This document shows positions 1 through 64,000 of a stretch of DNA of 64,000 bases, piece after piece. The DNA comes from Burkholderiales bacterium (GTDB lineage Bacteria > Pseudomonadota > Gammaproteobacteria > Burkholderiales > UBA11063), in contig JAIEPY010000039.1 in the NCBI GenBank assembly GCA_019748155.1, forward strand, positions 1 through 64,000, read 5' to 3'. The position numbers and the translations under genes are program-made. Every line of letters starts with the position of its first letter. Position 1 is the stretch's first letter. Below the pieces are notes generated by a model. It searched no databases. It was given only the letters and a program-made list of their open reading frames with translations, and had not been told where the DNA came from.

Positions 1-222
1 ATTATTGTGTATATAAACCACAGTTGAAGTCGAGCTATTACCAAAAACTGGGATTGTTCCTGCGTTATCTATTGTAATTGCAGTCGGAGTAACTGTTGGT
101 GATGTTCCATTGCCATTGCTATTGCTTGTTGAGCCATTGCAGGCAGTAATACTAGTAATAACAAGCAATCCAGAGGCGAAATATAGCAGTTTGCTTTTTA
201 GCAATGGCGGTAAATTCTTCAT
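1..222 (-). CDS. Partial CDS: N-terminus of a Ser/Thr/Asn-rich lipoprotein (runs off left edge)
   Basis: Reverse-strand ATG at 220-222; translation MKNLPPLLKSKLLYFASGLLVITSITACNGSTSNSNGNG... has a signal peptide and lipobox (ITAC), open to the window edge. Confidence 0.6.
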   Translation of the reverse strand, partial: MKNLPPLLKSKLLYFASGLLVITSITACNGSTSNSNGNGTSPTVTPTAITIDNAGTIPVFGNSSTSTVVYIHNN

Positions 223-379
223 TTTTTATAAAACCTGATAATAGTTAATCTAGAGCAATAATGGTATATTCTTTAGTTTATCATAGGCTTTCAATATTAT
301 TTATAGTAGATTTTTAGATTGCTTGAGTGCAGAGGCAATTGAGATAATGAAATTCAGCTGTGAATATAGTTGGAAAATA

Positions 380-418
380 AAAAACCACTGAGCATAACAT
401 TGTTATTCCAGTGGTTTT
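380..418 (-). terminator. Rho-independent terminator downstream of icd
   Basis: aaaaccactg...cagtggtttt stem; on the minus strand it is followed by a T-rich tract. Confidence 0.6.
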
Positions 419-463
419 AAATTATTCTACAAGAAATACTTGATAGATTAAGCTTATGTAAGA

Positions 464-1705
464 CTATAGCTTAAAGGTTTTAACTTTAAGTTTTTTATCT
501 AAATTTTTGCTGATTACATCTAAGAAGTCTTCAGTAGCCAGATATTGACTTTCGTTTACTTGATCGCCATAGATACAAACGGCCAAATCTTTAGTCATCT
601 TGCCTGATTCTACGGTTTCTACGCATACTTTTTCCAATGTCTCGCAGAAATTAATTAAATCCTTGTTACCATCTAGTTTCCCACGATGCTCTAAACCACG
701 AGTCCAAGCAAAGATTGAGGCAATTGGATTAGTTGAGGTTTTTTTACCCTGCTGGTGTAAGCGATAATGGCGGGTAACTGTTCCATGTGCTGCTTCTGAT
801 TCAATGGTTTTACCATCTGGGGTAACTAAAACTGAGGTCATTAAACCTAATGATCCGAAACCTTGTGCAACGATATCTGATTGAACGTCTCCATCATAGT
901 TCTTACATGCCCAGATGAAATTACCATGCCATTTGAGCGCTGAGGCAACCATATCATCAATTAAACGGTGCTCGTAAGTGATACGATTTTTGATGAATTT
1001 CTCTTTAAATTCATTTTCATAAATCTCTTGGAAAATATCTTTAAAACGACCATCATATTTCTTCAGAATAGTATTTTTAGTTGATAAATATAAAGGCCAT
1101 TTTTTATCTAACGCCATATTAAAGCAGGCGTAAGCAAAACCACGGATTGATTCATCAGTATTATACATACCTAATGCAACGCCATCATTTTCATAGTTGA
1201 ACACTTCATGTACTTCTGGAGTACCGTTTTCAGGTGTGAAGGTGATAGTTAGTTTACCTTTACCTTTGGTTACGAAGTCGTAAGCTTTATATTGATCGGC
1301 ATGAGCATGACGTCCAATTACAATTGGAGCTGTCCAGTTAGGAATTAAGCGTGGGATGTTGTTACATACGATTGGTTCACGGAATACGGTTCCATCCAAA
1401 ATATTGCGAATAGTTCCGTTTGGAGATTTCCACATTTTTTTGAGATTAAATTCTTTTACGCGCGCCTCATCTGGAGTAATAGTTGCGCATTTAATACCTA
1501 CATTATATTTTTTGATTGCTTCCGCAGATTCTACTGATACTTTATCTTCTGTTTTATCGCGATTTTCAATGCCAAGATCGTAATATTTAATGTCCAAATC
1601 AAGATAGGGTAAAATTAATTTTTGTTTAATAAACGCCCAAATGATTCGCGTCATTTCATCGCCATCTAGTTCAACGATTGGGTTTGCAACTTTAATTTTT
1701 TGCAT
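464..1705 (-). CDS. icd: NADP-dependent isocitrate dehydrogenase, eukaryote-like homodimeric type
   Basis: [27 protein letters not shown]..., [36 protein letters not shown]. Confidence 0.93.
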
Positions 1706-1888
1706 TTAACGACCTTTCATAGTAAATTATTAAGCGCTGGGATTATAGCATAAATGGAAGGTTGATTAGTTAGAATTTAGTTTACCCGCATTAACTATTG
1801 CTTATAATTTCCAAGGCATAATACCAGCTTATTGAATCTTTTGTCTTTGCTGTTGTGGGTTTTTAAAGCTAACAGTTGTTGCTCCATC

Positions 1889-3070
1889 CTAATTCCATTG
1901 CCGTTCAACATTGCGCAAAGCAAATTTTCTGGTTAGGATCAGCGAGCAGATCCCGGCAATTAGGCAGCAAGTAGCGAAACTAAATGCGGAGTAATTAAAT
2001 TTACCTGTTATATAATCGCTGAGCTGAATTCCAGCAGCAAATAATAAGGTTTGGCTAAAGGTCATCAATGATGCTGCCATGCTTTGTGAAACATTTTTAT
2101 TACTCATGATTAGTCGAATTATACTACCATTACTTAAACCTAAACCTAAACTATAGAAAAACAGCCCAACAGAAAGTAAATTAATAGAGAAATTAAAAAC
2201 AAAGCTAAAAATAACTCCGGCTAAGGAGATATAGCAACCGCGCAAAATTAATTGATGAAATTGCCAGCGTCCTGCCAAGAATTGCATAGCAATACTTGAA
2301 ATTGACAGACCGCCAATAGTAATAATCTGATAAATGATGTAATGAGTGTAGTCCAAGTGAAGATTGTGCAGAATCAAATTGGGGGCTAATCCGAGCCAGA
2401 TTAATAATGGCATTGCTGCAGCAATTGTGCAAGCTACACCTAGCATATAATTTGAACTGGTCGCAATTTCCCAATAATGGCGCAATACTGGCTTTAGTTC
2501 TAGTTTTTCAACTCGAGTAGTGCTTTCAGGAGTATTTTTATACAAGCCACACAAGCTGATAAAGCCTAAGATACAAGTTAAAATAAAAATATAGCGCCAA
2601 CTACTATAACTAACGATTATACCACCAATTAGAGGCCCGATTAGCGGTGCAAGGATGCTTATATTACCCATGATAGAGATAATTTTAACTGCACCCTTAT
2701 CGTCAAATTTTTCATGGATAATCGCATAACCCATCGCGATAAATGCCATTCCACTACCTTGTAACCAGCGTCCTAACATAAACTGATTAATACTCATACT
2801 GCAGGCGATAAGGATAGTAAAGATTAAGAACGAGAAATTACCAATTAAAATCATTTTTCGTTTACCATAACGCTCAGCAAGAGGTCCAAGCCAGAGTTGA
2901 ATCGCACATTCACCCAACATATAGAAGCTAAGTGATGCAGCAACATAGCTCAATGGCGCGTTAAACTGATTGACTACCGCGATCATCCCCGGCATAATCA
3001 TATCATTAGCAGAGTAGGTGGTAAATTCGTAAATAACTAGGAATACTGCAAATAAATAAAGTTTTTTCAT
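1889..3070 (-). CDS. MFS drug-resistance transporter (MdfA/Bcr-like)
   Basis: About 12 TM segments, motif A-like GPLAERYGKRKMILIG, YEFTTYSANDMIMPGM N-terminus. Confidence 0.75.
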   Translation of the reverse strand: MKKLYLFAVFLVIYEFTTYSANDMIMPGMIAVVNQFNAPLSYVAASLSFYMLGECAIQLWLGPLAERYGKRKMILIGNFSFLIFTILIACSMSINQFMLGRWLQGSGMAFIAMGYAIIHEKFDDKGAVKIISIMGNISILAPLIGPLIGGIIVSYSSWRYIFILTCILGFISLCGLYKNTPESTTRVEKLELKPVLRHYWEIATSSNYMLGVACTIAAAMPLLIWLGLAPNLILHNLHLDYTHYIIYQIITIGGLSISSIAMQFLAGRWQFHQLILRGCYISLAGVIFSFVFNFSINLLSVGLFFYSLGLGLSNGSIIRLIMSNKNVSQSMAASLMTFSQTLLFAAGIQLSDYITGKFNYSAFSFATCCLIAGICSLILTRKFALRNVERQWN

Positions 3071-3101
3071 TATGTCGTCAATAAGTACTTTTCAAAAGTT
3101 A

Positions 3102-4241
3102 TCAATCTAGGAAAAATTTAGTATTCAATGGAACATAATCAGTTTTTAAATGATTGATTTTAATTAGTTTTGTGCTGGAGACATGACTTTTCTCGGCGAT
3201 ATTATATAACGTATCGCCGGTTTCAATCACAATATAATGTTTACCACGAGGTGAGGTTTTGATTCTGGATTTAAAACTTGGACGCGCTTGAGGTGATTTT
3301 GTTTTAATCGGAGTATTTGTTTTTGATTGCGCTTTATCAGTCTTGGCAGTTGATTTATGTGCCGCATTAATTGGAGTTGAATCCATTGCTGAAATAGTCT
3401 TACTTGTATTGCTAGATAATTTTATTTTATTGTTAGCAATTTTAGTTGAGGGGGTTGGTTTTACTGCCATGATTTGATTGCCTTCAGCTGCCTGTGATGC
3501 TGCTGAGGGTTGGTCAAACGTTGCTAGTTGTTGTTTCAGTTGTTTGATTCGATTAGCTAGAATCTTTTTATTTTTAGCACTTAAATTAGCGCTTTTTAGG
3601 CCACTTAGCGCAGTTATTTTCATTTGCAATAATTCTGGTGTAACTATTCCATCATATGAGCTAACATAATAGCTGGCTCGAGGGTAATTATTTTGCAAAA
3701 TATAGGCATAAGTTATTCCTAAATAAGCAGCTAAAGGTGGATTTGATTTGCTGAGTACTTGTGAGTAGCTGTCAATCGCTGATTCTAGCTTATTTTGGCT
3801 GGTATAGCAATCGCCATGACTAATATAGACTGAGTTTAGTTCTGACTCACTATTTGCTGCAAGTTTGATTGCTTGTTGATAGTTCAAATCTGCCTGCGGA
3901 TATTTTTGAGTGACGCAAAAGAAATTAGCATAAGCTAGCCTAAATTCAGTATTCTCATCATCTATATCAATCGCACGTAAATAGCTTGTTTCTGCTGCTT
4001 TATAATCTTGTAATTGTTGATAAGATTTTGCTTGAACTAACCAGCCATATCCATTATCTGGATCTTGTTGTATTGCCATATTGGCAGATTCCAGTGCGTC
4101 ATCTGCTTGAGATTGCTTAAGTAATAAATTTGCGTTATTAATGTAATTGCTAGTGCTTTTTGTACTAGGCTTGACGCTGGAACAAGCCAATAAATTTATA
4201 CTGATAAGACTTAGTAATAGTAAGTTTTTGTAATTAATCAT
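3102..4241 (-). CDS. Lipoprotein with TPR repeats (PilF/PilW-like) and C-terminal LysM domain
   Basis: Lipobox LLACSS; TPR repeats; C-terminal HYIVIETGDTLYNIAEKSHVSSTKLIKINHL matches LysM. Confidence 0.7.
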   Translation of the reverse strand: MINYKNLLLLSLISINLLACSSVKPSTKSTSNYINNANLLLKQSQADDALESANMAIQQDPDNGYGWLVQAKSYQQLQDYKAAETSYLRAIDIDDENTEFRLAYANFFCVTQKYPQADLNYQQAIKLAANSESELNSVYISHGDCYTSQNKLESAIDSYSQVLSKSNPPLAAYLGITYAYILQNNYPRASYYVSSYDGIVTPELLQMKITALSGLKSANLSAKNKKILANRIKQLKQQLATFDQPSAASQAAEGNQIMAVKPTPSTKIANNKIKLSSNTSKTISAMDSTPINAAHKSTAKTDKAQSKTNTPIKTKSPQARPSFKSRIKTSPRGKHYIVIETGDTLYNIAEKSHVSSTKLIKINHLKTDYVPLNTKFFLD

Positions 4242-4415
4242 TTAATCTCCTTGCGAAAATAAAAGCACATAAAGGTAAACAGCCGCAAGTGAGTGCGCGC
4301 AGGACATTTATCATAGTCTTTAAAAGACTCAGTAAGACGCGTATTAAGTACAAGTATCGCATTCATCCCCAGCAGTTGAGCCTATGAAGCTTCATATCTC
4401 TAGTAAATAAATCTA

Positions 4416-5582
4416 TCAACCTTCATTATTATTGGGGCTAATACTTTCCCATGAATAACAAGCAGGGCACTGCCAGAAGAAGGTTTTAGATTTAAAGCTG
4501 CAACACCCGCAATGATAGTAAGATAATTTATCATTATATTTCAGGAGTAGGTTTTTAATTCTTTCGGCATCGCTTTTACTCTCTTGTGCTTCGAGAATGT
4601 GCGCCCGCGCATCAATAATTAATGCTGCTACTTTGGCACTAGGGCGGTGAATGAGCGAGTTGCGCAGATATTCAACAGTTGCTTCAGGCGTATCATAATT
4701 AGCGAGTTTTTGGTATGCGACATCATGAAGATTTAATTGTGGAAATAATGTTGCATAGCCTTTGATTAGTGTCAGACCTTCTTTGACTTTATTAATTCGT
4801 AGATAGGCATCAAACATTTTGTCCAAAACTAATGGTAAATATTGATAGCTTTGCTTTTCAATTTGCTGCCAGGTTTGGATCGCGCTAGTGTAATCTTCCT
4901 GATTAAAATAAACCTCGCCGAGCAAAATATTGGCACGGACACATTTACGATTAGTGTCTAATGCAGTTGTTACAAACTCTTTTGCTTTATCATAGGAGGA
5001 TTTAATAATAGCTTCTTGCGCCAATTCACAGTTAAACTGAGCCAGCTCAGTATGGAAACTGAAATCAGAACTGGCAAGTTTTTTAGCGGTATCAATTGCT
5101 TCAATCCAGTTTTTATCTTGCTGGTAAATCAGCAAGAGCATTTCAAGTGCCTGATGTCCATACATTTCGCTATTGAGTAATTTTAAGAGCGTTGATTCTG
5201 AACGATCAATCAGTCCAGCTTTTTGGAAATCTTGTGCCAATTCCAGACGAATTTTATCTTTGGTTTCATTAGAAAAAACATATTGTGAGGTAAGTAATTT
5301 GGTGTGTAATTTGATAGCTAAATCATTTTCTCCACGCTTACGATATAAGCGCCCGAGACTAAACTGTAATTCAACTAATTGTGGCTCTTGTTCTACAACT
5401 TGCTTAAGTTCATCACTGGCAATGCCAGTTTTATTATCAACTAAGGCATCTACGCTGTCAAAAATCCTTTGTGGTAAGCGTTTGGCTTGTTTGAGAACTA
5501 CTTTCATGTCAATACGTCCGGCAATCCAGCCAAATGCAAAGAAAAGCGGGGTAATTAATAACCAAATAACTAAAATATCCAA
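4416..5582 (-). CDS. lapB: Lipopolysaccharide assembly protein LapB (YciM)
   Basis: N-terminal TM, TPRs, C-terminal rubredoxin-like CGCC...CPAC; adjacent to lapA. Confidence 0.85.
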   Translation of the reverse strand: MDILVIWLLITPLFFAFGWIAGRIDMKVVLKQAKRLPQRIFDSVDALVDNKTGIASDELKQVVEQEPQLVELQFSLGRLYRKRGENDLAIKLHTKLLTSQYVFSNETKDKIRLELAQDFQKAGLIDRSESTLLKLLNSEMYGHQALEMLLLIYQQDKNWIEAIDTAKKLASSDFSFHTELAQFNCELAQEAIIKSSYDKAKEFVTTALDTNRKCVRANILLGEVYFNQEDYTSAIQTWQQIEKQSYQYLPLVLDKMFDAYLRINKVKEGLTLIKGYATLFPQLNLHDVAYQKLANYDTPEATVEYLRNSLIHRPSAKVAALIIDARAHILEAQESKSDAERIKNLLLKYNDKLSYYHCGCCSFKSKTFFWQCPACYSWESISPNNNEG

Positions 5583-5599
5583 ATCTAAATTCCCTGTGG

Positions 5600-5878
5600 T
5601 TAAATAATTTGATCGGCTTTAGATGTTTTTTCTTCAATCTTGCCGAGTTGTTTTTTAAATTTGCTAATTTGAGATTTTAACGCTAAGTTATTAACAAACC
5701 CATAAAGTAATCCGATTAGCAATCCTCCGACAGCAAAAATTGCTAATGTGATAATTAGTGGTAATTTTAATACATAGACACTGAAAAAGTTAAACTCAAC
5801 AGTTTGCATATTATTTATAGCAAGTACTAGGAGCAGAACAAAAACTACGACTTGAATTATAATTTTGAATACTTTCAT
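5600..5878 (-). CDS. lapA: LapA family membrane protein (DUF1049)
   Basis: 92 aa with two TM helices, NNMQTVEFNFF motif, directly upstream of lapB. Confidence 0.8.
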   Translation of the reverse strand: MKVFKIIIQVVVFVLLLVLAINNMQTVEFNFFSVYVLKLPLIITLAIFAVGGLLIGLLYGFVNNLALKSQISKFKKQLGKIEEKTSKADQII

Positions 5879-6031
5879 AGTGTTACCTTTTTTTAGCTGG
5901 TGTATTTTACGCTTTTATAAACTTAATTATACCACAATAATAATATACCTCTTCTCCTAACTTAACCCTAAAGTGATGCGGTCTAAATTATTTTTGCCTG
6001 ATAATTTGCAATGTCTGCACTAAAGCCATTC

Positions 6032-6040
6032 TGGTATAAT
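6032..6040 (+). promoter_or_regulatory. Extended -10 promoter element for the PFK gene
   Basis: TGGTATAAT 31 nt upstream of ATG 6071; GGAGG RBS at about 6056. Confidence 0.5.
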
Positions 6041-6070
6041 AACGTTAACAATTTGGAGGTATTTTACTCA

Positions 6071-7339
6071 ATGAAAAAAACAAAACAAAATGCGATTTAT
6101 GCACAATCAGGTGGCGTTACTGCGGTTATTAATGCCTCAGCAGCCGGAGTAATAAATGCTTGTCGTCAGTATTCTGATCAAATCGGTACACTATATGCTG
6201 GTTCAAATGGTATTTTGGGTGTCTTAAATGAAGAATTAATTGACACTACTCTAGAACCTCAGGCTGCGATTGACGCACTACGTCACACCCCTAGTGGAGC
6301 GTTTGGTTCTTGTCGTTATAAACTTAAATCATTGGAACAAAATCGTCGTGAGTATGAACGTTTAATCGAAGTTTTTGCCGCTTATGACATAGGTTATTTC
6401 TTTTATAATGGTGGTAATGATTCGGCTGATACTTGTCTAAAAGTTTCGCAAATTGCAGAAGAATTAGCTTATCCGATCCATGCTATTCACATACCGAAAA
6501 CTATTGACAATGACTTGGTTGTAACTGATAATTGCCCAGGTTTTGGTTCAGTTGCCAAATATGTAGCAACTTCAATTCGTGAAGCAGGTTTTGATCTTGA
6601 ATCAATGCATAAAACTTCAACTAAGGTTTTTATTTTGGAAGTTATGGGACGTAATGCCGGATGGATTGCAGCTGCTTGTGGAGTGGCTAGTGAATCGGAA
6701 GAACAACCACCTCATATTATATTGTTTCCTGAAATAACTTTTGACGAGGATGGGTTTATTCAAAAAGTTAAACATTCAGTAGATAACTATGGGTACTGTG
6801 TTATTGCTGTATCTGAGGGGCTTAAGGATCGCTATGGAATGGAATTAAGTGCTTCGCAACATACGGTAGATGATTTTGGACATCATCAATTAGGCGGTGT
6901 AGCTCCGGTAATTGCAGGAATTATTAAAAAACGCTTAGGCTACAAATACCATTGGGCGGTTGCTGATTATTTACAGCGTGCAGCTCGCCATATTGCTTCC
7001 GCGGTTGACGTTGAACAAGCCTATGCTCTTGGATTTAAAGGTGTTGAAATGGCTCTTGCTGGCGCAAATGCAGTAATGCCATACATTAACCGAGTTTCAA
7101 CTACGCCGTATCAGTGGGCTATCGAACAAGTTGCACTGACTAAGGTTGCCAATAAAGAAAAATTTATGCCTCGTGATTTTATTAGCGAAGATGGGTTTCA
7201 TATTGCAGCCCCTTGCCGTGAGTATATTTTACCATTGATTGAAGGCGAAGATTATCCTCCGTACAGAAATGGCTTACCAGATTATGTACGCCTAAATAAA
7301 CAATATATCGCAAAGAAATTAAAGGACTTTAATCAATGA
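6071..7339 (+). CDS. 6-phosphofructokinase, likely diphosphate-dependent
   Basis: IYAQSGGVTAVINAS, YNGGNDSADT, PKTIDNDL, MGRNAGWIAA; start revised from 6011 to 6071 by RBS and promoter position. Confidence 0.85.
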   Translation: MKKTKQNAIYAQSGGVTAVINASAAGVINACRQYSDQIGTLYAGSNGILGVLNEELIDTTLEPQAAIDALRHTPSGAFGSCRYKLKSLEQNRREYERLIEVFAAYDIGYFFYNGGNDSADTCLKVSQIAEELAYPIHAIHIPKTIDNDLVVTDNCPGFGSVAKYVATSIREAGFDLESMHKTSTKVFILEVMGRNAGWIAAACGVASESEEQPPHIILFPEITFDEDGFIQKVKHSVDNYGYCVIAVSEGLKDRYGMELSASQHTVDDFGHHQLGGVAPVIAGIIKKRLGYKYHWAVADYLQRAARHIASAVDVEQAYALGFKGVEMALAGANAVMPYINRVSTTPYQWAIEQVALTKVANKEKFMPRDFISEDGFHIAAPCREYILPLIEGEDYPPYRNGLPDYVRLNKQYIAKKLKDFNQ

Positions 7340-7938
7340 TGACACTGAAAGTGACACTGGCAATTACTGGTGCCAGTGGTATGCCATATACACTTAAATT
7401 ATTGTCTGAGCTGTTAGCCAGAGAGTGCTTAGTTAATCTGGTTATCAGCAAGGCTGGCATACTTACGCTTAGGCAAGAGCTTGATATTGTGCTTAGTGCT
7501 AATATTGAGCAATCCCGCTTAAAGTTGATTGAGACACTAAACCTGGTGAACCCCGATAATTTTAAACTTTATGCAATTGCCGATTGGTTTGCACCTATGG
7601 CATCTGGTTCAAGTGTGGATGATGCAATGGTGGTGTGCCCATGCTCAATGGCAACTCTGGGTAAGATTGCAAGTGGCATTGGTGATGATTTAATTGCTAG
7701 AAGTGCTGATGTAATTCTCAAAGAACGCAAAAATCTAATCATTGTTCCGCGTGAAAGCCCATTTTCGACAATCCATTTGGAAAACATGCTCAAATTATCG
7801 CGTTTAGGTGTCGCAATAGTTGCACCGATTCCGGCATTTTATAACCATCCCAAGACACTTGATGATGTAATCAATTTTATTGTAAGCCGTATTTTGGATC
7901 AGTTAGGTATTAATAATTCTTTAACAAAGCGCTGGTAG
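7336..7938 (+). CDS. ubiX: Flavin prenyltransferase UbiX
   Basis: LAITGASGMPYTLKLLSELL, PMASGSSVDDAMVVCPCSMATLGKIASGIGDDLIARSADVILKERK; 4-nt ATGA overlap with upstream gene. Confidence 0.92.
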   Translation: MMTLKVTLAITGASGMPYTLKLLSELLARECLVNLVISKAGILTLRQELDIVLSANIEQSRLKLIETLNLVNPDNFKLYAIADWFAPMASGSSVDDAMVVCPCSMATLGKIASGIGDDLIARSADVILKERKNLIIVPRESPFSTIHLENMLKLSRLGVAIVAPIPAFYNHPKTLDDVINFIVSRILDQLGINNSLTKRW

Positions 7939-7950
7939 ATTTGCTATAAT
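7921..7950 (+). promoter_or_regulatory. Sigma70-like promoter for grxD
   Basis: TTAACA - 18 nt - TATAAT, inside the ubiX 3' end, about 35 nt upstream of ATG 7985. Confidence 0.5.
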
Positions 7951-7984
7951 ACTTTATTAAAATTTATGGTTATTAAGGATTGAA

Positions 7985-8293
7985 ATGGAACATACTATAC
8001 AACAAATTAAAAAACTAGTTAATGAAAATAATGTTGTCTTATTCATGAAGGGTAATGCAAAGTTTCCAATGTGTGGATTTTCAGGGCGTGCTCTTAAAAT
8101 TTTATCATTATGTGGTGTAACTGATTTTATTACCGTCAACGTGCTTGAAGATGAGAGTGTACGTCAAGCAATTAAAGAATACTCTAATTGGCCGACAGTT
8201 CCGCAGCTCTACGTAAAAGGTGAGTTTATCGGTGGATCCGATATTATGGCAGAGATGTATGAATCTGGTGAATTACAAGAAGTTTTTAAATAA
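7985..8293 (+). CDS. grxD: Grx4-family monothiol glutaredoxin
   Basis: VVLFMKGNAKFPMCGFSGRALKIL, WPTVPQLYVKGEFIGGSDI. Confidence 0.93.
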   Translation: MEHTIQQIKKLVNENNVVLFMKGNAKFPMCGFSGRALKILSLCGVTDFITVNVLEDESVRQAIKEYSNWPTVPQLYVKGEFIGGSDIMAEMYESGELQEVFK

Positions 8294-8299
8294 ATCAGA

Positions 8300-8322
8300 A
8301 GGCGCTATTATGCGCCTTTTTA
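8300..8322 (+). terminator. Hairpin plus T-tract terminator after grxD
   Basis: aggcgc-tattat-gcgccttttt. Confidence 0.65.
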
Positions 8323-8340
8323 ATTTTAGAGGTATTATAA

Positions 8341-9831
8341 ATGAATGGATTTCTTAATCTGCTGCAGTTACGTACTATTGAGCAGGAAGCAGCTAATTTG
8401 GGAATTAATTTGATTGAGCGGGCAGGGCTTTCAATTGCAAAATTAGTTGGTTCGCAGTTTAGTAAAAAACACCGCATTTTAGTAGTCGCGGGTCGGGGAA
8501 ATAATGGCAGTGATGGAATGGCGGCCGCAATTAATCTGATTGAAGCCGGCTACAAAGTTGATTTGGTTCGTTTATTTAAAGATAATACTGCGCTTAATCA
8601 ACAGTGGTATGAGCGTTGTGTTGTACTTAAAAAACCTTTAACTAGGATACCTAGTGATTTGTCTAAATATCAGTTAATTATTGATGCAATTTATGGTATT
8701 GGTCTTACTCATGAATTAGATGTAGAGACGGCTAAAATTGTTCAAAAAATTAACCAGCAGTCTTCTTTTGTTTTAAGCTTAGATGCACCAAGTGGCTTGA
8801 ATCCATTTAGCGGTAAGGTATTTGGTGAGGCAATTCATGCAGATTGTACTTTAACTTTCATCAGCGATAAGCCTGGGTTGCACACTGGTGACGGTTTAGA
8901 TTGTAGCGGTGAGGTTCAGGTGGTCGAATTAGTTGATATTTCTGAATATAAATTACCTGATGCATTATATCCAGCTAGTTTTAATGTTTTGGATGATATT
9001 AACTATAGCCCTCTTTTGCGCATGAAATTTAACACCAACAAAGGTAGCTATGGTACAGTTGCCATCATCGGCGGTAACAAAGGAATGCATGGTGCGCTAT
9101 TTTTAGCCGGTAGAGCTGCATTGTTAGCCGGAGCTGGCAAAGTTGTACTTGGTGCATTGGACAATGATTTTAAGTTAGACTTTTCGATGCCTGAACTAAT
9201 GAGTCAATCACCAAAAGAGATTGTTCGTAACCTACAAGCATTTGATGCAATTGCGATTGGACCGGGTCTGGGGCAAGACGATAAAGCGGTCAAAATTCTT
9301 GATAAATTATTGGGTGATATTGAAGATAGCAAATTACTAGTTGATGCCGATGCGCTAAATTTAATTGCTAATAATCTTGAGTTAAAATTAAAATTCCGTG
9401 AAGTACGTTATAAAATTATTACCCCACATCCTGGTGAAGCTGCGCGTATTTTGGGGGTTACTGTTAATGAGGTTCAGGAGGATCGCTTTATGTCGATTAC
9501 AGATATTTCGACTAAGCTCAACGCTGTGACGATTTTGAAAGGCGCAGGCAGCCTGATTCAATCAAATAACCAAATTTTTGTTAATACTACAGGTAACCCA
9601 GGCTTGGCAAATGCCGGACAGGGGGATACTTTAACCGGCTTGATTGCTGCTTTTTTAGCTCAAGGTATGGAGATGCTGGATGCAACTCGCTTAGGTGTTT
9701 TTGTGCATGGTTTAGCTGCTGATCATTTAGTTGTTCAAAAGCGTGGCTATAATGGTATTTTGGCAAGTCTTGTGGCTGAAGAGGCTAGCTGTGTAATTAA
9801 TGAAATTGTATATGGTAAATTATTCCAATAG
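8341..9831 (+). CDS. nnr: Bifunctional NAD(P)H-hydrate epimerase / ADP-dependent dehydratase
   Basis: VVAGRGNNGSDGMAAA (epimerase), GSYGTVAIIGGNKGMHGA, ITPHPGEAARIL, NPGLANAGQGDTLTGLIAAFLAQGM (dehydratase). Confidence 0.93.
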   Translation: MNGFLNLLQLRTIEQEAANLGINLIERAGLSIAKLVGSQFSKKHRILVVAGRGNNGSDGMAAAINLIEAGYKVDLVRLFKDNTALNQQWYERCVVLKKPLTRIPSDLSKYQLIIDAIYGIGLTHELDVETAKIVQKINQQSSFVLSLDAPSGLNPFSGKVFGEAIHADCTLTFISDKPGLHTGDGLDCSGEVQVVELVDISEYKLPDALYPASFNVLDDINYSPLLRMKFNTNKGSYGTVAIIGGNKGMHGALFLAGRAALLAGAGKVVLGALDNDFKLDFSMPELMSQSPKEIVRNLQAFDAIAIGPGLGQDDKAVKILDKLLGDIEDSKLLVDADALNLIANNLELKLKFREVRYKIITPHPGEAARILGVTVNEVQEDRFMSITDISTKLNAVTILKGAGSLIQSNNQIFVNTTGNPGLANAGQGDTLTGLIAAFLAQGMEMLDATRLGVFVHGLAADHLVVQKRGYNGILASLVAEEASCVINEIVYGKLFQ

Positions 9832-9847
9832 TTTTATAGCTAAAATT

Positions 9848-9878
9848 AAAAAACCGCTGATTATCCAGCGGTTTTTTA
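9848..9878. terminator. Bidirectional terminator between convergent genes
   Basis: aaaaaaccgctg-attat-ccagcggtttttt, symmetric A/T tracts. Confidence 0.75.
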
Positions 9879-9893
9879 ATAGCTTTAACAAGC

Positions 9894-10613
9894 TTAGAAT
9901 AAGTAACCAACTTTAAAATAAACTGTTGAGTTACCATCAGACATACCACCTGTACCAGTATTTGGTTGGTTGTTGAATGATTGATCATATTTATAACCAG
10001 CAGCAACCAAGATAGTTCTCGCGATATCGTATTGAACCTCAGGGTTGATTGTATAACGGAAATCAGAAACCCATCCTTGTTGTGTTTGGCCAGACCAAGC
10101 AGGATTTGCACCATTGTACACAGGACCAGCAGCACCATTATTCAAAGGACCTTGACCATCTTGAGTTGCGTCATAGGCAGTCATGTCAATTGAAAATTTC
10201 AAATTGTCTAATAAGCGATATTCTGGTTTAACACCTAGACCATAGTACTGATTTAAGTTAGTCATTGTAGTACCATATGTGTAAGTAACATAAGGGATAA
10301 CTTGGAAACCATTTGAAGCATCACCAAAGAATTGGAATGCATAACCCGCTTTACCAGTAATTAAAGCTTGAGCATAGTTAGAACCTAGAACTGCTGAATT
10401 ATATACAGAGTCATTCGCTTCAACATTTACCCAGATATTATTTTTAGTTTGTAAAGTAGAACCTAGCGTCCATGAATTACTAGTACCACCTTGACCTTCA
10501 TTAATTGAAGTATTATTATAACCTGCATAAACGTTATTATTAAAATCTTGGAAAGTATCTGCCATTGCTACCATTGAAGTACCAGCTAAAATTACGGCAA
10601 GAAGTTTTTTCAT
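9894..10613 (-). CDS. Outer-membrane beta-barrel protein, paralog of 32807-33610
   Basis: Signal peptide ending AMA, alternating beta-strand pattern, terminal aromatic (VGYLF). Confidence 0.6.
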   Translation of the reverse strand: MKKLLAVILAGTSMVAMADTFQDFNNNVYAGYNNTSINEGQGGTSNSWTLGSTLQTKNNIWVNVEANDSVYNSAVLGSNYAQALITGKAGYAFQFFGDASNGFQVIPYVTYTYGTTMTNLNQYYGLGVKPEYRLLDNLKFSIDMTAYDATQDGQGPLNNGAAGPVYNGANPAWSGQTQQGWVSDFRYTINPEVQYDIARTILVAAGYKYDQSFNNQPNTGTGGMSDGNSTVYFKVGYLF

Positions 10614-10779
10614 TGTAAAGCCCTTTTTGTTAAAAATATTTTACATTGTCTAAGGAGGTTATTCTTGTTTAATGTCTCTCTCGTGACTAACAAGACCTCT
10701 TTATAAGTAGGGATTATAATACAATACAGGTGAAATAGTCAAGGAATCAACCTAATTTAAATAATGGTATACTGTAAAA

Positions 10780-10839
10780 AAGCAATAAAGTCAAAATAAA
10801 TGGGTCAATTCGCACGAATTTTTTGACTTTTATTTGCTT
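10780..10839. terminator. Long nested hairpin between aminotransferase and OMP genes
   Basis: aagcaataaagtcaaaa ... ttttgacttttatttgctt arms, with internal aattcg-ca-cgaatt stem. Confidence 0.5.
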
Positions 10840-10854
10840 GTGTGCTATGTGTGC

Positions 10855-12243
10855 TTAGAGTTGTTGAAGGTATTTTTTATGGAATACTTTGAGTTGCTCA
10901 ACTAATTTAATAATTTGCTCACGTGGTGGTAAAAAAGTTGTTCTGAAATGTAATGTATTAGGAAATTGCCCAAAACCAGAACCCGGGACTACACAGATCC
11001 CAGTATCTTCTAATAGCTCCATACAATATTTCTCATCAATTGCTGCCTCTACCGCACGATTAATTTGTGCTGCTGGCAAATCAATTTTAACAAACGCATA
11101 CATAGCCCCTTCGGGAATATTGACACTTAATCCGTCGATTTGATTAATTTCATAACCAATAATTTGCGCCTTTTCTTTAAGATTATTCAAAATATGCGTT
11201 TTTTCCTGTAGATAAACTTCATAACTCGCATCGCCTGGCTTAGGTGGGCTTACCATGAGGTAACACGCAATTTGCCCGGCTAAATTCGCACAGAGATTAA
11301 TTGACTGAAGTTTTACAAATTGAGCAAAAACATCTTCTGGTACATTGCGTATTTCCAGATAGCCTGAGCGATGCCCGCATTCACCATAGAAGCCTTTAGA
11401 CATTGAATGAAAACTAAATAAAGTCACATCAGTTACTTGCATTTCATGCATGACTTTGGCAAAGGAGTGGAATTTAGCCGTTTTGCTATAGATATTTTCT
11501 TGATATACCTCATCGGCTAAGATTGATAGATTATGCTTACGGGCAAAGTTTATAATCATTTTGATGTTGTCATAAGATAAGACTGCTCCAGTTGGATTGC
11601 CTGGATTAATTACCGTGATTGCAACCGGATTAAGCTTATTCATTTTGGCTGTGTTGTAGCTATCAAGCAGGCTTTCTTCATTGAGCTGCCAATGGTTAGC
11701 CTCATCTAAATAATAACCAATACTTTGTCCGCCAACCAGGGTTAAGGTTGCGCTATACATCGGGTATTGCGGTACTGGTAACATTAAGCCGTCAGTTGGG
11801 TTTTTAATAATTGCGGTAATAACCGATTGTGCAGCCTTACTCGCTCCATCGGTTAAGATAATCCGATCAGAATCTGCCGGAATATTATCCCGATTACGAA
11901 TAAATTCAGCAACTGCAACTCTGGCAAACTCTACCCCCGCACTAGCCGAGTAAGCTCCAACCCCTTCAGGAATTGCGTTTAGAATCAGTTTAGCCCGCTT
12001 TATTGAATCGGGGTGAAATAATGAGCTGATATCTTTTTTGAGTAAATCAGGAAATTCAAGTAAGCTTAAAACCTCGCGGACATAAGTCATCGGTTTTTGC
12101 GCAAAAGCATGTGGATTTCCAATATTACAATAGGTGATTTTTTTACCTTGTTTTTCGAGGTCTTGTGCTCTGGTTACGATGCGTCCACGCACAGCGTAGT
12201 CAGCATCTAACAGACGTTGGCTTAAATTATTAAAGCTTAGCAT
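10855..12243 (-). CDS. Alanine aminotransferase-like PLP enzyme, eukaryotic ALT type
   Basis: DYAVRGRIVTRAQDLE, PQYPMYSATL, VINPGNPTG, ADEVYQENIY, SFHSMSKGFYGECGHRSGYLE, EDTGICVVPGSGFGQ. Confidence 0.87.
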   Translation of the reverse strand: MLSFNNLSQRLLDADYAVRGRIVTRAQDLEKQGKKITYCNIGNPHAFAQKPMTYVREVLSLLEFPDLLKKDISSLFHPDSIKRAKLILNAIPEGVGAYSASAGVEFARVAVAEFIRNRDNIPADSDRIILTDGASKAAQSVITAIIKNPTDGLMLPVPQYPMYSATLTLVGGQSIGYYLDEANHWQLNEESLLDSYNTAKMNKLNPVAITVINPGNPTGAVLSYDNIKMIINFARKHNLSILADEVYQENIYSKTAKFHSFAKVMHEMQVTDVTLFSFHSMSKGFYGECGHRSGYLEIRNVPEDVFAQFVKLQSINLCANLAGQIACYLMVSPPKPGDASYEVYLQEKTHILNNLKEKAQIIGYEINQIDGLSVNIPEGAMYAFVKIDLPAAQINRAVEAAIDEKYCMELLEDTGICVVPGSGFGQFPNTLHFRTTFLPPREQIIKLVEQLKVFHKKYLQQL

Positions 12244-12263
12244 AATGTTCAGTATAAAGATAG

Positions 12264-13121
12264 TTAAATAAAACGCATTGATAAATCAATTGCCTGAATG
12301 TTTTTGGTAAGTACCCCAATTGAAATTCTATGAATTCCGCTTTGCGCATAAGTGTGAATATTTTCCAGATTTACATTCCCTGAAACCTCGAGTTCCACTT
12401 GATAATTTTGACAATAATCTACACATTGAGAAATTTCTAGCATGCTCATATTATCCAGCAAGATTAATTTTACACCGGCATCCAATGCTTCTTTTAGTTC
12501 CACAAAGCTTTCAACCTCAATTTGAATCGGAATATCTGCGGGGATATGATTTTTAGCATAATTTAGCACTTGAGTAATTCCACCATGCGCAATAATATGG
12601 TTTTCTTTAATCAATACTCCATCAAATAAGCCAATCCGCTGATTAGTTCCACCACCAATGATTACTGCATATTTTTGGGCTTGACGTAGCCCTGGTATAG
12701 TTTTGCGAGTATCCATTATTTTCACATTTTTATTTGCTGCCTGAGTGACAAATTTATGCGTCATAGTAGCAGTCGCTGAAAGTGTTTGCAGAAAATTTAA
12801 TGCAGTACGTTCAGCGGTTAGCATTGAACGAGAATTACCAGTTATTTTTAGCAGTCGTGTAGCAGCAGGTACTAGTTGACCCTCAGTGACGAACCATTCA
12901 AATTGACAGTTGCGATCACACAATAGGAAAGCATACTCAACCCAAGATTTGCCGCAAACAATCATTTCCTGATTGGTTGTAATTATTGCTGTTGATAATT
13001 TATCTTTATCAATCAATGATGCCGTCCAGTCGTGGCTATTTCCTAAATCCTCTAGTAGTGCGCGCGAAACTTCAGTCGCAATTTGGATATTACTTGGCTG
13101 ACGGCGATTAGCTAAATTCAT
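12264..13121 (-). CDS. nadC: Quinolinate phosphoribosyltransferase (carboxylating)
   Basis: MDTRKTIPGLRQAQKYAVIIGGGTNQRIGLFDGVLIKENHI. Confidence 0.95.
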   Translation of the reverse strand: MNLANRRQPSNIQIATEVSRALLEDLGNSHDWTASLIDKDKLSTAIITTNQEMIVCGKSWVEYAFLLCDRNCQFEWFVTEGQLVPAATRLLKITGNSRSMLTAERTALNFLQTLSATATMTHKFVTQAANKNVKIMDTRKTIPGLRQAQKYAVIIGGGTNQRIGLFDGVLIKENHIIAHGGITQVLNYAKNHIPADIPIQIEVESFVELKEALDAGVKLILLDNMSMLEISQCVDYCQNYQVELEVSGNVNLENIHTYAQSGIHRISIGVLTKNIQAIDLSMRFI

Positions 13122-13126
13122 TGAAG

Positions 13127-13933
13127 TTACTTCATAAAATCAGGAATAGCTGGCATATTAGGCGAAATAGTAAGCACCTCATAACCATCAGGAGTAACTA
13201 GAATAGTATGCTCAAACTGTGCAGATAAGCTACGATCCTTAGTTAGTGCCGTCCAGCCATTGCTCGAAAATCTAACGGTACGCTTACCTTGATTAATCAT
13301 TGGCTCAATCGTAAAGATCATACCTGACTGCAGTTGCGGACCTGTCTTGGCTTTGCCATAGTGAAGCACCTGTGGATCTTCGTGAAAACCCTCGCCAATT
13401 CCATGACCGCAAAATTCCTGAACTACGCTATAAGCATTTTTCTCTGCATGAGTTTGAATTGCATGTCCAATATCGCCAAGAAAATTACCGGGTTTAACTT
13501 GCTTAATTCCTAACCACATACATTCATAAGTAACCTGTACCAGACGTTTTGCCTGTGGAGTAACTTTATCGCCAACTAAATATGTGCGCGAGGTATCGCC
13601 GTGAAAACCATTTTTATACACGGTAATATCCAGATTAACAATATCGCCATTTTTTAATGGTTTGTCGTTAGGTATCCCATGGCAAATTTCTGCATTCACC
13701 GAAGTGCAGATTGAGTTTGGATAGGCTGGCCCTTTGGGGTTGGGTTGGTAATTTAGTGGTGACGGGTACGCGCTTTGCACATTAACAATATAGTTATGGC
13801 AAAGCTTATCCAGTTCAAGTGTAGTTATACCAGGCTTTACATATGGCTCAATATAATCAAGCACTTCTGCTGCTAGTTTACATGATATTCGCATTAAATC
13901 AATCTGAGCTTGAGTTTTTATAATTATTGACAT
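13127..13933 (-). CDS. map: Methionine aminopeptidase type I
   Basis: SICTSVNAEICHGIPNDKPLKNGDIVNLDITVY, QEFCGHGIGEGFHEDPQVLHYG, MIFTIEPMIN. Confidence 0.96.
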   Translation of the reverse strand: MSIIIKTQAQIDLMRISCKLAAEVLDYIEPYVKPGITTLELDKLCHNYIVNVQSAYPSPLNYQPNPKGPAYPNSICTSVNAEICHGIPNDKPLKNGDIVNLDITVYKNGFHGDTSRTYLVGDKVTPQAKRLVQVTYECMWLGIKQVKPGNFLGDIGHAIQTHAEKNAYSVVQEFCGHGIGEGFHEDPQVLHYGKAKTGPQLQSGMIFTIEPMINQGKRTVRFSSNGWTALTKDRSLSAQFEHTILVTPDGYEVLTISPNMPAIPDFMK

Positions 13934-13940
13934 ATTTTTC

Positions 13941-15146
13941 CTAATACTCCAAATTCATGGCAAGTTTAATTTGTTTTAGATTATCACTGGCGATGTCGCG
14001 TGCACGCAAGCAGCCATCGGTGATGATTCGTTTTACTAATGTTGGTTCATCCTGATAAGGTTTGGCATTTTCTATTAATTCATTTTGCTGTAAATTAATC
14101 GCATCAATTAATGGTGCTTTACAGTCCAAACAACCTATTCCCGCAGAAAGACAGCCAAGCTCCGCCCACGACTTTACTTCATCATTACTATAAATTTGAT
14201 GAAGTGTCCATACCGGGCATGACTCAGGATTTCCGCGATCTGTTTTTCGGATGCGTGCTGGATCGGTAGTCATTGAGCGAATTTTGCTACTTACTACTTC
14301 AGGCGCATCACGTAAATTAATGGTGTTATTTGCCTGATATGACATTTGATGCCCGTCTAATCCGAGTATTTTTATTGGTGGACTAGGCATTAGTTGTGGC
14401 TCATTCAGAAATACTTTACCTTTGTTTTCCAAAAATGCAAATAGCCTCTCGCGATCTCCATGAGACAGGTTTAGTGCATCATGGAGCATGAAGCGCGCTC
14501 GTTCTAAAGCGTTATCATCACCTTCTTGTTGATATTTGAGAAGTAAGCTTTCATAAAGCTCAGCTTTTTTATGCCCAAGTTTCTTTATTGATTCTTGAGC
14601 TTTGTTTTCAAAGCCATCCTCACGCCCAAAAAGATGGTTAAACCTTCTGGCAATTTCTCGGGCTAATTCTATATTAGCTATTTGCTCTTCTTGTGCTAGA
14701 ACGTGACGAACATTATACATTAGAATATCAGAACTTTGAACTAAAGGCGCACCTAAAAAACCATATGTACTTGAGTCCGTATGCTCTAGCTCCTCGATAA
14801 GGTCTTTATAGCTTGGTACACGTTCCAGCCAACTTAGTGGTGTAATTGCACCTAATAATGCTGTTAGCTCATATTGCTCCGGTACTTTTGACTGAATGAA
14901 AATCGTGGCTTGTGAAGGATCTATCCCTGCCGCCAGCCAATTTATAACCATGTCATTGACGTACTCAGGTATATTCTCAGTATTATTAAAGTTTTGGATT
15001 AAACTATGAACATCTGCAACCATAAATAAACAATCATATTCATATTGAATTTTTTTCCAAGATTGTAATGCACCAAAATAATGCCCAAGATGAAGTGAAC
15101 TATTGGGACGCATTGCAGCGAGTAAGTTTTTGGAGTGTATATTCAT
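13941..15146 (-). CDS. trpS: Tryptophanyl-tRNA synthetase, long betaproteobacterial form with altered GEDQ and KMSKS motifs
   Basis: HLGHYFGALQSW, STYGFLGAPLVQSSDIL, IGCLDCKAPLIDAI; typical insertion before the KMSKS region; signatures read QEEQ and QMSYQ. Confidence 0.8.
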   Translation of the reverse strand: MNIHSKNLLAAMRPNSSLHLGHYFGALQSWKKIQYEYDCLFMVADVHSLIQNFNNTENIPEYVNDMVINWLAAGIDPSQATIFIQSKVPEQYELTALLGAITPLSWLERVPSYKDLIEELEHTDSSTYGFLGAPLVQSSDILMYNVRHVLAQEEQIANIELAREIARRFNHLFGREDGFENKAQESIKKLGHKKAELYESLLLKYQQEGDDNALERARFMLHDALNLSHGDRERLFAFLENKGKVFLNEPQLMPSPPIKILGLDGHQMSYQANNTINLRDAPEVVSSKIRSMTTDPARIRKTDRGNPESCPVWTLHQIYSNDEVKSWAELGCLSAGIGCLDCKAPLIDAINLQQNELIENAKPYQDEPTLVKRIITDGCLRARDIASDNLKQIKLAMNLEY

Positions 15147-15152
15147 TTGAGT

Positions 15153-15812
15153 TTAGCGCAATAGAGTAAAAATGCCACCAACTATCAGACTATAAAGTGG
15201 TTGCATAATATAGTTTAGACCGCCAAGCAATAATAATGCAATCAGAATCCACATTCCATAACGTTCTGTTTGTGCGTATTGTTCTGCCTGTTTTGCTGGC
15301 AGCAATGAAAATAGAACTCTTCCTCCGTCTAAAGGGAGAATTGGTAACAAATTCAGAATTAACAAACTAACGTTAATGCTGACCCCTGCTTGTGCCATAA
15401 GACTTAACGGAATTCCAAAATAGCTGTCAAAATACATGGCGGCTTTAAGTAACAGTCCCCAAATTAGTGCCATCGCTAGATTTGAGAGTGGTCCAGCGAG
15501 CGCTATCCAGAGTAAATCCTTTTTAGGGCTTTTAAGCTTAGCAAAGTTTATTGGCACTGGTTTTGCCCAGCCAAAAATAAATCCAGCTCCACCTGACATT
15601 GCACCCAGAATGATGCTGATTAACGGAAATACCACGGTACCAAATGGATCGATATGGTGCAGCGGATTTAATGATAAACGTCCAAGTAATTTTGCGGTAT
15701 TATCACCATATTTCTGTGCAACAAAGGCATGTGCTGCTTCATGAAGTGTTATTGCAAAAATTAGCGGTATAATGTATACCGCTACAGTTTGAACTATAGA
15801 TAAGTTATTCAT
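15153..15812 (-). CDS. Site-2 protease family (M50) membrane metalloprotease
   Basis: ITLHEAAHAFVAQKYGD (HExxH), NLLPILPLDGGRVL. Confidence 0.92.
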   Translation of the reverse strand: MNNLSIVQTVAVYIIPLIFAITLHEAAHAFVAQKYGDNTAKLLGRLSLNPLHHIDPFGTVVFPLISIILGAMSGGAGFIFGWAKPVPINFAKLKSPKKDLLWIALAGPLSNLAMALIWGLLLKAAMYFDSYFGIPLSLMAQAGVSINVSLLILNLLPILPLDGGRVLFSLLPAKQAEQYAQTERYGMWILIALLLLGGLNYIMQPLYSLIVGGIFTLLR

Positions 15813-15867
15813 AAACAGGTGGAGGCCTTGATTAAATTTATGCTGTTATAAAAAGGGGAACTCAAAA

Positions 15868-17241
15868 TTAAAACCCAACATTCTTAACGTATTTAGTCAA
15901 AATATTACGGAATTGATCCTGAATCCGTTTTAATGCACTATTAGTTTCAGCTTCAAAACGCAATACTAAAACTGGCGTTGTATTTGATGCACGCACCAAA
16001 CCAAATCCATCGATGTATTCAACGCGCAGACCGTCAATAGTAATAATTTCTTTGCTGCCTTCAAATTTAGCGCTTTTTTGTAGTTTTTCAATTATGCGGT
16101 GTTGTTCACCTTCGCTATCAACTTTAATATTGATTTCTGGTGTTGATACTGCGTTTGGCAATGCATTTAATAATTCAGATGGATTATCAACTTGTGCCAG
16201 GATTTCTAACAGTCTTGCACCAGCGTATACACCATCGTCAGTTCCATACCAACGATCATTAAAGAATATGTGACCTGACATTTCACCAGCTAATAATGCA
16301 CCAGTTTCTTTAATTTTTGCTTTAATAAATGAATGTCCGGTACGGCACATAATTGCCTCACCGTTTTGTTCTTTAATCCATTTACCTAGTAATCGTGATG
16401 ATTTTACATCATAGATCACTTTAGCCCGTGGATTCTTACTAAGAATGTCAGCAGCATAAAGCATCATTTGCCGATCAGGATAAATCACGGTGCCATCTTT
16501 AGTTACGACACCTAAGCGATCTCCGTCACCATCAAAAGCAAGACCAATTTCTGCTTCAGTGGTTTGTAATGCATGCATTAGGTCACGCAGATTTTCTGGT
16601 TTAGATGGGTCTGGGTGGTGGTTAGGGAAATTCCCATCAACTTCACAAAATAGACCTAATACCTTACACCCCATTCTGCGGTAGAGTGTTGGAGCAATTT
16701 TTCCTGCTACACCATTACCTGCATCAACTACAATTGAAAGTCTGCGTTCTAATTTTATGTCGCCAACAATTTTATTAAGGTATGCTTCACGAACATCTTC
16801 ACGATAATGTGTTCCATTACCTGTTGTGACTTCTTTTTTCTCTGCACGTTCGCGAATTTGTTGGATTTTATCACCAGAGAGAGTTTCTCCCGCCATTACC
16901 ATTTTTAGACCATTATATTCTGGTGGGTTATGGCTTCCAGTTATCATTATGCCTGATAGTGTTTTTAGTTCATAATTGGCAAAATAAACCATAGGTGTAG
17001 TAACTTCACCAATTTCGTAAACATTACACCCAGACTTTAGGATGCCACGTATCAAGCTTTCAGCTAAGGTTGGGCTGGTAAGTCGACCATCGTACCCAAC
17101 TACTAGTCCTTTGACTTGTTTTTCTACAGCGATTGAACCTAGTACTTGACCAATTGCTTCGACTGCTGCTGGTGTTAATTGAGTTGCGACAATTCCACGA
17201 ATGTCATAAGCTTTAAAAATTTCGGCTGCAATTTTTTTCAT
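15868..17241 (-). CDS. Phosphomannomutase/phosphoglucomutase
   Basis: [50 protein letters not shown]. Confidence 0.92.
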   Translation of the reverse strand: MKKIAAEIFKAYDIRGIVATQLTPAAVEAIGQVLGSIAVEKQVKGLVVGYDGRLTSPTLAESLIRGILKSGCNVYEIGEVTTPMVYFANYELKTLSGIMITGSHNPPEYNGLKMVMAGETLSGDKIQQIRERAEKKEVTTGNGTHYREDVREAYLNKIVGDIKLERRLSIVVDAGNGVAGKIAPTLYRRMGCKVLGLFCEVDGNFPNHHPDPSKPENLRDLMHALQTTEAEIGLAFDGDGDRLGVVTKDGTVIYPDRQMMLYAADILSKNPRAKVIYDVKSSRLLGKWIKEQNGEAIMCRTGHSFIKAKIKETGALLAGEMSGHIFFNDRWYGTDDGVYAGARLLEILAQVDNPSELLNALPNAVSTPEINIKVDSEGEQHRIIEKLQKSAKFEGSKEIITIDGLRVEYIDGFGLVRASNTTPVLVLRFEAETNSALKRIQDQFRNILTKYVKNVGF

Positions 17242-17501
17242 GTGTTTATTTCTATCCTCTAAACGGGGTAAATCCTATGATGCAGTATAATTTAGGTGCT
17301 ATAATCATGTGATTAGAAGCTTATTTTAGCACATTTGTACATTTAAATTTTGGAAAATATGTAGGTTACATATCTTACTAATTTTTCCTATGTATTGAAG
17401 TATAATGTCATGTCAATGCATAAAACGCATACTTAAGCTTTTCGGGTGATTGAGATAGACAAACACATATATATGCAAGCAAAAATTAAGATAGATCCAG
17501 A

Positions 17502-20500
17502 ATGAATTTACAATTTAAAAATTTTTCGTTACGTTCTTTACTAGTTAAAATAGTTGCGTATGCAGCAATTTTCTATCTGGTTATCATTATTGCTTCAATT
17601 GCAATTACGGGGTATATTTTTCTTAATCTTAGTGATTACAGTTCTAGAATTGAGCAAACTATCTATAAACACACCGGGTATAAGTTACAAACAGGATCTA
17701 TTCAAACTAAGCTTAATAATACCTATCTTCCTGAAATTATCATAAAAGACATTCTATTAGTTAATCCAGTTAATAAAAAACAACAACTTCATATTAAGTC
17801 GCTGGACTTTGTATTTTCTTACACTAGTATTTGGGACTTAGAGCCGGTTTTTAATAAAATTTATATCGATGGAGCAGAAATATCGGTTGAATATGACCCA
17901 ACTGGTAGTATTATTGTTAATGGTGTTGATGTTAATAATCCAGATAAACAAACTCTTGAAAATACTAAAAATAGTCCGATAGATGTTGAGCGTTGGCTAT
18001 TAAAGCAGGGTAGTATAACATTAGATCATATTAATCTTAAATATCATGATTTAAAAAACTCTTTACCTGAAATGGAGTTCAAAAATATCAAAGTTGGACT
18101 CGAAAAGCATTTATGGGATAATCACCGGCTATATATCGATTTTTTTGGTAGAAGCTATCAAAATCTGTTAGAGGCTGAGCTTAGTTGGCGAGGTGGTAAA
18201 TTTGAGCATTGGTCTAGTTGGAAGCACGCAGATTTAAGAGTTCAGTCAGTTAATGGCGAAAATAGTTTGTTTTCATCGTTAACTCAATTTATTCCAGGGA
18301 TTAATTCAGCGGATAAGTTTAATGCTACAACCGCATTAAAAGCAAGTATGGAAAATGGACAATTGCAGGATTTATCTGCTAATTTTGATGTTAATAATTT
18401 TCAGTTAGCCTTGACTGACGCTGATTTGGTTAATTTCCCTAAGCTTGGTGGACAACTTGATATAAAATTGTTTAACAATAGTTATTATTCAATACGGGCA
18501 AATAACCTAATGGTGGTGACCAGTGCAGGATATCTTTTTGATAATGCTAAAATTACAGGTTCTTATGTCGTCAATAAAAGTGGTTATTTGGAACTTAGTA
18601 ACACTAATCTTGTTGCAATTAATAATTTGCTGAGTGTTTTTGATGCGACAGATGGGATGAGTATTGATGGAACAATTAACTCAGTCAAATATAATTGGGA
18701 TGGTGCTTTCTCGAAACCTAGTGATTATAAATTGCAAGCCAATTTTCATGATATTTCTTTTTCCTCTGCCAGTCCAGATTATCCTAGCCTTAGCCATGTG
18801 AGTGGTGATATTAGTGTTGGCAAAAAGCAGGGAGCTTTAAATCTGATTTTACAAAATAGCGTGTTTTTATACGATAAATTATTTTTAATTCCCTATGAGT
18901 TTAAATCGTTAAATAGTAAGATAGATTGGAGTATTACTTCGCAAAATCAGTTAAATATAATCATGCACAAAACTGATCTTGAGACTAAAGATTTTAAAGC
19001 AACTATGGACGGGAGTTATCATAATGATCCATTACATCCAGATAGTAGTGGCTATTTGGCGATGAACGCACATGTTGATCGGGTGAAAACATCAAAGGTT
19101 GGTGACTATTTGCCTAAATCAATACCAATGAGCGTTCATGAGTGGTTAAATATGGGCTTGGCAGGTGGTGATGGTGCTAATGCCAATATGATACTAAAAG
19201 GTCCTCTGGATAGCTTTCCTTTTCAAGATGGAAAGGGCTTGTTTTATATTACTGCGGATGTTGATAATGCAAAATTACAATATGTAAAAGATTGGCCACC
19301 GCTGGAGAATGTTTATGGAAAATTTATTCTAAAGAATACTAATATCACGGTCAAAGCAGCATCAGGAAGAATTCAAAATAATTATTTAGACCCTACGCTA
19401 GTAGTTATTCCTGATTATTCTGCACCAGACGGAGTTTATTTAACCGCTGACGGTCATGCACATGGTAGCACGGCTAACTTTATGGAGTATTTGAAAAACA
19501 CGCCAATTAATGAAATAATTGGTAAATTACCTGAGAAAATAACGACAACTGGCGATGGTATAGTTAAGTTATATCTAAAAGTTCCATTCAAAGAGCCAAA
19601 ACGTACCGAAGTAAAAGGTACATATAGTTTTGAAAATAATAGTATCTTGTTTGACTTACCAGTTCCTGAATTAACAGCGGTAAATGGCGATTTGGGTTTT
19701 TCTCAGCATGGTGTTGAGATTTCAGATTTACATGCTAATGCCTTTGGTAGTAAGGCTAATTTATATTCAACTATCTCTAAAGATGGGAAAATGAATTTTA
19801 AAGTCATTGTGCCAAGCCTCAATTATCAAGAAGTTAGTAAGTTCTATTTGCGTCCATTTAGCGGGCTAGTATCAGGCGCAGCAGATACCGAAATTAATTT
19901 TGTAATTGCTAAACATGGACTTGAACAATTAAGTGCCCAGAGTGCACTTCGTGGCGTTAAACTAATTGCGCCAGAGCCGCTGGCAAAAGAGTCTAGTACA
20001 ACGTCGTCATTGACGCTTAACTTAACACCCATAGCTAACGACGGAACTGTGATCAATTGGCAGTATGGGGACGCTTTGCGTGGACAGCAATTTTTCCCAG
20101 CTAAAGGGGCGCTTACGAAAGGGCAGATTGCGGTTGGAAATGGAACTACATACCTTAGCGATGCAGATAATAGTGCTTTGATTACAGTCAATGTAAACTT
20201 AGCTACAGTTGATTTGCTTGAGTGGATTACAGAAGTTAATACGGTGATAAAAACAATTAAGCAAGAAAAGCTAATCAATGAAAGTGGTGATCTGAGTGCA
20301 TTAGATAGTTCGGCTGCAAGCGCTAAATTAACGGGGAAAAAGCCCGGGAAATTATTTTTACCGATACAAGTTCAAGTGTCGAGTAATCAATTTAAATTTG
20401 GTAAAATTGATTTAGAGGCTGGTTCCGCTAATGTCTTTGCCGATGGCCGGCACACCTATTTCAATATGTATACTCCAATAGTTAGTGGGATGGGTGATCT

Positions 20501-21500
20501 TATTTATGCTCAAGATAAATTGAAGTTAACGCTTGATAAGTATATGTTATTTAAAAAATTAAATAAACTTAACTCTGATTCAATTGAAAGTAGCCATAAG
20601 ATTAACTTTGTTAATGGTTCAGATAAAGTTACAAAAGCTAAGATCCCGGATATCGATCTAAAAATAGCTAATTTGTTCTATCAGAATCATAGTTTAGGGA
20701 CACTTGATGCTAAATTGAAGCAACGGGGAAATGATCTGCTTATTGAAAGCGGAAGCTTAAGCTCTAGCCAAGCATTAATTAGCTTTAGTGCGGTAAATGC
20801 TTGCTTTGGTTGTGGTCGTGATGCTTCATATGTTGATTTTAATGCTAGTGCTAAGATCACTAATTTAGGTGACTTGGCATATAATTTGGATTTGGGGAGA
20901 ATTATAGGCAACGGTCGCGGAACTATTAACGCATCATTACAATGGAATGGCGGTTTTCAAGACTTTAATATCTTACAAACGGTTGGTTCTATTAATGCGG
21001 ATATATCTTCTGGTAAATTTTTGCAGGTTGATCCGGGTGTTTTGGGTGGGTTAATGAGCATCATTAATCTGCAAGGAATATTTGAATTTAGTACTGGGGA
21101 TTTACAGGATATTTTCAAAAAAGGATTCTTCTTCAATTCCCTAACTCTTAATGTTGATATTTTGACCTCGTTGATTGAATTAAAGAATATGTCAATGTCT
21201 GGACCAATGGCGAATGTTAATAGCTTTGGTAAAGCTAATTTTGCGAATAACTCAGTAGATGCTTATGTATCAGTTGCACCAAAACTCGGGGTAGTGGTAG
21301 CTCTCACTGCCGGAGTTGTGACCTTAAATCCTTTGGTGGGGGTTGCTGTTTATTTAGGTGAATTGGTTTTTGGTGACCCACAAAATAAATTATTTACATT
21401 TGGTTATCATGTGACGAGTAGCTTGAAGAAACCAAAAGTGGTACGTACTCAAGTAACCGAGCAGATTGTGAAAAATGTTAATGCTACCGTTGGAAACTAG
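17502..21500 (+). CDS. YhdP family AsmA-like large envelope protein (copy 1)
   Basis: 1332 aa, N-terminal TM, DUF3971/AsmA2-like C-terminus, followed by a nitrilase-family gene. Confidence 0.82.
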   Translation: MNLQFKNFSLRSLLVKIVAYAAIFYLVIIIASIAITGYIFLNLSDYSSRIEQTIYKHTGYKLQTGSIQTKLNNTYLPEIIIKDILLVNPVNKKQQLHIKSLDFVFSYTSIWDLEPVFNKIYIDGAEISVEYDPTGSIIVNGVDVNNPDKQTLENTKNSPIDVERWLLKQGSITLDHINLKYHDLKNSLPEMEFKNIKVGLEKHLWDNHRLYIDFFGRSYQNLLEAELSWRGGKFEHWSSWKHADLRVQSVNGENSLFSSLTQFIPGINSADKFNATTALKASMENGQLQDLSANFDVNNFQLALTDADLVNFPKLGGQLDIKLFNNSYYSIRANNLMVVTSAGYLFDNAKITGSYVVNKSGYLELSNTNLVAINNLLSVFDATDGMSIDGTINSVKYNWDGAFSKPSDYKLQANFHDISFSSASPDYPSLSHVSGDISVGKKQGALNLILQNSVFLYDKLFLIPYEFKSLNSKIDWSITSQNQLNIIMHKTDLETKDFKATMDGSYHNDPLHPDSSGYLAMNAHVDRVKTSKVGDYLPKSIPMSVHEWLNMGLAGGDGANANMILKGPLDSFPFQDGKGLFYITADVDNAKLQYVKDWPPLENVYGKFILKNTNITVKAASGRIQNNYLDPTLVVIPDYSAPDGVYLTADGHAHGSTANFMEYLKNTPINEIIGKLPEKITTTGDGIVKLYLKVPFKEPKRTEVKGTYSFENNSILFDLPVPELTAVNGDLGFSQHGVEISDLHANAFGSKANLYSTISKDGKMNFKVIVPSLNYQEVSKFYLRPFSGLVSGAADTEINFVIAKHGLEQLSAQSALRGVKLIAPEPLAKESSTTSSLTLNLTPIANDGTVINWQYGDALRGQQFFPAKGALTKGQIAVGNGTTYLSDADNSALITVNVNLATVDLLEWITEVNTVIKTIKQEKLINESGDLSALDSSAASAKLTGKKPGKLFLPIQVQVSSNQFKFGKIDLEAGSANVFADGRHTYFNMYTPIVSGMGDLIYAQDKLKLTLDKYMLFKKLNKLNSDSIESSHKINFVNGSDKVTKAKIPDIDLKIANLFYQNHSLGTLDAKLKQRGNDLLIESGSLSSSQALISFSAVNACFGCGRDASYVDFNASAKITNLGDLAYNLDLGRIIGNGRGTINASLQWNGGFQDFNILQTVGSINADISSGKFLQVDPGVLGGLMSIINLQGIFEFSTGDLQDIFKKGFFFNSLTLNVDILTSLIELKNMSMSGPMANVNSFGKANFANNSVDAYVSVAPKLGVVVALTAGVVTLNPLVGVAVYLGELVFGDPQNKLFTFGYHVTSSLKKPKVVRTQVTEQIVKNVNATVGN

Positions 21501-21512
21501 GGGAGTACTTAA

Positions 21513-22319
21513 ATGGAACTAAAAATTGCTGCATTGCAGATGGTTTCAACGCGAGACGTTGCTGAGAATTTGGATAAAGCTACGCAGATGATAGCTGAAG
21601 CTGCTAGTAATGGTACACAAGTAGTGGTATTGCCGGAGTTTTTTGCAAAGATTACCACGAGTGAAGATCCTTATCGGACAAGTCACTCAGAGATGCTTAA
21701 TAATGGTTCCATTCAAGCGCATTTGAAGGCAATAGCTATGTTGTATAGTGTTTATATAATAGCCGGTAGTATATTGCTTGATTCTCAGATCCAGAATAAA
21801 TTTTATAATAGTTGTTTGCTTATATCCCCGGATGGTGCGACTCTTGCGCATTACAATAAAGTTCACCTGTTTAAATTTGATGATGGATTACAGCGCTATG
21901 ATGAGAGTGAGATATTACTTGCTGGAGATAAAATAGTTAGCTGTGATATTCTTGGTTTTAAGTTTGGCTTAGCAATTTGTTATGATTTACGTTTTCCTGA
22001 GCTATTTCGTGCTTTGGGAGTTGTTGATATAATTGTTTTACCTTCAGCCTTTACGTATCAAACAGGTCTGGCTCATTGGGAACTACTTATTCGGGCGCGT
22101 GCAGTAGAGAATCAATGTTACTTTCTTGGTGTGAACCAAGGTGGAGTACACGAGACTGGGCGGAGAACCTATGGTCATTCCATGCTGGTTGATCCGTGGG
22201 GTGAGGTGCTTGTTTCTGCCTTGGAGGGCGAGAAGATTATTTACGCCACAATTAACTCAGACAAAATTAGCGAGGTTAGATCCAAACTTCCGGCTCTTGA
22301 GCATCGAAGAATTAGTTGA
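21513..22319 (+). CDS. Carbon-nitrogen hydrolase (Nit1/NitFhit-like nitrilase family)
   Basis: VVLPEFFAKI, HYNKVHLFKFD, GLAICYDLRFPELFRALG; Glu-Lys-Cys triad present. Confidence 0.9.
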   Translation: MELKIAALQMVSTRDVAENLDKATQMIAEAASNGTQVVVLPEFFAKITTSEDPYRTSHSEMLNNGSIQAHLKAIAMLYSVYIIAGSILLDSQIQNKFYNSCLLISPDGATLAHYNKVHLFKFDDGLQRYDESEILLAGDKIVSCDILGFKFGLAICYDLRFPELFRALGVVDIIVLPSAFTYQTGLAHWELLIRARAVENQCYFLGVNQGGVHETGRRTYGHSMLVDPWGEVLVSALEGEKIIYATINSDKISEVRSKLPALEHRRIS

Positions 22320-22342
22320 ATTTAGTTTTTGTTCAATAAAAA

Positions 22343-22365
22343 TGCCGATTATTTATTAATCAGCA
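22343..22365. terminator. Bidirectional terminator between convergent genes
   Basis: tgccgatta-tttat-taatcagca, one mismatch, flanked by A- and T-rich tracts. Confidence 0.55.
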
Positions 22366-22388
22366 CTTTTACAAAAGTATTGGTTTGA

Positions 22389-22967
22389 TTAGGCAAAATT
22401 TTTGCTAACAAATTCCCAATTTACCAGATTCCAAAAAGCTGCCATATAATTTGGACGGCTATTACGGTAGTCGATATAATAAGCATGTTCCCAAACATCA
22501 CAAGTTAATAAAGCTTTATTAGCTGTCGTTAGTGGAGTTGCTGCATTTGAAGTTGATAGCAGTTCTAGTTCTCCACTAGGTGTTTTAACCAACCAGCCCC
22601 ATCCTGAACCAAAAGTTCCGACACAAGTAGCTGTAAACTGTTTCTTAAACTCTTCAAATGAACCAAATTTTTTATCAATTGCTTGTTTTAAAGCTCCAGT
22701 TGGCTCGCCACCGCCTTGTGGTGATAGACAATTCCAGTAAAATGAATGATTCCATACTTGTGCTGCGTTGTTAAATACGCCACCACTAGATTTTTTTATG
22801 ATTTCTTCTAAACTAGCGTTTTCAAATTCAGTACCTTTGATAAGGTTGTTTAAATTTGTTACATAAGTTTGGTGATGTTTAGCATAATGGTATTCTAAAG
22901 TCTCTTTTGAAATGTGTGGTGCAAGAGCATCTAATGCATAAGGCAATTGAGGTAAGGTATGTTCCAT
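22389..22967 (-). CDS. sodB: Superoxide dismutase [Fe]
   Basis: [62 protein letters not shown]. Confidence 0.95.
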
Positions 22968-23184
22968 AATTTATTTCCTTGTGATGTTAAAATCTCAGGC
23001 AATAGTTTACCATGTTGCGAGGTTTTTGCGAGAAAATTAGCAAAATATATTGTTCAATAGTCCTCTGAGTAGATTAAAATACACTCTTTCTGATTTATTC
23101 TGCTAAAGTTTAGCATTTGAAGTATTATTTATCGAGGATTGAGTCAGCTTATGAATAGTGTCAAGTTTTCTAGGGGTAGAGGAA

Positions 23185-23697
23185 ATGACTAAAGCAATTT
23201 ACGCTGGTAGTTTTGATCCAATAACCAATGGTCATTTATGGGTGATTGATAAGGCTGCAGAAATCTTTGATGAATTGCTTGTCGCGGTAGGAGATAATCC
23301 GGGTAAATCTTATACGTTTACTACCAAGGAGCGCGTTGACTTATTAAAGCAAGTTCTTGTTCAATACCCTAATATTAAAATTGGGCAATTTAGCGGTGAG
23401 TTTTTAGTAAATTATGCTCTAAAAGAAGATGCTGCTTATATTGTGCGCGGTATTCGGAATGCTCAGGATTATGAATTTGAAAAGACGATTAGATATATAA
23501 ATTCTGATGTATCTGCTTCCATTGATACTATTTTTTTAATTCCACCTCGTGACTATGCTGAGGTATCATCCAGCCTGGTTAAGGGCTTTGTAGGAACTAG
23601 TGGGTGGCAGCAAATTGTTGCTAAATATGTTCCACCAATAATTTTAGATGCACTTATAAAAAAGCATCAAGAGGAAAATAATGTTAATTGTAAATGA
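23185..23697 (+). CDS. coaD: Phosphopantetheine adenylyltransferase
   Basis: AIYAGSFDPITNGHLWVIDKAAEIFDELLVAV, VRGIRNAQDYEFE; start revised from 23158 (GTG) to ATG 23185. Confidence 0.93.
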   Translation: MTKAIYAGSFDPITNGHLWVIDKAAEIFDELLVAVGDNPGKSYTFTTKERVDLLKQVLVQYPNIKIGQFSGEFLVNYALKEDAAYIVRGIRNAQDYEFEKTIRYINSDVSASIDTIFLIPPRDYAEVSSSLVKGFVGTSGWQQIVAKYVPPIILDALIKKHQEENNVNCK

Positions 23698-24922
23698 TAA
23701 TGTTGCGCGTGCTTGTACTAAATTATGGTTTTTAGTGTCAGAGTTTAAGCAGCCAGCAGATGGGCTATTGTCAAACTTTTTTCGTGAAAATCGTAAGTTA
23801 GGTATCAGTGATCGAAACGTTGTTGCTGAGACTATTTATACAATTTTGCGCAATTATAATAAACTTAGCAAAGTAGTAAATCCTAAAAACTCGTTTACGT
23901 TGATTGGCTATGTTTGGCTAAAGTTACTGGGGGTTAATCGCCAGCAATTACGTGACTTGAAAACGATTAATTTGGGCGAAATTGATAAACTTGCCAATCC
24001 CGATCTGACCACGGTTGAGTTGCCACAGTGGGTAATTGATAAACTTAGTTTACGTTATACTATGGATGAAATTCGTACTTTGGCTAGTGCGATGAGCAAG
24101 TCTGCGCCCCTAACTCTAAGAGTTAACACGATTAAACAAAATCGTGATGAGGTTATGCAGGAATTAGAGCAAGCTGGACTAAGGGCAAAGCTTAGCAAGT
24201 ATTCACCATTTGGAATTAAACTAAGTTCGCGAACTGCTCTGATGGGTAATAAACTATTTGCTGATGGCGTGATCGAAGTCCAAGATGAGGCTAGTCAGCT
24301 AGCGGGGCTCTTATTGGAACCTAAGCGCGGTGAAATGGTGGTTGATTTTTGTGCTGGCAGTGGTGGTAAAACTCTGCTATTTGGGATGCTAATGCGTAAT
24401 AGCGGTCGAATTTATGCTTTTGATGTAAATGAACGTCGCTTGGGAAATTTGACTCCCCGCCTAGCGCGCTCAGGGCTATCTAACATATTTCCACAACTAA
24501 TTAGTAGTGAGCATGACATGAAAGTGAAACGCTTGATTGGTAAGATTGATCGGGTTTTTGTTGATGCTCCCTGTCTTGGCTTGGGAACATTGCGGCGTAA
24601 TCCTGATCTAAAATTTCGTCATAATGAACAGAGCTTAGGTGAGATCAATGAAAAACAATTATCTATTTTAAATTCTGCAGCTCGCCTGCTAAAAGCTGGT
24701 GGGCGGTTGGTTTATGCAACATGTAGTATTCTTGATGATGAAAACCAGAATATCATAACTCAATTTCTAGAACTTAATCAAGATTTTAAAATAGTAAATA
24801 TAGATCAGGTTGTTATGCTTAAGGGTCTTGGGCTTGGTTCATCAGATTACTTAGAACTAAATCCAGGCACACATGATACAGATGGATTTTTTGCTTGTGC
24901 ATTAGAGAAAATTACACTTTAA
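23681..24922 (+). CDS. RsmB/NOP family 16S rRNA m5C methyltransferase
   Basis: VVDFCAGSGGKTLLF, DAPCLGLGTLRRNPDLKF, YATCSILDDEN; overlaps coaD 3' end. Confidence 0.88.
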   Translation: MLIVNDNVARACTKLWFLVSEFKQPADGLLSNFFRENRKLGISDRNVVAETIYTILRNYNKLSKVVNPKNSFTLIGYVWLKLLGVNRQQLRDLKTINLGEIDKLANPDLTTVELPQWVIDKLSLRYTMDEIRTLASAMSKSAPLTLRVNTIKQNRDEVMQELEQAGLRAKLSKYSPFGIKLSSRTALMGNKLFADGVIEVQDEASQLAGLLLEPKRGEMVVDFCAGSGGKTLLFGMLMRNSGRIYAFDVNERRLGNLTPRLARSGLSNIFPQLISSEHDMKVKRLIGKIDRVFVDAPCLGLGTLRRNPDLKFRHNEQSLGEINEKQLSILNSAARLLKAGGRLVYATCSILDDENQNIITQFLELNQDFKIVNIDQVVMLKGLGLGSSDYLELNPGTHDTDGFFACALEKITL

Positions 24923-24980
24923 CAATCTTTAGAATATGGTTTTTATGTAAAATATGGTGTTATTTATATGAGGGAGATGG

Positions 24981-26288
24981 ATGATGTCTGGGTTAGTGAT
25001 ACAGAGTTTTCTTGGCTTTTTCTTTCTAATTGCACTTGCTTTTTGTTTTTCAGAAAATCGTAAAGCAATTAATTGGAAATTAGTTTTAACTGCATTTATT
25101 ATGCAGAATATCTTATTCCTTTTAATTCGTTATGTTCCAGCAGTTAGCTCCGTGTTGCAATTACTCTCTGCGGGTTTGTTAAAGTTTATGGACTATGCTA
25201 ATGAAGGCGCAGGATTTGTTTTCGGTAGTTTAGTTGATAAATCTAAATATGGCTTTGTCTTCGCATTAGTTGTAGTGCCAACAATTATTTTCTTTGGTTG
25301 TGTTATTTCATTGCTATACTTTTTTGGAATAATGCAGAGAGTTATTGTCCTATTGGCGTTTTTACTGCGTAAAACTATTCGCTTATCGGGTGTTGAGAGC
25401 CTCGTCGTTATTGCAGATATTTTTCTTGGTCAGTCTGAAGGTCCAATGGTAATCGGTCCATATGTAGCCAAAATGACCCGTTCAGAGTTGGCATGTGCTT
25501 TTGTTGCTGGTTTGGCTAATTTATCTGGTTCGACGTTAGGGATTTATTTAAACTTTTTAGGTGGTGGAGATCATGCGAAAGAGTTAATTTTTGCACAGTC
25601 ATTATTAACCGCGACGTTTATGAATGCCACATCAGCAATTATCTTTGCCAAAATATTTTTTCCAGAAACAGAATATGACAAGATCATGGATTCTGCGCAT
25701 ATTAAAGTTGGTGGCATGCAAGTTGATAGCGCAATTGATGCAATTATGCATGGAGCTTTTACTGGGGTTAAAATCGGAGTTGCGATTTGCGCAGCCTTAA
25801 TGGCAGTTATTCCATTAGTTCACGCTATAGATGGAATTTTATTTTGGGTTAGCGATATTGCTCACCTTAATATGTGGGTGCAAAGCATGTCAAATAAAGC
25901 ATTTGATGGCTTATCGCTTGAGTTTCTATTTGGGCTTATTTTTAGATTCTTCGCATTCTTTATGGGAATTAGCTGGAATGAAACCTTACAGGTTGGAAGC
26001 TTGCTCGGGCAAAAAGTTGCAATTAATGAGTTTGTCGCGTATATGAGTTTGGGTAAAATGGAAGCAGCTGGAGCTCTATCCGCTAATTCAATATTTATCT
26101 CGACTTTTGCCTTAGCTAGTTTTTCTAACTTTTCATCAATTGGTATTTCAATGGGAGCATTCTCTGCATTGGCACCAGGCCGGCAGTCTGATCTAGCCTC
26201 TATGGGGTTTAAAGCACTAACTGCGGCAATTATGGCCGGGTTTATGACGGCAACCGTTGCTGGTTTTTGGCATGGGATATTCGGCTAA
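24981..26288 (+). CDS. NupC/CNT-family nucleoside transporter
   Basis: VVPTIIFFGCVISLLYFFGIMQ, FLGQSEGPMVIGPYV, GLANLSGSTLGIYL, FALASFSNFSSIGI. Confidence 0.9.
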   Translation: MMSGLVIQSFLGFFFLIALAFCFSENRKAINWKLVLTAFIMQNILFLLIRYVPAVSSVLQLLSAGLLKFMDYANEGAGFVFGSLVDKSKYGFVFALVVVPTIIFFGCVISLLYFFGIMQRVIVLLAFLLRKTIRLSGVESLVVIADIFLGQSEGPMVIGPYVAKMTRSELACAFVAGLANLSGSTLGIYLNFLGGGDHAKELIFAQSLLTATFMNATSAIIFAKIFFPETEYDKIMDSAHIKVGGMQVDSAIDAIMHGAFTGVKIGVAICAALMAVIPLVHAIDGILFWVSDIAHLNMWVQSMSNKAFDGLSLEFLFGLIFRFFAFFMGISWNETLQVGSLLGQKVAINEFVAYMSLGKMEAAGALSANSIFISTFALASFSNFSSIGISMGAFSALAPGRQSDLASMGFKALTAAIMAGFMTATVAGFWHGIFG

Positions 26289-26311
26289 TAACTAAATCTT
26301 AATAAAATATT

Positions 26312-26343
26312 AGCGATGACAATTATTGTCATCGCTTTTTTTT
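26312..26343 (+). terminator. Rho-independent terminator after the nucleoside transporter
   Basis: agcgatgacaattattgtcatcgct followed by T8. Confidence 0.8.
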
Positions 26344-26349
26344 GTTTAG

Positions 26350-26512
26350 TTTATAATACCCCTCTATACTTGAAGTATTTGATTCTTGGATGCGAAGTAT
26401 TGATAGAAAAAAGACGAACACTCGTATTACGGAAGTGTACTCAGAAGTACATGACGAGTTTTTTTGAAATATGATAAAGTACAAGATTCAAAGACGATGG
26501 GTATATTATAAA
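26350..26512. repeat. About 160-bp intergenic nested inverted-repeat element (MITE-like candidate)
   Basis: Ends tttataatacccctc / gatgggtatattataaa; inner ACTCGT/ACGAGT; core TGTACT-CAGA-AGTACA. Confidence 0.4.
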
Positions 26513-26586
26513 AATTAGCATAGGTGATGTTTCTTGTCATTGTGTACTACACATATTTATAATACTCATAAGAACTGTAACTTTTA

Positions 26587-28194
26587 TTGGATATTTGGAT
26601 GCATTTATTAAATATAACGAATCTTGATTACATAATGATGACGATTTTACTTGGAATAATTGCGATTATCTCATATGGTTTTCGGCGTAAAAACCTATCA
26701 AGCGCTGATTATCTTGTTATGCAAAACCACCGTGTTAATACATTGATGATTTGTCTAAGCATGGGTGGTTTTGGCTTAATTGAGTTTTTGTTGCTAAGTA
26801 GCTATGGTGCATATGCAGGTATTCCCGCATTATGCCTTTTCATACCATGTTTCATAGTTGCTTCTTATTTTTTAGGGAATAAATTAGCCGAGTCATCTTC
26901 CCTTAATTCTATGACATCAAGTGTTGCAACTAATATTCATCAGCGCGTTATGTTGATCTGCTATGCACTATTTATGTTGATTAGTGCGAGTATTGCAATT
27001 TGTGTCATGGTGTGGATATTAAAAAATCTTTTGGGCTGGGAGTTTGGAAATAGTACCCTATCTTTGTTAGGCGTAGTTCTTATTTGCCTATTGATTGGCG
27101 GAGTAGTTAGTGTGCTCTATAATCAAATTCTGGTATTAATCTTAAGTTCTCTGATTGTCGCAGTTGTGGTTGTCATTGCTTATCATGATATTGGTAATGG
27201 TAACTTAATTGCTAATTTACATAATGTTGCGACTGAAAATAAACTTTCGGCTAATCATTTTACAACTTTACCTCTGAACTATTCGATGCTTCCACAGTTG
27301 TGGTTGGTTTTTGTGAGCGCTATGCTAATGGTATTGATTAATCCTCTAAACCGGATTAAGTCTGTTAAATCAGGCACGGAGGCTAAGCCAAAGCTAGCAT
27401 TCAGTAAATTAATCCAATTGTTGGTATTGTGTTTATTTGTTTTAACTGGTATCTTGGCATTGGCGACACCAAGCTCTAGTTCCCTTAGTGATGGTAAACG
27501 TTTAGTAACTCAGCAAACGCGTCTGGAAGATGGCTCGATTGGTTTTGTGGTGCGAGCGGTTGATAGTGATACGCCAAGTTTAGCACGTGGTATTATCCCT
27601 AAACAAATGTCAAATTCTAATGATATGGAGCCAATTGATAGTGCTCAAAATTCTTTTGATTACATTAGTGCTGCAATGGTAATGGTTAAACATTCTTTAC
27701 CTGCTGCTTTTGTGTCTTTATTTCTCGTGATTTTACTTTTTTATAAGTCGGTCACAGAGTCTTTGGCTTTCGTGAATATTGTAACAATTCAGAGTTTTTA
27801 CGTGCCTAGGTTTAATAAAACTGGCGATGATTTAGAAAATCTGTGGGCTGCGAGGGTGTTTTTATTTGCATACACTGCAGTTGCTATTTGTATCGGTTTA
27901 GTATTTTATAAGTTTTTTGATTTATATTATCTTTTTGCGGTATTGCTAGTTCTAGGCTTACCACTTATTTTAAATTTACTTGGACTTACTAAACATTATA
28001 TAGTCAATGTAGTTGCTTATATAGTAATAATTGCATCTTTACTAATTTTAAATATTAGTAACGTACCAAGCTTATTGCCATTGATTAAATTTAATGATAT
28101 TTTTAGTTACCTTAACTTAGCTACATTAATTATTACCGGATATTATGTGCTGAGCCATTTAATAATTAAATTGATTGGACGTGATTCGCTATGA
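26587..28194 (+). CDS. Multi-pass membrane protein, possibly a divergent sodium:solute symporter (SSS)
   Basis: About 12 hydrophobic segments; SADYLVMQNHRVNTL resembles the SSS N-terminus; start uncertain (TTG 26587 or ATG 26599). Confidence 0.5.
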   Translation: MDIWMHLLNITNLDYIMMTILLGIIAIISYGFRRKNLSSADYLVMQNHRVNTLMICLSMGGFGLIEFLLLSSYGAYAGIPALCLFIPCFIVASYFLGNKLAESSSLNSMTSSVATNIHQRVMLICYALFMLISASIAICVMVWILKNLLGWEFGNSTLSLLGVVLICLLIGGVVSVLYNQILVLILSSLIVAVVVVIAYHDIGNGNLIANLHNVATENKLSANHFTTLPLNYSMLPQLWLVFVSAMLMVLINPLNRIKSVKSGTEAKPKLAFSKLIQLLVLCLFVLTGILALATPSSSSLSDGKRLVTQQTRLEDGSIGFVVRAVDSDTPSLARGIIPKQMSNSNDMEPIDSAQNSFDYISAAMVMVKHSLPAAFVSLFLVILLFYKSVTESLAFVNIVTIQSFYVPRFNKTGDDLENLWAARVFLFAYTAVAICIGLVFYKFFDLYYLFAVLLVLGLPLILNLLGLTKHYIVNVVAYIVIIASLLILNISNVPSLLPLIKFNDIFSYLNLATLIITGYYVLSHLIIKLIGRDSL

Positions 28195-28826
28195 GTGAGA
28201 AGGTTAGGAAAAATAAGTCAATAAAAGCCTGGGTTACACAACATGTTAATGATAGCTACGTAAACCAAGCGCAAAAAGATGGTTTTCGTTCACGTGCTGC
28301 ATATAAGCTAATTGAACTGGATGAGCAAGATCGAATTTTTAATGGCGTTAACATCGTTGTTGATTTGGGATGTGCTCCTGGAAGCTGGTCGCAAATAGCT
28401 TTAGCTAAGATTCCGGCAAATGGAATTGTAATTGGCGTTGATCTCCTTGAAATTCAGCCGCTTTCTGGGCTTAAATTTATTCATGGTGATTTTACTGAAC
28501 AAACTACCTTGGATGCTTTGCTGGAAACGATTAATCAGCGTCAGGTTGACCTAGTTATTTCCGATATGGCACCTAATTTATCTGGGATTAAACAAGTTGA
28601 TCAAAGTCGCGAAGCTTATTTAGTTGAGTTGGTATTTGATTTTGCCAAGGAGCATCTGAAAGTCGGCGGGCATTGTTTGATTAAGGTTTTTCATGGTTAT
28701 GAGTTTGATAATCTAGTAAAACAAGCGCGTGAACTTTTTACGCAGGTAGTTATTCGCAAACCAAGCGCATCGCGAAGTAAGAGTAGTGAAACATACTTAC
28801 TTTGCAAAGGTAAGAAGCTAGTATGA
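28191..28826 (+). CDS. rlmE: 23S rRNA 2'-O-ribose U2552 methyltransferase
   Basis: FRSRAAYKLIELDEQDRIF, VVDLGCAPGSWSQIA, VISDMAPNLSGI, KPSASRSKSSETYL. Confidence 0.95.
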   Translation: MSEKVRKNKSIKAWVTQHVNDSYVNQAQKDGFRSRAAYKLIELDEQDRIFNGVNIVVDLGCAPGSWSQIALAKIPANGIVIGVDLLEIQPLSGLKFIHGDFTEQTTLDALLETINQRQVDLVISDMAPNLSGIKQVDQSREAYLVELVFDFAKEHLKVGGHCLIKVFHGYEFDNLVKQARELFTQVVIRKPSASRSKSSETYLLCKGKKLV

Positions 28827-28916
28827 TATAATAACATATCTTATTTTCTAAAAAACGTGAATGGTACTGCTTAAAAAAATAAGTGGGAAGTTGATTTACA
28901 ATTATTGGAAGAATTT

Positions 28917-30773
28917 ATGCGAAATGGTAATTTGTTGAAAAGCTTATTGATTTGGTTGCTAATCGGTCTTGGGCTTATGGTGGTTTTTAATAAATTTAAT
29001 GATACTCGTGATACTAAAAATACGGTACCTTACTCACAGTTTATCGGTGAATTAGAAGGCGGGCAAGTTAAAAGCATTGTTATCGAAGGTAACAATGCGC
29101 AAAGTCAGTGGATTAATGGTATAAGAAAAGATGATAGTAAATTTACTACTTTCGCGCCATTTGACCCTCAACTAGTAAATGATTTAATCAAAAATAAAGT
29201 TACATTCCAAGCAAAGCCTAAAGAAGAATCCTTGCTGATGAATATCTTCATTTCTTGGTTCCCGATGCTCTTGCTAATTGGGATCTGGATTTACTTTATG
29301 AAGGGTGCTGCTGGCGGTAAGGGTGGCGGTGGAATTGGTGGCGTCTTTGGTTTTGGCAAAAGCCGGGCTAAAATGATTGATAGTAAAGAAAATTTAATTC
29401 GCTTCAATGATGTGGCTGGTTGTGAAGAGTCTAAGCAAGAGGTTATGGAGATTGTTGACTACCTCAAAGATCCGAGCAAATATCAGAATTTAGGTGGTCG
29501 TATTCCCAAAGGTGTTCTCTTAAGCGGTTCTCCGGGAACTGGTAAAACTTTATTAGCTAAAGCTATTGCTGGTGAAGCTAGTGTTCCGTTTTTTAGTATT
29601 TCTGGTTCAGATTTCGTTGAGATGTTTGTGGGGGTCGGTGCTTCGCGGGTACGTGATTTGTTTGAACAAGCTAAGAAAAATGCTCCTGCAATTATCTTTA
29701 TTGATGAGATTGATGCGGTCGGTCGCCAACGTGGCGCTGGCTTAGGCGGTGGTAATGATGAACGCGAGCAAACGTTAAATCAAATGTTAGTTGAGATGGA
29801 TGGATTTGATACCAATACGACAGTAATTATTATTGCTGCAACCAATCGTCCTGATGTATTAGATCCTGCTTTAATGCGTCCAGGTCGTTTTGATCGTCAA
29901 GTAGTTGTTCCTCTTCCTGATATTAAAGGGCGTGAGCAAATTTTAAATGTTCATATGCGTAAAGTACCAGTTGCAAATGACGTTGAGGGCTCAATAATCG
30001 CTCGTGGAACACCAGGTTTCTCAGGTGCTGATTTAGCTAATTTGGTGAATGAAGCAGCTTTGTTTGCAGCCCGTCGTAATAAAAAATTGGTTGATATGCA
30101 TGACTTTGAGGATGCTAAGGATAAAATCATTATGGGTGCAGAACGTCGCTCAATGGTGATGAAAGATGATGAAAAACGCAATACCGCATACCATGAATCA
30201 GGACATGCAATTGTTGCAAGATTATTACCAGGTACTGATCCGGTGCATAAAGTTACAATTATTCCACGCGGACGTGCGCTGGGCGTAACTATGCAGTTAC
30301 CAGAGGAGGATCGTTATTCATACACTAAAGATTATCTGATTAACCAAATTGCGATATTGTTTGGCGGTCGGGTAGCTGAAGAAATATTTATGAATCAGAT
30401 GACGACAGGTGCGAGTAATGATTTTGAACGTGCAACTGATTTGGCTCGTAAAATTGTTACCCGTTTTGGTATGACTGATGAAATGGGTCCGGTAGTGTAT
30501 GGTGAAAATGAGTCAGAGCTATTTTTGGGACGTAGTGTTACCTCAACCAAACATGTATCAGAAGCAACTATGCAGAAAATTGATGAAACAGTACGCGGTA
30601 TTTTGGAAGAACAGTACAAAGTTGCGCGTAGGTTATTAACTGATAACCGCGACAAAGTTGAGATGATGGCAAAAATGTTGTTGGAGATCGAAACCATTGA
30701 TGCCAAAGATATTGAATATATCATGACACATGATGCAAATTCTTCTACAACTACAGTTGATAGTCTGATTTAA
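28917..30773 (+). CDS. ftsH: ATP-dependent zinc metalloprotease FtsH
   Basis: [30 protein letters not shown]; start revised to ATG 28917. Confidence 0.97.
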
Positions 30774-30797
30774 ATTAGCTAATTAGAGGGAAGCTAA

Positions 30798-32114
30798 ATG
30801 CGTAAATATTTTGGCACTGATGGTGTACGTGGTAAGGTTGGTACGTTTCCAATAACTCCAGATTTTGCCTTGCGCTTAGGTTATGCGGCAGGTAAAATTC
30901 TTGCTGCTAAGAGTAAGAAACCAGCAGTTATTATTGGTAAGGATACGCGTTTGTCGGGCTATCTTTTTGAGTCATCGCTCGAAGCTGGATTTGCGTATGC
31001 CGGAGTTGACGTGTATATGGCAGGTCCAATCCCAACCCCTGCAATTGCATATCTTACAAAGACATTGCGCTTATCCGCAGGCGTTGTGATTAGTGCTTCT
31101 CATAATCCTTATTATGATAATGGTATTAAGTTTTTTTCTGAACATGGTACTAAACTTGCCGACTCAGTTGAATTAGAAATCGAAGCTATTTTAGATCAAG
31201 AAATGGAAATTGCGCCTAAACTAGGTAAAGTTCGTCGTTTAAGTGATGCGCAGGGACGCTATATTGAGTTTTGTAAGAGTACTTTTCCCAATAATTTAGA
31301 TCTCAAAGGCTTGAAAATTGTTCTTGATTGTGCTAACGGTGCTGGTTATCATGTTGCGCCACATGTATTTGAAGAACTTGGTGCGGAAGTAATTAAATTA
31401 GCTTGTACGCCAGATGGAGTGAATATCAATGATAATTGTGGCTCAACTTATCCCGAAACTATGGTTGATTCAGTGCTAAAATACAAAGCAGATTATGGGA
31501 TTGCTTTTGATGGTGATGGTGATCGAGTTGTCTTTAGTGATAGCAGGGGCAACTTACTTAATGGTGATAAGCTAATTTATTTAATATTGAAGTCATATGA
31601 AGCATTAGGCAGAAAGTTACCGGGTGTTGTTGGAACAGTTATGACCAATATGGGAATGGAAGCAGCACTTAAGAATCAAGGTTATGAGTTAGTGCGGGTC
31701 AAAGTTGGTGACCGCTATGTAGTCGAAGAGCTATTAAAGCGTGATTGGCTGGTCGGTGGTGAAGCCTCAGGGCATATACTTTGCCTGGACAAACATACAA
31801 CAGGTGATGGCATAATTGCAGCCTTACAGGTGCTGGCTGGTGTAGTAGTTTTAAATCAAAACTTAGATCAAGTTATCGATTGGAAGGACTATCCGCAAAC
31901 GATGATTAATATTCGCTTAGCAAATAAATCATTTGATTGGCAAAATGCTGCGAAACAATCTATATCAGAAGTTGAACACTTACTTTCTAATGATGGACGC
32001 GTAATTGTGCGTGCTAGTGGTACAGAGCCATTGGTGCGAGTAATGGTAGAGGCTAGTAATGCAGCTCTAGCTAAAAGTTGTGCAGAAAAGATTGCAAGTA
32101 GTATTAGAGGATAA
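30798..32114 (+). CDS. glmM: Phosphoglucosamine mutase
   Basis: [59 protein letters not shown]; downstream of ftsH. Confidence 0.96.
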
Positions 32115-32116
32115 TC

Positions 32117-32740
32117 ATGGAAATTTTGCATGAGCTAGTGGTGTTTTTTTCCAATTATGGCTATATTGCAGTATTTCTGGTTTTGGTTGCCTGTGGTTTT
32201 GGTCTGCCAATTCCTGAAGATATAACACTTGTGTCTGGTGGTGTGATCTGCGGACTTGCATCTGGGCTTATTAATGTACATACTATGGTAGTAGTATCAT
32301 TACTTGGAGTGTTGATTGGTGATAGCGCTATGTTTATGCTGGGTCGTCTTTTAGGTCCCAAAGTAAAGAAACTACCACTTCTTAAGCATGTTTTTACCGA
32401 AAAAATCTATAACCGCATGCAAGATAAATGTCACCGCTACGGTAACCGAATCTTGTTCGTTGCTAGGTTTTTACCAGGGCTACGTGCACCGATTTTTATT
32501 ACCGCAGGTATAAGCCGCAAAGTATCGCTGATGAAGTTTTTAATCATGGATGGAAGTGCCGCTTTAATTAGTGTGCCAATCTGGGTTTATGCGGGTTATT
32601 ACTTTTCACATGATCTGGATGAGCTAGTTGAATGGATACATCAAAGCGAGGCATTTGTTGCAGCAGTAGTCGCAGTGATAGCTGTTATCTGGTTGGTTTA
32701 CTATACTGTTGCAAAAAAGAACGTTAGACGTATTAAATAA
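32117..32740 (+). CDS. DedA family membrane protein
   Basis: GFGLPIPEDITLVSGG, FVARFLPGLRAPIFITAGISR. Confidence 0.9.
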   Translation: MEILHELVVFFSNYGYIAVFLVLVACGFGLPIPEDITLVSGGVICGLASGLINVHTMVVVSLLGVLIGDSAMFMLGRLLGPKVKKLPLLKHVFTEKIYNRMQDKCHRYGNRILFVARFLPGLRAPIFITAGISRKVSLMKFLIMDGSAALISVPIWVYAGYYFSHDLDELVEWIHQSEAFVAAVVAVIAVIWLVYYTVAKKNVRRIK

Positions 32741-32750
32741 CAGTTAATAT

Positions 32751-32779
32751 TTGACTTTACCGTTTAAGTGGTATAAAAT
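32751..32779 (+). promoter_or_regulatory. Sigma70-like promoter for the OMP gene
   Basis: TTGACT - 17 nt - TAAAAT, about 27 nt upstream of ATG 32807. Confidence 0.5.
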
Positions 32780-32806
32780 CAAGTAATTTTAATTTAAGGA
32801 TTATGC

Positions 32807-33610
32807 ATGATGCGTAAATTACTTCTAAGTACACTAATGTTTTCTGCCGGTGGTATAGTTTATGCCGCAGATGCAAATGTAGCTAGTAATGCTGCCGAAT
32901 CATCTGAGTATAGTGCGTTTCAGAAATTTGATCGACAATATAGTCTTGGTTATGCAGTTACCTCTGGCAATTTAACAAATGGTTCCAGTGGAGCAGTAAA
33001 TAATACCCAGTATGTTAACCTTGAAATTGAACGACTATTCAATGTTGGTGTTTGGATGGATGTAAATGCAAATTTATTGACCTATTATTCACAAAATGCT
33101 GATCCTGCAACGCCTGCCGTAGGAACGACAACTGGCTCACAACCATCGTTTGGTGGTATTAATGCCAAAGTCGGATATGCGTTTAGTTTATTGCCTGATC
33201 ACTTACTAATTACACCATATGCTTATTTAGGTCGCAATACTAATTTGTCATCATATACTTTGAGTGAAGCTGGTTCACAGACTAATCTTACCCAAGATTA
33301 TTATTGGAGTTTTGGTGCTGGTGCTCGTTTAGAATATAGAATTAATAACGTATTTGACGTTTATTTAGACCAGAATGGAATATATAATGCTAGTCAGGCT
33401 CCAGTTACACAGGGTTTTGCTCCGAATGACTACTATTCATATACTTCGACTTTAGGTGCTAAATTTAATGTTCACCGTAACTTACAATTAGGCGCCCAGG
33501 CATTCTATAACAATTATTACTTTACTCAGAGTTTAGTTACTGCCAATGGAGTAGCGTTGGTACCTCAAAGTTCGGTCGGCGGATTAGTTTCCATCGGTTT
33601 AACTTATTAG
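32807..33610 (+). CDS. Outer-membrane beta-barrel protein, paralog of 9894-10613
   Basis: Signal peptide ending YAA; alternating beta-strand pattern; shared WMDVNANL/KVGYAF/ITPYAY/LEYRI layout with the other OMP. Confidence 0.6.
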   Translation: MMRKLLLSTLMFSAGGIVYAADANVASNAAESSEYSAFQKFDRQYSLGYAVTSGNLTNGSSGAVNNTQYVNLEIERLFNVGVWMDVNANLLTYYSQNADPATPAVGTTTGSQPSFGGINAKVGYAFSLLPDHLLITPYAYLGRNTNLSSYTLSEAGSQTNLTQDYYWSFGAGARLEYRINNVFDVYLDQNGIYNASQAPVTQGFAPNDYYSYTSTLGAKFNVHRNLQLGAQAFYNNYYFTQSLVTANGVALVPQSSVGGLVSIGLTY

Positions 33611-33626
33611 AAATTTTTAATTCTAA

Positions 33627-33656
33627 ATTGACCAACCATAGTGGTTGGTTTTTTTA
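33627..33656 (+). terminator. Rho-independent terminator after the OMP gene
   Basis: gaccaaccatagtggttggttttttta. Confidence 0.7.
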
Positions 33657-33669
33657 TTTGGTTGTTTCA

Positions 33670-34320
33670 ATGCAAATTTTATATCTTCATGGTTTTGCGT
33701 CAGGTCCAAATTCTCTTAAGGCTAAATATTTTGCGCGAAGATTGCAGGGTATAGGCATTAAGCACAAAATATTGGATTTAAATTTGAGCGACTTTGGTAG
33801 TCTAACACCAACTAAAGCTTTAAACTATATTAGAAGCTTGATTCAAGATGAGGAAACTATTTTAATCGGTTCAAGCTTAGGTGGGCTTTATGGGTTAATT
33901 TTGGCGGAGGAGGAGCAGATGGTACAACAGTTGATTCTTTTAGCACCAGCACTCGAAATTAATTCACTATGGGGTGATATTGTTGGAGAGGAAAACCTAA
34001 AGCAATGGGAAACGCAAAATGAATTACCCATTTACCATTATGGTTATGGACAAACGATTTCACTTAACTATGCTTTTTTAACCGATTTATCTAGCTATAA
34101 TGACCGTGAATTTGCTCGTCAGATTCCTGCGCTAGTTTTTCATGGTGTTAATGACGAAACTATTCCTTATCTGGTTAGTTGTCGCTATGCACACCGCAAT
34201 AAATCTGCAATCTTTCACCAGTTAGATAGTACACACTCATTAGAGAATAGTTTAGATTATATTTGGCAACATTCAGCAGACTTTATTGGAGGGGCTTCAG
34301 AAAATCAAAGCTTGATTTAA
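33670..34320 (+). CDS. YqiA/YcfP family alpha/beta hydrolase (esterase)
   Basis: MQILYLHGFASGPNSLKAKYFA, ILIGSSLGGLYGLILAEE; start revised from 33628 because the upstream region is a terminator. Confidence 0.85.
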   Translation: MQILYLHGFASGPNSLKAKYFARRLQGIGIKHKILDLNLSDFGSLTPTKALNYIRSLIQDEETILIGSSLGGLYGLILAEEEQMVQQLILLAPALEINSLWGDIVGEENLKQWETQNELPIYHYGYGQTISLNYAFLTDLSSYNDREFARQIPALVFHGVNDETIPYLVSCRYAHRNKSAIFHQLDSTHSLENSLDYIWQHSADFIGGASENQSLI

Positions 34321-37300
34321 AGTTTTTCAGTACCTGATTACTTATTTTTGTCTGGGTCATGGTTGGGCTTTCTACATTTCCTTGCACGTGATAGCTGATC
34401 GCTAATGCCTTATTAATCGGATCACCAATTAGTTTTTCACCTAAATAAATAAAAGCACCAATAAATGGATTAAGAGTAACAATTCCTGCGGTAGTAGCAA
34501 TAGTTCCACTCAAGCGAGGTGTAACAGTTAGATAGGTGTCAATAGTATTGCTCTCTAAGTAGTAATTTCCAAAGGTACTTACGTCTGCAACTTCTCCATG
34601 TAAATCAAGATTTTCGATTTTTAGATCATCCTGATTGAGGTATAGATTAGTATCAAGATTTTTTACGGCAAAACCTTTACCGAATAAAGTATTAAAATTA
34701 AAATGATTTAGATTGCTAATATTAATTGCACTAAGGTTAATAACCCCCATTAAGGCGCCAAATAAACCAGGGTTAAGCTGAAGTAATTCGCCATTTTGGA
34801 TATTTAGATTAGCTCTACCAACTAAACTTTTGCGTTTAAAATCAGTTAAGCCACCTGGCCAGCTAAGACCTAGATCAAGAGTTCCATTTCCATTTCTATA
34901 TACGCCACCTTGATCAAGTTTAATCAAAAATAAACCAAAGTTATCAATATCAGAGTGTATGTTAAGCGCAACATAGGCATCGCTTTCACTGCAACCCAAG
35001 CAGTGACTGGTTAGATTGAGTAAGGTAGTCGCAGATTTATTGGTTAATTTCATATTTTCCAGAAACAGTGAATCATTTTGTTGATAAACTGTTCCAGTTA
35101 AATTTCCTGAATAGTGATTTTGTAAATATAGTTCCTCAATATTTACATATGTAATTGGTAAATTTGGTACATAACCCGTTTCGAGTTCTGCTACAATCGG
35201 CGCCGATTCATTATTAACCGCTGATTCTAATTTACTTTCTTGAGCTGTTTGCTCTGGTTTAAAATTTTCCGTAGAGAATAGTAGTCGTTGGAAATTTAGG
35301 TAAAGTTTATTTTCATCTAAAAGATAGTTAATATCCCCGCTAATATCAGGTGTGTCAATCCGTGCAAAAATTTGAGAGGGAAAAATTAGAAAATTAGCTT
35401 TGCCTTGGTCTAAATTATAATTTTTAATCCAGAAAGCATTGCTGTTAACTTCTACCTGAATAGGAAATAACGGTGATTTGGCATAAAGTTGTTCATCTTC
35501 AGATTCTCCGTTATCTGGGCTTTGTGGTGAACTTTCAATCTCACTTAATATTGTGTTAGATTCTTCTACAAGTGCATTTTCTGATTCATTGACGCTAGTA
35601 AGTATAGATTCCGTATTGGTTTTTTCATTAGCCGCGGTGAGCTTACTGATAAATTGAGCCCATTGCTCAGTATATACATTGTCCAACTGTGCTTTGATTG
35701 TTATTGGCGCCTTAACGCTCTCATCGCTCATCATGTAATTGTTTGTACCTATTCCAAGATTAAGATACTCTAAATTATAATCTTTACCTAATTGGGCTTT
35801 AGCAAATATATTATTCGCATAATTAACTCCAATTAGTGAATTATCTGAACCTAAGTTGACTGAAATCTGTAGCTTGCTTATTTCAGACTCTTTCTTAGCT
35901 ATTGGAGCAGGTGCATTTAGGCTAATACCTTGTAAATCACTACTCAATACTAGACTTTGACTTTTGAGATTAAACTTAGCATTGCTTGCTGCGTGCCCAC
36001 TTATAATTTGATTTAATTGCGGGTAGAAAGTATTAACCAGATAAGAATAATCTAGATTTGATGCATTTAGTTCTAGCTCATTCGAGTTATGGATGTTGAG
36101 TTGTAGTTCTGAATTTAGTCCTCTTGCATTCAACTGACTTTTAGCTAGACCATTTTGTGTGAAATTCAAGCTTCCATTAATTTCTTCTATATTTAAAGGG
36201 GATTCAGTTGCAAAGGATAACTGGTTATTATGTGTAATATACTGGCCTGTAAGCTTAAGCTTTTCTGGGGTCTCTAGTGGCAGGCTTGCTTTGAAATTAA
36301 TTTGGCTTTGCCCACTCAATTTTATTTTACGGCTGATTGGTTCAATTTGTGACTCATACGGTGAGCTGATTAAATAGGCTAGAAAATCTTCGCTATTACC
36401 TGTCAAAAAACCTTGAATGTTTAATATGAATTTTTTGGCAAGTATATCTGCTAAGTCTAGATTAGTTTTACCAAGGTGAATTTGTTCTAAATCTGCACCG
36501 ACGATATTTGCATTGACAGCTTGGTTGCGTCCCTTTATTGTACCTCGAATATTAGTTAAGCCATTCCACTTTGGCTGAAATTGATAGCTTACATGGTTGA
36601 ATTTACTATCAATACTTAAAGTACCACCTCCTGATTCAAATGGAAGTTTAGCCGGATTTCCATTCATAGTAATCGTAGTATCGTAAAAACCACCTGTAGT
36701 AAAATTCTGCTTAATGTAGGCTACGCTAGACTTGTCTACGCTTTTTGGAAGTAACTTATAGATTTGGTTAATATCAAGTTTGGTTAATTTTATTTGTGCT
36801 TTAAGTGAGCTTTCTATTGGAATATATGTGGCATTTGCACTGAAATTAATTCCACTACCTTGATATGCTAATGTTGGCAAAGATACCCGCAAATGATTTT
36901 GTGATTCATGATCCCAATGAATCAAAGTAATTAAATTTTGAATGTTTAATGGTTGCCAGAGATTTTTGGGGTAATCCAGTGTGGTATCTTTTAATTTGAG
37001 TGATAAAGTTCCACTAGACTCTCCCGCAATTATTCTGCCGCTCAAATGATTAAAGCTTGGTATGTTTGACTCTTTTGAGTCAAGCCCTATTTGTTCGAAG
37101 TCGGTAATAAAATTTAGCCCATGTGGCTTATAAATAGTACCGTGCCAATCAAAGTGGATTGTTTTTAAATCGCCATGTACTTTTAATTTGTTACTAAACT
37201 TGCTTAGCTTGATTAGGCTATTAATTCCCTCCAGTCCAACATTTTTAATTTCCAAGCGTCCACCAGAATCAAGTGTAAAGTAGCCATCAATTGATGCGTG

Positions 37301-38272
37301 TTTAAATAAATAGCCATATGGTGTTTTAGTCATTAAATCTGATGCATGAAGTTGATATTTATGGGGTGCAACTCGGTTTAGTTTAATTTCGCCACTAAAA
37401 TCGCTGATTGATTTAGTTTTACTACCGGTTAATTGACTAACGTGCTGTTGATTGCTATCAAATATCGTATTTATATTGCGAATGCTACCATCTGTAACCT
37501 TCGCATTTAGCTTAACTTGATAACCTTTGTGCCCGATACTGTAAATCTGTAGTTGTCCATAATTCCAGTCGTGGTAGTCAGTTAGTTTGGAACCTGTGAA
37601 ATTTAAACTCATTGCCATTTTGCCATTAGCTGGGTTAGCTTGAATTGCTAAATTATGCTCATTATCTTGTCCATTTATCAATTGCAGCTTGAGCTTATTG
37701 ATAGTAAATGCATCCATATGATGTTTACTATCAGTTAAAGAAATATTGAAATTATTAAGCATAATATTTCTTTGGGCTAAGAGATGATATTCCCAATCAA
37801 TTTCAGGGGGCGTTGATGTTTTTAAATTAGTTAATACTTGCTTATTGAGCAACAAGTTATTGTTTTTGTCAAACTCAAAATTTAATTGGCTTCCATCTAT
37901 TGAGATTAATTTAAATATTGGTTGAAACTGAAATAAACTACGATAAGATAAAATCAAGCTAATTTGTTTAATTTGAATAAATGGTTGCGAGCGAAGCTTG
38001 TCTTTAAGGCTTATATTGTTAAGATTTAAGTATGGCGCGCCATGATTATCAAATCCAGTTTTTAGTGAGCTGAATTCGAGTTGATAAGCACTTTTGTCTT
38101 TAACCATTTGTTTGATTTGGCTGGTGTAGTTATCTAGGTTTATAAATAAATAAAGCATGCTTCCAGAAATAATAGCGCTAGATCCTACTGTGAGAGCTAA
38201 AGCTATTTTAAGCAGCAGTAATTTATGCTTAGGTTTAATTTTTTGTTTGGCTGGAGTTGGCGTATTATTCAT
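34283..38272 (-). CDS. YhdP/AsmA-like large envelope protein (copy 2)
   Basis: About 1330 aa, N-terminal TM, same C-terminal layout as copy 1 (NPFIGAFIYLGEKLIGDPINKALAISYHV vs NPLVGVAVYLGELVFGDPQNKLFTFGYHV); ATG start at 38272. Confidence 0.75.
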   Translation of the reverse strand: MNNTPTPAKQKIKPKHKLLLLKIALALTVGSSAIISGSMLYLFINLDNYTSQIKQMVKDKSAYQLEFSSLKTGFDNHGAPYLNLNNISLKDKLRSQPFIQIKQISLILSYRSLFQFQPIFKLISIDGSQLNFEFDKNNNLLLNKQVLTNLKTSTPPEIDWEYHLLAQRNIMLNNFNISLTDSKHHMDAFTINKLKLQLINGQDNEHNLAIQANPANGKMAMSLNFTGSKLTDYHDWNYGQLQIYSIGHKGYQVKLNAKVTDGSIRNINTIFDSNQQHVSQLTGSKTKSISDFSGEIKLNRVAPHKYQLHASDLMTKTPYGYLFKHASIDGYFTLDSGGRLEIKNVGLEGINSLIKLSKFSNKLKVHGDLKTIHFDWHGTIYKPHGLNFITDFEQIGLDSKESNIPSFNHLSGRIIAGESSGTLSLKLKDTTLDYPKNLWQPLNIQNLITLIHWDHESQNHLRVSLPTLAYQGSGINFSANATYIPIESSLKAQIKLTKLDINQIYKLLPKSVDKSSVAYIKQNFTTGGFYDTTITMNGNPAKLPFESGGGTLSIDSKFNHVSYQFQPKWNGLTNIRGTIKGRNQAVNANIVGADLEQIHLGKTNLDLADILAKKFILNIQGFLTGNSEDFLAYLISSPYESQIEPISRKIKLSGQSQINFKASLPLETPEKLKLTGQYITHNNQLSFATESPLNIEEINGSLNFTQNGLAKSQLNARGLNSELQLNIHNSNELELNASNLDYSYLVNTFYPQLNQIISGHAASNAKFNLKSQSLVLSSDLQGISLNAPAPIAKKESEISKLQISVNLGSDNSLIGVNYANNIFAKAQLGKDYNLEYLNLGIGTNNYMMSDESVKAPITIKAQLDNVYTEQWAQFISKLTAANEKTNTESILTSVNESENALVEESNTILSEIESSPQSPDNGESEDEQLYAKSPLFPIQVEVNSNAFWIKNYNLDQGKANFLIFPSQIFARIDTPDISGDINYLLDENKLYLNFQRLLFSTENFKPEQTAQESKLESAVNNESAPIVAELETGYVPNLPITYVNIEELYLQNHYSGNLTGTVYQQNDSLFLENMKLTNKSATTLLNLTSHCLGCSESDAYVALNIHSDIDNFGLFLIKLDQGGVYRNGNGTLDLGLSWPGGLTDFKRKSLVGRANLNIQNGELLQLNPGLFGALMGVINLSAINISNLNHFNFNTLFGKGFAVKNLDTNLYLNQDDLKIENLDLHGEVADVSTFGNYYLESNTIDTYLTVTPRLSGTIATTAGIVTLNPFIGAFIYLGEKLIGDPINKALAISYHVQGNVESPTMTQTKISNQVLKNFKSSFDFLKPLQ

Positions 38273-38278
38273 TAGCAA

Positions 38279-39067
38279 TTATTTCAGGTGGTTGTTTAAC
38301 CAGCTGCCTCGGGTGGGATTTGGGAGCATAAAGTATTTCTCGCCAAAATCATCAAATAGATCACTATCTTCAGGGTAGTCATGTGCAGTATTTTGTTTAA
38401 AGTCAGGGAAATCTTGGATGTCACTACCAAAATAGCCGATGATTGGCAGAGCGGTGAAACTCTTAGTCGTAGTTACATTTTCGTAATCACCATTTAGTAC
38501 TGCGCTAAACCTTGGATTTTTATTGCTGTCAGATGCATGTGTGGCAAAGATGATACTATCATAACAAATATGCTGTTGTTTTAAGTTATTCTGAGTTTCG
38601 GAAATCATGTTAAAATTTTTGTTATCAATACTACCATCCCGATTGGTAATAATAATTACACGGGCTCCAGCATTTTGTAAGTCACAACTGACTTCGGAAG
38701 CGCCAGGTAACGCAGAGTAATTATTTATCGACTCTATGCCGCGATGAATGTCTGTGTTGGGAGATGTCGCTGCTTGAGTTAGCTTTATAGCCGAATTATC
38801 CAGCAAAGTGCCATCAAGAGCAAAAACAACTGCCCAGGTATGAGCTTTTAACCCTGATTCTGTAACATTATCTAAAATTTGATTATACGCATTATAAAAA
38901 ACTTGCCGATAAATAACCTTAGCTTCAGCAGAGTTACGATACCAAAGTAACGCATCATAACCCGCACTTTGTTGGTGCTCTGGTTTGCAATCTACGGTTT
39001 CAGATGTTTCTGCAAAATTTATGCTCGGAATAATTAGCCAAGCTATAAGAATGAGTTTTTTTATCAA
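38279..39067 (-). CDS. Secreted HAD-superfamily class B acid phosphatase / e(P4)-like protein, nucleophile Asp replaced
   Basis: Signal peptide; AVVFALDGTLLDN (motif I), IIITNRDG (motif II), GYFGSDIQDFPDF (motif IV). Confidence 0.72.
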   Translation of the reverse strand: MIKKLILIAWLIIPSINFAETSETVDCKPEHQQSAGYDALLWYRNSAEAKVIYRQVFYNAYNQILDNVTESGLKAHTWAVVFALDGTLLDNSAIKLTQAATSPNTDIHRGIESINNYSALPGASEVSCDLQNAGARVIIITNRDGSIDNKNFNMISETQNNLKQQHICYDSIIFATHASDSNKNPRFSAVLNGDYENVTTTKSFTALPIIGYFGSDIQDFPDFKQNTAHDYPEDSDLFDDFGEKYFMLPNPTRGSWLNNHLK

Positions 39068-39098
39068 GTTAATAATATCCTAAAGTGGGGTAGTTATA

Positions 39099-39869
39099 CT
39101 ATTTTTCTTGCGCCAAAATTATCTGACGAACGCGTAACAAGTCTTCCAAAGTATCAACTCCAGTCGCTGGCGCATGATTAGTGGTCATAACCGCAATCTT
39201 ATAGCCATTATATAAAGCTCGCAATTGTTCCAGTGCTTCGACCTGTTCTAGCGGGCAACTAGGTAATTGATTATAAATATTTAAAAAATTTACTTGGTAG
39301 GCGTAAATTCCAATGTGACGCAGCACATTAAGATGTTTTGGCAGTTCAATGTCATTAGCATTATTAAATCCTTCGCGGTAATAAGGAATCGCTGCTCGAG
39401 AAAAATATAGTGCAAGATTATTCTTATTGAGTACTACCTTCACCACGTTGGGATTAAAAACTTCCTCAGCGCTGTGAATAGGGTGTGCAATAGTGGCAAT
39501 AGAGCTTCGTTTAGCTGCAATGAAATTAGCCAACTGATTGATTAATTCTGGATCAATTAACGGTTCGTCACCTTGAACGTTGACAATTATTTCATCTTCC
39601 GCTAAGGAAAGTTGTTGCACCACTTCTGCAATACGGTCTGTTCCAGATTGATGCTCTGTAGAGGTCATAATTACGTCAAGATTATGCTGTTTACAAACTG
39701 TAAAAATTTCCTCATGGTCAGTAGCAACTACCACCCGCGTTGCTTTGCTGGTTGCTGCTTGCTGCGCTACTCTAACGATTAATGGTAAACCAACCACATC
39801 AAGCAACATTTTGCGTGGTAAGCGAGTAGAACTCATTCTTGCCGGTATTACTACGGTGAATTTACTCAT
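39099..39869 (-). CDS. kdsB: 3-deoxy-manno-octulosonate cytidylyltransferase
   Basis: [50 protein letters not shown]; start revised to ATG 39869. Confidence 0.95.
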
Positions 39870-40032
39870 CATCAAGCTTTCGCGCTTGGTCAATTAACAT
39901 TACAGGAATTCCATCGTCAATTTGATAGGCAAGTTTACATTTGTGACAAACTAGTTCTTGCTCATTTTTGTGATAATCAAGAGCAGCCTTACATACAGGA
40001 CAGACCAATATTTCTAGTAATTTAGCTTCCAT
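39862..40032 (-). CDS. Trm112/YcaR family zinc-ribbon protein (56 aa, not in ORF track)
   Basis: Manual translation [56 protein letters not shown]; CxxC pairs; between lpxK and kdsB. Confidence 0.92.
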
Positions 40033-41059
40033 TTGTTTTATATTCCTTTTGAGTTAAGTGTACCATTTGCTCAATTAACTGATTATTGTCTAATCTCGCG
40101 TTAACCACCGCCACCCAAATATTGGATGCAGCAAATTGAGCTAATTTGGTATAGTCTTTTTCAGTCGTTATTATCGCATATTGTGAGTTTATATCGGATT
40201 TTAGATAATGATAATGATCCGGAAAAGCCTGCTGTTTAATGAGCTTTACGCCTAAATTTTCCAAATAACTAAAAAACCGTGTCGGGTTACCAATTGCGGC
40301 AATTGCCATTAGTTGCTTGTCTTTCATTTCTTGAACCGTTGCGATATGCTGCGTTTGTGGGTTATAGAAGTGTACGAATTCAGGAACTTGATAATATACG
40401 GGAACTTTATATTTTGCTAAGATGTTTGCAAGTCGGTCATGATTTTCATAACCATTAACTACAATAGCATCAACGCTGTTTAACCGATTCATGCCTTCAC
40501 GAAGAGGACCAAGTGGTAGTACATGTTGATTACCAAACATTCTGCTACTCTCAACCACACAAATCTCCATATCGCGGTCGAGATAGTAGTGCTGCATTCC
40601 ATCATCTGCAAGAATTAATTGAGTATCGGGGTATTCACGAAGTAATAGCTGTGCTGCAGCTACCCGTTTGCGAGCAATCGCGACTCTAAATCCGGCTTGT
40701 GCATAAATCATTGCTTCATCACCAACTACCGCGCTTGAGTCACTGGTCTTTACAATTAATTCTTTATCTGCATTACCTTTGTAACCACGTAAAATTATTC
40801 CAACCTTAATCCCTCTTGCGATTAATTCTGCAGCTAATGCCTTGGTGAGAGGTGTTTTGCCAGCTCCACCTACGCTGATATTACCAATCACAACAACTGG
40901 GATAGCTATTTTAGTCTGGGTTTTTAATTTAAATATAAACAAGCATTTACGGATTCTAACGATAATAGCATAGATAATGCTAAATGGAAATAAAAGCAAA
41001 GTTAAAAATGGGTTTGCCTTATTGTACCAGTGCTGTTCTATAATATGTTGGAGTTTCAT
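40022..41059 (-). CDS. lpxK: Tetraacyldisaccharide 4'-kinase
   Basis: [42 protein letters not shown]. Confidence 0.95.
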
Positions 41060-41317
41060 GTGTTGATATGATATTTCTGCTACTAAATTAATTCCGTATT
41101 TTACTTTATTTTATCATATGTTTTATAAGAATATAACCTTTGTAATAATGTTGTTATTGTCTGATGTGCACAGGCGCATTAGCTTGTCTTTGAATATTAT
41201 CTTAATCACGATTAGCTAACTTAGGGGATAGTTTCTGATTTGTGATTGAGATGGTAAAGCATTTATAACACGGTAATGCTAAAATACTTGTTTGTAGTGT
41301 AAAAATTGGGGGATGCT

Positions 41318-41806
41318 ATGTGGCATACGCATATAACAGTTGCGGCTGTAATTGAACATCAAAATAAATTTTTGTTAGTTAGCGATAATACTTCACAAGG
41401 AATTAGGCTTAATCAGCCAGCAGGTCACTTGGAAGCAAGTGAGGATTTGCTTGCGGCAATCGTTCGCGAAGTAAAAGAAGAGTCGTCAATGGATTTTGTA
41501 CCTGAGGGGGTTGTTGGGATATATTTGTATCATCCCAGTCCAGAAAAAACATATCTAAGAGTTTGTTTTTCAGGACGCTTGCTGGATTATGCCAAAGTAC
41601 CTTGTCCTGCGGCAGATGATGATGACGTAATTGCTGCGGGTTGGTATGATTTAACCACTATCCAAAAACGTGCCAGTGAACATCGCAGTCAATTAGTAAC
41701 GCAATGCATTGATGATTATTTGAGTGGGCAATTATTTCCATTGAGTATGCTTCATAATATAACCTCAAGATATACAAAATTAAGTAGCTCACCTATTACT
41801 GCATAG
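41318..41806 (+). CDS. NUDIX hydrolase (NudJ-like)
   Basis: GHLEASEDLLAAIVREVKEESSMDF Nudix box; ATG start 41318. Confidence 0.87.
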   Translation: MWHTHITVAAVIEHQNKFLLVSDNTSQGIRLNQPAGHLEASEDLLAAIVREVKEESSMDFVPEGVVGIYLYHPSPEKTYLRVCFSGRLLDYAKVPCPAADDDDVIAAGWYDLTTIQKRASEHRSQLVTQCIDDYLSGQLFPLSMLHNITSRYTKLSSSPITA

Positions 41807-41838
41807 GGTGAGCTGTTATAAAATTAAATTGGATTAAA

Positions 41839-42897
41839 ATGACTAAGGTAGTAGTTGGAATGTCGGGAGGAGTTGACTCTTCAGTTGCCGCATATTTATT
41901 AAAGCAGCAAGGTTACGAGGTGATCGGTATCTTTATGCAAAATTGGGAAGATGACAATAATGATGGCTATTGCACTATCAAAGAAGATAGTATGGATGCC
42001 ATTGCCGTTGCTGATTTGCTGGGCATTGAAATAGAAATTGTTAATTTTGCTAAAGAGTATAAAGAACGTGTATTTAGTTATTTCTTAGCTGAATATCAAG
42101 CTGGACGTACTCCAAACCCAGATATTTTATGTAACTCTGAGATAAAATTTAAGGCCTTTTTGGAGCACGCTTTAAACCTAGGGGCAGAATATGTCGCAAC
42201 TGGGCACTATGTTGATAAGCAAGTGTCTCAGCATGGTGAAGTATTAGTTAAAGCAGCGGATAAAAATAAAGATCAAAGCTACTTTCTCTATCGGCTTAAT
42301 CAATACCAGATTTCGCATTCACTATTTCCTTTAGGTGGGATGTGTAAACCTGAAGTTCGCAAGATCGCTGCTGAACTGAATTTACCTAATGCCAGCAAAA
42401 AAGACAGCACAGGAATTTGCTTTATTGGTGAGCGACCATTTAGGGCATTTTTGCAGCAATATATGCCGATTAAGTCTGGCAAAATGGTGACTCCAGATGG
42501 TAAAATAGTTGGTGAGCATCAGGGGTTAATGTACTATACCATTGGACAACGTAAGGGCCTAGGCATTGGTGGGCAAGGTGATCCGTGGTTTGTTGCTGAT
42601 AAAAATTTATCTGCGAATGAGTTAATTGTCGTACAAGGGCATCAGCATCCGATGTTACTAAAGCAAACTTTGCGTGCCTCGCAGCTGAGTTTTGGGCAAA
42701 ATGTTTTACCTGCAGCTGGATATTATACTGCCAAGACACGTTATCGGATGCAAGATGCAGCATGTCAACTAGGTTATGTAAATGAAGATTGTATTGAGCT
42801 AAGCTTTACTGAACCGCAGTGGGCAATTACACCTGGTCAATCAGTGGTGATTTATGATGGTGAGTTATGTTTAGGTGGTGGAATCATTGTTTCATAG
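41839..42897 (+). CDS. mnmA: tRNA-specific 2-thiouridylase
   Basis: [53 protein letters not shown]; downstream of NudJ-like gene. Confidence 0.96.
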
Positions 42898-42991
42898 GCT
42901 CTCAAATGAATCAGGTTGCACATCAATTATTGATATGGATTCGACGCTACACCAAGTAGTTAATAATTAAATTTTGAATTAAAGGGAACTA

Positions 42992-43195
42992 ATGAAAAAT
43001 ACTAAATATGTATCTGAAGCAACGACTTTTATCAATGGTTTATTAAATAAGCCTGGCAATCATGAGCAGCAAATGAAATTGCGTAGTACTTGGTGGGATA
43101 CGGCGTTTCGTGATCAGGATGAGGTGAAACATGCCGCTGAGTCTGAAGTAAAACATGATGGATATGTCTATTTTAGTTATAAGCAAAATAAATAA
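42992..43195 (+). CDS. DUF3460-like small protein
   Basis: 67 aa; ATTFINGLL...STWWDTAFRDQDE...ESEVKHDGYVYFSY. Confidence 0.6.
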   Translation: MKNTKYVSEATTFINGLLNKPGNHEQQMKLRSTWWDTAFRDQDEVKHAAESEVKHDGYVYFSYKQNK

Positions 43196-43861
43196 ATGCA
43201 AAAAGCGCTTTTAACGCCAGAGCTGCACAGATACTGTCTAGAACATGGTGTTCGTGAACATCTGCTCTTACGTGAACTTAGACTAGAAAGTGATAAGTTG
43301 TGTAACTCGCAAATGCTGATAAACCCCGATCAAGGAGCGTTTATGGCACAGCTTGCACGGTTAATGTGTGCTAAAAATTATTTGGAAATTGGTGTTTTTA
43401 CTGGGTATAGTACATTATGGATGGCATTAGCTATGCCGAATGATGCTAAAATAACTGCTTTAGATATTAGCGACAAATATTTACAAAGCGCTAGTACTTA
43501 CTGGCAACGTGCTGGTGTTGCTGAAAAAATTACTACAATAATTGCGCCTGCAGCGGAAAGCTTACGAGCTTTGCAGCAAACTAATGCGGTTTATGATATT
43601 GCATTTATTGATGCAAATAAGTCCGAGTATGTAGAATATTATGAAGCATGTCTACGCTTGGTAAGACCAGGTGGTTTGATTATAATTGATAATGTCTTAA
43701 TGTATGGTCAAGTCTTAGATGGTAATCCACGTAAAAATTATGTTAAGGTATTACAAGAACTTAATGATCTGATTTATCATGATGAGCGAGTGGAGGTTTG
43801 TATGTTGGCTATTGGAGATGGTATGACTCTGGCTCGAAAAAAGGATATGTATGAAGCGTAG
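43196..43861 (+). CDS. Class I SAM-dependent O-methyltransferase (CCoAOMT-like)
   Basis: YLEIGVFTGYSTLWMALAMP, FIDANKSEYVEYYEACLRLVRPGGLIIIDNVL. Confidence 0.9.
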   Translation: MQKALLTPELHRYCLEHGVREHLLLRELRLESDKLCNSQMLINPDQGAFMAQLARLMCAKNYLEIGVFTGYSTLWMALAMPNDAKITALDISDKYLQSASTYWQRAGVAEKITTIIAPAAESLRALQQTNAVYDIAFIDANKSEYVEYYEACLRLVRPGGLIIIDNVLMYGQVLDGNPRKNYVKVLQELNDLIYHDERVEVCMLAIGDGMTLARKKDMYEA

Positions 43862-44261
43862 AATTAGGCGTAACAAATTACAAAGCCAAATGAATGTGGT
43901 GCCATATATTGATGTTATGTTGGTATTGCTAGTTATTTTTATGATTACTGCACCTATGTTTACGCCTGGCGTAATCAATTTGCCAAGTGTAGGTAAAGCC
44001 TCTCAGGTTACTAAACAACCTTTGGAAATAAATATTGATGCAAGTGGTAATTATACAATAACTCAAAATAATAAAAATATCCCAGTTGCATCTTTAACAG
44101 ACTTGGTTAGTAAAGCGGTCACCATGGCAACTGATGATACACCGGTAGTAATTTCTGCGGATAAAGAAGTTCAATATGATAAAGTGATAGCTGTCGTAGA
44201 TAGATTATACAGCTCTGGTATTAAGAAAGTAGCATTGGTAGTTAAGCAAAAAAATGGTTAA
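43851..44261 (+). CDS. tolR: TolR (ExbD/TolR family)
   Basis: MNVVPYIDVMLVLLVIFMITAPMFTPGVINLP; upstream of tolA-tolB-pal. Confidence 0.92.
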   Translation: MKRRIRRNKLQSQMNVVPYIDVMLVLLVIFMITAPMFTPGVINLPSVGKASQVTKQPLEINIDASGNYTITQNNKNIPVASLTDLVSKAVTMATDDTPVVISADKEVQYDKVIAVVDRLYSSGIKKVALVVKQKNG

Positions 44262-45021
44262 GCAGCAGACAAAAACCAGCACAATAATATCACTTTCCCT
44301 ACATATTGGGGTAGTTGTTCTTTTATTGATCTTTGGTAAGCCAATTTCAATTTTAGTGCCGTCGCGTTCAGATGGGATTGAAGTTAGTTTGGTGTCTCAG
44401 CCAAATCAAAATATTCAAGCTTATCAACCGCAAATAAAGGCTCCGCCTGCTCCGATTAAGGTTATGGACACACCTGCGGATATTAATGTTAAACAACAGA
44501 ATCAGGCGCAACCCAAGCCAACGCCAAAAGCAGAACAACCCAAAGTTGATCCTAAATTAGCTAAAACAGCACAACAAACCGATAATACTAAAGCACCAGC
44601 ACCTACAAATAATAAAGCTAAGCTAGTTAATAAAAAAGTGCAAGTTAATGATCTGCTTGGTGATGTGTTATCTGAAAATACTTCTTCAGTGCGTAAGGGC
44701 AAAGCTTTGGGTGGAAATCCCAATGGCACTAGCGATAGTAATAATCTAGTTGGAAATTATGCGGATCAGGTAATTAATGCGGTGCGTCCATTTGTTTTGA
44801 TTCCTGATGATGTAAATCCTAAAGCCAAAGCAATTGTTAAAGTTGTTTTAAACCCTAATTTAAGTGTTCGCAGTGTTAGCCTTATTAAATCAAGTGGCAA
44901 TCCACAGTATGACCAAAATATTCAAAACGCAATTATGCGTCTCAAAGTATTTCCACCGTTGCCAGATAATGCCAATTTTGTGGATTTCAGAATTTTAAAT
45001 TTAACCTTTAGACCTCAATAA
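44254..45021 (+). CDS. tolA: TolA
   Basis: N-terminal TM, Pro/Lys/Gln-rich linker, C-terminal TonB/TolA-like domain. Confidence 0.87.
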   Translation: MVKQQTKTSTIISLSLHIGVVVLLLIFGKPISILVPSRSDGIEVSLVSQPNQNIQAYQPQIKAPPAPIKVMDTPADINVKQQNQAQPKPTPKAEQPKVDPKLAKTAQQTDNTKAPAPTNNKAKLVNKKVQVNDLLGDVLSENTSSVRKGKALGGNPNGTSDSNNLVGNYADQVINAVRPFVLIPDDVNPKAKAIVKVVLNPNLSVRSVSLIKSSGNPQYDQNIQNAIMRLKVFPPLPDNANFVDFRILNLTFRPQ

Positions 45022-45039
45022 TCAAGGAGTTAGTTGTCT

Positions 45040-46290
45040 ATGAAAATGTTTAATCGCTCAATAAATAAAAAACTATTACTGATTTTAAGTATTGGATTTA
45101 GTTTTGCATATGCAGATCAGAATATTGAAATTGTTGGTGGAAACAGTGCGGGAAATCCTAAGCTTGCCGTAGTTAATTTTACCAACGAAGATGGTTCGGT
45201 TAGTGATGAGGTAACTAGTGATTTTAAAATTACTGGTGAATTTAATGTTTTAAACTATGTTAGCAGTGATACGGTTGAGAGCGGAGCTCAATACACTATT
45301 ACAGGAAATGTGAGTCAGGATCCAGTTAGCGGTCAAATGCAAATTGAGTATCAACTCCTAAATAATACGACTAATCAAGTGTTATTAAGCCAAACTGCAG
45401 CGTTTAATAAAAAATTTCAACGAAAAGCAATTCATGCAATTGACGATAATATCTATAAAAAGTTAACCAATACGCCAAGTGCATTTACCTCTAAAGTTGC
45501 TTTAGCGGTACAGCAGGGGGCAGCTAAATACGCGGTAGTTATAGCTGATTATGATGGTTACAATCCTAAAACTTTGATTTCAATGGCACATCCGATTGCC
45601 TCTTTAGCATGGGATAAGACTGGGAAGTATCTTAGTTATGTGACTTATGAAAGTGGTAAGCCTGTAACTTATGTACAGAATATTGCAGCTGGAACACGTT
45701 ATGTGGTGGCAAATTTTAATGGTTCAAATTCTTCACCTGCGTTTACAGCTAATTCACAAAAATTAGCCGTGACATTGAGTAAAGACTACGGTTCGCATGT
45801 TTATTTGGTGAATAATCAACGCTATACTTCGTCAAGTCAGGCAATTCCATTAATTAATTTTGGTACGATTGATACCGAGGCTGATATTTCTAATACCGGT
45901 AAAGTTGTATTTACCTCTGATCATGATGGTGGTCCGCAAATTTTTATGACTGATTTAAATGGCTCTTCACCAATACGAGTTACGAATGGTTTGGGTAAGT
46001 ATAATACTACAGCCCGTTTCTCTAACGATGCCAGCAAAATTACCTTTATTAATCGTAATAGCGGAGTTTTACAAGCTTATGTGTTGGATTTAGTAACGCA
46101 GTCGGCCTATCCTATCAGCCAGAACGCGAATCATGATATTGCACCAAGTTTTGCACCAAATGATAAATTGATTATGTTCTCTAGTGATAATGGTGTGTAT
46201 ATCAGTAATATAACTGGTACAACGCAAACGAAGTTAAATAATTTAAACTATGGGCAAGTTATTGATCAACGTTGGTCAAAAAGCTTTTAG
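45040..46290 (+). CDS. tolB: TolB beta-propeller
   Basis: WD40-like repeats (FTSDHDGGPQIFMTDLNGSSPIRVTNGLGKYNTTARFS); start revised to ATG 45040 with AAGGAG RBS. Confidence 0.92.
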   Translation: MKMFNRSINKKLLLILSIGFSFAYADQNIEIVGGNSAGNPKLAVVNFTNEDGSVSDEVTSDFKITGEFNVLNYVSSDTVESGAQYTITGNVSQDPVSGQMQIEYQLLNNTTNQVLLSQTAAFNKKFQRKAIHAIDDNIYKKLTNTPSAFTSKVALAVQQGAAKYAVVIADYDGYNPKTLISMAHPIASLAWDKTGKYLSYVTYESGKPVTYVQNIAAGTRYVVANFNGSNSSPAFTANSQKLAVTLSKDYGSHVYLVNNQRYTSSSQAIPLINFGTIDTEADISNTGKVVFTSDHDGGPQIFMTDLNGSSPIRVTNGLGKYNTTARFSNDASKITFINRNSGVLQAYVLDLVTQSAYPISQNANHDIAPSFAPNDKLIMFSSDNGVYISNITGTTQTKLNNLNYGQVIDQRWSKSF

Positions 46291-46302
46291 ATATTTCTAG
46301 GT

Positions 46303-46331
46303 TTGGTGGAATGTTAATTCTGTAGTATAAT
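46303..46331 (+). promoter_or_regulatory. Sigma70-like promoter upstream of the repeat protein
   Basis: TTGGTG - 17 nt - TATAAT. Confidence 0.45.
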
Positions 46332-46368
46332 ACTACGTGTTTTAAATGTAGTAAAGGAAAGTTGTATT

Positions 46369-46947
46369 ATGTTTAAAAAAATAATGATTTTAGCTTTGTC
46401 TTCAGTTATTGCTGGCGCTTATGCTGATGATATGACTGATTCTGAGCCTGGTTATATTCAAGCTGAGCGTAATAAAGCTGAGAGTCATGGCGATAATCAA
46501 AAAACTAGTTTTGATGCAAATAAAACAGCTGGTTCTGCTCAAGTAAATAGTCCGACGGTTAGTTCATTTGCATATAGTGGTGCACAATTTCCACAGCAAA
46601 ATCAGCTAACTGGTAAAGCGGGACAAAAATACAATTCTAGCCATTCTAAGAGTACAGCAAAGAAAAATGCAAAAACCTTTGATAAGAATAACGCTGAGAA
46701 ATCAAATCAGGAAAATAGTCCAACAGTTAACTCAATGCTATATAGTGGTGCACAATTCCCACAGCAAAATGTAATTACTGATAGCAAAGTTAAACAGCCT
46801 AGTAGTACGGTAGGCAATAGTAAACCTGTTAATAACCCAACTGTGAACTCACGTTTATCTAGTGCAAACATGTTTCCACAACAAAATACGTTTAATAATG
46901 ATGGTAAAACTCGTAGTAATAAACCAACCTCTAGTTCTGGAATGTGA
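46369..46947 (+). CDS. Secreted repeat protein of unknown function between tolB and pal
   Basis: Signal peptide (ending AYA) and three copies of N[SN]PTVxSxxxSxxxFPQQN. Confidence 0.6.
   Translation: MFKKIMILALSSVIAGAYADDMTDSEPGYIQAERNKAESHGDNQKTSFDANKTAGSAQVNSPTVSSFAYSGAQFPQQNQLTGKAGQKYNSSHSKSTAKKNAKTFDKNNAEKSNQENSPTVNSMLYSGAQFPQQNVITDSKVKQPSSTVGNSKPVNNPTVNSRLSSANMFPQQNTFNNDGKTRSNKPTSSSGM
46546..46896 (+). repeat. Three spaced 22-aa repeats inside 46369-46947
   Basis: 46546-46611 NSPTVSSFAYSGAQFPQQNQLT; 46714-46779 NSPTVNSMLYSGAQFPQQNVIT; 46831-46896 NNPTVNSRLSSANMFPQQNTFN. Confidence 0.85.
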
Positions 46948-46958
46948 TAATCTTAGTG

Positions 46959-46987
46959 TTTACAGCCGTGATAAAATCGTGTATAAT
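46959..46987 (+). promoter_or_regulatory. Sigma70 promoter for pal
   Basis: TTTACA - 17 nt - TATAAT upstream of ATG 47040. Confidence 0.65.
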
Positions 46988-47039
46988 CACGTTTAGAGGC
47001 TTTATAAATTTTAATTAACCCCTGAAAGGAAACTTAAAT

Positions 47040-47594
47040 ATGAAAAAATTATTAGCTCTGGTTATTGCTGGTAGCACATTGGTAGCGTGTTCTTCTAACA
47101 AAGCTCCAGTAGAAGCTCCAGTTGCATCTGCTCCAGTAGAAGCTCCAGTTGTTGCGTCTGCTCCAGTTGTATCTAATCACAATAGCGTATATTTTGCTTT
47201 TAATAAATACGATATCAAAGATGATTACGCTGGTGTTGTGAAAGCTAATGGAAGCTACTTAGCTGCAAATGCTGCTGCTAAAGTACAAGTACAAGGTAAT
47301 ACTGATGATATCGGTTCTGTTGAGTACAATTTGTCATTAGGTCAAAAACGTGCTGATGCAGTTAAAAAAGCTTTGATCGCTACAGGTGCTAGCAAAGCTC
47401 AAGTTGAAGCTACTTCTAATGGTAAATTAAAAGCTAAATATGCTAACGATACTTCAGAAGCTCGCGCTATGAACCGTCGTGCAGATATTACTTACAAAGC
47501 AGCTCAACCTGCTGGTTACTCTGATGATAGCAATGGTTTACCAATGGTTGACGGTAGTGTTTACAATGGTACTGTTACTCAAGGTGTTGAATAA
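47040..47594 (+). CDS. pal: Peptidoglycan-associated lipoprotein (OmpA family)
   Basis: Lipobox LVACSS; VYFAFNKYDIKDDY...VQVQGNTDDIGSVEYNLSLGQKRADAVKKAL...EARAMNRRADI. Confidence 0.87.
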   Translation: MKKLLALVIAGSTLVACSSNKAPVEAPVASAPVEAPVVASAPVVSNHNSVYFAFNKYDIKDDYAGVVKANGSYLAANAAAKVQVQGNTDDIGSVEYNLSLGQKRADAVKKALIATGASKAQVEATSNGKLKAKYANDTSEARAMNRRADITYKAAQPAGYSDDSNGLPMVDGSVYNGTVTQGVE

Positions 47595-47596
47595 CC

Positions 47597-48325
47597 ATGA
47601 AAAAAAGTTTGTTGACGATTTTAGGATTGTCAGCAAACCTTTTTCTAACAGGTTGTGCTGATGATCAAGCACGTCAGCAGATAGCGGACACTAATCAACG
47701 CTTGAATCAAATCCAACAGAATGTTGGTGTTCTAGATAATAAAGTCTCTAATCAAAAAATGCTGGATTTGCTCAATCAGGTTAATGACCTACAAAGTCAG
47801 ATTAATCAGTTAAATGGTCGTGTGACTAATTTAGAGCAGGGTCAGGGCAATGCTCAAGGTGATGCAGGTCAACAATTGCAATCTCTTGATTTACGTGTTC
47901 AGGCTTTGGAGAGTGCTATTGGTGGAGGTTCTGCTGTTGTGCGTAGCGCTAAAGCGCCGCAAAACGCAATGAATTCTCAGTTGCAAGATGCAATTAAGAA
48001 AATCCAATCCAATAATATTGCTCCGGCAATCACTGAGTTACAAGCAATTATTGCTAGTGGTGATAAGAACTCCGCGGCTAGTGCGCGTTATTTCTTGTCT
48101 GTGGCATATGTAGCAAATAGTCAATATAAAGAGGCTATTAATGAAGCGAATAAGTTCATTGCTACTAACGCAAACAATAAATACGTTCCTGATGCTATGC
48201 GGGTAGTTTACATCTCACAAACTCAATTAGGTAATACTGCAGCAGCTAATGCTACAGCTAAAAAACTGATAAAAAGTTTTCCTAATAGTGAAGCTGCTAA
48301 AAAGGTTGCAAAACAACTCCAGTAG
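47597..48325 (+). CDS. cpoB: Cell division coordinator CpoB (YbgF)
   Basis: Lipobox LTGCAD, coiled coil, C-terminal TPR; directly after pal. Confidence 0.85.
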   Translation: MKKSLLTILGLSANLFLTGCADDQARQQIADTNQRLNQIQQNVGVLDNKVSNQKMLDLLNQVNDLQSQINQLNGRVTNLEQGQGNAQGDAGQQLQSLDLRVQALESAIGGGSAVVRSAKAPQNAMNSQLQDAIKKIQSNNIAPAITELQAIIASGDKNSAASARYFLSVAYVANSQYKEAINEANKFIATNANNKYVPDAMRVVYISQTQLGNTAAANATAKKLIKSFPNSEAAKKVAKQLQ

Positions 48326-48331
48326 TAATAT

Positions 48332-48360
48332 AAAAACTCAAGCTATGCTTGAGTTTTCTT
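48332..48360 (+). terminator. Terminator after the tol-pal cluster
   Basis: aaaactcaagctatgcttgagttttctttt. Confidence 0.7.
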
Positions 48361-48376
48361 TTGTTAAAAGTAATTT

Positions 48377-48745
48377 ATGCAAGTTAATTTACACGACGGA
48401 AATGGTAATCAATTTTCACATTATTCTGATTCTAGTGTTACGATAAATACTGTAGAGTATCACAATAATATATTAATTTCGCCACAACATATTGAACCAT
48501 TGCATTTAAAATCTATAAATGAATTAAATGAAAGTAATTGTGAGTTTTTACTTAACTATCAACCAGATTTAATTATTTTTGGTACTGGTAACAAGATCTG
48601 TTATCCTGATAGTAAATTTCTGTTGATGTTGCAACAAAAACAAATCGGCTTTGAAGTTATGCCGATTCCTGCGCTGTGCCGCACATACAATTATCTTATC
48701 GGTGAGGGTAGAAATGTTTTAGGGTTGATTATTTTTGATAAATAA
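48377..48745 (+). CDS. Mth938-like domain protein (DUF498/NDUFAF3)
   Basis: PDLIIFGTGNKICYPDSKFLLMLQQKQIGFEVMPIPALCRTYNYLIGEGRNVLGLIIF. Confidence 0.82.
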   Translation: MQVNLHDGNGNQFSHYSDSSVTINTVEYHNNILISPQHIEPLHLKSINELNESNCEFLLNYQPDLIIFGTGNKICYPDSKFLLMLQQKQIGFEVMPIPALCRTYNYLIGEGRNVLGLIIFDK

Positions 48746-48784
48746 GCAGGTTACAATTAATTTCAATCTGCAAGCATGACTTAA

Positions 48785-49456
48785 TTATTTTCTATTAGCT
48801 TGCTTTGTAATGTATTCAGGTAGCTCTTGGATAGCGCTGGTTCCATAAGCGGGTAATTTATTTGCGAGCGAAAGATTACAATTAGCAGCTGATGGCGGAA
48901 AATACTCAAGCATGAGACGTAATTTATCTGCTTCTTCAATACCTGCAATTTCAGAGACTAATTCTATCGCAAGATCTATCCCACTACTTACACCGCCAGC
49001 GGTCCAGATTTTCCCTGATTTAACTATTCGCTGTGGTACTATTCTAATACTTTTATCTTGTGCAAGTTCTTCAATTGCACGCCAATAAGTAGTTGCTGAT
49101 TGTTGTTCGAGTAATCCTGCTCTTGCTAGCAGGAAAGCACCCGTACATACCGATAGCATAAGCTTGCAGGATTGATATTGTTGTTGGATGAATTTAATTA
49201 GTTGTTGGTTGTTTACTTGTTCAAGCCGACCCATTCCACCGGGAACTATTAGGTAGTCAAGTGAGGCACAACTAGCAAAGCTACAATGAGACTTTAATAT
49301 TAAATCACTATCACATTCTACATAAGTACCAGATTCTGAAACCAGGTAAATATCTATTGACGTATTAATCTTCTTCCAGATTGCAAAAACTTCCCACGGA
49401 CCAATAGCATCCAGAGGCTGTACTTTATCATAAATCAAAACGCCAATTTTAATCAT
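48785..49456 (-). CDS. DJ-1/PfpI family protein (isonitrile hydratase/ThiJ-like)
   Basis: IKIGVLIYDKVQPLDAIGPWEVF, LMLSVCTGAFLLARAGLL. Confidence 0.85.
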   Translation of the reverse strand: MIKIGVLIYDKVQPLDAIGPWEVFAIWKKINTSIDIYLVSESGTYVECDSDLILKSHCSFASCASLDYLIVPGGMGRLEQVNNQQLIKFIQQQYQSCKLMLSVCTGAFLLARAGLLEQQSATTYWRAIEELAQDKSIRIVPQRIVKSGKIWTAGGVSSGIDLAIELVSEIAGIEEADKLRLMLEYFPPSAANCNLSLANKLPAYGTSAIQELPEYITKQANRK

Positions 49457-49478
49457 GCTTGTTATCCAATAGTAGTCG

Positions 49479-50864
49479 TTAGGAGTGAGTCATCTCAAGT
49501 GGAATAACCCACTGATCATATTCGCTGGAGGTTAGAAACCCAAGCTCAAGTGCTGCAGTTTTAAGATCTAAACCTTCATGATGAGCTTTTTTTGCAATTT
49601 TAGCTGCTTTGTCATAACCGATGTGACGATTTAGTGCGGTGACTAACATTAGGTTTTTGGCTAAATTAGCATTTATTACCGTTAGATTGGCATCAATACC
49701 TGATGCGCAATGTTCTTCGAAAGCTAAACAACTATCTGAGAGCAGCTGGATACTTTCTAGAACATTATGTATCATTACTGGTTTATAGACATTAAGCTGA
49801 AAATTACCCTGACTACCAGCAAAGGCAACCGCCGCATCATTGCCATAAACTTGTACACAGACCATAGTCATTGCTTCACATTGGGTTGGATTGACTTTGC
49901 CGGGCATGATTGATGAGCCTGGTTCATTTTCGGGTATAGTAATCTCACCTATGCCACAGCGTGGACCGCTAGCCAGCCAGCGGACATCATTTGCCATTTT
50001 CATTAATCCACCAGCCAAAGTACGTAATCCAGCAGAAACGTTAACCAAGCCATCGTGTGCAGATAATGCAGCGAATTTATTTTTAGCCGAGGTAAATGGC
50101 AAGCCTGTTTCTTGACTAATATAACTTGCTGCTAAATCACCAAACTTAGGATGTGCATTTAATCCTGTGCCAACTGCCGTACCACCAATAGCTAGTTCCA
50201 ATACTCCTTTGAGTGTTTGTTGCAGATTGGCTATTGCATAATCAATTTGAGCAACCCATGAGCTTATTTCTTGTCCCAAGGTTATTGGCGTTGCATCTTG
50301 GAGATGAGTGCGTCCTACTTTGACTACTTGGGCAAATTGTTGCGATTTGCCATCTAAAGTATTACGCAGCTTGGTAAGTGCTGGAAATAAATGATTGTTT
50401 AGTTCCTCAGCAGCTGCAATATACATCGCAGTTGGAAATGTGTCATTGGAAGATTGCCCGCGATTAACATGGTCATTCGGGTGAACCGGGTTTTTACTCC
50501 CCATTATGCCTCCACTAATTTCAATTGCGCGGTTTGAGATTACTTCATTAGCATTCATATTGGATTGAGTGCCCGAGCCAGTTTGAAATACCACTAATGG
50601 AAAATGTGCATCTAATTTAGCGTTAATAACTTCATCGGCAGCTTGGATAATTAGTTGGGCAATTGATGCATCCAATTCACCCAGATCCATATTTGCTTTA
50701 GCCGCGGATTTCTTCAAAATACCAAGGGCACGAATTAATGGACGGGTAAATTTGAAACGTGCTATACCAATTGGAAAATTGGTTTTTGAACGTTCAGTTT
50801 GTGCACCCCAGTAGCAATCATCTGCTACCATAATTTCACCCATAGAGTCTGTTTCGCGACGCAT
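49479..50864 (-). CDS. fumC: Class II fumarate hydratase
   Basis: [49 protein letters not shown]. Confidence 0.96.
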
Positions 50865-50888
50865 TATTCTTCCTTTTTTGAATATTAT

Positions 50889-52211
50889 CTAATCAAATAA
50901 TTTGTTTGGGTTAACTGGTTTTCCTAAATGGCGCAATTCAAAATAAACTCCACCCATTGGTTGGTTTGCTTCTGCACCGCTGCTGGCGATCAATTGTCCG
51001 GCAGTTACGGTGACCCCTTTTGCGACTTTAGATAGCACACCGCTGTAAACTGAGGTATAGTTATCCCCATTATCAATTACAATGATTTGTCCAAAGCCTG
51101 TCAGTTCGCCGCTAAATAATACCGTGCCACGTGAAACTGAATAAACTGGAGTATTATCATTAGCGTGAATTAGAACGCCATTGTTTTTTACGCTATCACG
51201 CATTTGTCCAAAACGAACGGCAACCTCGCCACTAATCGGTTTAGCTAATTTACGCGCCATAAATGGAGAATTATCTTCAACGCTGTTATCTGCAATTGCG
51301 CTGGTTTGCGGTGTAGCTGGAGTAGCATTGGTAATTTTTACATCATCACCGCTGTCATTGTTGCTGCTAACAGCGAGACTTTCCTGTTGCTTGACTATGG
51401 ATGGCGAGTTGCTGGCTTGCGTTTTTACCACCGCTGCTGTTTGACGCGCTTTTGCCTCAGCCGCGGCTTTTTTAGCGGCTGCTTGTTTTTGCTTTTTTTC
51501 AGCCAGTGCTAATTGTTGCAAAAGTTTATTTAGTTGTGCTTGGCGCTGCTTCAAATGCGAGAGTTTACTTCGTTCAGTATCTATTTGTTGTTTTACACTT
51601 ATCGATTGCTGAACCGTTTTATCTTTTACAGCAAGCAATTGCTGGTGCTGTTGGCTAGTTGTGCCTAAGCGCTTATTTAACTTATCTACTTCTTGTTGCA
51701 GTTTTTGATTTAAGGAGTCAAGTTGAGTAAGTTTAATACTTAGCTGCTGGTAGCGAGCCTGTTGCTGTTTAAGTAGCTCTAAAAGGTAGATTTTTTTTCG
51801 TTCTTGCTCAAGGCTGTCATTTCCAGAAATAATGCTTTGTTGTGACGCCTGGACTTTTTGGATTTGCTGGTAAATTTTACTAATCGACGAGTTAACTTGT
51901 GCCTTGGCAGCGGTTGTTGCCGCTGTTATTTGTGGTATAGTTGTTGACAGTTGGTCTAGTTGTCTCATGTCTGCATCACGTTGTTTGCGAATTTTTTGTA
52001 ATATTGCCTCTGTCTTGGAAATTGCGCCTTGTGAGTCCTTTAGCGCGGCATCAATTTTTTGTTTTTCTTGCTGTTTTGAATTAAGATCTTGATTTATCTG
52101 CTGGATCTGATTATTAAGATCGCTAATATTGGTATTTACGGCAGAAGGATCTACCGCGTAGCCAAATCCAGTCCAGATAACCGCTCCCACTAAAATTACT
52201 TTACGTATCAT
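50889..52211 (-). CDS. EnvC-like murein hydrolase activator (coiled coil plus degenerate M23/LytM)
   Basis: Signal peptide, long coiled coil, LytM domain without metal-binding His residues (GVYFELRHLGKPVNP). Confidence 0.85.
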   Translation of the reverse strand: MIRKVILVGAVIWTGFGYAVDPSAVNTNISDLNNQIQQINQDLNSKQQEKQKIDAALKDSQGAISKTEAILQKIRKQRDADMRQLDQLSTTIPQITAATTAAKAQVNSSISKIYQQIQKVQASQQSIISGNDSLEQERKKIYLLELLKQQQARYQQLSIKLTQLDSLNQKLQQEVDKLNKRLGTTSQQHQQLLAVKDKTVQQSISVKQQIDTERSKLSHLKQRQAQLNKLLQQLALAEKKQKQAAAKKAAAEAKARQTAAVVKTQASNSPSIVKQQESLAVSSNNDSGDDVKITNATPATPQTSAIADNSVEDNSPFMARKLAKPISGEVAVRFGQMRDSVKNNGVLIHANDNTPVYSVSRGTVLFSGELTGFGQIIVIDNGDNYTSVYSGVLSKVAKGVTVTAGQLIASSGAEANQPMGGVYFELRHLGKPVNPNKLFD

Positions 52212-52221
52212 TAAATTGTGC

Positions 52222-53739
52222 CTATTTAAAAAGAATCAGGTTTTGTCCTGTCATATCCAGAGGTTGAGTTAGTCCCATCATTGCTAGTAACGATGGCGCA
52301 ACATCTTTAAGTGCGCCACCTTCTCGAATAGATGCTTCACGTCCGATGTAAATGCATGGAACAAGATTAGTGGTATGCTGAGTATGCGGTTGATTACTTT
52401 TATAATCAAACATTTCTTCACAATTACCATGATCGGCAACAATTAACACTTCTCCACCTTGTGCTTTCATTGCTTCAACTACTTTACCAAGGTATAAATC
52501 TAATGCTTCAACTGCCTTTATACTGGCATTATAGTTTCCGGTATGTCCAACCATATCGCCGTTAGCAAAATTAGTAATAATTAAGTCATACTCATTCGAA
52601 TTAATTGCATCAACCAGTTTATTTGCTACTTCCGGGAGGCTCATCTCTGGCTTAAGGTCGTAAGTAGCGACTTCTTTAGGTGAGTTGATCAAAATTCTGG
52701 TTTCATTGGCAAAGGGTTGCTGTTCACCACCATTAAAGAAATAAGTGATGTGTGGATATTTTTCAGTTTCAGCAATCCGTAATTGTTTTAAGCCAAGGTT
52801 ACTAATGTATTCGCCCAAAGTATTGGTAATTGCAGTTGGTGGGTATGCAACCAAACAATCGAGCTTATCGTTGTAACGGGTCATAGTTACGAAAGCGGCT
52901 AGTCCTAAATCATGGTGCGGGAAACCATTAAAATCTTTGCCGATAAATGCATCGGTTAATTGAACGGCACGATCAGAGCGGAAATTAGCAAAGATCATGC
53001 TATCGCCTGATTTGATTCCGCTATAATTATTAAATATTGCTGGTTTTACAAACTCATCAGTTATTTGTTCAGCATAAGCTGCACTAATTGCTGCGCTTGG
53101 CGTTGCAAAAGAAGTGTCTGCATCTGCATTTACCAGCGCTTTATACGCAAGTTCTAGGCGATCCCAGCGTTTATCACGATCCATTGCATAATAGCGTCCG
53201 GCAATACTTACGATTTTAGCTTTAGGGTAGGATTTGATTACGTCTTCAAGCTGACGGATAAAAGCTAATGCACTTTGCGGTGGAGTATCGCGTCCATCCA
53301 AGAACATATGCAAATTAATATGCTGAATATTATCGGCTTGAGATGCTAGCTTGATTAATTCGTATATATGGTTTTGGTGTGAATGAACTCCACCGTCAGA
53401 TAATAACCCCAGAATGTGAACTGTACCACTAGTGCTTTTTGCAAGGGCAGAATTTAGTGCTTCATTTTTATAAAAATCACCAGTTTCAATTTCATAATCA
53501 ATTTTTGTTATGTCTTGGCGGACAACCCTTCCTGCTCCTAAGTTTAAGTGTCCAACTTCAGAATTGCCAAACTGACCTTTTGGTAATCCAACGGCTTGTT
53601 CGGAAGCTTCGATTTTACCAAACGCGTAGCTTTTGATATAGTTGCTTAAATTTGGTTTATTTGCACCAGCAACAGCGTTGAAATCATCATCCTTCCGCAT
53701 GCCGAAACCATCTAAAATTACTAATAATGCTTTTTTCAT
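52222..53739 (-). CDS. gpmI: 2,3-bisphosphoglycerate-independent phosphoglycerate mutase
   Basis: LLVILDGFGMR, GNSEVGHLNLGAGRVVRQD, VADHGNCEEM, HTQHTTNLVPCIYI. Confidence 0.96.
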   Translation of the reverse strand: MKKALLVILDGFGMRKDDDFNAVAGANKPNLSNYIKSYAFGKIEASEQAVGLPKGQFGNSEVGHLNLGAGRVVRQDITKIDYEIETGDFYKNEALNSALAKSTSGTVHILGLLSDGGVHSHQNHIYELIKLASQADNIQHINLHMFLDGRDTPPQSALAFIRQLEDVIKSYPKAKIVSIAGRYYAMDRDKRWDRLELAYKALVNADADTSFATPSAAISAAYAEQITDEFVKPAIFNNYSGIKSGDSMIFANFRSDRAVQLTDAFIGKDFNGFPHHDLGLAAFVTMTRYNDKLDCLVAYPPTAITNTLGEYISNLGLKQLRIAETEKYPHITYFFNGGEQQPFANETRILINSPKEVATYDLKPEMSLPEVANKLVDAINSNEYDLIITNFANGDMVGHTGNYNASIKAVEALDLYLGKVVEAMKAQGGEVLIVADHGNCEEMFDYKSNQPHTQHTTNLVPCIYIGREASIREGGALKDVAPSLLAMMGLTQPLDMTGQNLILFK

Positions 53740-53973
53740 AACTTGTTCTCTCCATTGACCCGCGAAAATTGTGTAGATTGATATTTAACTTACAATTGCT
53801 ATTCTGGTTTACAGTTGCCAAGTGATATGCATAGCAACAATCTAAAACAATGATTCTTTATCATGTCTAAATATTAAACGTAACTTATGTGCAAGTAAAC
53901 ACGATTTTTGTTACAATAGCGGGTAATTTATATTTAATGCAAGCATATATTTTAATACAATCATGAGGTTTAC

Positions 53974-54528
53974 ATGCAATTAGATTATTCCAAAGCCCAG
54001 CAAATCATTAGTAACTCTACGGTTTTATTCTCCAAAGAACAGCTGTATTCGGCTCTAGATACGATGGCAAGCAATATTGATGCTGAAATTGAAGGCGAAA
54101 TTCCAGTATTTTTAACCGTAATGAATGGCGGAATGATGTTTGCTGCAGAGCTAGCTAAACGTCTGCAAAGCCCAATTATTATGGACTATATTCATGCTTC
54201 ACGTTACGGTGATGCAATGTATGGTTCAAGTCATATCACCTGGTACCGTCAACCTAAAGAAGAGTTGATCCGAGGTAAAACAGTATATATCTTGGATGAT
54301 ATCTTAGACGAAGGGCATACGATTGCCGAGATTAAACGCTTTTTGATTAATGCCGGAGCAAAAGCGTGCAAAGTTGCCGTAATGGTAAATAAGGAAATTG
54401 GTAAAGATAAGCCGATTTATGCTGATCATGTTGGTGTCAATGCACCAAATCATTTTCTATTCGGCTTTGGCATGGATATATTTGAACTTAATCGTAACTT
54501 GCAACAAATTTATATTTATAACAACTAA
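53974..54528 (+). CDS. Hypoxanthine-guanine phosphoribosyltransferase
   Basis: VFLTVMNGGMMFAAELAKRL, VYILDDILDEGHTIAEI. Confidence 0.87.
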   Translation: MQLDYSKAQQIISNSTVLFSKEQLYSALDTMASNIDAEIEGEIPVFLTVMNGGMMFAAELAKRLQSPIIMDYIHASRYGDAMYGSSHITWYRQPKEELIRGKTVYILDDILDEGHTIAEIKRFLINAGAKACKVAVMVNKEIGKDKPIYADHVGVNAPNHFLFGFGMDIFELNRNLQQIYIYNN

Positions 54529-54545
54529 TTACAGGTGTTCTGATT

Positions 54546-55382
54546 ATGTCATTTTTAGCAATATTGTTAACAATCTTTCTGGAACGTCAGAAGGTTTTGG
54601 GTGGTGTTAGAACTTGGTTTAATAGTAAAATTGACCAATATGCCAATTTATTTGTTAATCGTGACTTTCAAACAGTTCGCGAAATCCGCTTGCACTTTAT
54701 TTTTGCTTTGATTCCTTTTTTATTGATAACTCTAGCGCTGATGATATTGCCTTATAGTCGTCACCATATCTCATATTTCTTAATTAATTGCTTCTTTTTT
54801 ATCTTATGTTGTGATATCCTCGGTTGGAAAGAAGAAGCCAAGACGACTAATCGTGGAAATGAATTTCAACAATTTGTTCAAACTTATGCAACTAAGTTTT
54901 TTGCGACAACATTATGGTTTATCATCCTACCTTCGGTTTTAGGCGCAATTTGTTATTTAGTACTAACTGCAATGGGTAACAAACTACGTGCACGTGGTGA
55001 AGAGTCAGTTGTATATTCTGTTGTTGTCGATAAGATGCTTTTTTGGATAAACATTGTTCCTTATACCGTACTTGCGGTATTTATCGCTGCAGCAGGCGAT
55101 TTTGAAGAAGTAATGCGCTATGTATTGGAACAACGTGGAAAAGTTAAGCTAAGTTTCTTCTATCTTGAAACAGTTTTAAATGAAGTGACTTTCAGAGCAA
55201 TTGGTAAAGACAAATTTGCTAAAGCAAAAGCCAATTTTGAAGATGATGGTATTGAAGATATCTGTAAATCAGATAATCTGTTTGATCCTAAAGTAGTTGA
55301 TTATGTGGTAGCCTTACTCTATCGGGCTGGATTGTTTTTTATTGTAACGATAACTGTAATTTCAATTATCAATCGATTTTAG
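54546..55382 (+). CDS. CobD/CbiB-AmpE-like integral membrane protein
   Basis: Four or more TM segments; NEFQQFVQTYATKFFATTLWFIILP; RGEESVVYSVVVDKMLFWINIVPYTVLA. Confidence 0.6.
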   Translation: MSFLAILLTIFLERQKVLGGVRTWFNSKIDQYANLFVNRDFQTVREIRLHFIFALIPFLLITLALMILPYSRHHISYFLINCFFFILCCDILGWKEEAKTTNRGNEFQQFVQTYATKFFATTLWFIILPSVLGAICYLVLTAMGNKLRARGEESVVYSVVVDKMLFWINIVPYTVLAVFIAAAGDFEEVMRYVLEQRGKVKLSFFYLETVLNEVTFRAIGKDKFAKAKANFEDDGIEDICKSDNLFDPKVVDYVVALLYRAGLFFIVTITVISIINRF

Positions 55383-55383
55383 T

Positions 55384-55896
55384 ATGAAGCGCTTATTGCT
55401 GTTGGGTAGCTTGATTAGTATGGCTTGCTATGCGGATGATACGATCTATCAGTATAAAGATAAAAATGGGGCAACCGTATTTACTAATAAGCCAGTTAAA
55501 AATGGTAAAAAAGTGACATTGCCTGCGATAACTGTTTACGCTGCACCAATGACCCAGAATGATTTTAAGGCTAGAGGCTATACTAAGGGTATGCCGAATA
55601 AGAATAATGCTATTCAGGATAATAGTATAAAAAAAGCCTATACTCAAAGCATGAACCAAAATTTAGGCACCAATGAAGTCGGTCGCCAGCAAATTTTAAA
55701 TGAAGAGTTGGCGTTGGAGCAAAAAGCGTTGACCGATTCGCAACAAGCACTACAATCAGGGATGGCAACCAGGCTACCCAGTGAACAAAATAACCCAGAA
55801 CAGTATCAGGCACGGATTAAAGCTTTGCGTGATGCTGTTACTGAGCACCAAAAAAATATTGATATACTGAGTAATCAGTTAGGTGTTAAACATTAA
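55384..55896 (+). CDS. DUF4124 domain-containing protein
   Basis: Signal peptide; TIYQYKDKNGATVFTNKPVKNGKKV. Confidence 0.75.
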   Translation: MKRLLLLGSLISMACYADDTIYQYKDKNGATVFTNKPVKNGKKVTLPAITVYAAPMTQNDFKARGYTKGMPNKNNAIQDNSIKKAYTQSMNQNLGTNEVGRQQILNEELALEQKALTDSQQALQSGMATRLPSEQNNPEQYQARIKALRDAVTEHQKNIDILSNQLGVKH

Positions 55897-55908
55897 GCAG
55901 GAATATTT

Positions 55909-56874
55909 ATGAAGAGACATTTTCTTGAGTTTGAAAAACCTATTGCCGAATTAAGCAATAAAATTGAAGAGTTGCGCCAGATGCAAGATGAGTCGTCAGT
56001 CAATATATCATCTGAAGTTGAGCTATTGCAAAGCAAAGTTGATGTGTTAACTAAAGAAATTTATGATAGTCTTGGTGCTTGGGAAATTTCTCAAGTTGCT
56101 CGTCATCCGCAACGTCCACGGACACTTGATTATATTAATAACTTATTTACTGATTTTGTAGAATTACATGGCGATCGCCATTATGCTGATGATAAATCGC
56201 TGATTTGTGGAATGGCAAAATTTGGCGAGCAATCAGTAGTGGTTATTGGTCATCAAAAAGGTCGTGACACTAAAGAGAATCTTGAGCGTAATTTTGGGAT
56301 GCCGCGTCCTGAAGGCTACCGTAAAGCCTTACGCATAATGCAGATAGCTGAGAAATTTTCTTTGCCGATTATTACCTTTATTGACACTCCGGGTGCATAC
56401 CCCGGGATTGGTGCAGAAGAGCGTGGACAATCTGAAGCAATTGGTAAAAATTTATATGAAATGTCTAATATGGCAGTTCCTATTATTTGCACGGTAATTG
56501 GCGAGGGTGGTTCAGGTGGTGCTTTAGCAATTGCCGTTGGTGATCAGGTCAATATGCTGGAGTACTCAATTTACTCGGTAATTTCCCCAGAAGGTTGTGC
56601 TTCAATTTTGTGGAAAGATGCGACTAAAGCCAATCAGGCAGCAGAAATCTTAGGGATTACTGCAGATCGTTTAAAAGGCCTAGGCTTGATTGATAGCGTA
56701 GTTAATGAGCCATTGGGTGGTGCACATGCTAATCATGGTGAGATGATGGTTAAATTAAAACGTAACTTAAAAGATAGCCTTAAAAAGCTAAGTGAATTTT
56801 CAGGTGATGAGTTACTTGCACGTCGTTTTGAGCGGATTATGGCTTATGGTAAATTTAAGATTGAAACAGAATAA
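55909..56874 (+). CDS. accA: Acetyl-CoA carboxylase carboxyltransferase subunit alpha
   Basis: [62 protein letters not shown]. Confidence 0.97.
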
Positions 56875-57823
56875 ACTTTCAGTCGAATCAATACTAAAGC
56901 AGTGGCCATCTGAAATAGATGGTCATTTGTCTTATTGTGTCGGATTAAGTGGTGGAATTGACTCGGTAGTTTTATTGCACTTGCTTAATGCCGCGCGTAA
57001 AAACCATTCATTTAAACTATCTGCAATTCATGTCAATCATGGTCTATCACCACATGCAAATCAATGGCAGAACTTTTGTATCTCCTTATGTCAGCAATTA
57101 GATATTCCATTACAGATTAGCCAGCTACAAGTAGTAAAGCAAGCTGGAGTTGGGTTGGAGAATAGCGCCCGGAAACTACGTTATACTGAATATCAAAAAA
57201 CTTGTGCGGAGGTTATGATTTTAGCTCATCATCGGGATGATCAGATTGAAACTATTTTTAGTCAGATTATGCGTGGCAGTGATGTACACAATATTGCATC
57301 TATGCGTGGTTTAAGCCAACGTAATAAGCAATTTTACTGGCGACCGTTGTTAGATCACTCTAAGAGACAATTGATGAGCTATGCGACGGAACATGAGTTA
57401 GTGCATATTGCGGATGAAAGCAATCAGGATAATACTTATTTGCGCAATTTTTTACGTAATAACATAATTCCTCAATTACTCAGTTATGATGCTAGTTTAC
57501 CACAGAAAGTTATGCAAAGTATTGCTTCAATTCAAGCTAGCGTGCAGCTAAATGATGAGCTAGCAGAGCTTGATTTAGTGCGAGGTCTGAAAGATGGACA
57601 GATTGAAATTACTAAATTTATTAATTTAAGTCCATTACGGCAGCAATCTCTTTTGGCGCATTTTATTCGACAGCATAATCTTGCTTTACCATCTACACGG
57701 CAGCTGCAAGAGTTTATTCGTCAAGCAATTGCTGCTCAACCTGATCGTCACCCTAAACTAAAAATTAATGATAAAAGTATATTAATTCGACAGCGTAATC
57801 TGATCGCGATTCAATACTCCTGA
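56846..57823 (+). CDS. tilS: tRNA(Ile)-lysidine synthase
   Basis: [37 protein letters not shown]; start revised to ATG 56846, overlapping accA. Confidence 0.92.
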
Positions 57824-57871
57824 CTACAATTATTAGGCTGTAATTTTTGAGTATGCCTGTAGTTTACTTTG

Positions 57872-58936
57872 CTATTGATAAAGTTCCTGCGTTTTACACA
57901 TATTATTTAGCAGCCAGTATGATTTATCTTTAGCAGATTTATTGCTGATTGAATTAAATTGAAAGCAATAGCTATTTACCTTACGTGCACAAATATCTGA
58001 TAAATAGAACTGATCTCCATTTAAGCAACCATCGCCTTTGATCTTTTGTATTAATTGATGCGCGCTTTGGGTGCTAAATTTTTGTCGGTAATAGTTGAGA
58101 TCATGCGCCGGGTGAATTATTTGAATATTTCCCGATTCTAACTGGTAAATTGGATAATCATTTGACTCGGCAAAAGCATATTGTTTAAAACCCGAAAAGA
58201 ATATTCCTGACTCGTTTTGATTTATGCTCCCATCTTGATAACTAAAGCTGTCACTAATGGTATATCGGTTTACCGATTCAATAGTGATAAAATAATTATG
58301 GTTAAGTCCATTATCTCGAGCATTATTATAGTACGCTGAGAGCAGGAATACATCGTTAGCGCCTAAGGTAAATTTTTTGTCAATGGTGATAGTTGAAAAA
58401 ATTTTCCCTTGTGGTAGTTTGATTAACTGCTGGTTAAGTAGCAACTGCTGAATTTGATTATGAGCTTTTATTTTTGCGTTACTATTTAACTGTATGACAA
58501 CCAAATTACCCGCCGTGATTTTTTGTGAACTGGTGACAATGGGTAGTTTTGCGATCCAGCTTTGAAAATCTGAAGTGCTTTTATTATTAACCGGAGTTAT
58601 TGCCGTTACTTGCTGCTCTTTGTTAACCGCATAGGTATTAGCCAGGAAGTTTTGTTCAGGGAATATGTTATGGCTATATTGAATAGTGGCTTTGCATTTT
58701 AATGGTATGTTATTGCTTGGAATTTGATGCGGGTTATTGCTCAGCATCATTATAACTTTTGCGTTTACATATAGCGGAATTGAGCTATCGAGCTTGCTTG
58801 CTTGAATAAGCTGTTCCTCAATATTTGAACCATCGCAGCTAAGAGGTTCAACTGATTGTGAACATGCAGCAAGCACGCTACCGAGTAAAATTAGTAGCGT
58901 GTGCTTGCAAAGCTTTAGATTAGTATGTTTAAGCAT
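57872..58936 (-). CDS. Lipoprotein of unknown function
   Basis: Signal peptide and lipobox (VLAACS); no family recognised. Confidence 0.6.
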   Translation of the reverse strand: MLKHTNLKLCKHTLLILLGSVLAACSQSVEPLSCDGSNIEEQLIQASKLDSSIPLYVNAKVIMMLSNNPHQIPSNNIPLKCKATIQYSHNIFPEQNFLANTYAVNKEQQVTAITPVNNKSTSDFQSWIAKLPIVTSSQKITAGNLVVIQLNSNAKIKAHNQIQQLLLNQQLIKLPQGKIFSTITIDKKFTLGANDVFLLSAYYNNARDNGLNHNYFITIESVNRYTISDSFSYQDGSINQNESGIFFSGFKQYAFAESNDYPIYQLESGNIQIIHPAHDLNYYRQKFSTQSAHQLIQKIKGDGCLNGDQFYLSDICARKVNSYCFQFNSISNKSAKDKSYWLLNNMCKTQELYQ

Positions 58937-58949
58937 TTGAATCGACAGC

Positions 58950-59600
58950 TTAGGCTAATTCAACGACTTTATGGACTAACTTATTAATTCCACTGTATGC
59001 CTCGAGAATATTGCCCGCCAGCATATAAGCAGCGGTTGATACAATTTTATATTTTTCATCGACGCAAATTTCATCTACTGTGGATGAATGATGAATTGCA
59101 CCGCGCTTAGTTACCAGTGCCGCAGTTCCTTCATCACTACCGATAGTCATATTTACCGGAAAATTATAAATCGCTGGAATCATCACTGGAGCAATACAAA
59201 TAAATCCAACCACTTTACCCGCGGTGGTGAAGCTTTGCGCAATTTTGCTTAGAGTCGGATTAACTGTATAATCAGCGCCATCTTGTGCTAGCGTAAATAA
59301 ATTAGCTGTAATCCCATTTCCTCCAGGAATGATTAGTGCATCATAGTCATTACTGTTTAACTCTTCAAGTTTTTTTACATTCCCACGAGCAATCCGAGCT
59401 GACTCTACCAACATATTCCGAGTTTCATTAGTTGTCTCATTATTCAAATGATTAGTAACGTGATCTTGCGCTAAATCGGGACTAAAGCATTGATAGTTTG
59501 CGCCAGCTTGCTCAATAGATAATAATGTCAACACTGATTCATGAATTTCAGAACCATCCATCCGTCCACAACCAGCTAAAACAACTGCAATTTTTTTCAT
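58950..59600 (-). CDS. elbB: Isoprenoid biosynthesis glyoxalase ElbB
   Basis: KIAVVLAGCGRMDGSEIHESVLTLLSIEQAGA, GFICIAPVMIPAIY. Confidence 0.93.
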   Translation of the reverse strand: MKKIAVVLAGCGRMDGSEIHESVLTLLSIEQAGANYQCFSPDLAQDHVTNHLNNETTNETRNMLVESARIARGNVKKLEELNSNDYDALIIPGGNGITANLFTLAQDGADYTVNPTLSKIAQSFTTAGKVVGFICIAPVMIPAIYNFPVNMTIGSDEGTAALVTKRGAIHHSSTVDEICVDEKYKIVSTAAYMLAGNILEAYSGINKLVHKVVELA

Positions 59601-59631
59601 AGTATTATTCTCTTAATAAATTTATAATTGA

Positions 59632-59738
59632 TATACTCAATCAGATTCATCACACTGGCTCGTTGACAAGCTTCTCACTTACTATCTGTAAGCTTCGCCG
59701 CTTGTCGCCTAGCAGTATTTCAAATTAACTTGAGTATA
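59632..59738. repeat. About 107-bp nested inverted-repeat element between elbB and pepN, overlapping pepN 3' end
   Basis: Perfect ends tatactcaa (59632-59640) / ttgagtata (59730-59738); inner gacaagc/gcttgtc and cttac/gtaag stems. Confidence 0.55.
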
Positions 59739-62356
59739 GTCTTGGAAATTAGCTCATAAACATCGTTTGATAATTTCTCTGTCGCTAATATTTCACCCAA
59801 AACTGGTTTTGCCAATTGTTGATATTCAGGTGCTAAACTAGTTAAAATGCTAAAACCGTGCGCAATTCGTGCGCTAACCCCAGAATTAAATTTATCAACC
59901 CGGAGTATTTCAGCGGCAATAAATTTGTACCCCTCAGCACTATTGAAATGACTGCTATTAGCCGTAAATGCCCGAATTAAGGAATAGAGCTTATTCGGGT
60001 TAGCATTATCATATTGTGGGTGAGTAGTTAGTTTTTTAACTTGTTCTAAAGTATCAGCTCGTGAGCTTTGGCTTTGTAGTGTAAACCATTTATCCATTAC
60101 CAGTGGATAATTTTGGTATTCATGGTTAAATTGTATGAGTAATTCTGCCCGTAAATTATCATCGCTGTCATTAATCGCTATTAATGCTGCGAGCTTATCA
60201 GTCATATTATTGGCTGCCAGATATTGCTTTTGAACCAAATTAAGATACTTGGCTGCATTTTTACTGCTCAGTAAATAAGCTAGAGCGGTATTTTTTAGCG
60301 CTCGTTTACCTGCATCATTAAAATCATAGCTTGAGCATTGATTTTGCTGGTAAGTTGCTAACCAAAGTGCCTCTAACGAATCAGCCAGATAAGATTTAAG
60401 CACAACTATAGCTTGATTTAATTTAGCAACATCAACGGATTTTAATTGCGTACATAGCTCAGCAAAACTAGGTAATCCACTAATTAAGTTCTGAATGCTT
60501 GGATTAAGCTGTTTATCTTGTAAGGTTTTGGCAAGAGCATCACTTAGTTGCGTAAAAATCTCGGCACTCGTGTTTTGTGGATTCTGATACAAAGCAATCA
60601 CCGCGTGTTGATAAAGCTTCTGCATGGCTTCCCAGCGGTTGAATGAATCGCTATCATGCGCTGCTAAATTTAACAATTGTGCTGGGGTGTAAGCATAATC
60701 TAAAACTACTGGAGCCGAGAAACCTCGTAATAATGATGGCGTTGGCTGTTGAGTTACTTTAATTTTAAATTCATTGTGCTGTTTAGCAATAAGTAAAATT
60801 GCTTTTTCTTCCGGATAAATTATTTCACCATCGGTAATGCTAAATTCTAGCGCTTGTCCAGCGGCGCTGATTAAGCCTAGTTCTAAAGGAATCAGCATTG
60901 CTTGTTTGTTGTGCATATCTGTAGTATCAGGAATTTGCTGCTCAATATTTAGCGTATAAATTTGGCTCACAGGATCGTAACTATCACTAATTTTTAGAGT
61001 TGGTGTACCAGCTTGGGAGTACCACAGCATAAATTGGCTAAGATCAAAATTATTAGCATCTGCCATTGCCTGACAAAAGTCATCACAGGTTACCGCAGAG
61101 CCATCATGGCGTTCAAAGTAAAGCCTCATTCCCCGTTCAAATCCCGCCCGTCCCAAAAGTGTTTGGTACATCCGTACGACTTCCGCACCTTTTTCATAAA
61201 CCGTCATAGTATAGAAATTATTAATTTCAAGATATGAGGCAGGGCGGACTGGATGCGCCAATGGCGATGCATCTTCGGGAAACTGATTTTGACGGAGTGT
61301 TTTAACCGTTTGAATACGTTTTACATCACGAGCATGTAAATCAGCGGTAAATTCCTGATCTCTAAAGACGGTCAGTCCTTCTTTTAAGGATAATTGAAAC
61401 CAGTCGCGGCAGGTAACCCGATTGCCCGTCCAGTTATGAAAATATTCATGTCCAACCACTGCTTCAACATTGATAAAATCGCTATCAGTTGCGGTTTTAG
61501 TTTCTGCCAAGACATATTTGGTGTTGAAGATGTTCAGCCCTTTGTTTTCCATCGCGCCCATATTAAAATCACCACTGGCAACAATCATATAGCGTTCTAG
61601 ATCATATTCCAGATTGAAGCGTTGTTCATCCCATCGCATAGACCTAACCAGTGAGTCCAAGCAGTGTTGACATTGATTGATTGACTCAGGCTCACTATAG
61701 ACTTCAAGTAATACCTTTCGTCCTGATTGAGTAGTATAAACCGTATCAATTTTGCTAAATTTTCCAGCAACCAGCGCAAATAAATAGCTGGGTTTCTTAA
61801 ATGGATCTTGCCATACTACCTTGGTGCGTCCATCTGGTAATTGTTCTTCGGATATTTTGTTACCATTTGAAAGTAAGATTGGATAATCTTGGGTTTTGGC
61901 AATAATCGTAGTCGTAAAAAGCGCCATTACATCCGGGCGATCTAAGTAATAAGTGATTTTTCTAAAACCTTCAGGTTCACACTGAGTGAATAAATTTCCT
62001 TGTGAAGCATACAATCCCATACAGCTTTTATTGTTAAATGCATCAACTTCAGTGGTGATGGAAAGAGTAAATTCTTTAGGTAAATTATTAATCGTTAATT
62101 CATCATTTGCCAATGTATAATCTGAATGAATTGTATTATTAACCTTTAGCTCAAGCAACTTGGCACTACCACTTAATTTTAAAGTTCCACTTGATTGACT
62201 GGTGTTTTGTTGGTAGTCGGTGTCGCTTTTTACAATGACTTGTTGACTCAATATCTCAAAGCATAGTCGAATATTTTGTGAGAAATAGTTTGGTTGTTGA
62301 TAATCTTTTAAGTACTTAATTTCCGGTTGATTTTGCATAACTAATGTTGCTTTCAT
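59720..62356 (-). CDS. pepN: Aminopeptidase N
   Basis: GAMENKGLNIFNTKYVLA, VVGHEYFHNWTGNRVTCRDWFQLSLKEGLTVFRDQEF. Confidence 0.97.
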   Translation of the reverse strand: MKATLVMQNQPEIKYLKDYQQPNYFSQNIRLCFEILSQQVIVKSDTDYQQNTSQSSGTLKLSGSAKLLELKVNNTIHSDYTLANDELTINNLPKEFTLSITTEVDAFNNKSCMGLYASQGNLFTQCEPEGFRKITYYLDRPDVMALFTTTIIAKTQDYPILLSNGNKISEEQLPDGRTKVVWQDPFKKPSYLFALVAGKFSKIDTVYTTQSGRKVLLEVYSEPESINQCQHCLDSLVRSMRWDEQRFNLEYDLERYMIVASGDFNMGAMENKGLNIFNTKYVLAETKTATDSDFINVEAVVGHEYFHNWTGNRVTCRDWFQLSLKEGLTVFRDQEFTADLHARDVKRIQTVKTLRQNQFPEDASPLAHPVRPASYLEINNFYTMTVYEKGAEVVRMYQTLLGRAGFERGMRLYFERHDGSAVTCDDFCQAMADANNFDLSQFMLWYSQAGTPTLKISDSYDPVSQIYTLNIEQQIPDTTDMHNKQAMLIPLELGLISAAGQALEFSITDGEIIYPEEKAILLIAKQHNEFKIKVTQQPTPSLLRGFSAPVVLDYAYTPAQLLNLAAHDSDSFNRWEAMQKLYQHAVIALYQNPQNTSAEIFTQLSDALAKTLQDKQLNPSIQNLISGLPSFAELCTQLKSVDVAKLNQAIVVLKSYLADSLEALWLATYQQNQCSSYDFNDAGKRALKNTALAYLLSSKNAAKYLNLVQKQYLAANNMTDKLAALIAINDSDDNLRAELLIQFNHEYQNYPLVMDKWFTLQSQSSRADTLEQVKKLTTHPQYDNANPNKLYSLIRAFTANSSHFNSAEGYKFIAAEILRVDKFNSGVSARIAHGFSILTSLAPEYQQLAKPVLGEILATEKLSNDVYELISKTILKLI

Positions 62357-62685
62357 ATGTAATCGTTAATTAAGTAAATATTATAAGATTAATGAGCTAA
62401 TAACTCAAGCTTGATTTACGCTGGGTGACGATATTATTCTCTGAGTTAACTTGGGATGTTCGTGTTTATTTGAACGTAACTGTTATTGAGCACAGCAACA
62501 ATGAGCTTGAATAGATTAACTATGTGTGATAATGCGACACATTTGCGTATGTATTAGTTGATTTATAGCTTAGTGTGTAAATTATTGCATTGCAAAATGA
62601 TTTTGTTATAAATGTTGCGATATAATTGGAGTTGAGTAAGTAATAACAATAACGAACATAAATCCTAAAGATATTTGGATAGAGC

Positions 62686-63519
62686 ATGAAAAAGAGAATT
62701 ATAAAATATATAGCATGGAGTGTTACTTCATTGCTAGCGCTGTTTATTGCTTGGCAGGCGCTATTAGTCGCTAATGTATATATGGCAAAGAAAACGGCAA
62801 GAGCAATGATTGGTAATAACTATTATATGCATGATTATTATTATGCAGATATAGGCAATATAACTTATACAGGGCATAATTTTTTATTATATGTCCAGAA
62901 GCCATTTTTGTTTAGCCCTAAGCATTTTTATTTATATTCTTCGAAAGATGGAACAACTTGGAAGCGAGAATTTACATCTATGTTTGGAGGGCTTGATGGT
63001 ACACAAGTTAAACGCTTTGGGAAACAACAAGTATTTGATGACAGCGGGATAATATATAGTTTTACTGATGAAAAATGCCTTTATAATAAGTGTTCTTTTT
63101 CCGAGGGCTATTATTTGGTAAATTTTCCTGTTTATAATAAAAGTGAAAGGTGTTCAATATATTATCAGACAAGCCCGAGCAGTGCTCAATTTGTGAAGCT
63201 TTTAAGTTCAAATAATTGTGAAACTAGTTGGCATGTGTCGACAACTAAGGAAAAGTTATTTCCTATTCCAGACCAAGAGTCATATCCTGAGGTAAATTTA
63301 AAAAGTTTCATGGTTTTAAATAATCTTGCTAAACGTGCTAATTTAAATATCAGTTTGGGAATAGCTCATACGACTTACGGCGATGATAAATACGTAGGCG
63401 TATATAAACAGATAAACGACTACTATTTATTAATTTCATCAGATGGGGTACATTATGAAGTTAAAAAGTTACCATCTGATATAACAGACTCTTTGGCTAT
63501 TTCGGTTTTTAGTGACTAA
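62686..63519 (+). CDS. Membrane-anchored protein of unknown function
   Basis: 277 aa with N-terminal TM (YIAWSVTSLLALFIAWQALLVANVY) and Tyr-rich presumed periplasmic domain. Confidence 0.55.
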   Translation: MKKRIIKYIAWSVTSLLALFIAWQALLVANVYMAKKTARAMIGNNYYMHDYYYADIGNITYTGHNFLLYVQKPFLFSPKHFYLYSSKDGTTWKREFTSMFGGLDGTQVKRFGKQQVFDDSGIIYSFTDEKCLYNKCSFSEGYYLVNFPVYNKSERCSIYYQTSPSSAQFVKLLSSNNCETSWHVSTTKEKLFPIPDQESYPEVNLKSFMVLNNLAKRANLNISLGIAHTTYGDDKYVGVYKQINDYYLLISSDGVHYEVKKLPSDITDSLAISVFSD

Positions 63520-63541
63520 TCAACTAATTTCTATAAGGTGA

Positions 63542-64000
63542 ATGATGATGAGTACATATCAAGATAATCAACAATTAGCTCAATTTGTATATGATCAACA
63601 AAATCCCATCCATGTAGGCACTGAAACTTGGACAATTGTAAAAGATCTTGCTATCACAAAAGAACCAAGCAGTGGATATTACGGAGCTGTTTACACTAAT
63701 GGAAAAGGTGAGTATATTTTAGCAAGCCGGGGAACGCAAAATTTTACCAACAAAATACATGATGCTGGAATGAGCGCGTTTAATCAAGTTCCGCCAGAAT
63801 TTACCGACGCATATCAGTTGGCTGCGCAGGCAACTGCATATGTAAAAGCTCATGGTGGAACATTGAGTTTTGATGGTCACTCATTAGGTGGAACTATTTC
63901 TCAACTGTTGGCGGTAATCTTTGGTGGTGAAGCAACTACATTTAATCCATACAATAGCCGAAATTTTTTAGACTCAGTTGAACGTGTTGATCAAAGCATG
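63542..64000 (+). CDS. Partial lipase-like alpha/beta hydrolase (runs off right edge)
   Basis: Manual translation MMMSTYQDNQQLAQFVYDQQ...YILASRGTQNF...TAYVKAHGGTLSFDGHSLGGTISQLLAVIFGGEATTFNPYNSR; GHSLGG lipase motif. Confidence 0.7.
   Translation, partial: MMMSTYQDNQQLAQFVYDQQNPIHVGTETWTIVKDLAITKEPSSGYYGAVYTNGKGEYILASRGTQNFTNKIHDAGMSAFNQVPPEFTDAYQLAAQATAYVKAHGGTLSFDGHSLGGTISQLLAVIFGGEATTFNPYNSRNFLDSVERVDQSM

Follow-up and report, generated by a model that had tools for sequence, protein, structure and literature searches.

Gene and Domain Organization at the Locus

The window, a stretch of 64,000 nucleotides from a genome that is 99.99% complete (G000) and whose genus is taken to be Aquella, a group of water bacteria, carries a gene for a long-form tryptophan–tRNA ligase (TrpRS) with an altered active site, set between genes for an M50 peptidase and a methionine aminopeptidase (Table 1). 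An earlier note on this DNA had recognized a long-form TrpRS along the full length of the frame, in its usual position beside the M50 protease, and had reported that the VGEDQ and KMSKS regions are altered, with both KMSKS lysines gone, and that HLGH and SSDIL are retained. Each of these points holds: the frame aligns end to end with long-form TrpRS, the positions given for the two motifs were exact, and SSDIL is present at residues 138-142.

Table 1. Features of the altered TrpRS gene and its immediate neighbors in the window
Feature	Position	Strand	Remark
Long-form TrpRS-like protein, altered active site, 401 aa	13941..15146	(-)	End-to-end match to long-form TrpRS
Catalytic (Rossmann) domain, residues 1-173	14628..15146	(-)	Constraint relaxed in altered clade
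HIGH-like HLGH, residues 19-22, kept	15081..15092	(-)	
AQEEQ replacing VGEDQ (GxDQ ATP/Trp motif), residues 151-155	14682..14696	(-)	
Helical insertion typical of long form, residues 174-252, conserved	14391..14627	(-)	
QMSYQ replacing KMSKS, residues 267-271	14334..14348	(-)	
Anticodon-binding (C-terminal) domain, residues 282-401, strongly conserved	13944..14303	(-)	
Cysteines C310, C332, C339, C342 (C-x21-C-x6-C-x2-C)	14121..14219	(-)	Match T. maritima TrpRS [4Fe-4S] ligands
M50 peptidase gene, 6-bp gap, directly upstream of trpS	15153..15812	(-)	Syntenic in relatives
map (methionine aminopeptidase), 7-bp gap, directly downstream of trpS	13127..13933	(-)	Syntenic

Active class I TrpRS are characterized by a HIGH-like motif, a GxDQ motif and a KMSKS loop with at least its first lysine; the window protein keeps the first of these as HLGH, and has QEEQ and QMSYQ in place of the other two. 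Alignment to the TrpRS of B. stearothermophilus (Bst; sequence checked against PDB 1i6k) and of T. maritima places changes at the equivalents of Bst G7, Y125, P142, V143, G144, D146, H150, K192, K195, and S196, with G7 to A, Y125 to A, P142 to L, and H150 to N being further active-site changes that the earlier note did not list, while the equivalents of D132, Q147, M193, S194, N199, and the HIGH-like residues are kept. The protein is orthologous to the Burkholderiales long-form TrpRS (NF008922/PRK12283), sharing its length, insertion, Fe-S cysteines, and M50 neighbor, but differs from it in GxDQ, KMSKS, and pocket residues. Against the NF008922 equivalog model for long-form tryptophan–tRNA ligase it scores 548 bits, below the curated cut-off of 572, and three intact Aquella orthologues score 641-686.

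The best match, in both sequence and fold, is the TrpRS of T. maritima, an active enzyme that, unlike the window protein, has KMSKS and lacks the insertion. The AlphaFold model of the window protein (pLDDT 83.5) has the TrpRS fold, matches the T. maritima structure 2g36 best, with a TM-score of 0.89 by target, and predicts a helical insertion at residues 179-239. In T. maritima TrpRS four cysteines of the anticodon domain bind a [4Fe-4S] cluster (PMC2954223), and the window protein has cysteines at the matching positions, with a first spacing of x21 rather than x22, within the C-x(21-24)-C-x6-C-x2-C pattern of [4Fe-4S] TrpRS. These four cysteines are invariant in altered and intact long forms alike, wherever the sequence covers them.

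A Second TrpRS in the Same Genome

The earlier note had proposed a search of the genome for another trpS, and one is present. A short TrpRS with HLGH, VGEDQ, and KMSKS all intact is encoded at G000:C110:12615-13592(-), flanked by a YlqF-like GTPase gene and a DNA-3-methyladenine glycosylase I-like gene (named by sequence inspection). The long and short forms are only ~35% identical over the catalytic domain. Apart from these two, the fold has one further relative in the genome, on contig C118, most likely TyrRS, as it matches the shared Trp/Tyr family strongly and trpS weakly. To judge from its motifs and distribution, the short TrpRS can carry tryptophan charging, and it provides the coexisting intact synthetase of the same specificity that is expected beside a non-charging paralogue. 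Its presence also rules out the altered protein as a sole TrpRS with a tolerated variant.

An exact-pattern search, which does not give an exhaustive copy number, found one tRNA-Trp gene in the window's genome and one in four of the six relatives searched, missing G022 and G004; in the five genomes with a match, no second tRNA-Trp that could belong to the long protein was found. A separate tRNA-Trp serving the second enzyme is thus not supported, as a single gene was found in each of the five.

Distribution of Long and Short Forms in Aquella

Across 22 congeners the two genes form a graded series, in which the absence of a short form has to be read against genome completeness. Three genomes (G004, G006, and G018; 94, 87, and 88% complete) have a long form with canonical motifs and no short form was found in them; six have an intact long form together with a short form (G003, partial at a contig end, G009, G010, G012, G015, and G021); ten, the window's among them, have an altered long form together with a short form (G000, G022, G002, G016, G019, G014, G008, G017, G020, and G007); and two have only the short form (G005, 98% complete, and G011, 59% complete). 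An intact short form accompanies the altered long form in every genome but one, G013, which is 68% complete and in which no short form was found. Neither form was found in G001 (58% complete). Both the altered long and the short gene lie on the closed chromosome of A. oligotrophica P08T (G016).

Sequencing error is ruled out, because AQEEQ and QMSYQ recur in the long protein of G022, which is 91% identical to that of the window, and four deeper relatives carry other residues that are equally non-canonical. The rpoB tree unites the window's clade, with G016, G002, G007, G020, and G005, in one group in which every member has an altered gene or has lost it, while G014 and G008 are sisters within an otherwise intact group; in the long-TrpRS tree G017 groups with intact members. 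Decay of the active site appears from these trees to have arisen at least three times, in the window's clade, in G014 with G008, and in G017, with the fast-evolving G008, G017, and G020 placed unsurely. All other Burkholderiales long forms inspected (15 and a further 18) keep KMSKS and G(E/D)DQ. Short forms are also found in three other Burkholderiales (G029, G049, and G054), yet their long-form motifs are intact. One of these, G054, has at least four TrpRS-like genes (contigs C41, C8, and C34).

Since TrpRS is an obligate dimer, and the insect SLIMP provides a precedent through its pairing with mitochondrial SerRS, co-occurrence of the altered long form with the short form might be taken to mean that the two make a heterodimer. 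Their low identity over the catalytic domain argues against this, as does the coexistence of intact long forms with the short form, and we regard such a partnership as the least probable of the explanations discussed here.

The series also includes outright loss. In G005 the long gene is cleanly absent, leaving ~100 bp between the M50 gene and map with the operon otherwise in place; in G020 the long gene is in advanced decay, with constraint relaxed throughout; and in G007 the altered trpS is split over two contigs (C135 and C15). Of the G007 gene, the first 122 codons run up to a contig end and the final 264 start inside another contig, beside unrelated ORFs; the cause is either a chimeric assembly or the insertion of an element into the gene.

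Selection on the Altered Protein

The reading frame is open in all six altered genomes of the window's clade. Residue differences between the long proteins of G000 and G022 amount to 9%, with synonymous sites near saturation; the pairwise dN/dS is 0.02-0.03, within the range seen for intact long forms and for the neighboring genes of the operon. Fitted to the six genomes, a codon model gives an omega of 0.016 and rejects omega = 1 (2dlnL = 1760); with dS saturated this value is rough, to be read as "very low" rather than as a number, and per-domain omegas, being unreliable, were not used. With no stops and an omega of ~0.02, the gene has neither the frame damage nor the neutral dN/dS of a pseudogene, and the protein is under purifying selection despite its altered active site. 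In the window's clade it is not an ordinary pseudogene.

A slower decay, following replacement of the long form by the short TrpRS, would account for the repeated loss of motifs, the relaxed catalytic constraint and the condition of the gene in G020, G007, and G005. It is nevertheless hard to reconcile with six deeply diverged genomes that keep the frame at full length, at an omega within the range of neighboring genes, or with a C-terminal domain that changes no faster than in intact enzymes. While the tight operon position could shield the frame, it could not shield amino-acid identity, and we therefore consider slow decay quite improbable.

A Shift of Constraint between Domains

Parsimony changes per site were counted on fixed trees and, as tree depths differ, each ratio was taken within one tree. 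For the catalytic (1-173), insertion (174-252), KMSKS (253-281), and anticodon (282-401) segments, the altered clade shows 0.99, 0.67, 1.76, and 0.79 changes per site, intact Aquella 0.71, 0.76, 0.86, and 1.29, and other Burkholderiales 0.60, 1.01, 0.76, and 0.89. The ratio of catalytic changes to those in the insertion and anticodon segments combined is 1.33 in the altered clade (95% CI 1.03-1.72), compared with 0.65 (0.50-0.85) in intact Aquella and 0.63 (0.45-0.86) in other Burkholderiales, and the altered to intact ratio of ratios is 2.04 (1.54-2.72). Intact lineages are needed for comparison because, tested within single genomes of the altered clade, catalytic and non-catalytic changes do not differ significantly (Fisher test, p = 0.24 to 0.86). 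In G014 and G017, which belong to separate lineages, catalytic changes are likewise more numerous and anticodon-domain changes stay at the intact level. Constraint has moved from the catalytic domain to the insertion and the anticodon/[4Fe-4S] domain.

Of the two possibilities left by the earlier note, an active enzyme with compensating changes and a TrpRS-like protein repurposed while a second TrpRS exists elsewhere, the latter is favored by the distribution across the genus together with the shift of constraint. The former is the main rival, in which the long protein would be a still active auxiliary TrpRS, tolerant of stress or of an inhibitor in the manner of Deinococcus TrpRS II or the indolmycin-resistant TrpRS1 of Streptomyces. 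Two active TrpRS in one bacterium have precedent (PMC9437257), and KMSKS variants occur in eukaryotic TrpRS, such as KMSAS in the human and KMSST in the P. falciparum enzyme, where the second lysine is gone and the first is kept (PMC3680381). Purifying selection is strong, and HLGH and the equivalents of D132 and Q147 are kept in most of the clade. In the window protein, however, both KMSKS lysines and the equivalents of Y125, G144, and D146 have changed together, the residues differ from relative to relative rather than forming a single fixed compensated set, the catalytic domain changes faster than the rest, which is the opposite of active enzymes, and the gene has been lost in G005. We consider an active auxiliary enzyme unlikely on this balance.

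The kept pocket residues could also suggest a regulatory subunit that senses free tryptophan by binding it and controls an enzyme or transporter as its partner, much as HisZ is an aaRS-like protein without adenylation: the equivalent of Bst D132 is kept in five of the six clade members and that of Q147 in all six. Against this, the Y125 equivalent is lost (A, S, or L), as is G7, the relaxed domain is the very one that holds the tryptophan pocket, and a sensor role would leave unexplained why the anticodon domain and the cysteines are conserved. Such a tryptophan sensor is very doubtful, a shade less so than the heterodimer.

A Proposed Retirement of the Long TrpRS from Catalysis

The explanation we prefer, with a probability of about 0.58, is that the long protein is a TrpRS retired from catalysis, which has been kept to bind tRNA-Trp, probably carries an Fe-S cluster, and acts as a regulator or in the manner of a chaperone. 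The long gene would be the ancestral, operon-embedded TrpRS of Aquella, and the short TrpRS, with its full set of motifs, would have taken over the charging of tRNA-Trp. Freed from charging, the long protein would have lost all or most tryptophan adenylation through changes in GxDQ, KMSKS, and the Trp/ATP pocket. Strong purifying selection on the full-length frame is now centered on its anticodon-binding domain, four [4Fe-4S] cysteines, and helical insertion; to judge from this conservation, a cluster may be assembled and carried, and tRNA-Trp may still be bound. Most likely the protein would bind tRNA-Trp without charging it and so regulate or chaperone that tRNA in a tRNA-dependent way, perhaps with sensitivity to redox state or iron. 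Some slow adenylation or substrate binding by the clade proteins is possible, because HLGH, the MS of KMSKS, and the equivalents of N199 and D132/Q147 are kept. As the gene is absent in G005 and in advanced decay in G020 and G007, the new role can be dispensed with in some genomes.

Because the non-catalytic half has been kept repeatedly and independently, a function that predates the loss of catalysis is suggested. We tentatively extend this to a broader proposal, less secure than the preferred explanation, that a resident Fe-S TrpRS was displaced by a cluster-free short TrpRS and, within a single genus, retired from catalysis on at least three occasions, with its anticodon/[4Fe-4S] domain under full selection. 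If true, a second, tRNA- and Fe-S-dependent function would already be present in the long-form TrpRS of Burkholderiales.

Relation to Known Synthetase-like Proteins

Non-charging aaRS-like proteins are established, among them HisZ, SLIMP, LeuRS-I, and LeuRS2 (PMC9437257). Haloarchaeal LeuRS2 and LeuRS-I of Sulfolobaceae are paralogues in which aminoacylation is lost or weak and tRNA binding is kept (PMC9437257); these are archaeal and concern leucine, whereas in Aquella the retired copy would be the long form in its ancestral place. The insect SerRS-like SLIMP and the HisRS-like HisZ are further aaRS folds without aminoacylation that are kept for another role, with other amino acids and partners. 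A second TrpRS in one bacterium is also known from Deinococcus (TrpRS II) and Streptomyces (TrpRS1), but those are active and the extra gene is auxiliary. For TrpRS a 2022 review lists only auxiliary, still-charging copies, and its table is without a TrpRS-like counterpart (PMC9437257).

Aquella offers a natural series of close relatives, running from one intact enzyme to two, then to a retired one and to loss, and including the cultivated A. oligotrophica P08T. Such a series allows features that selection maintains for charging to be told apart from those maintained for something else, and makes the case testable. It also draws attention to the anticodon/[4Fe-4S] domain, the role of which in TrpRS is still open (PMC2954223).

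Variation in the Surrounding Operon

Between G016 and G019, dS exceeds 1 for pmm, the M50 gene, and trpS, and is 0.1-0.3 for map, nadC, and the next genes; this sharp change at the trpS/map border suggests a recombination border between Aquella lineages. In the window nadC lies between map and an aminotransferase gene, and it is missing at that place in G005, G007, G013, and G020. In the G016 assembly rpoB (G016:C1:2734589-2738685) is split into two overlapping frames, as is the aminotransferase gene beside nadC (L062:11719-13088), and both splits are probably sequencing errors of that assembly.
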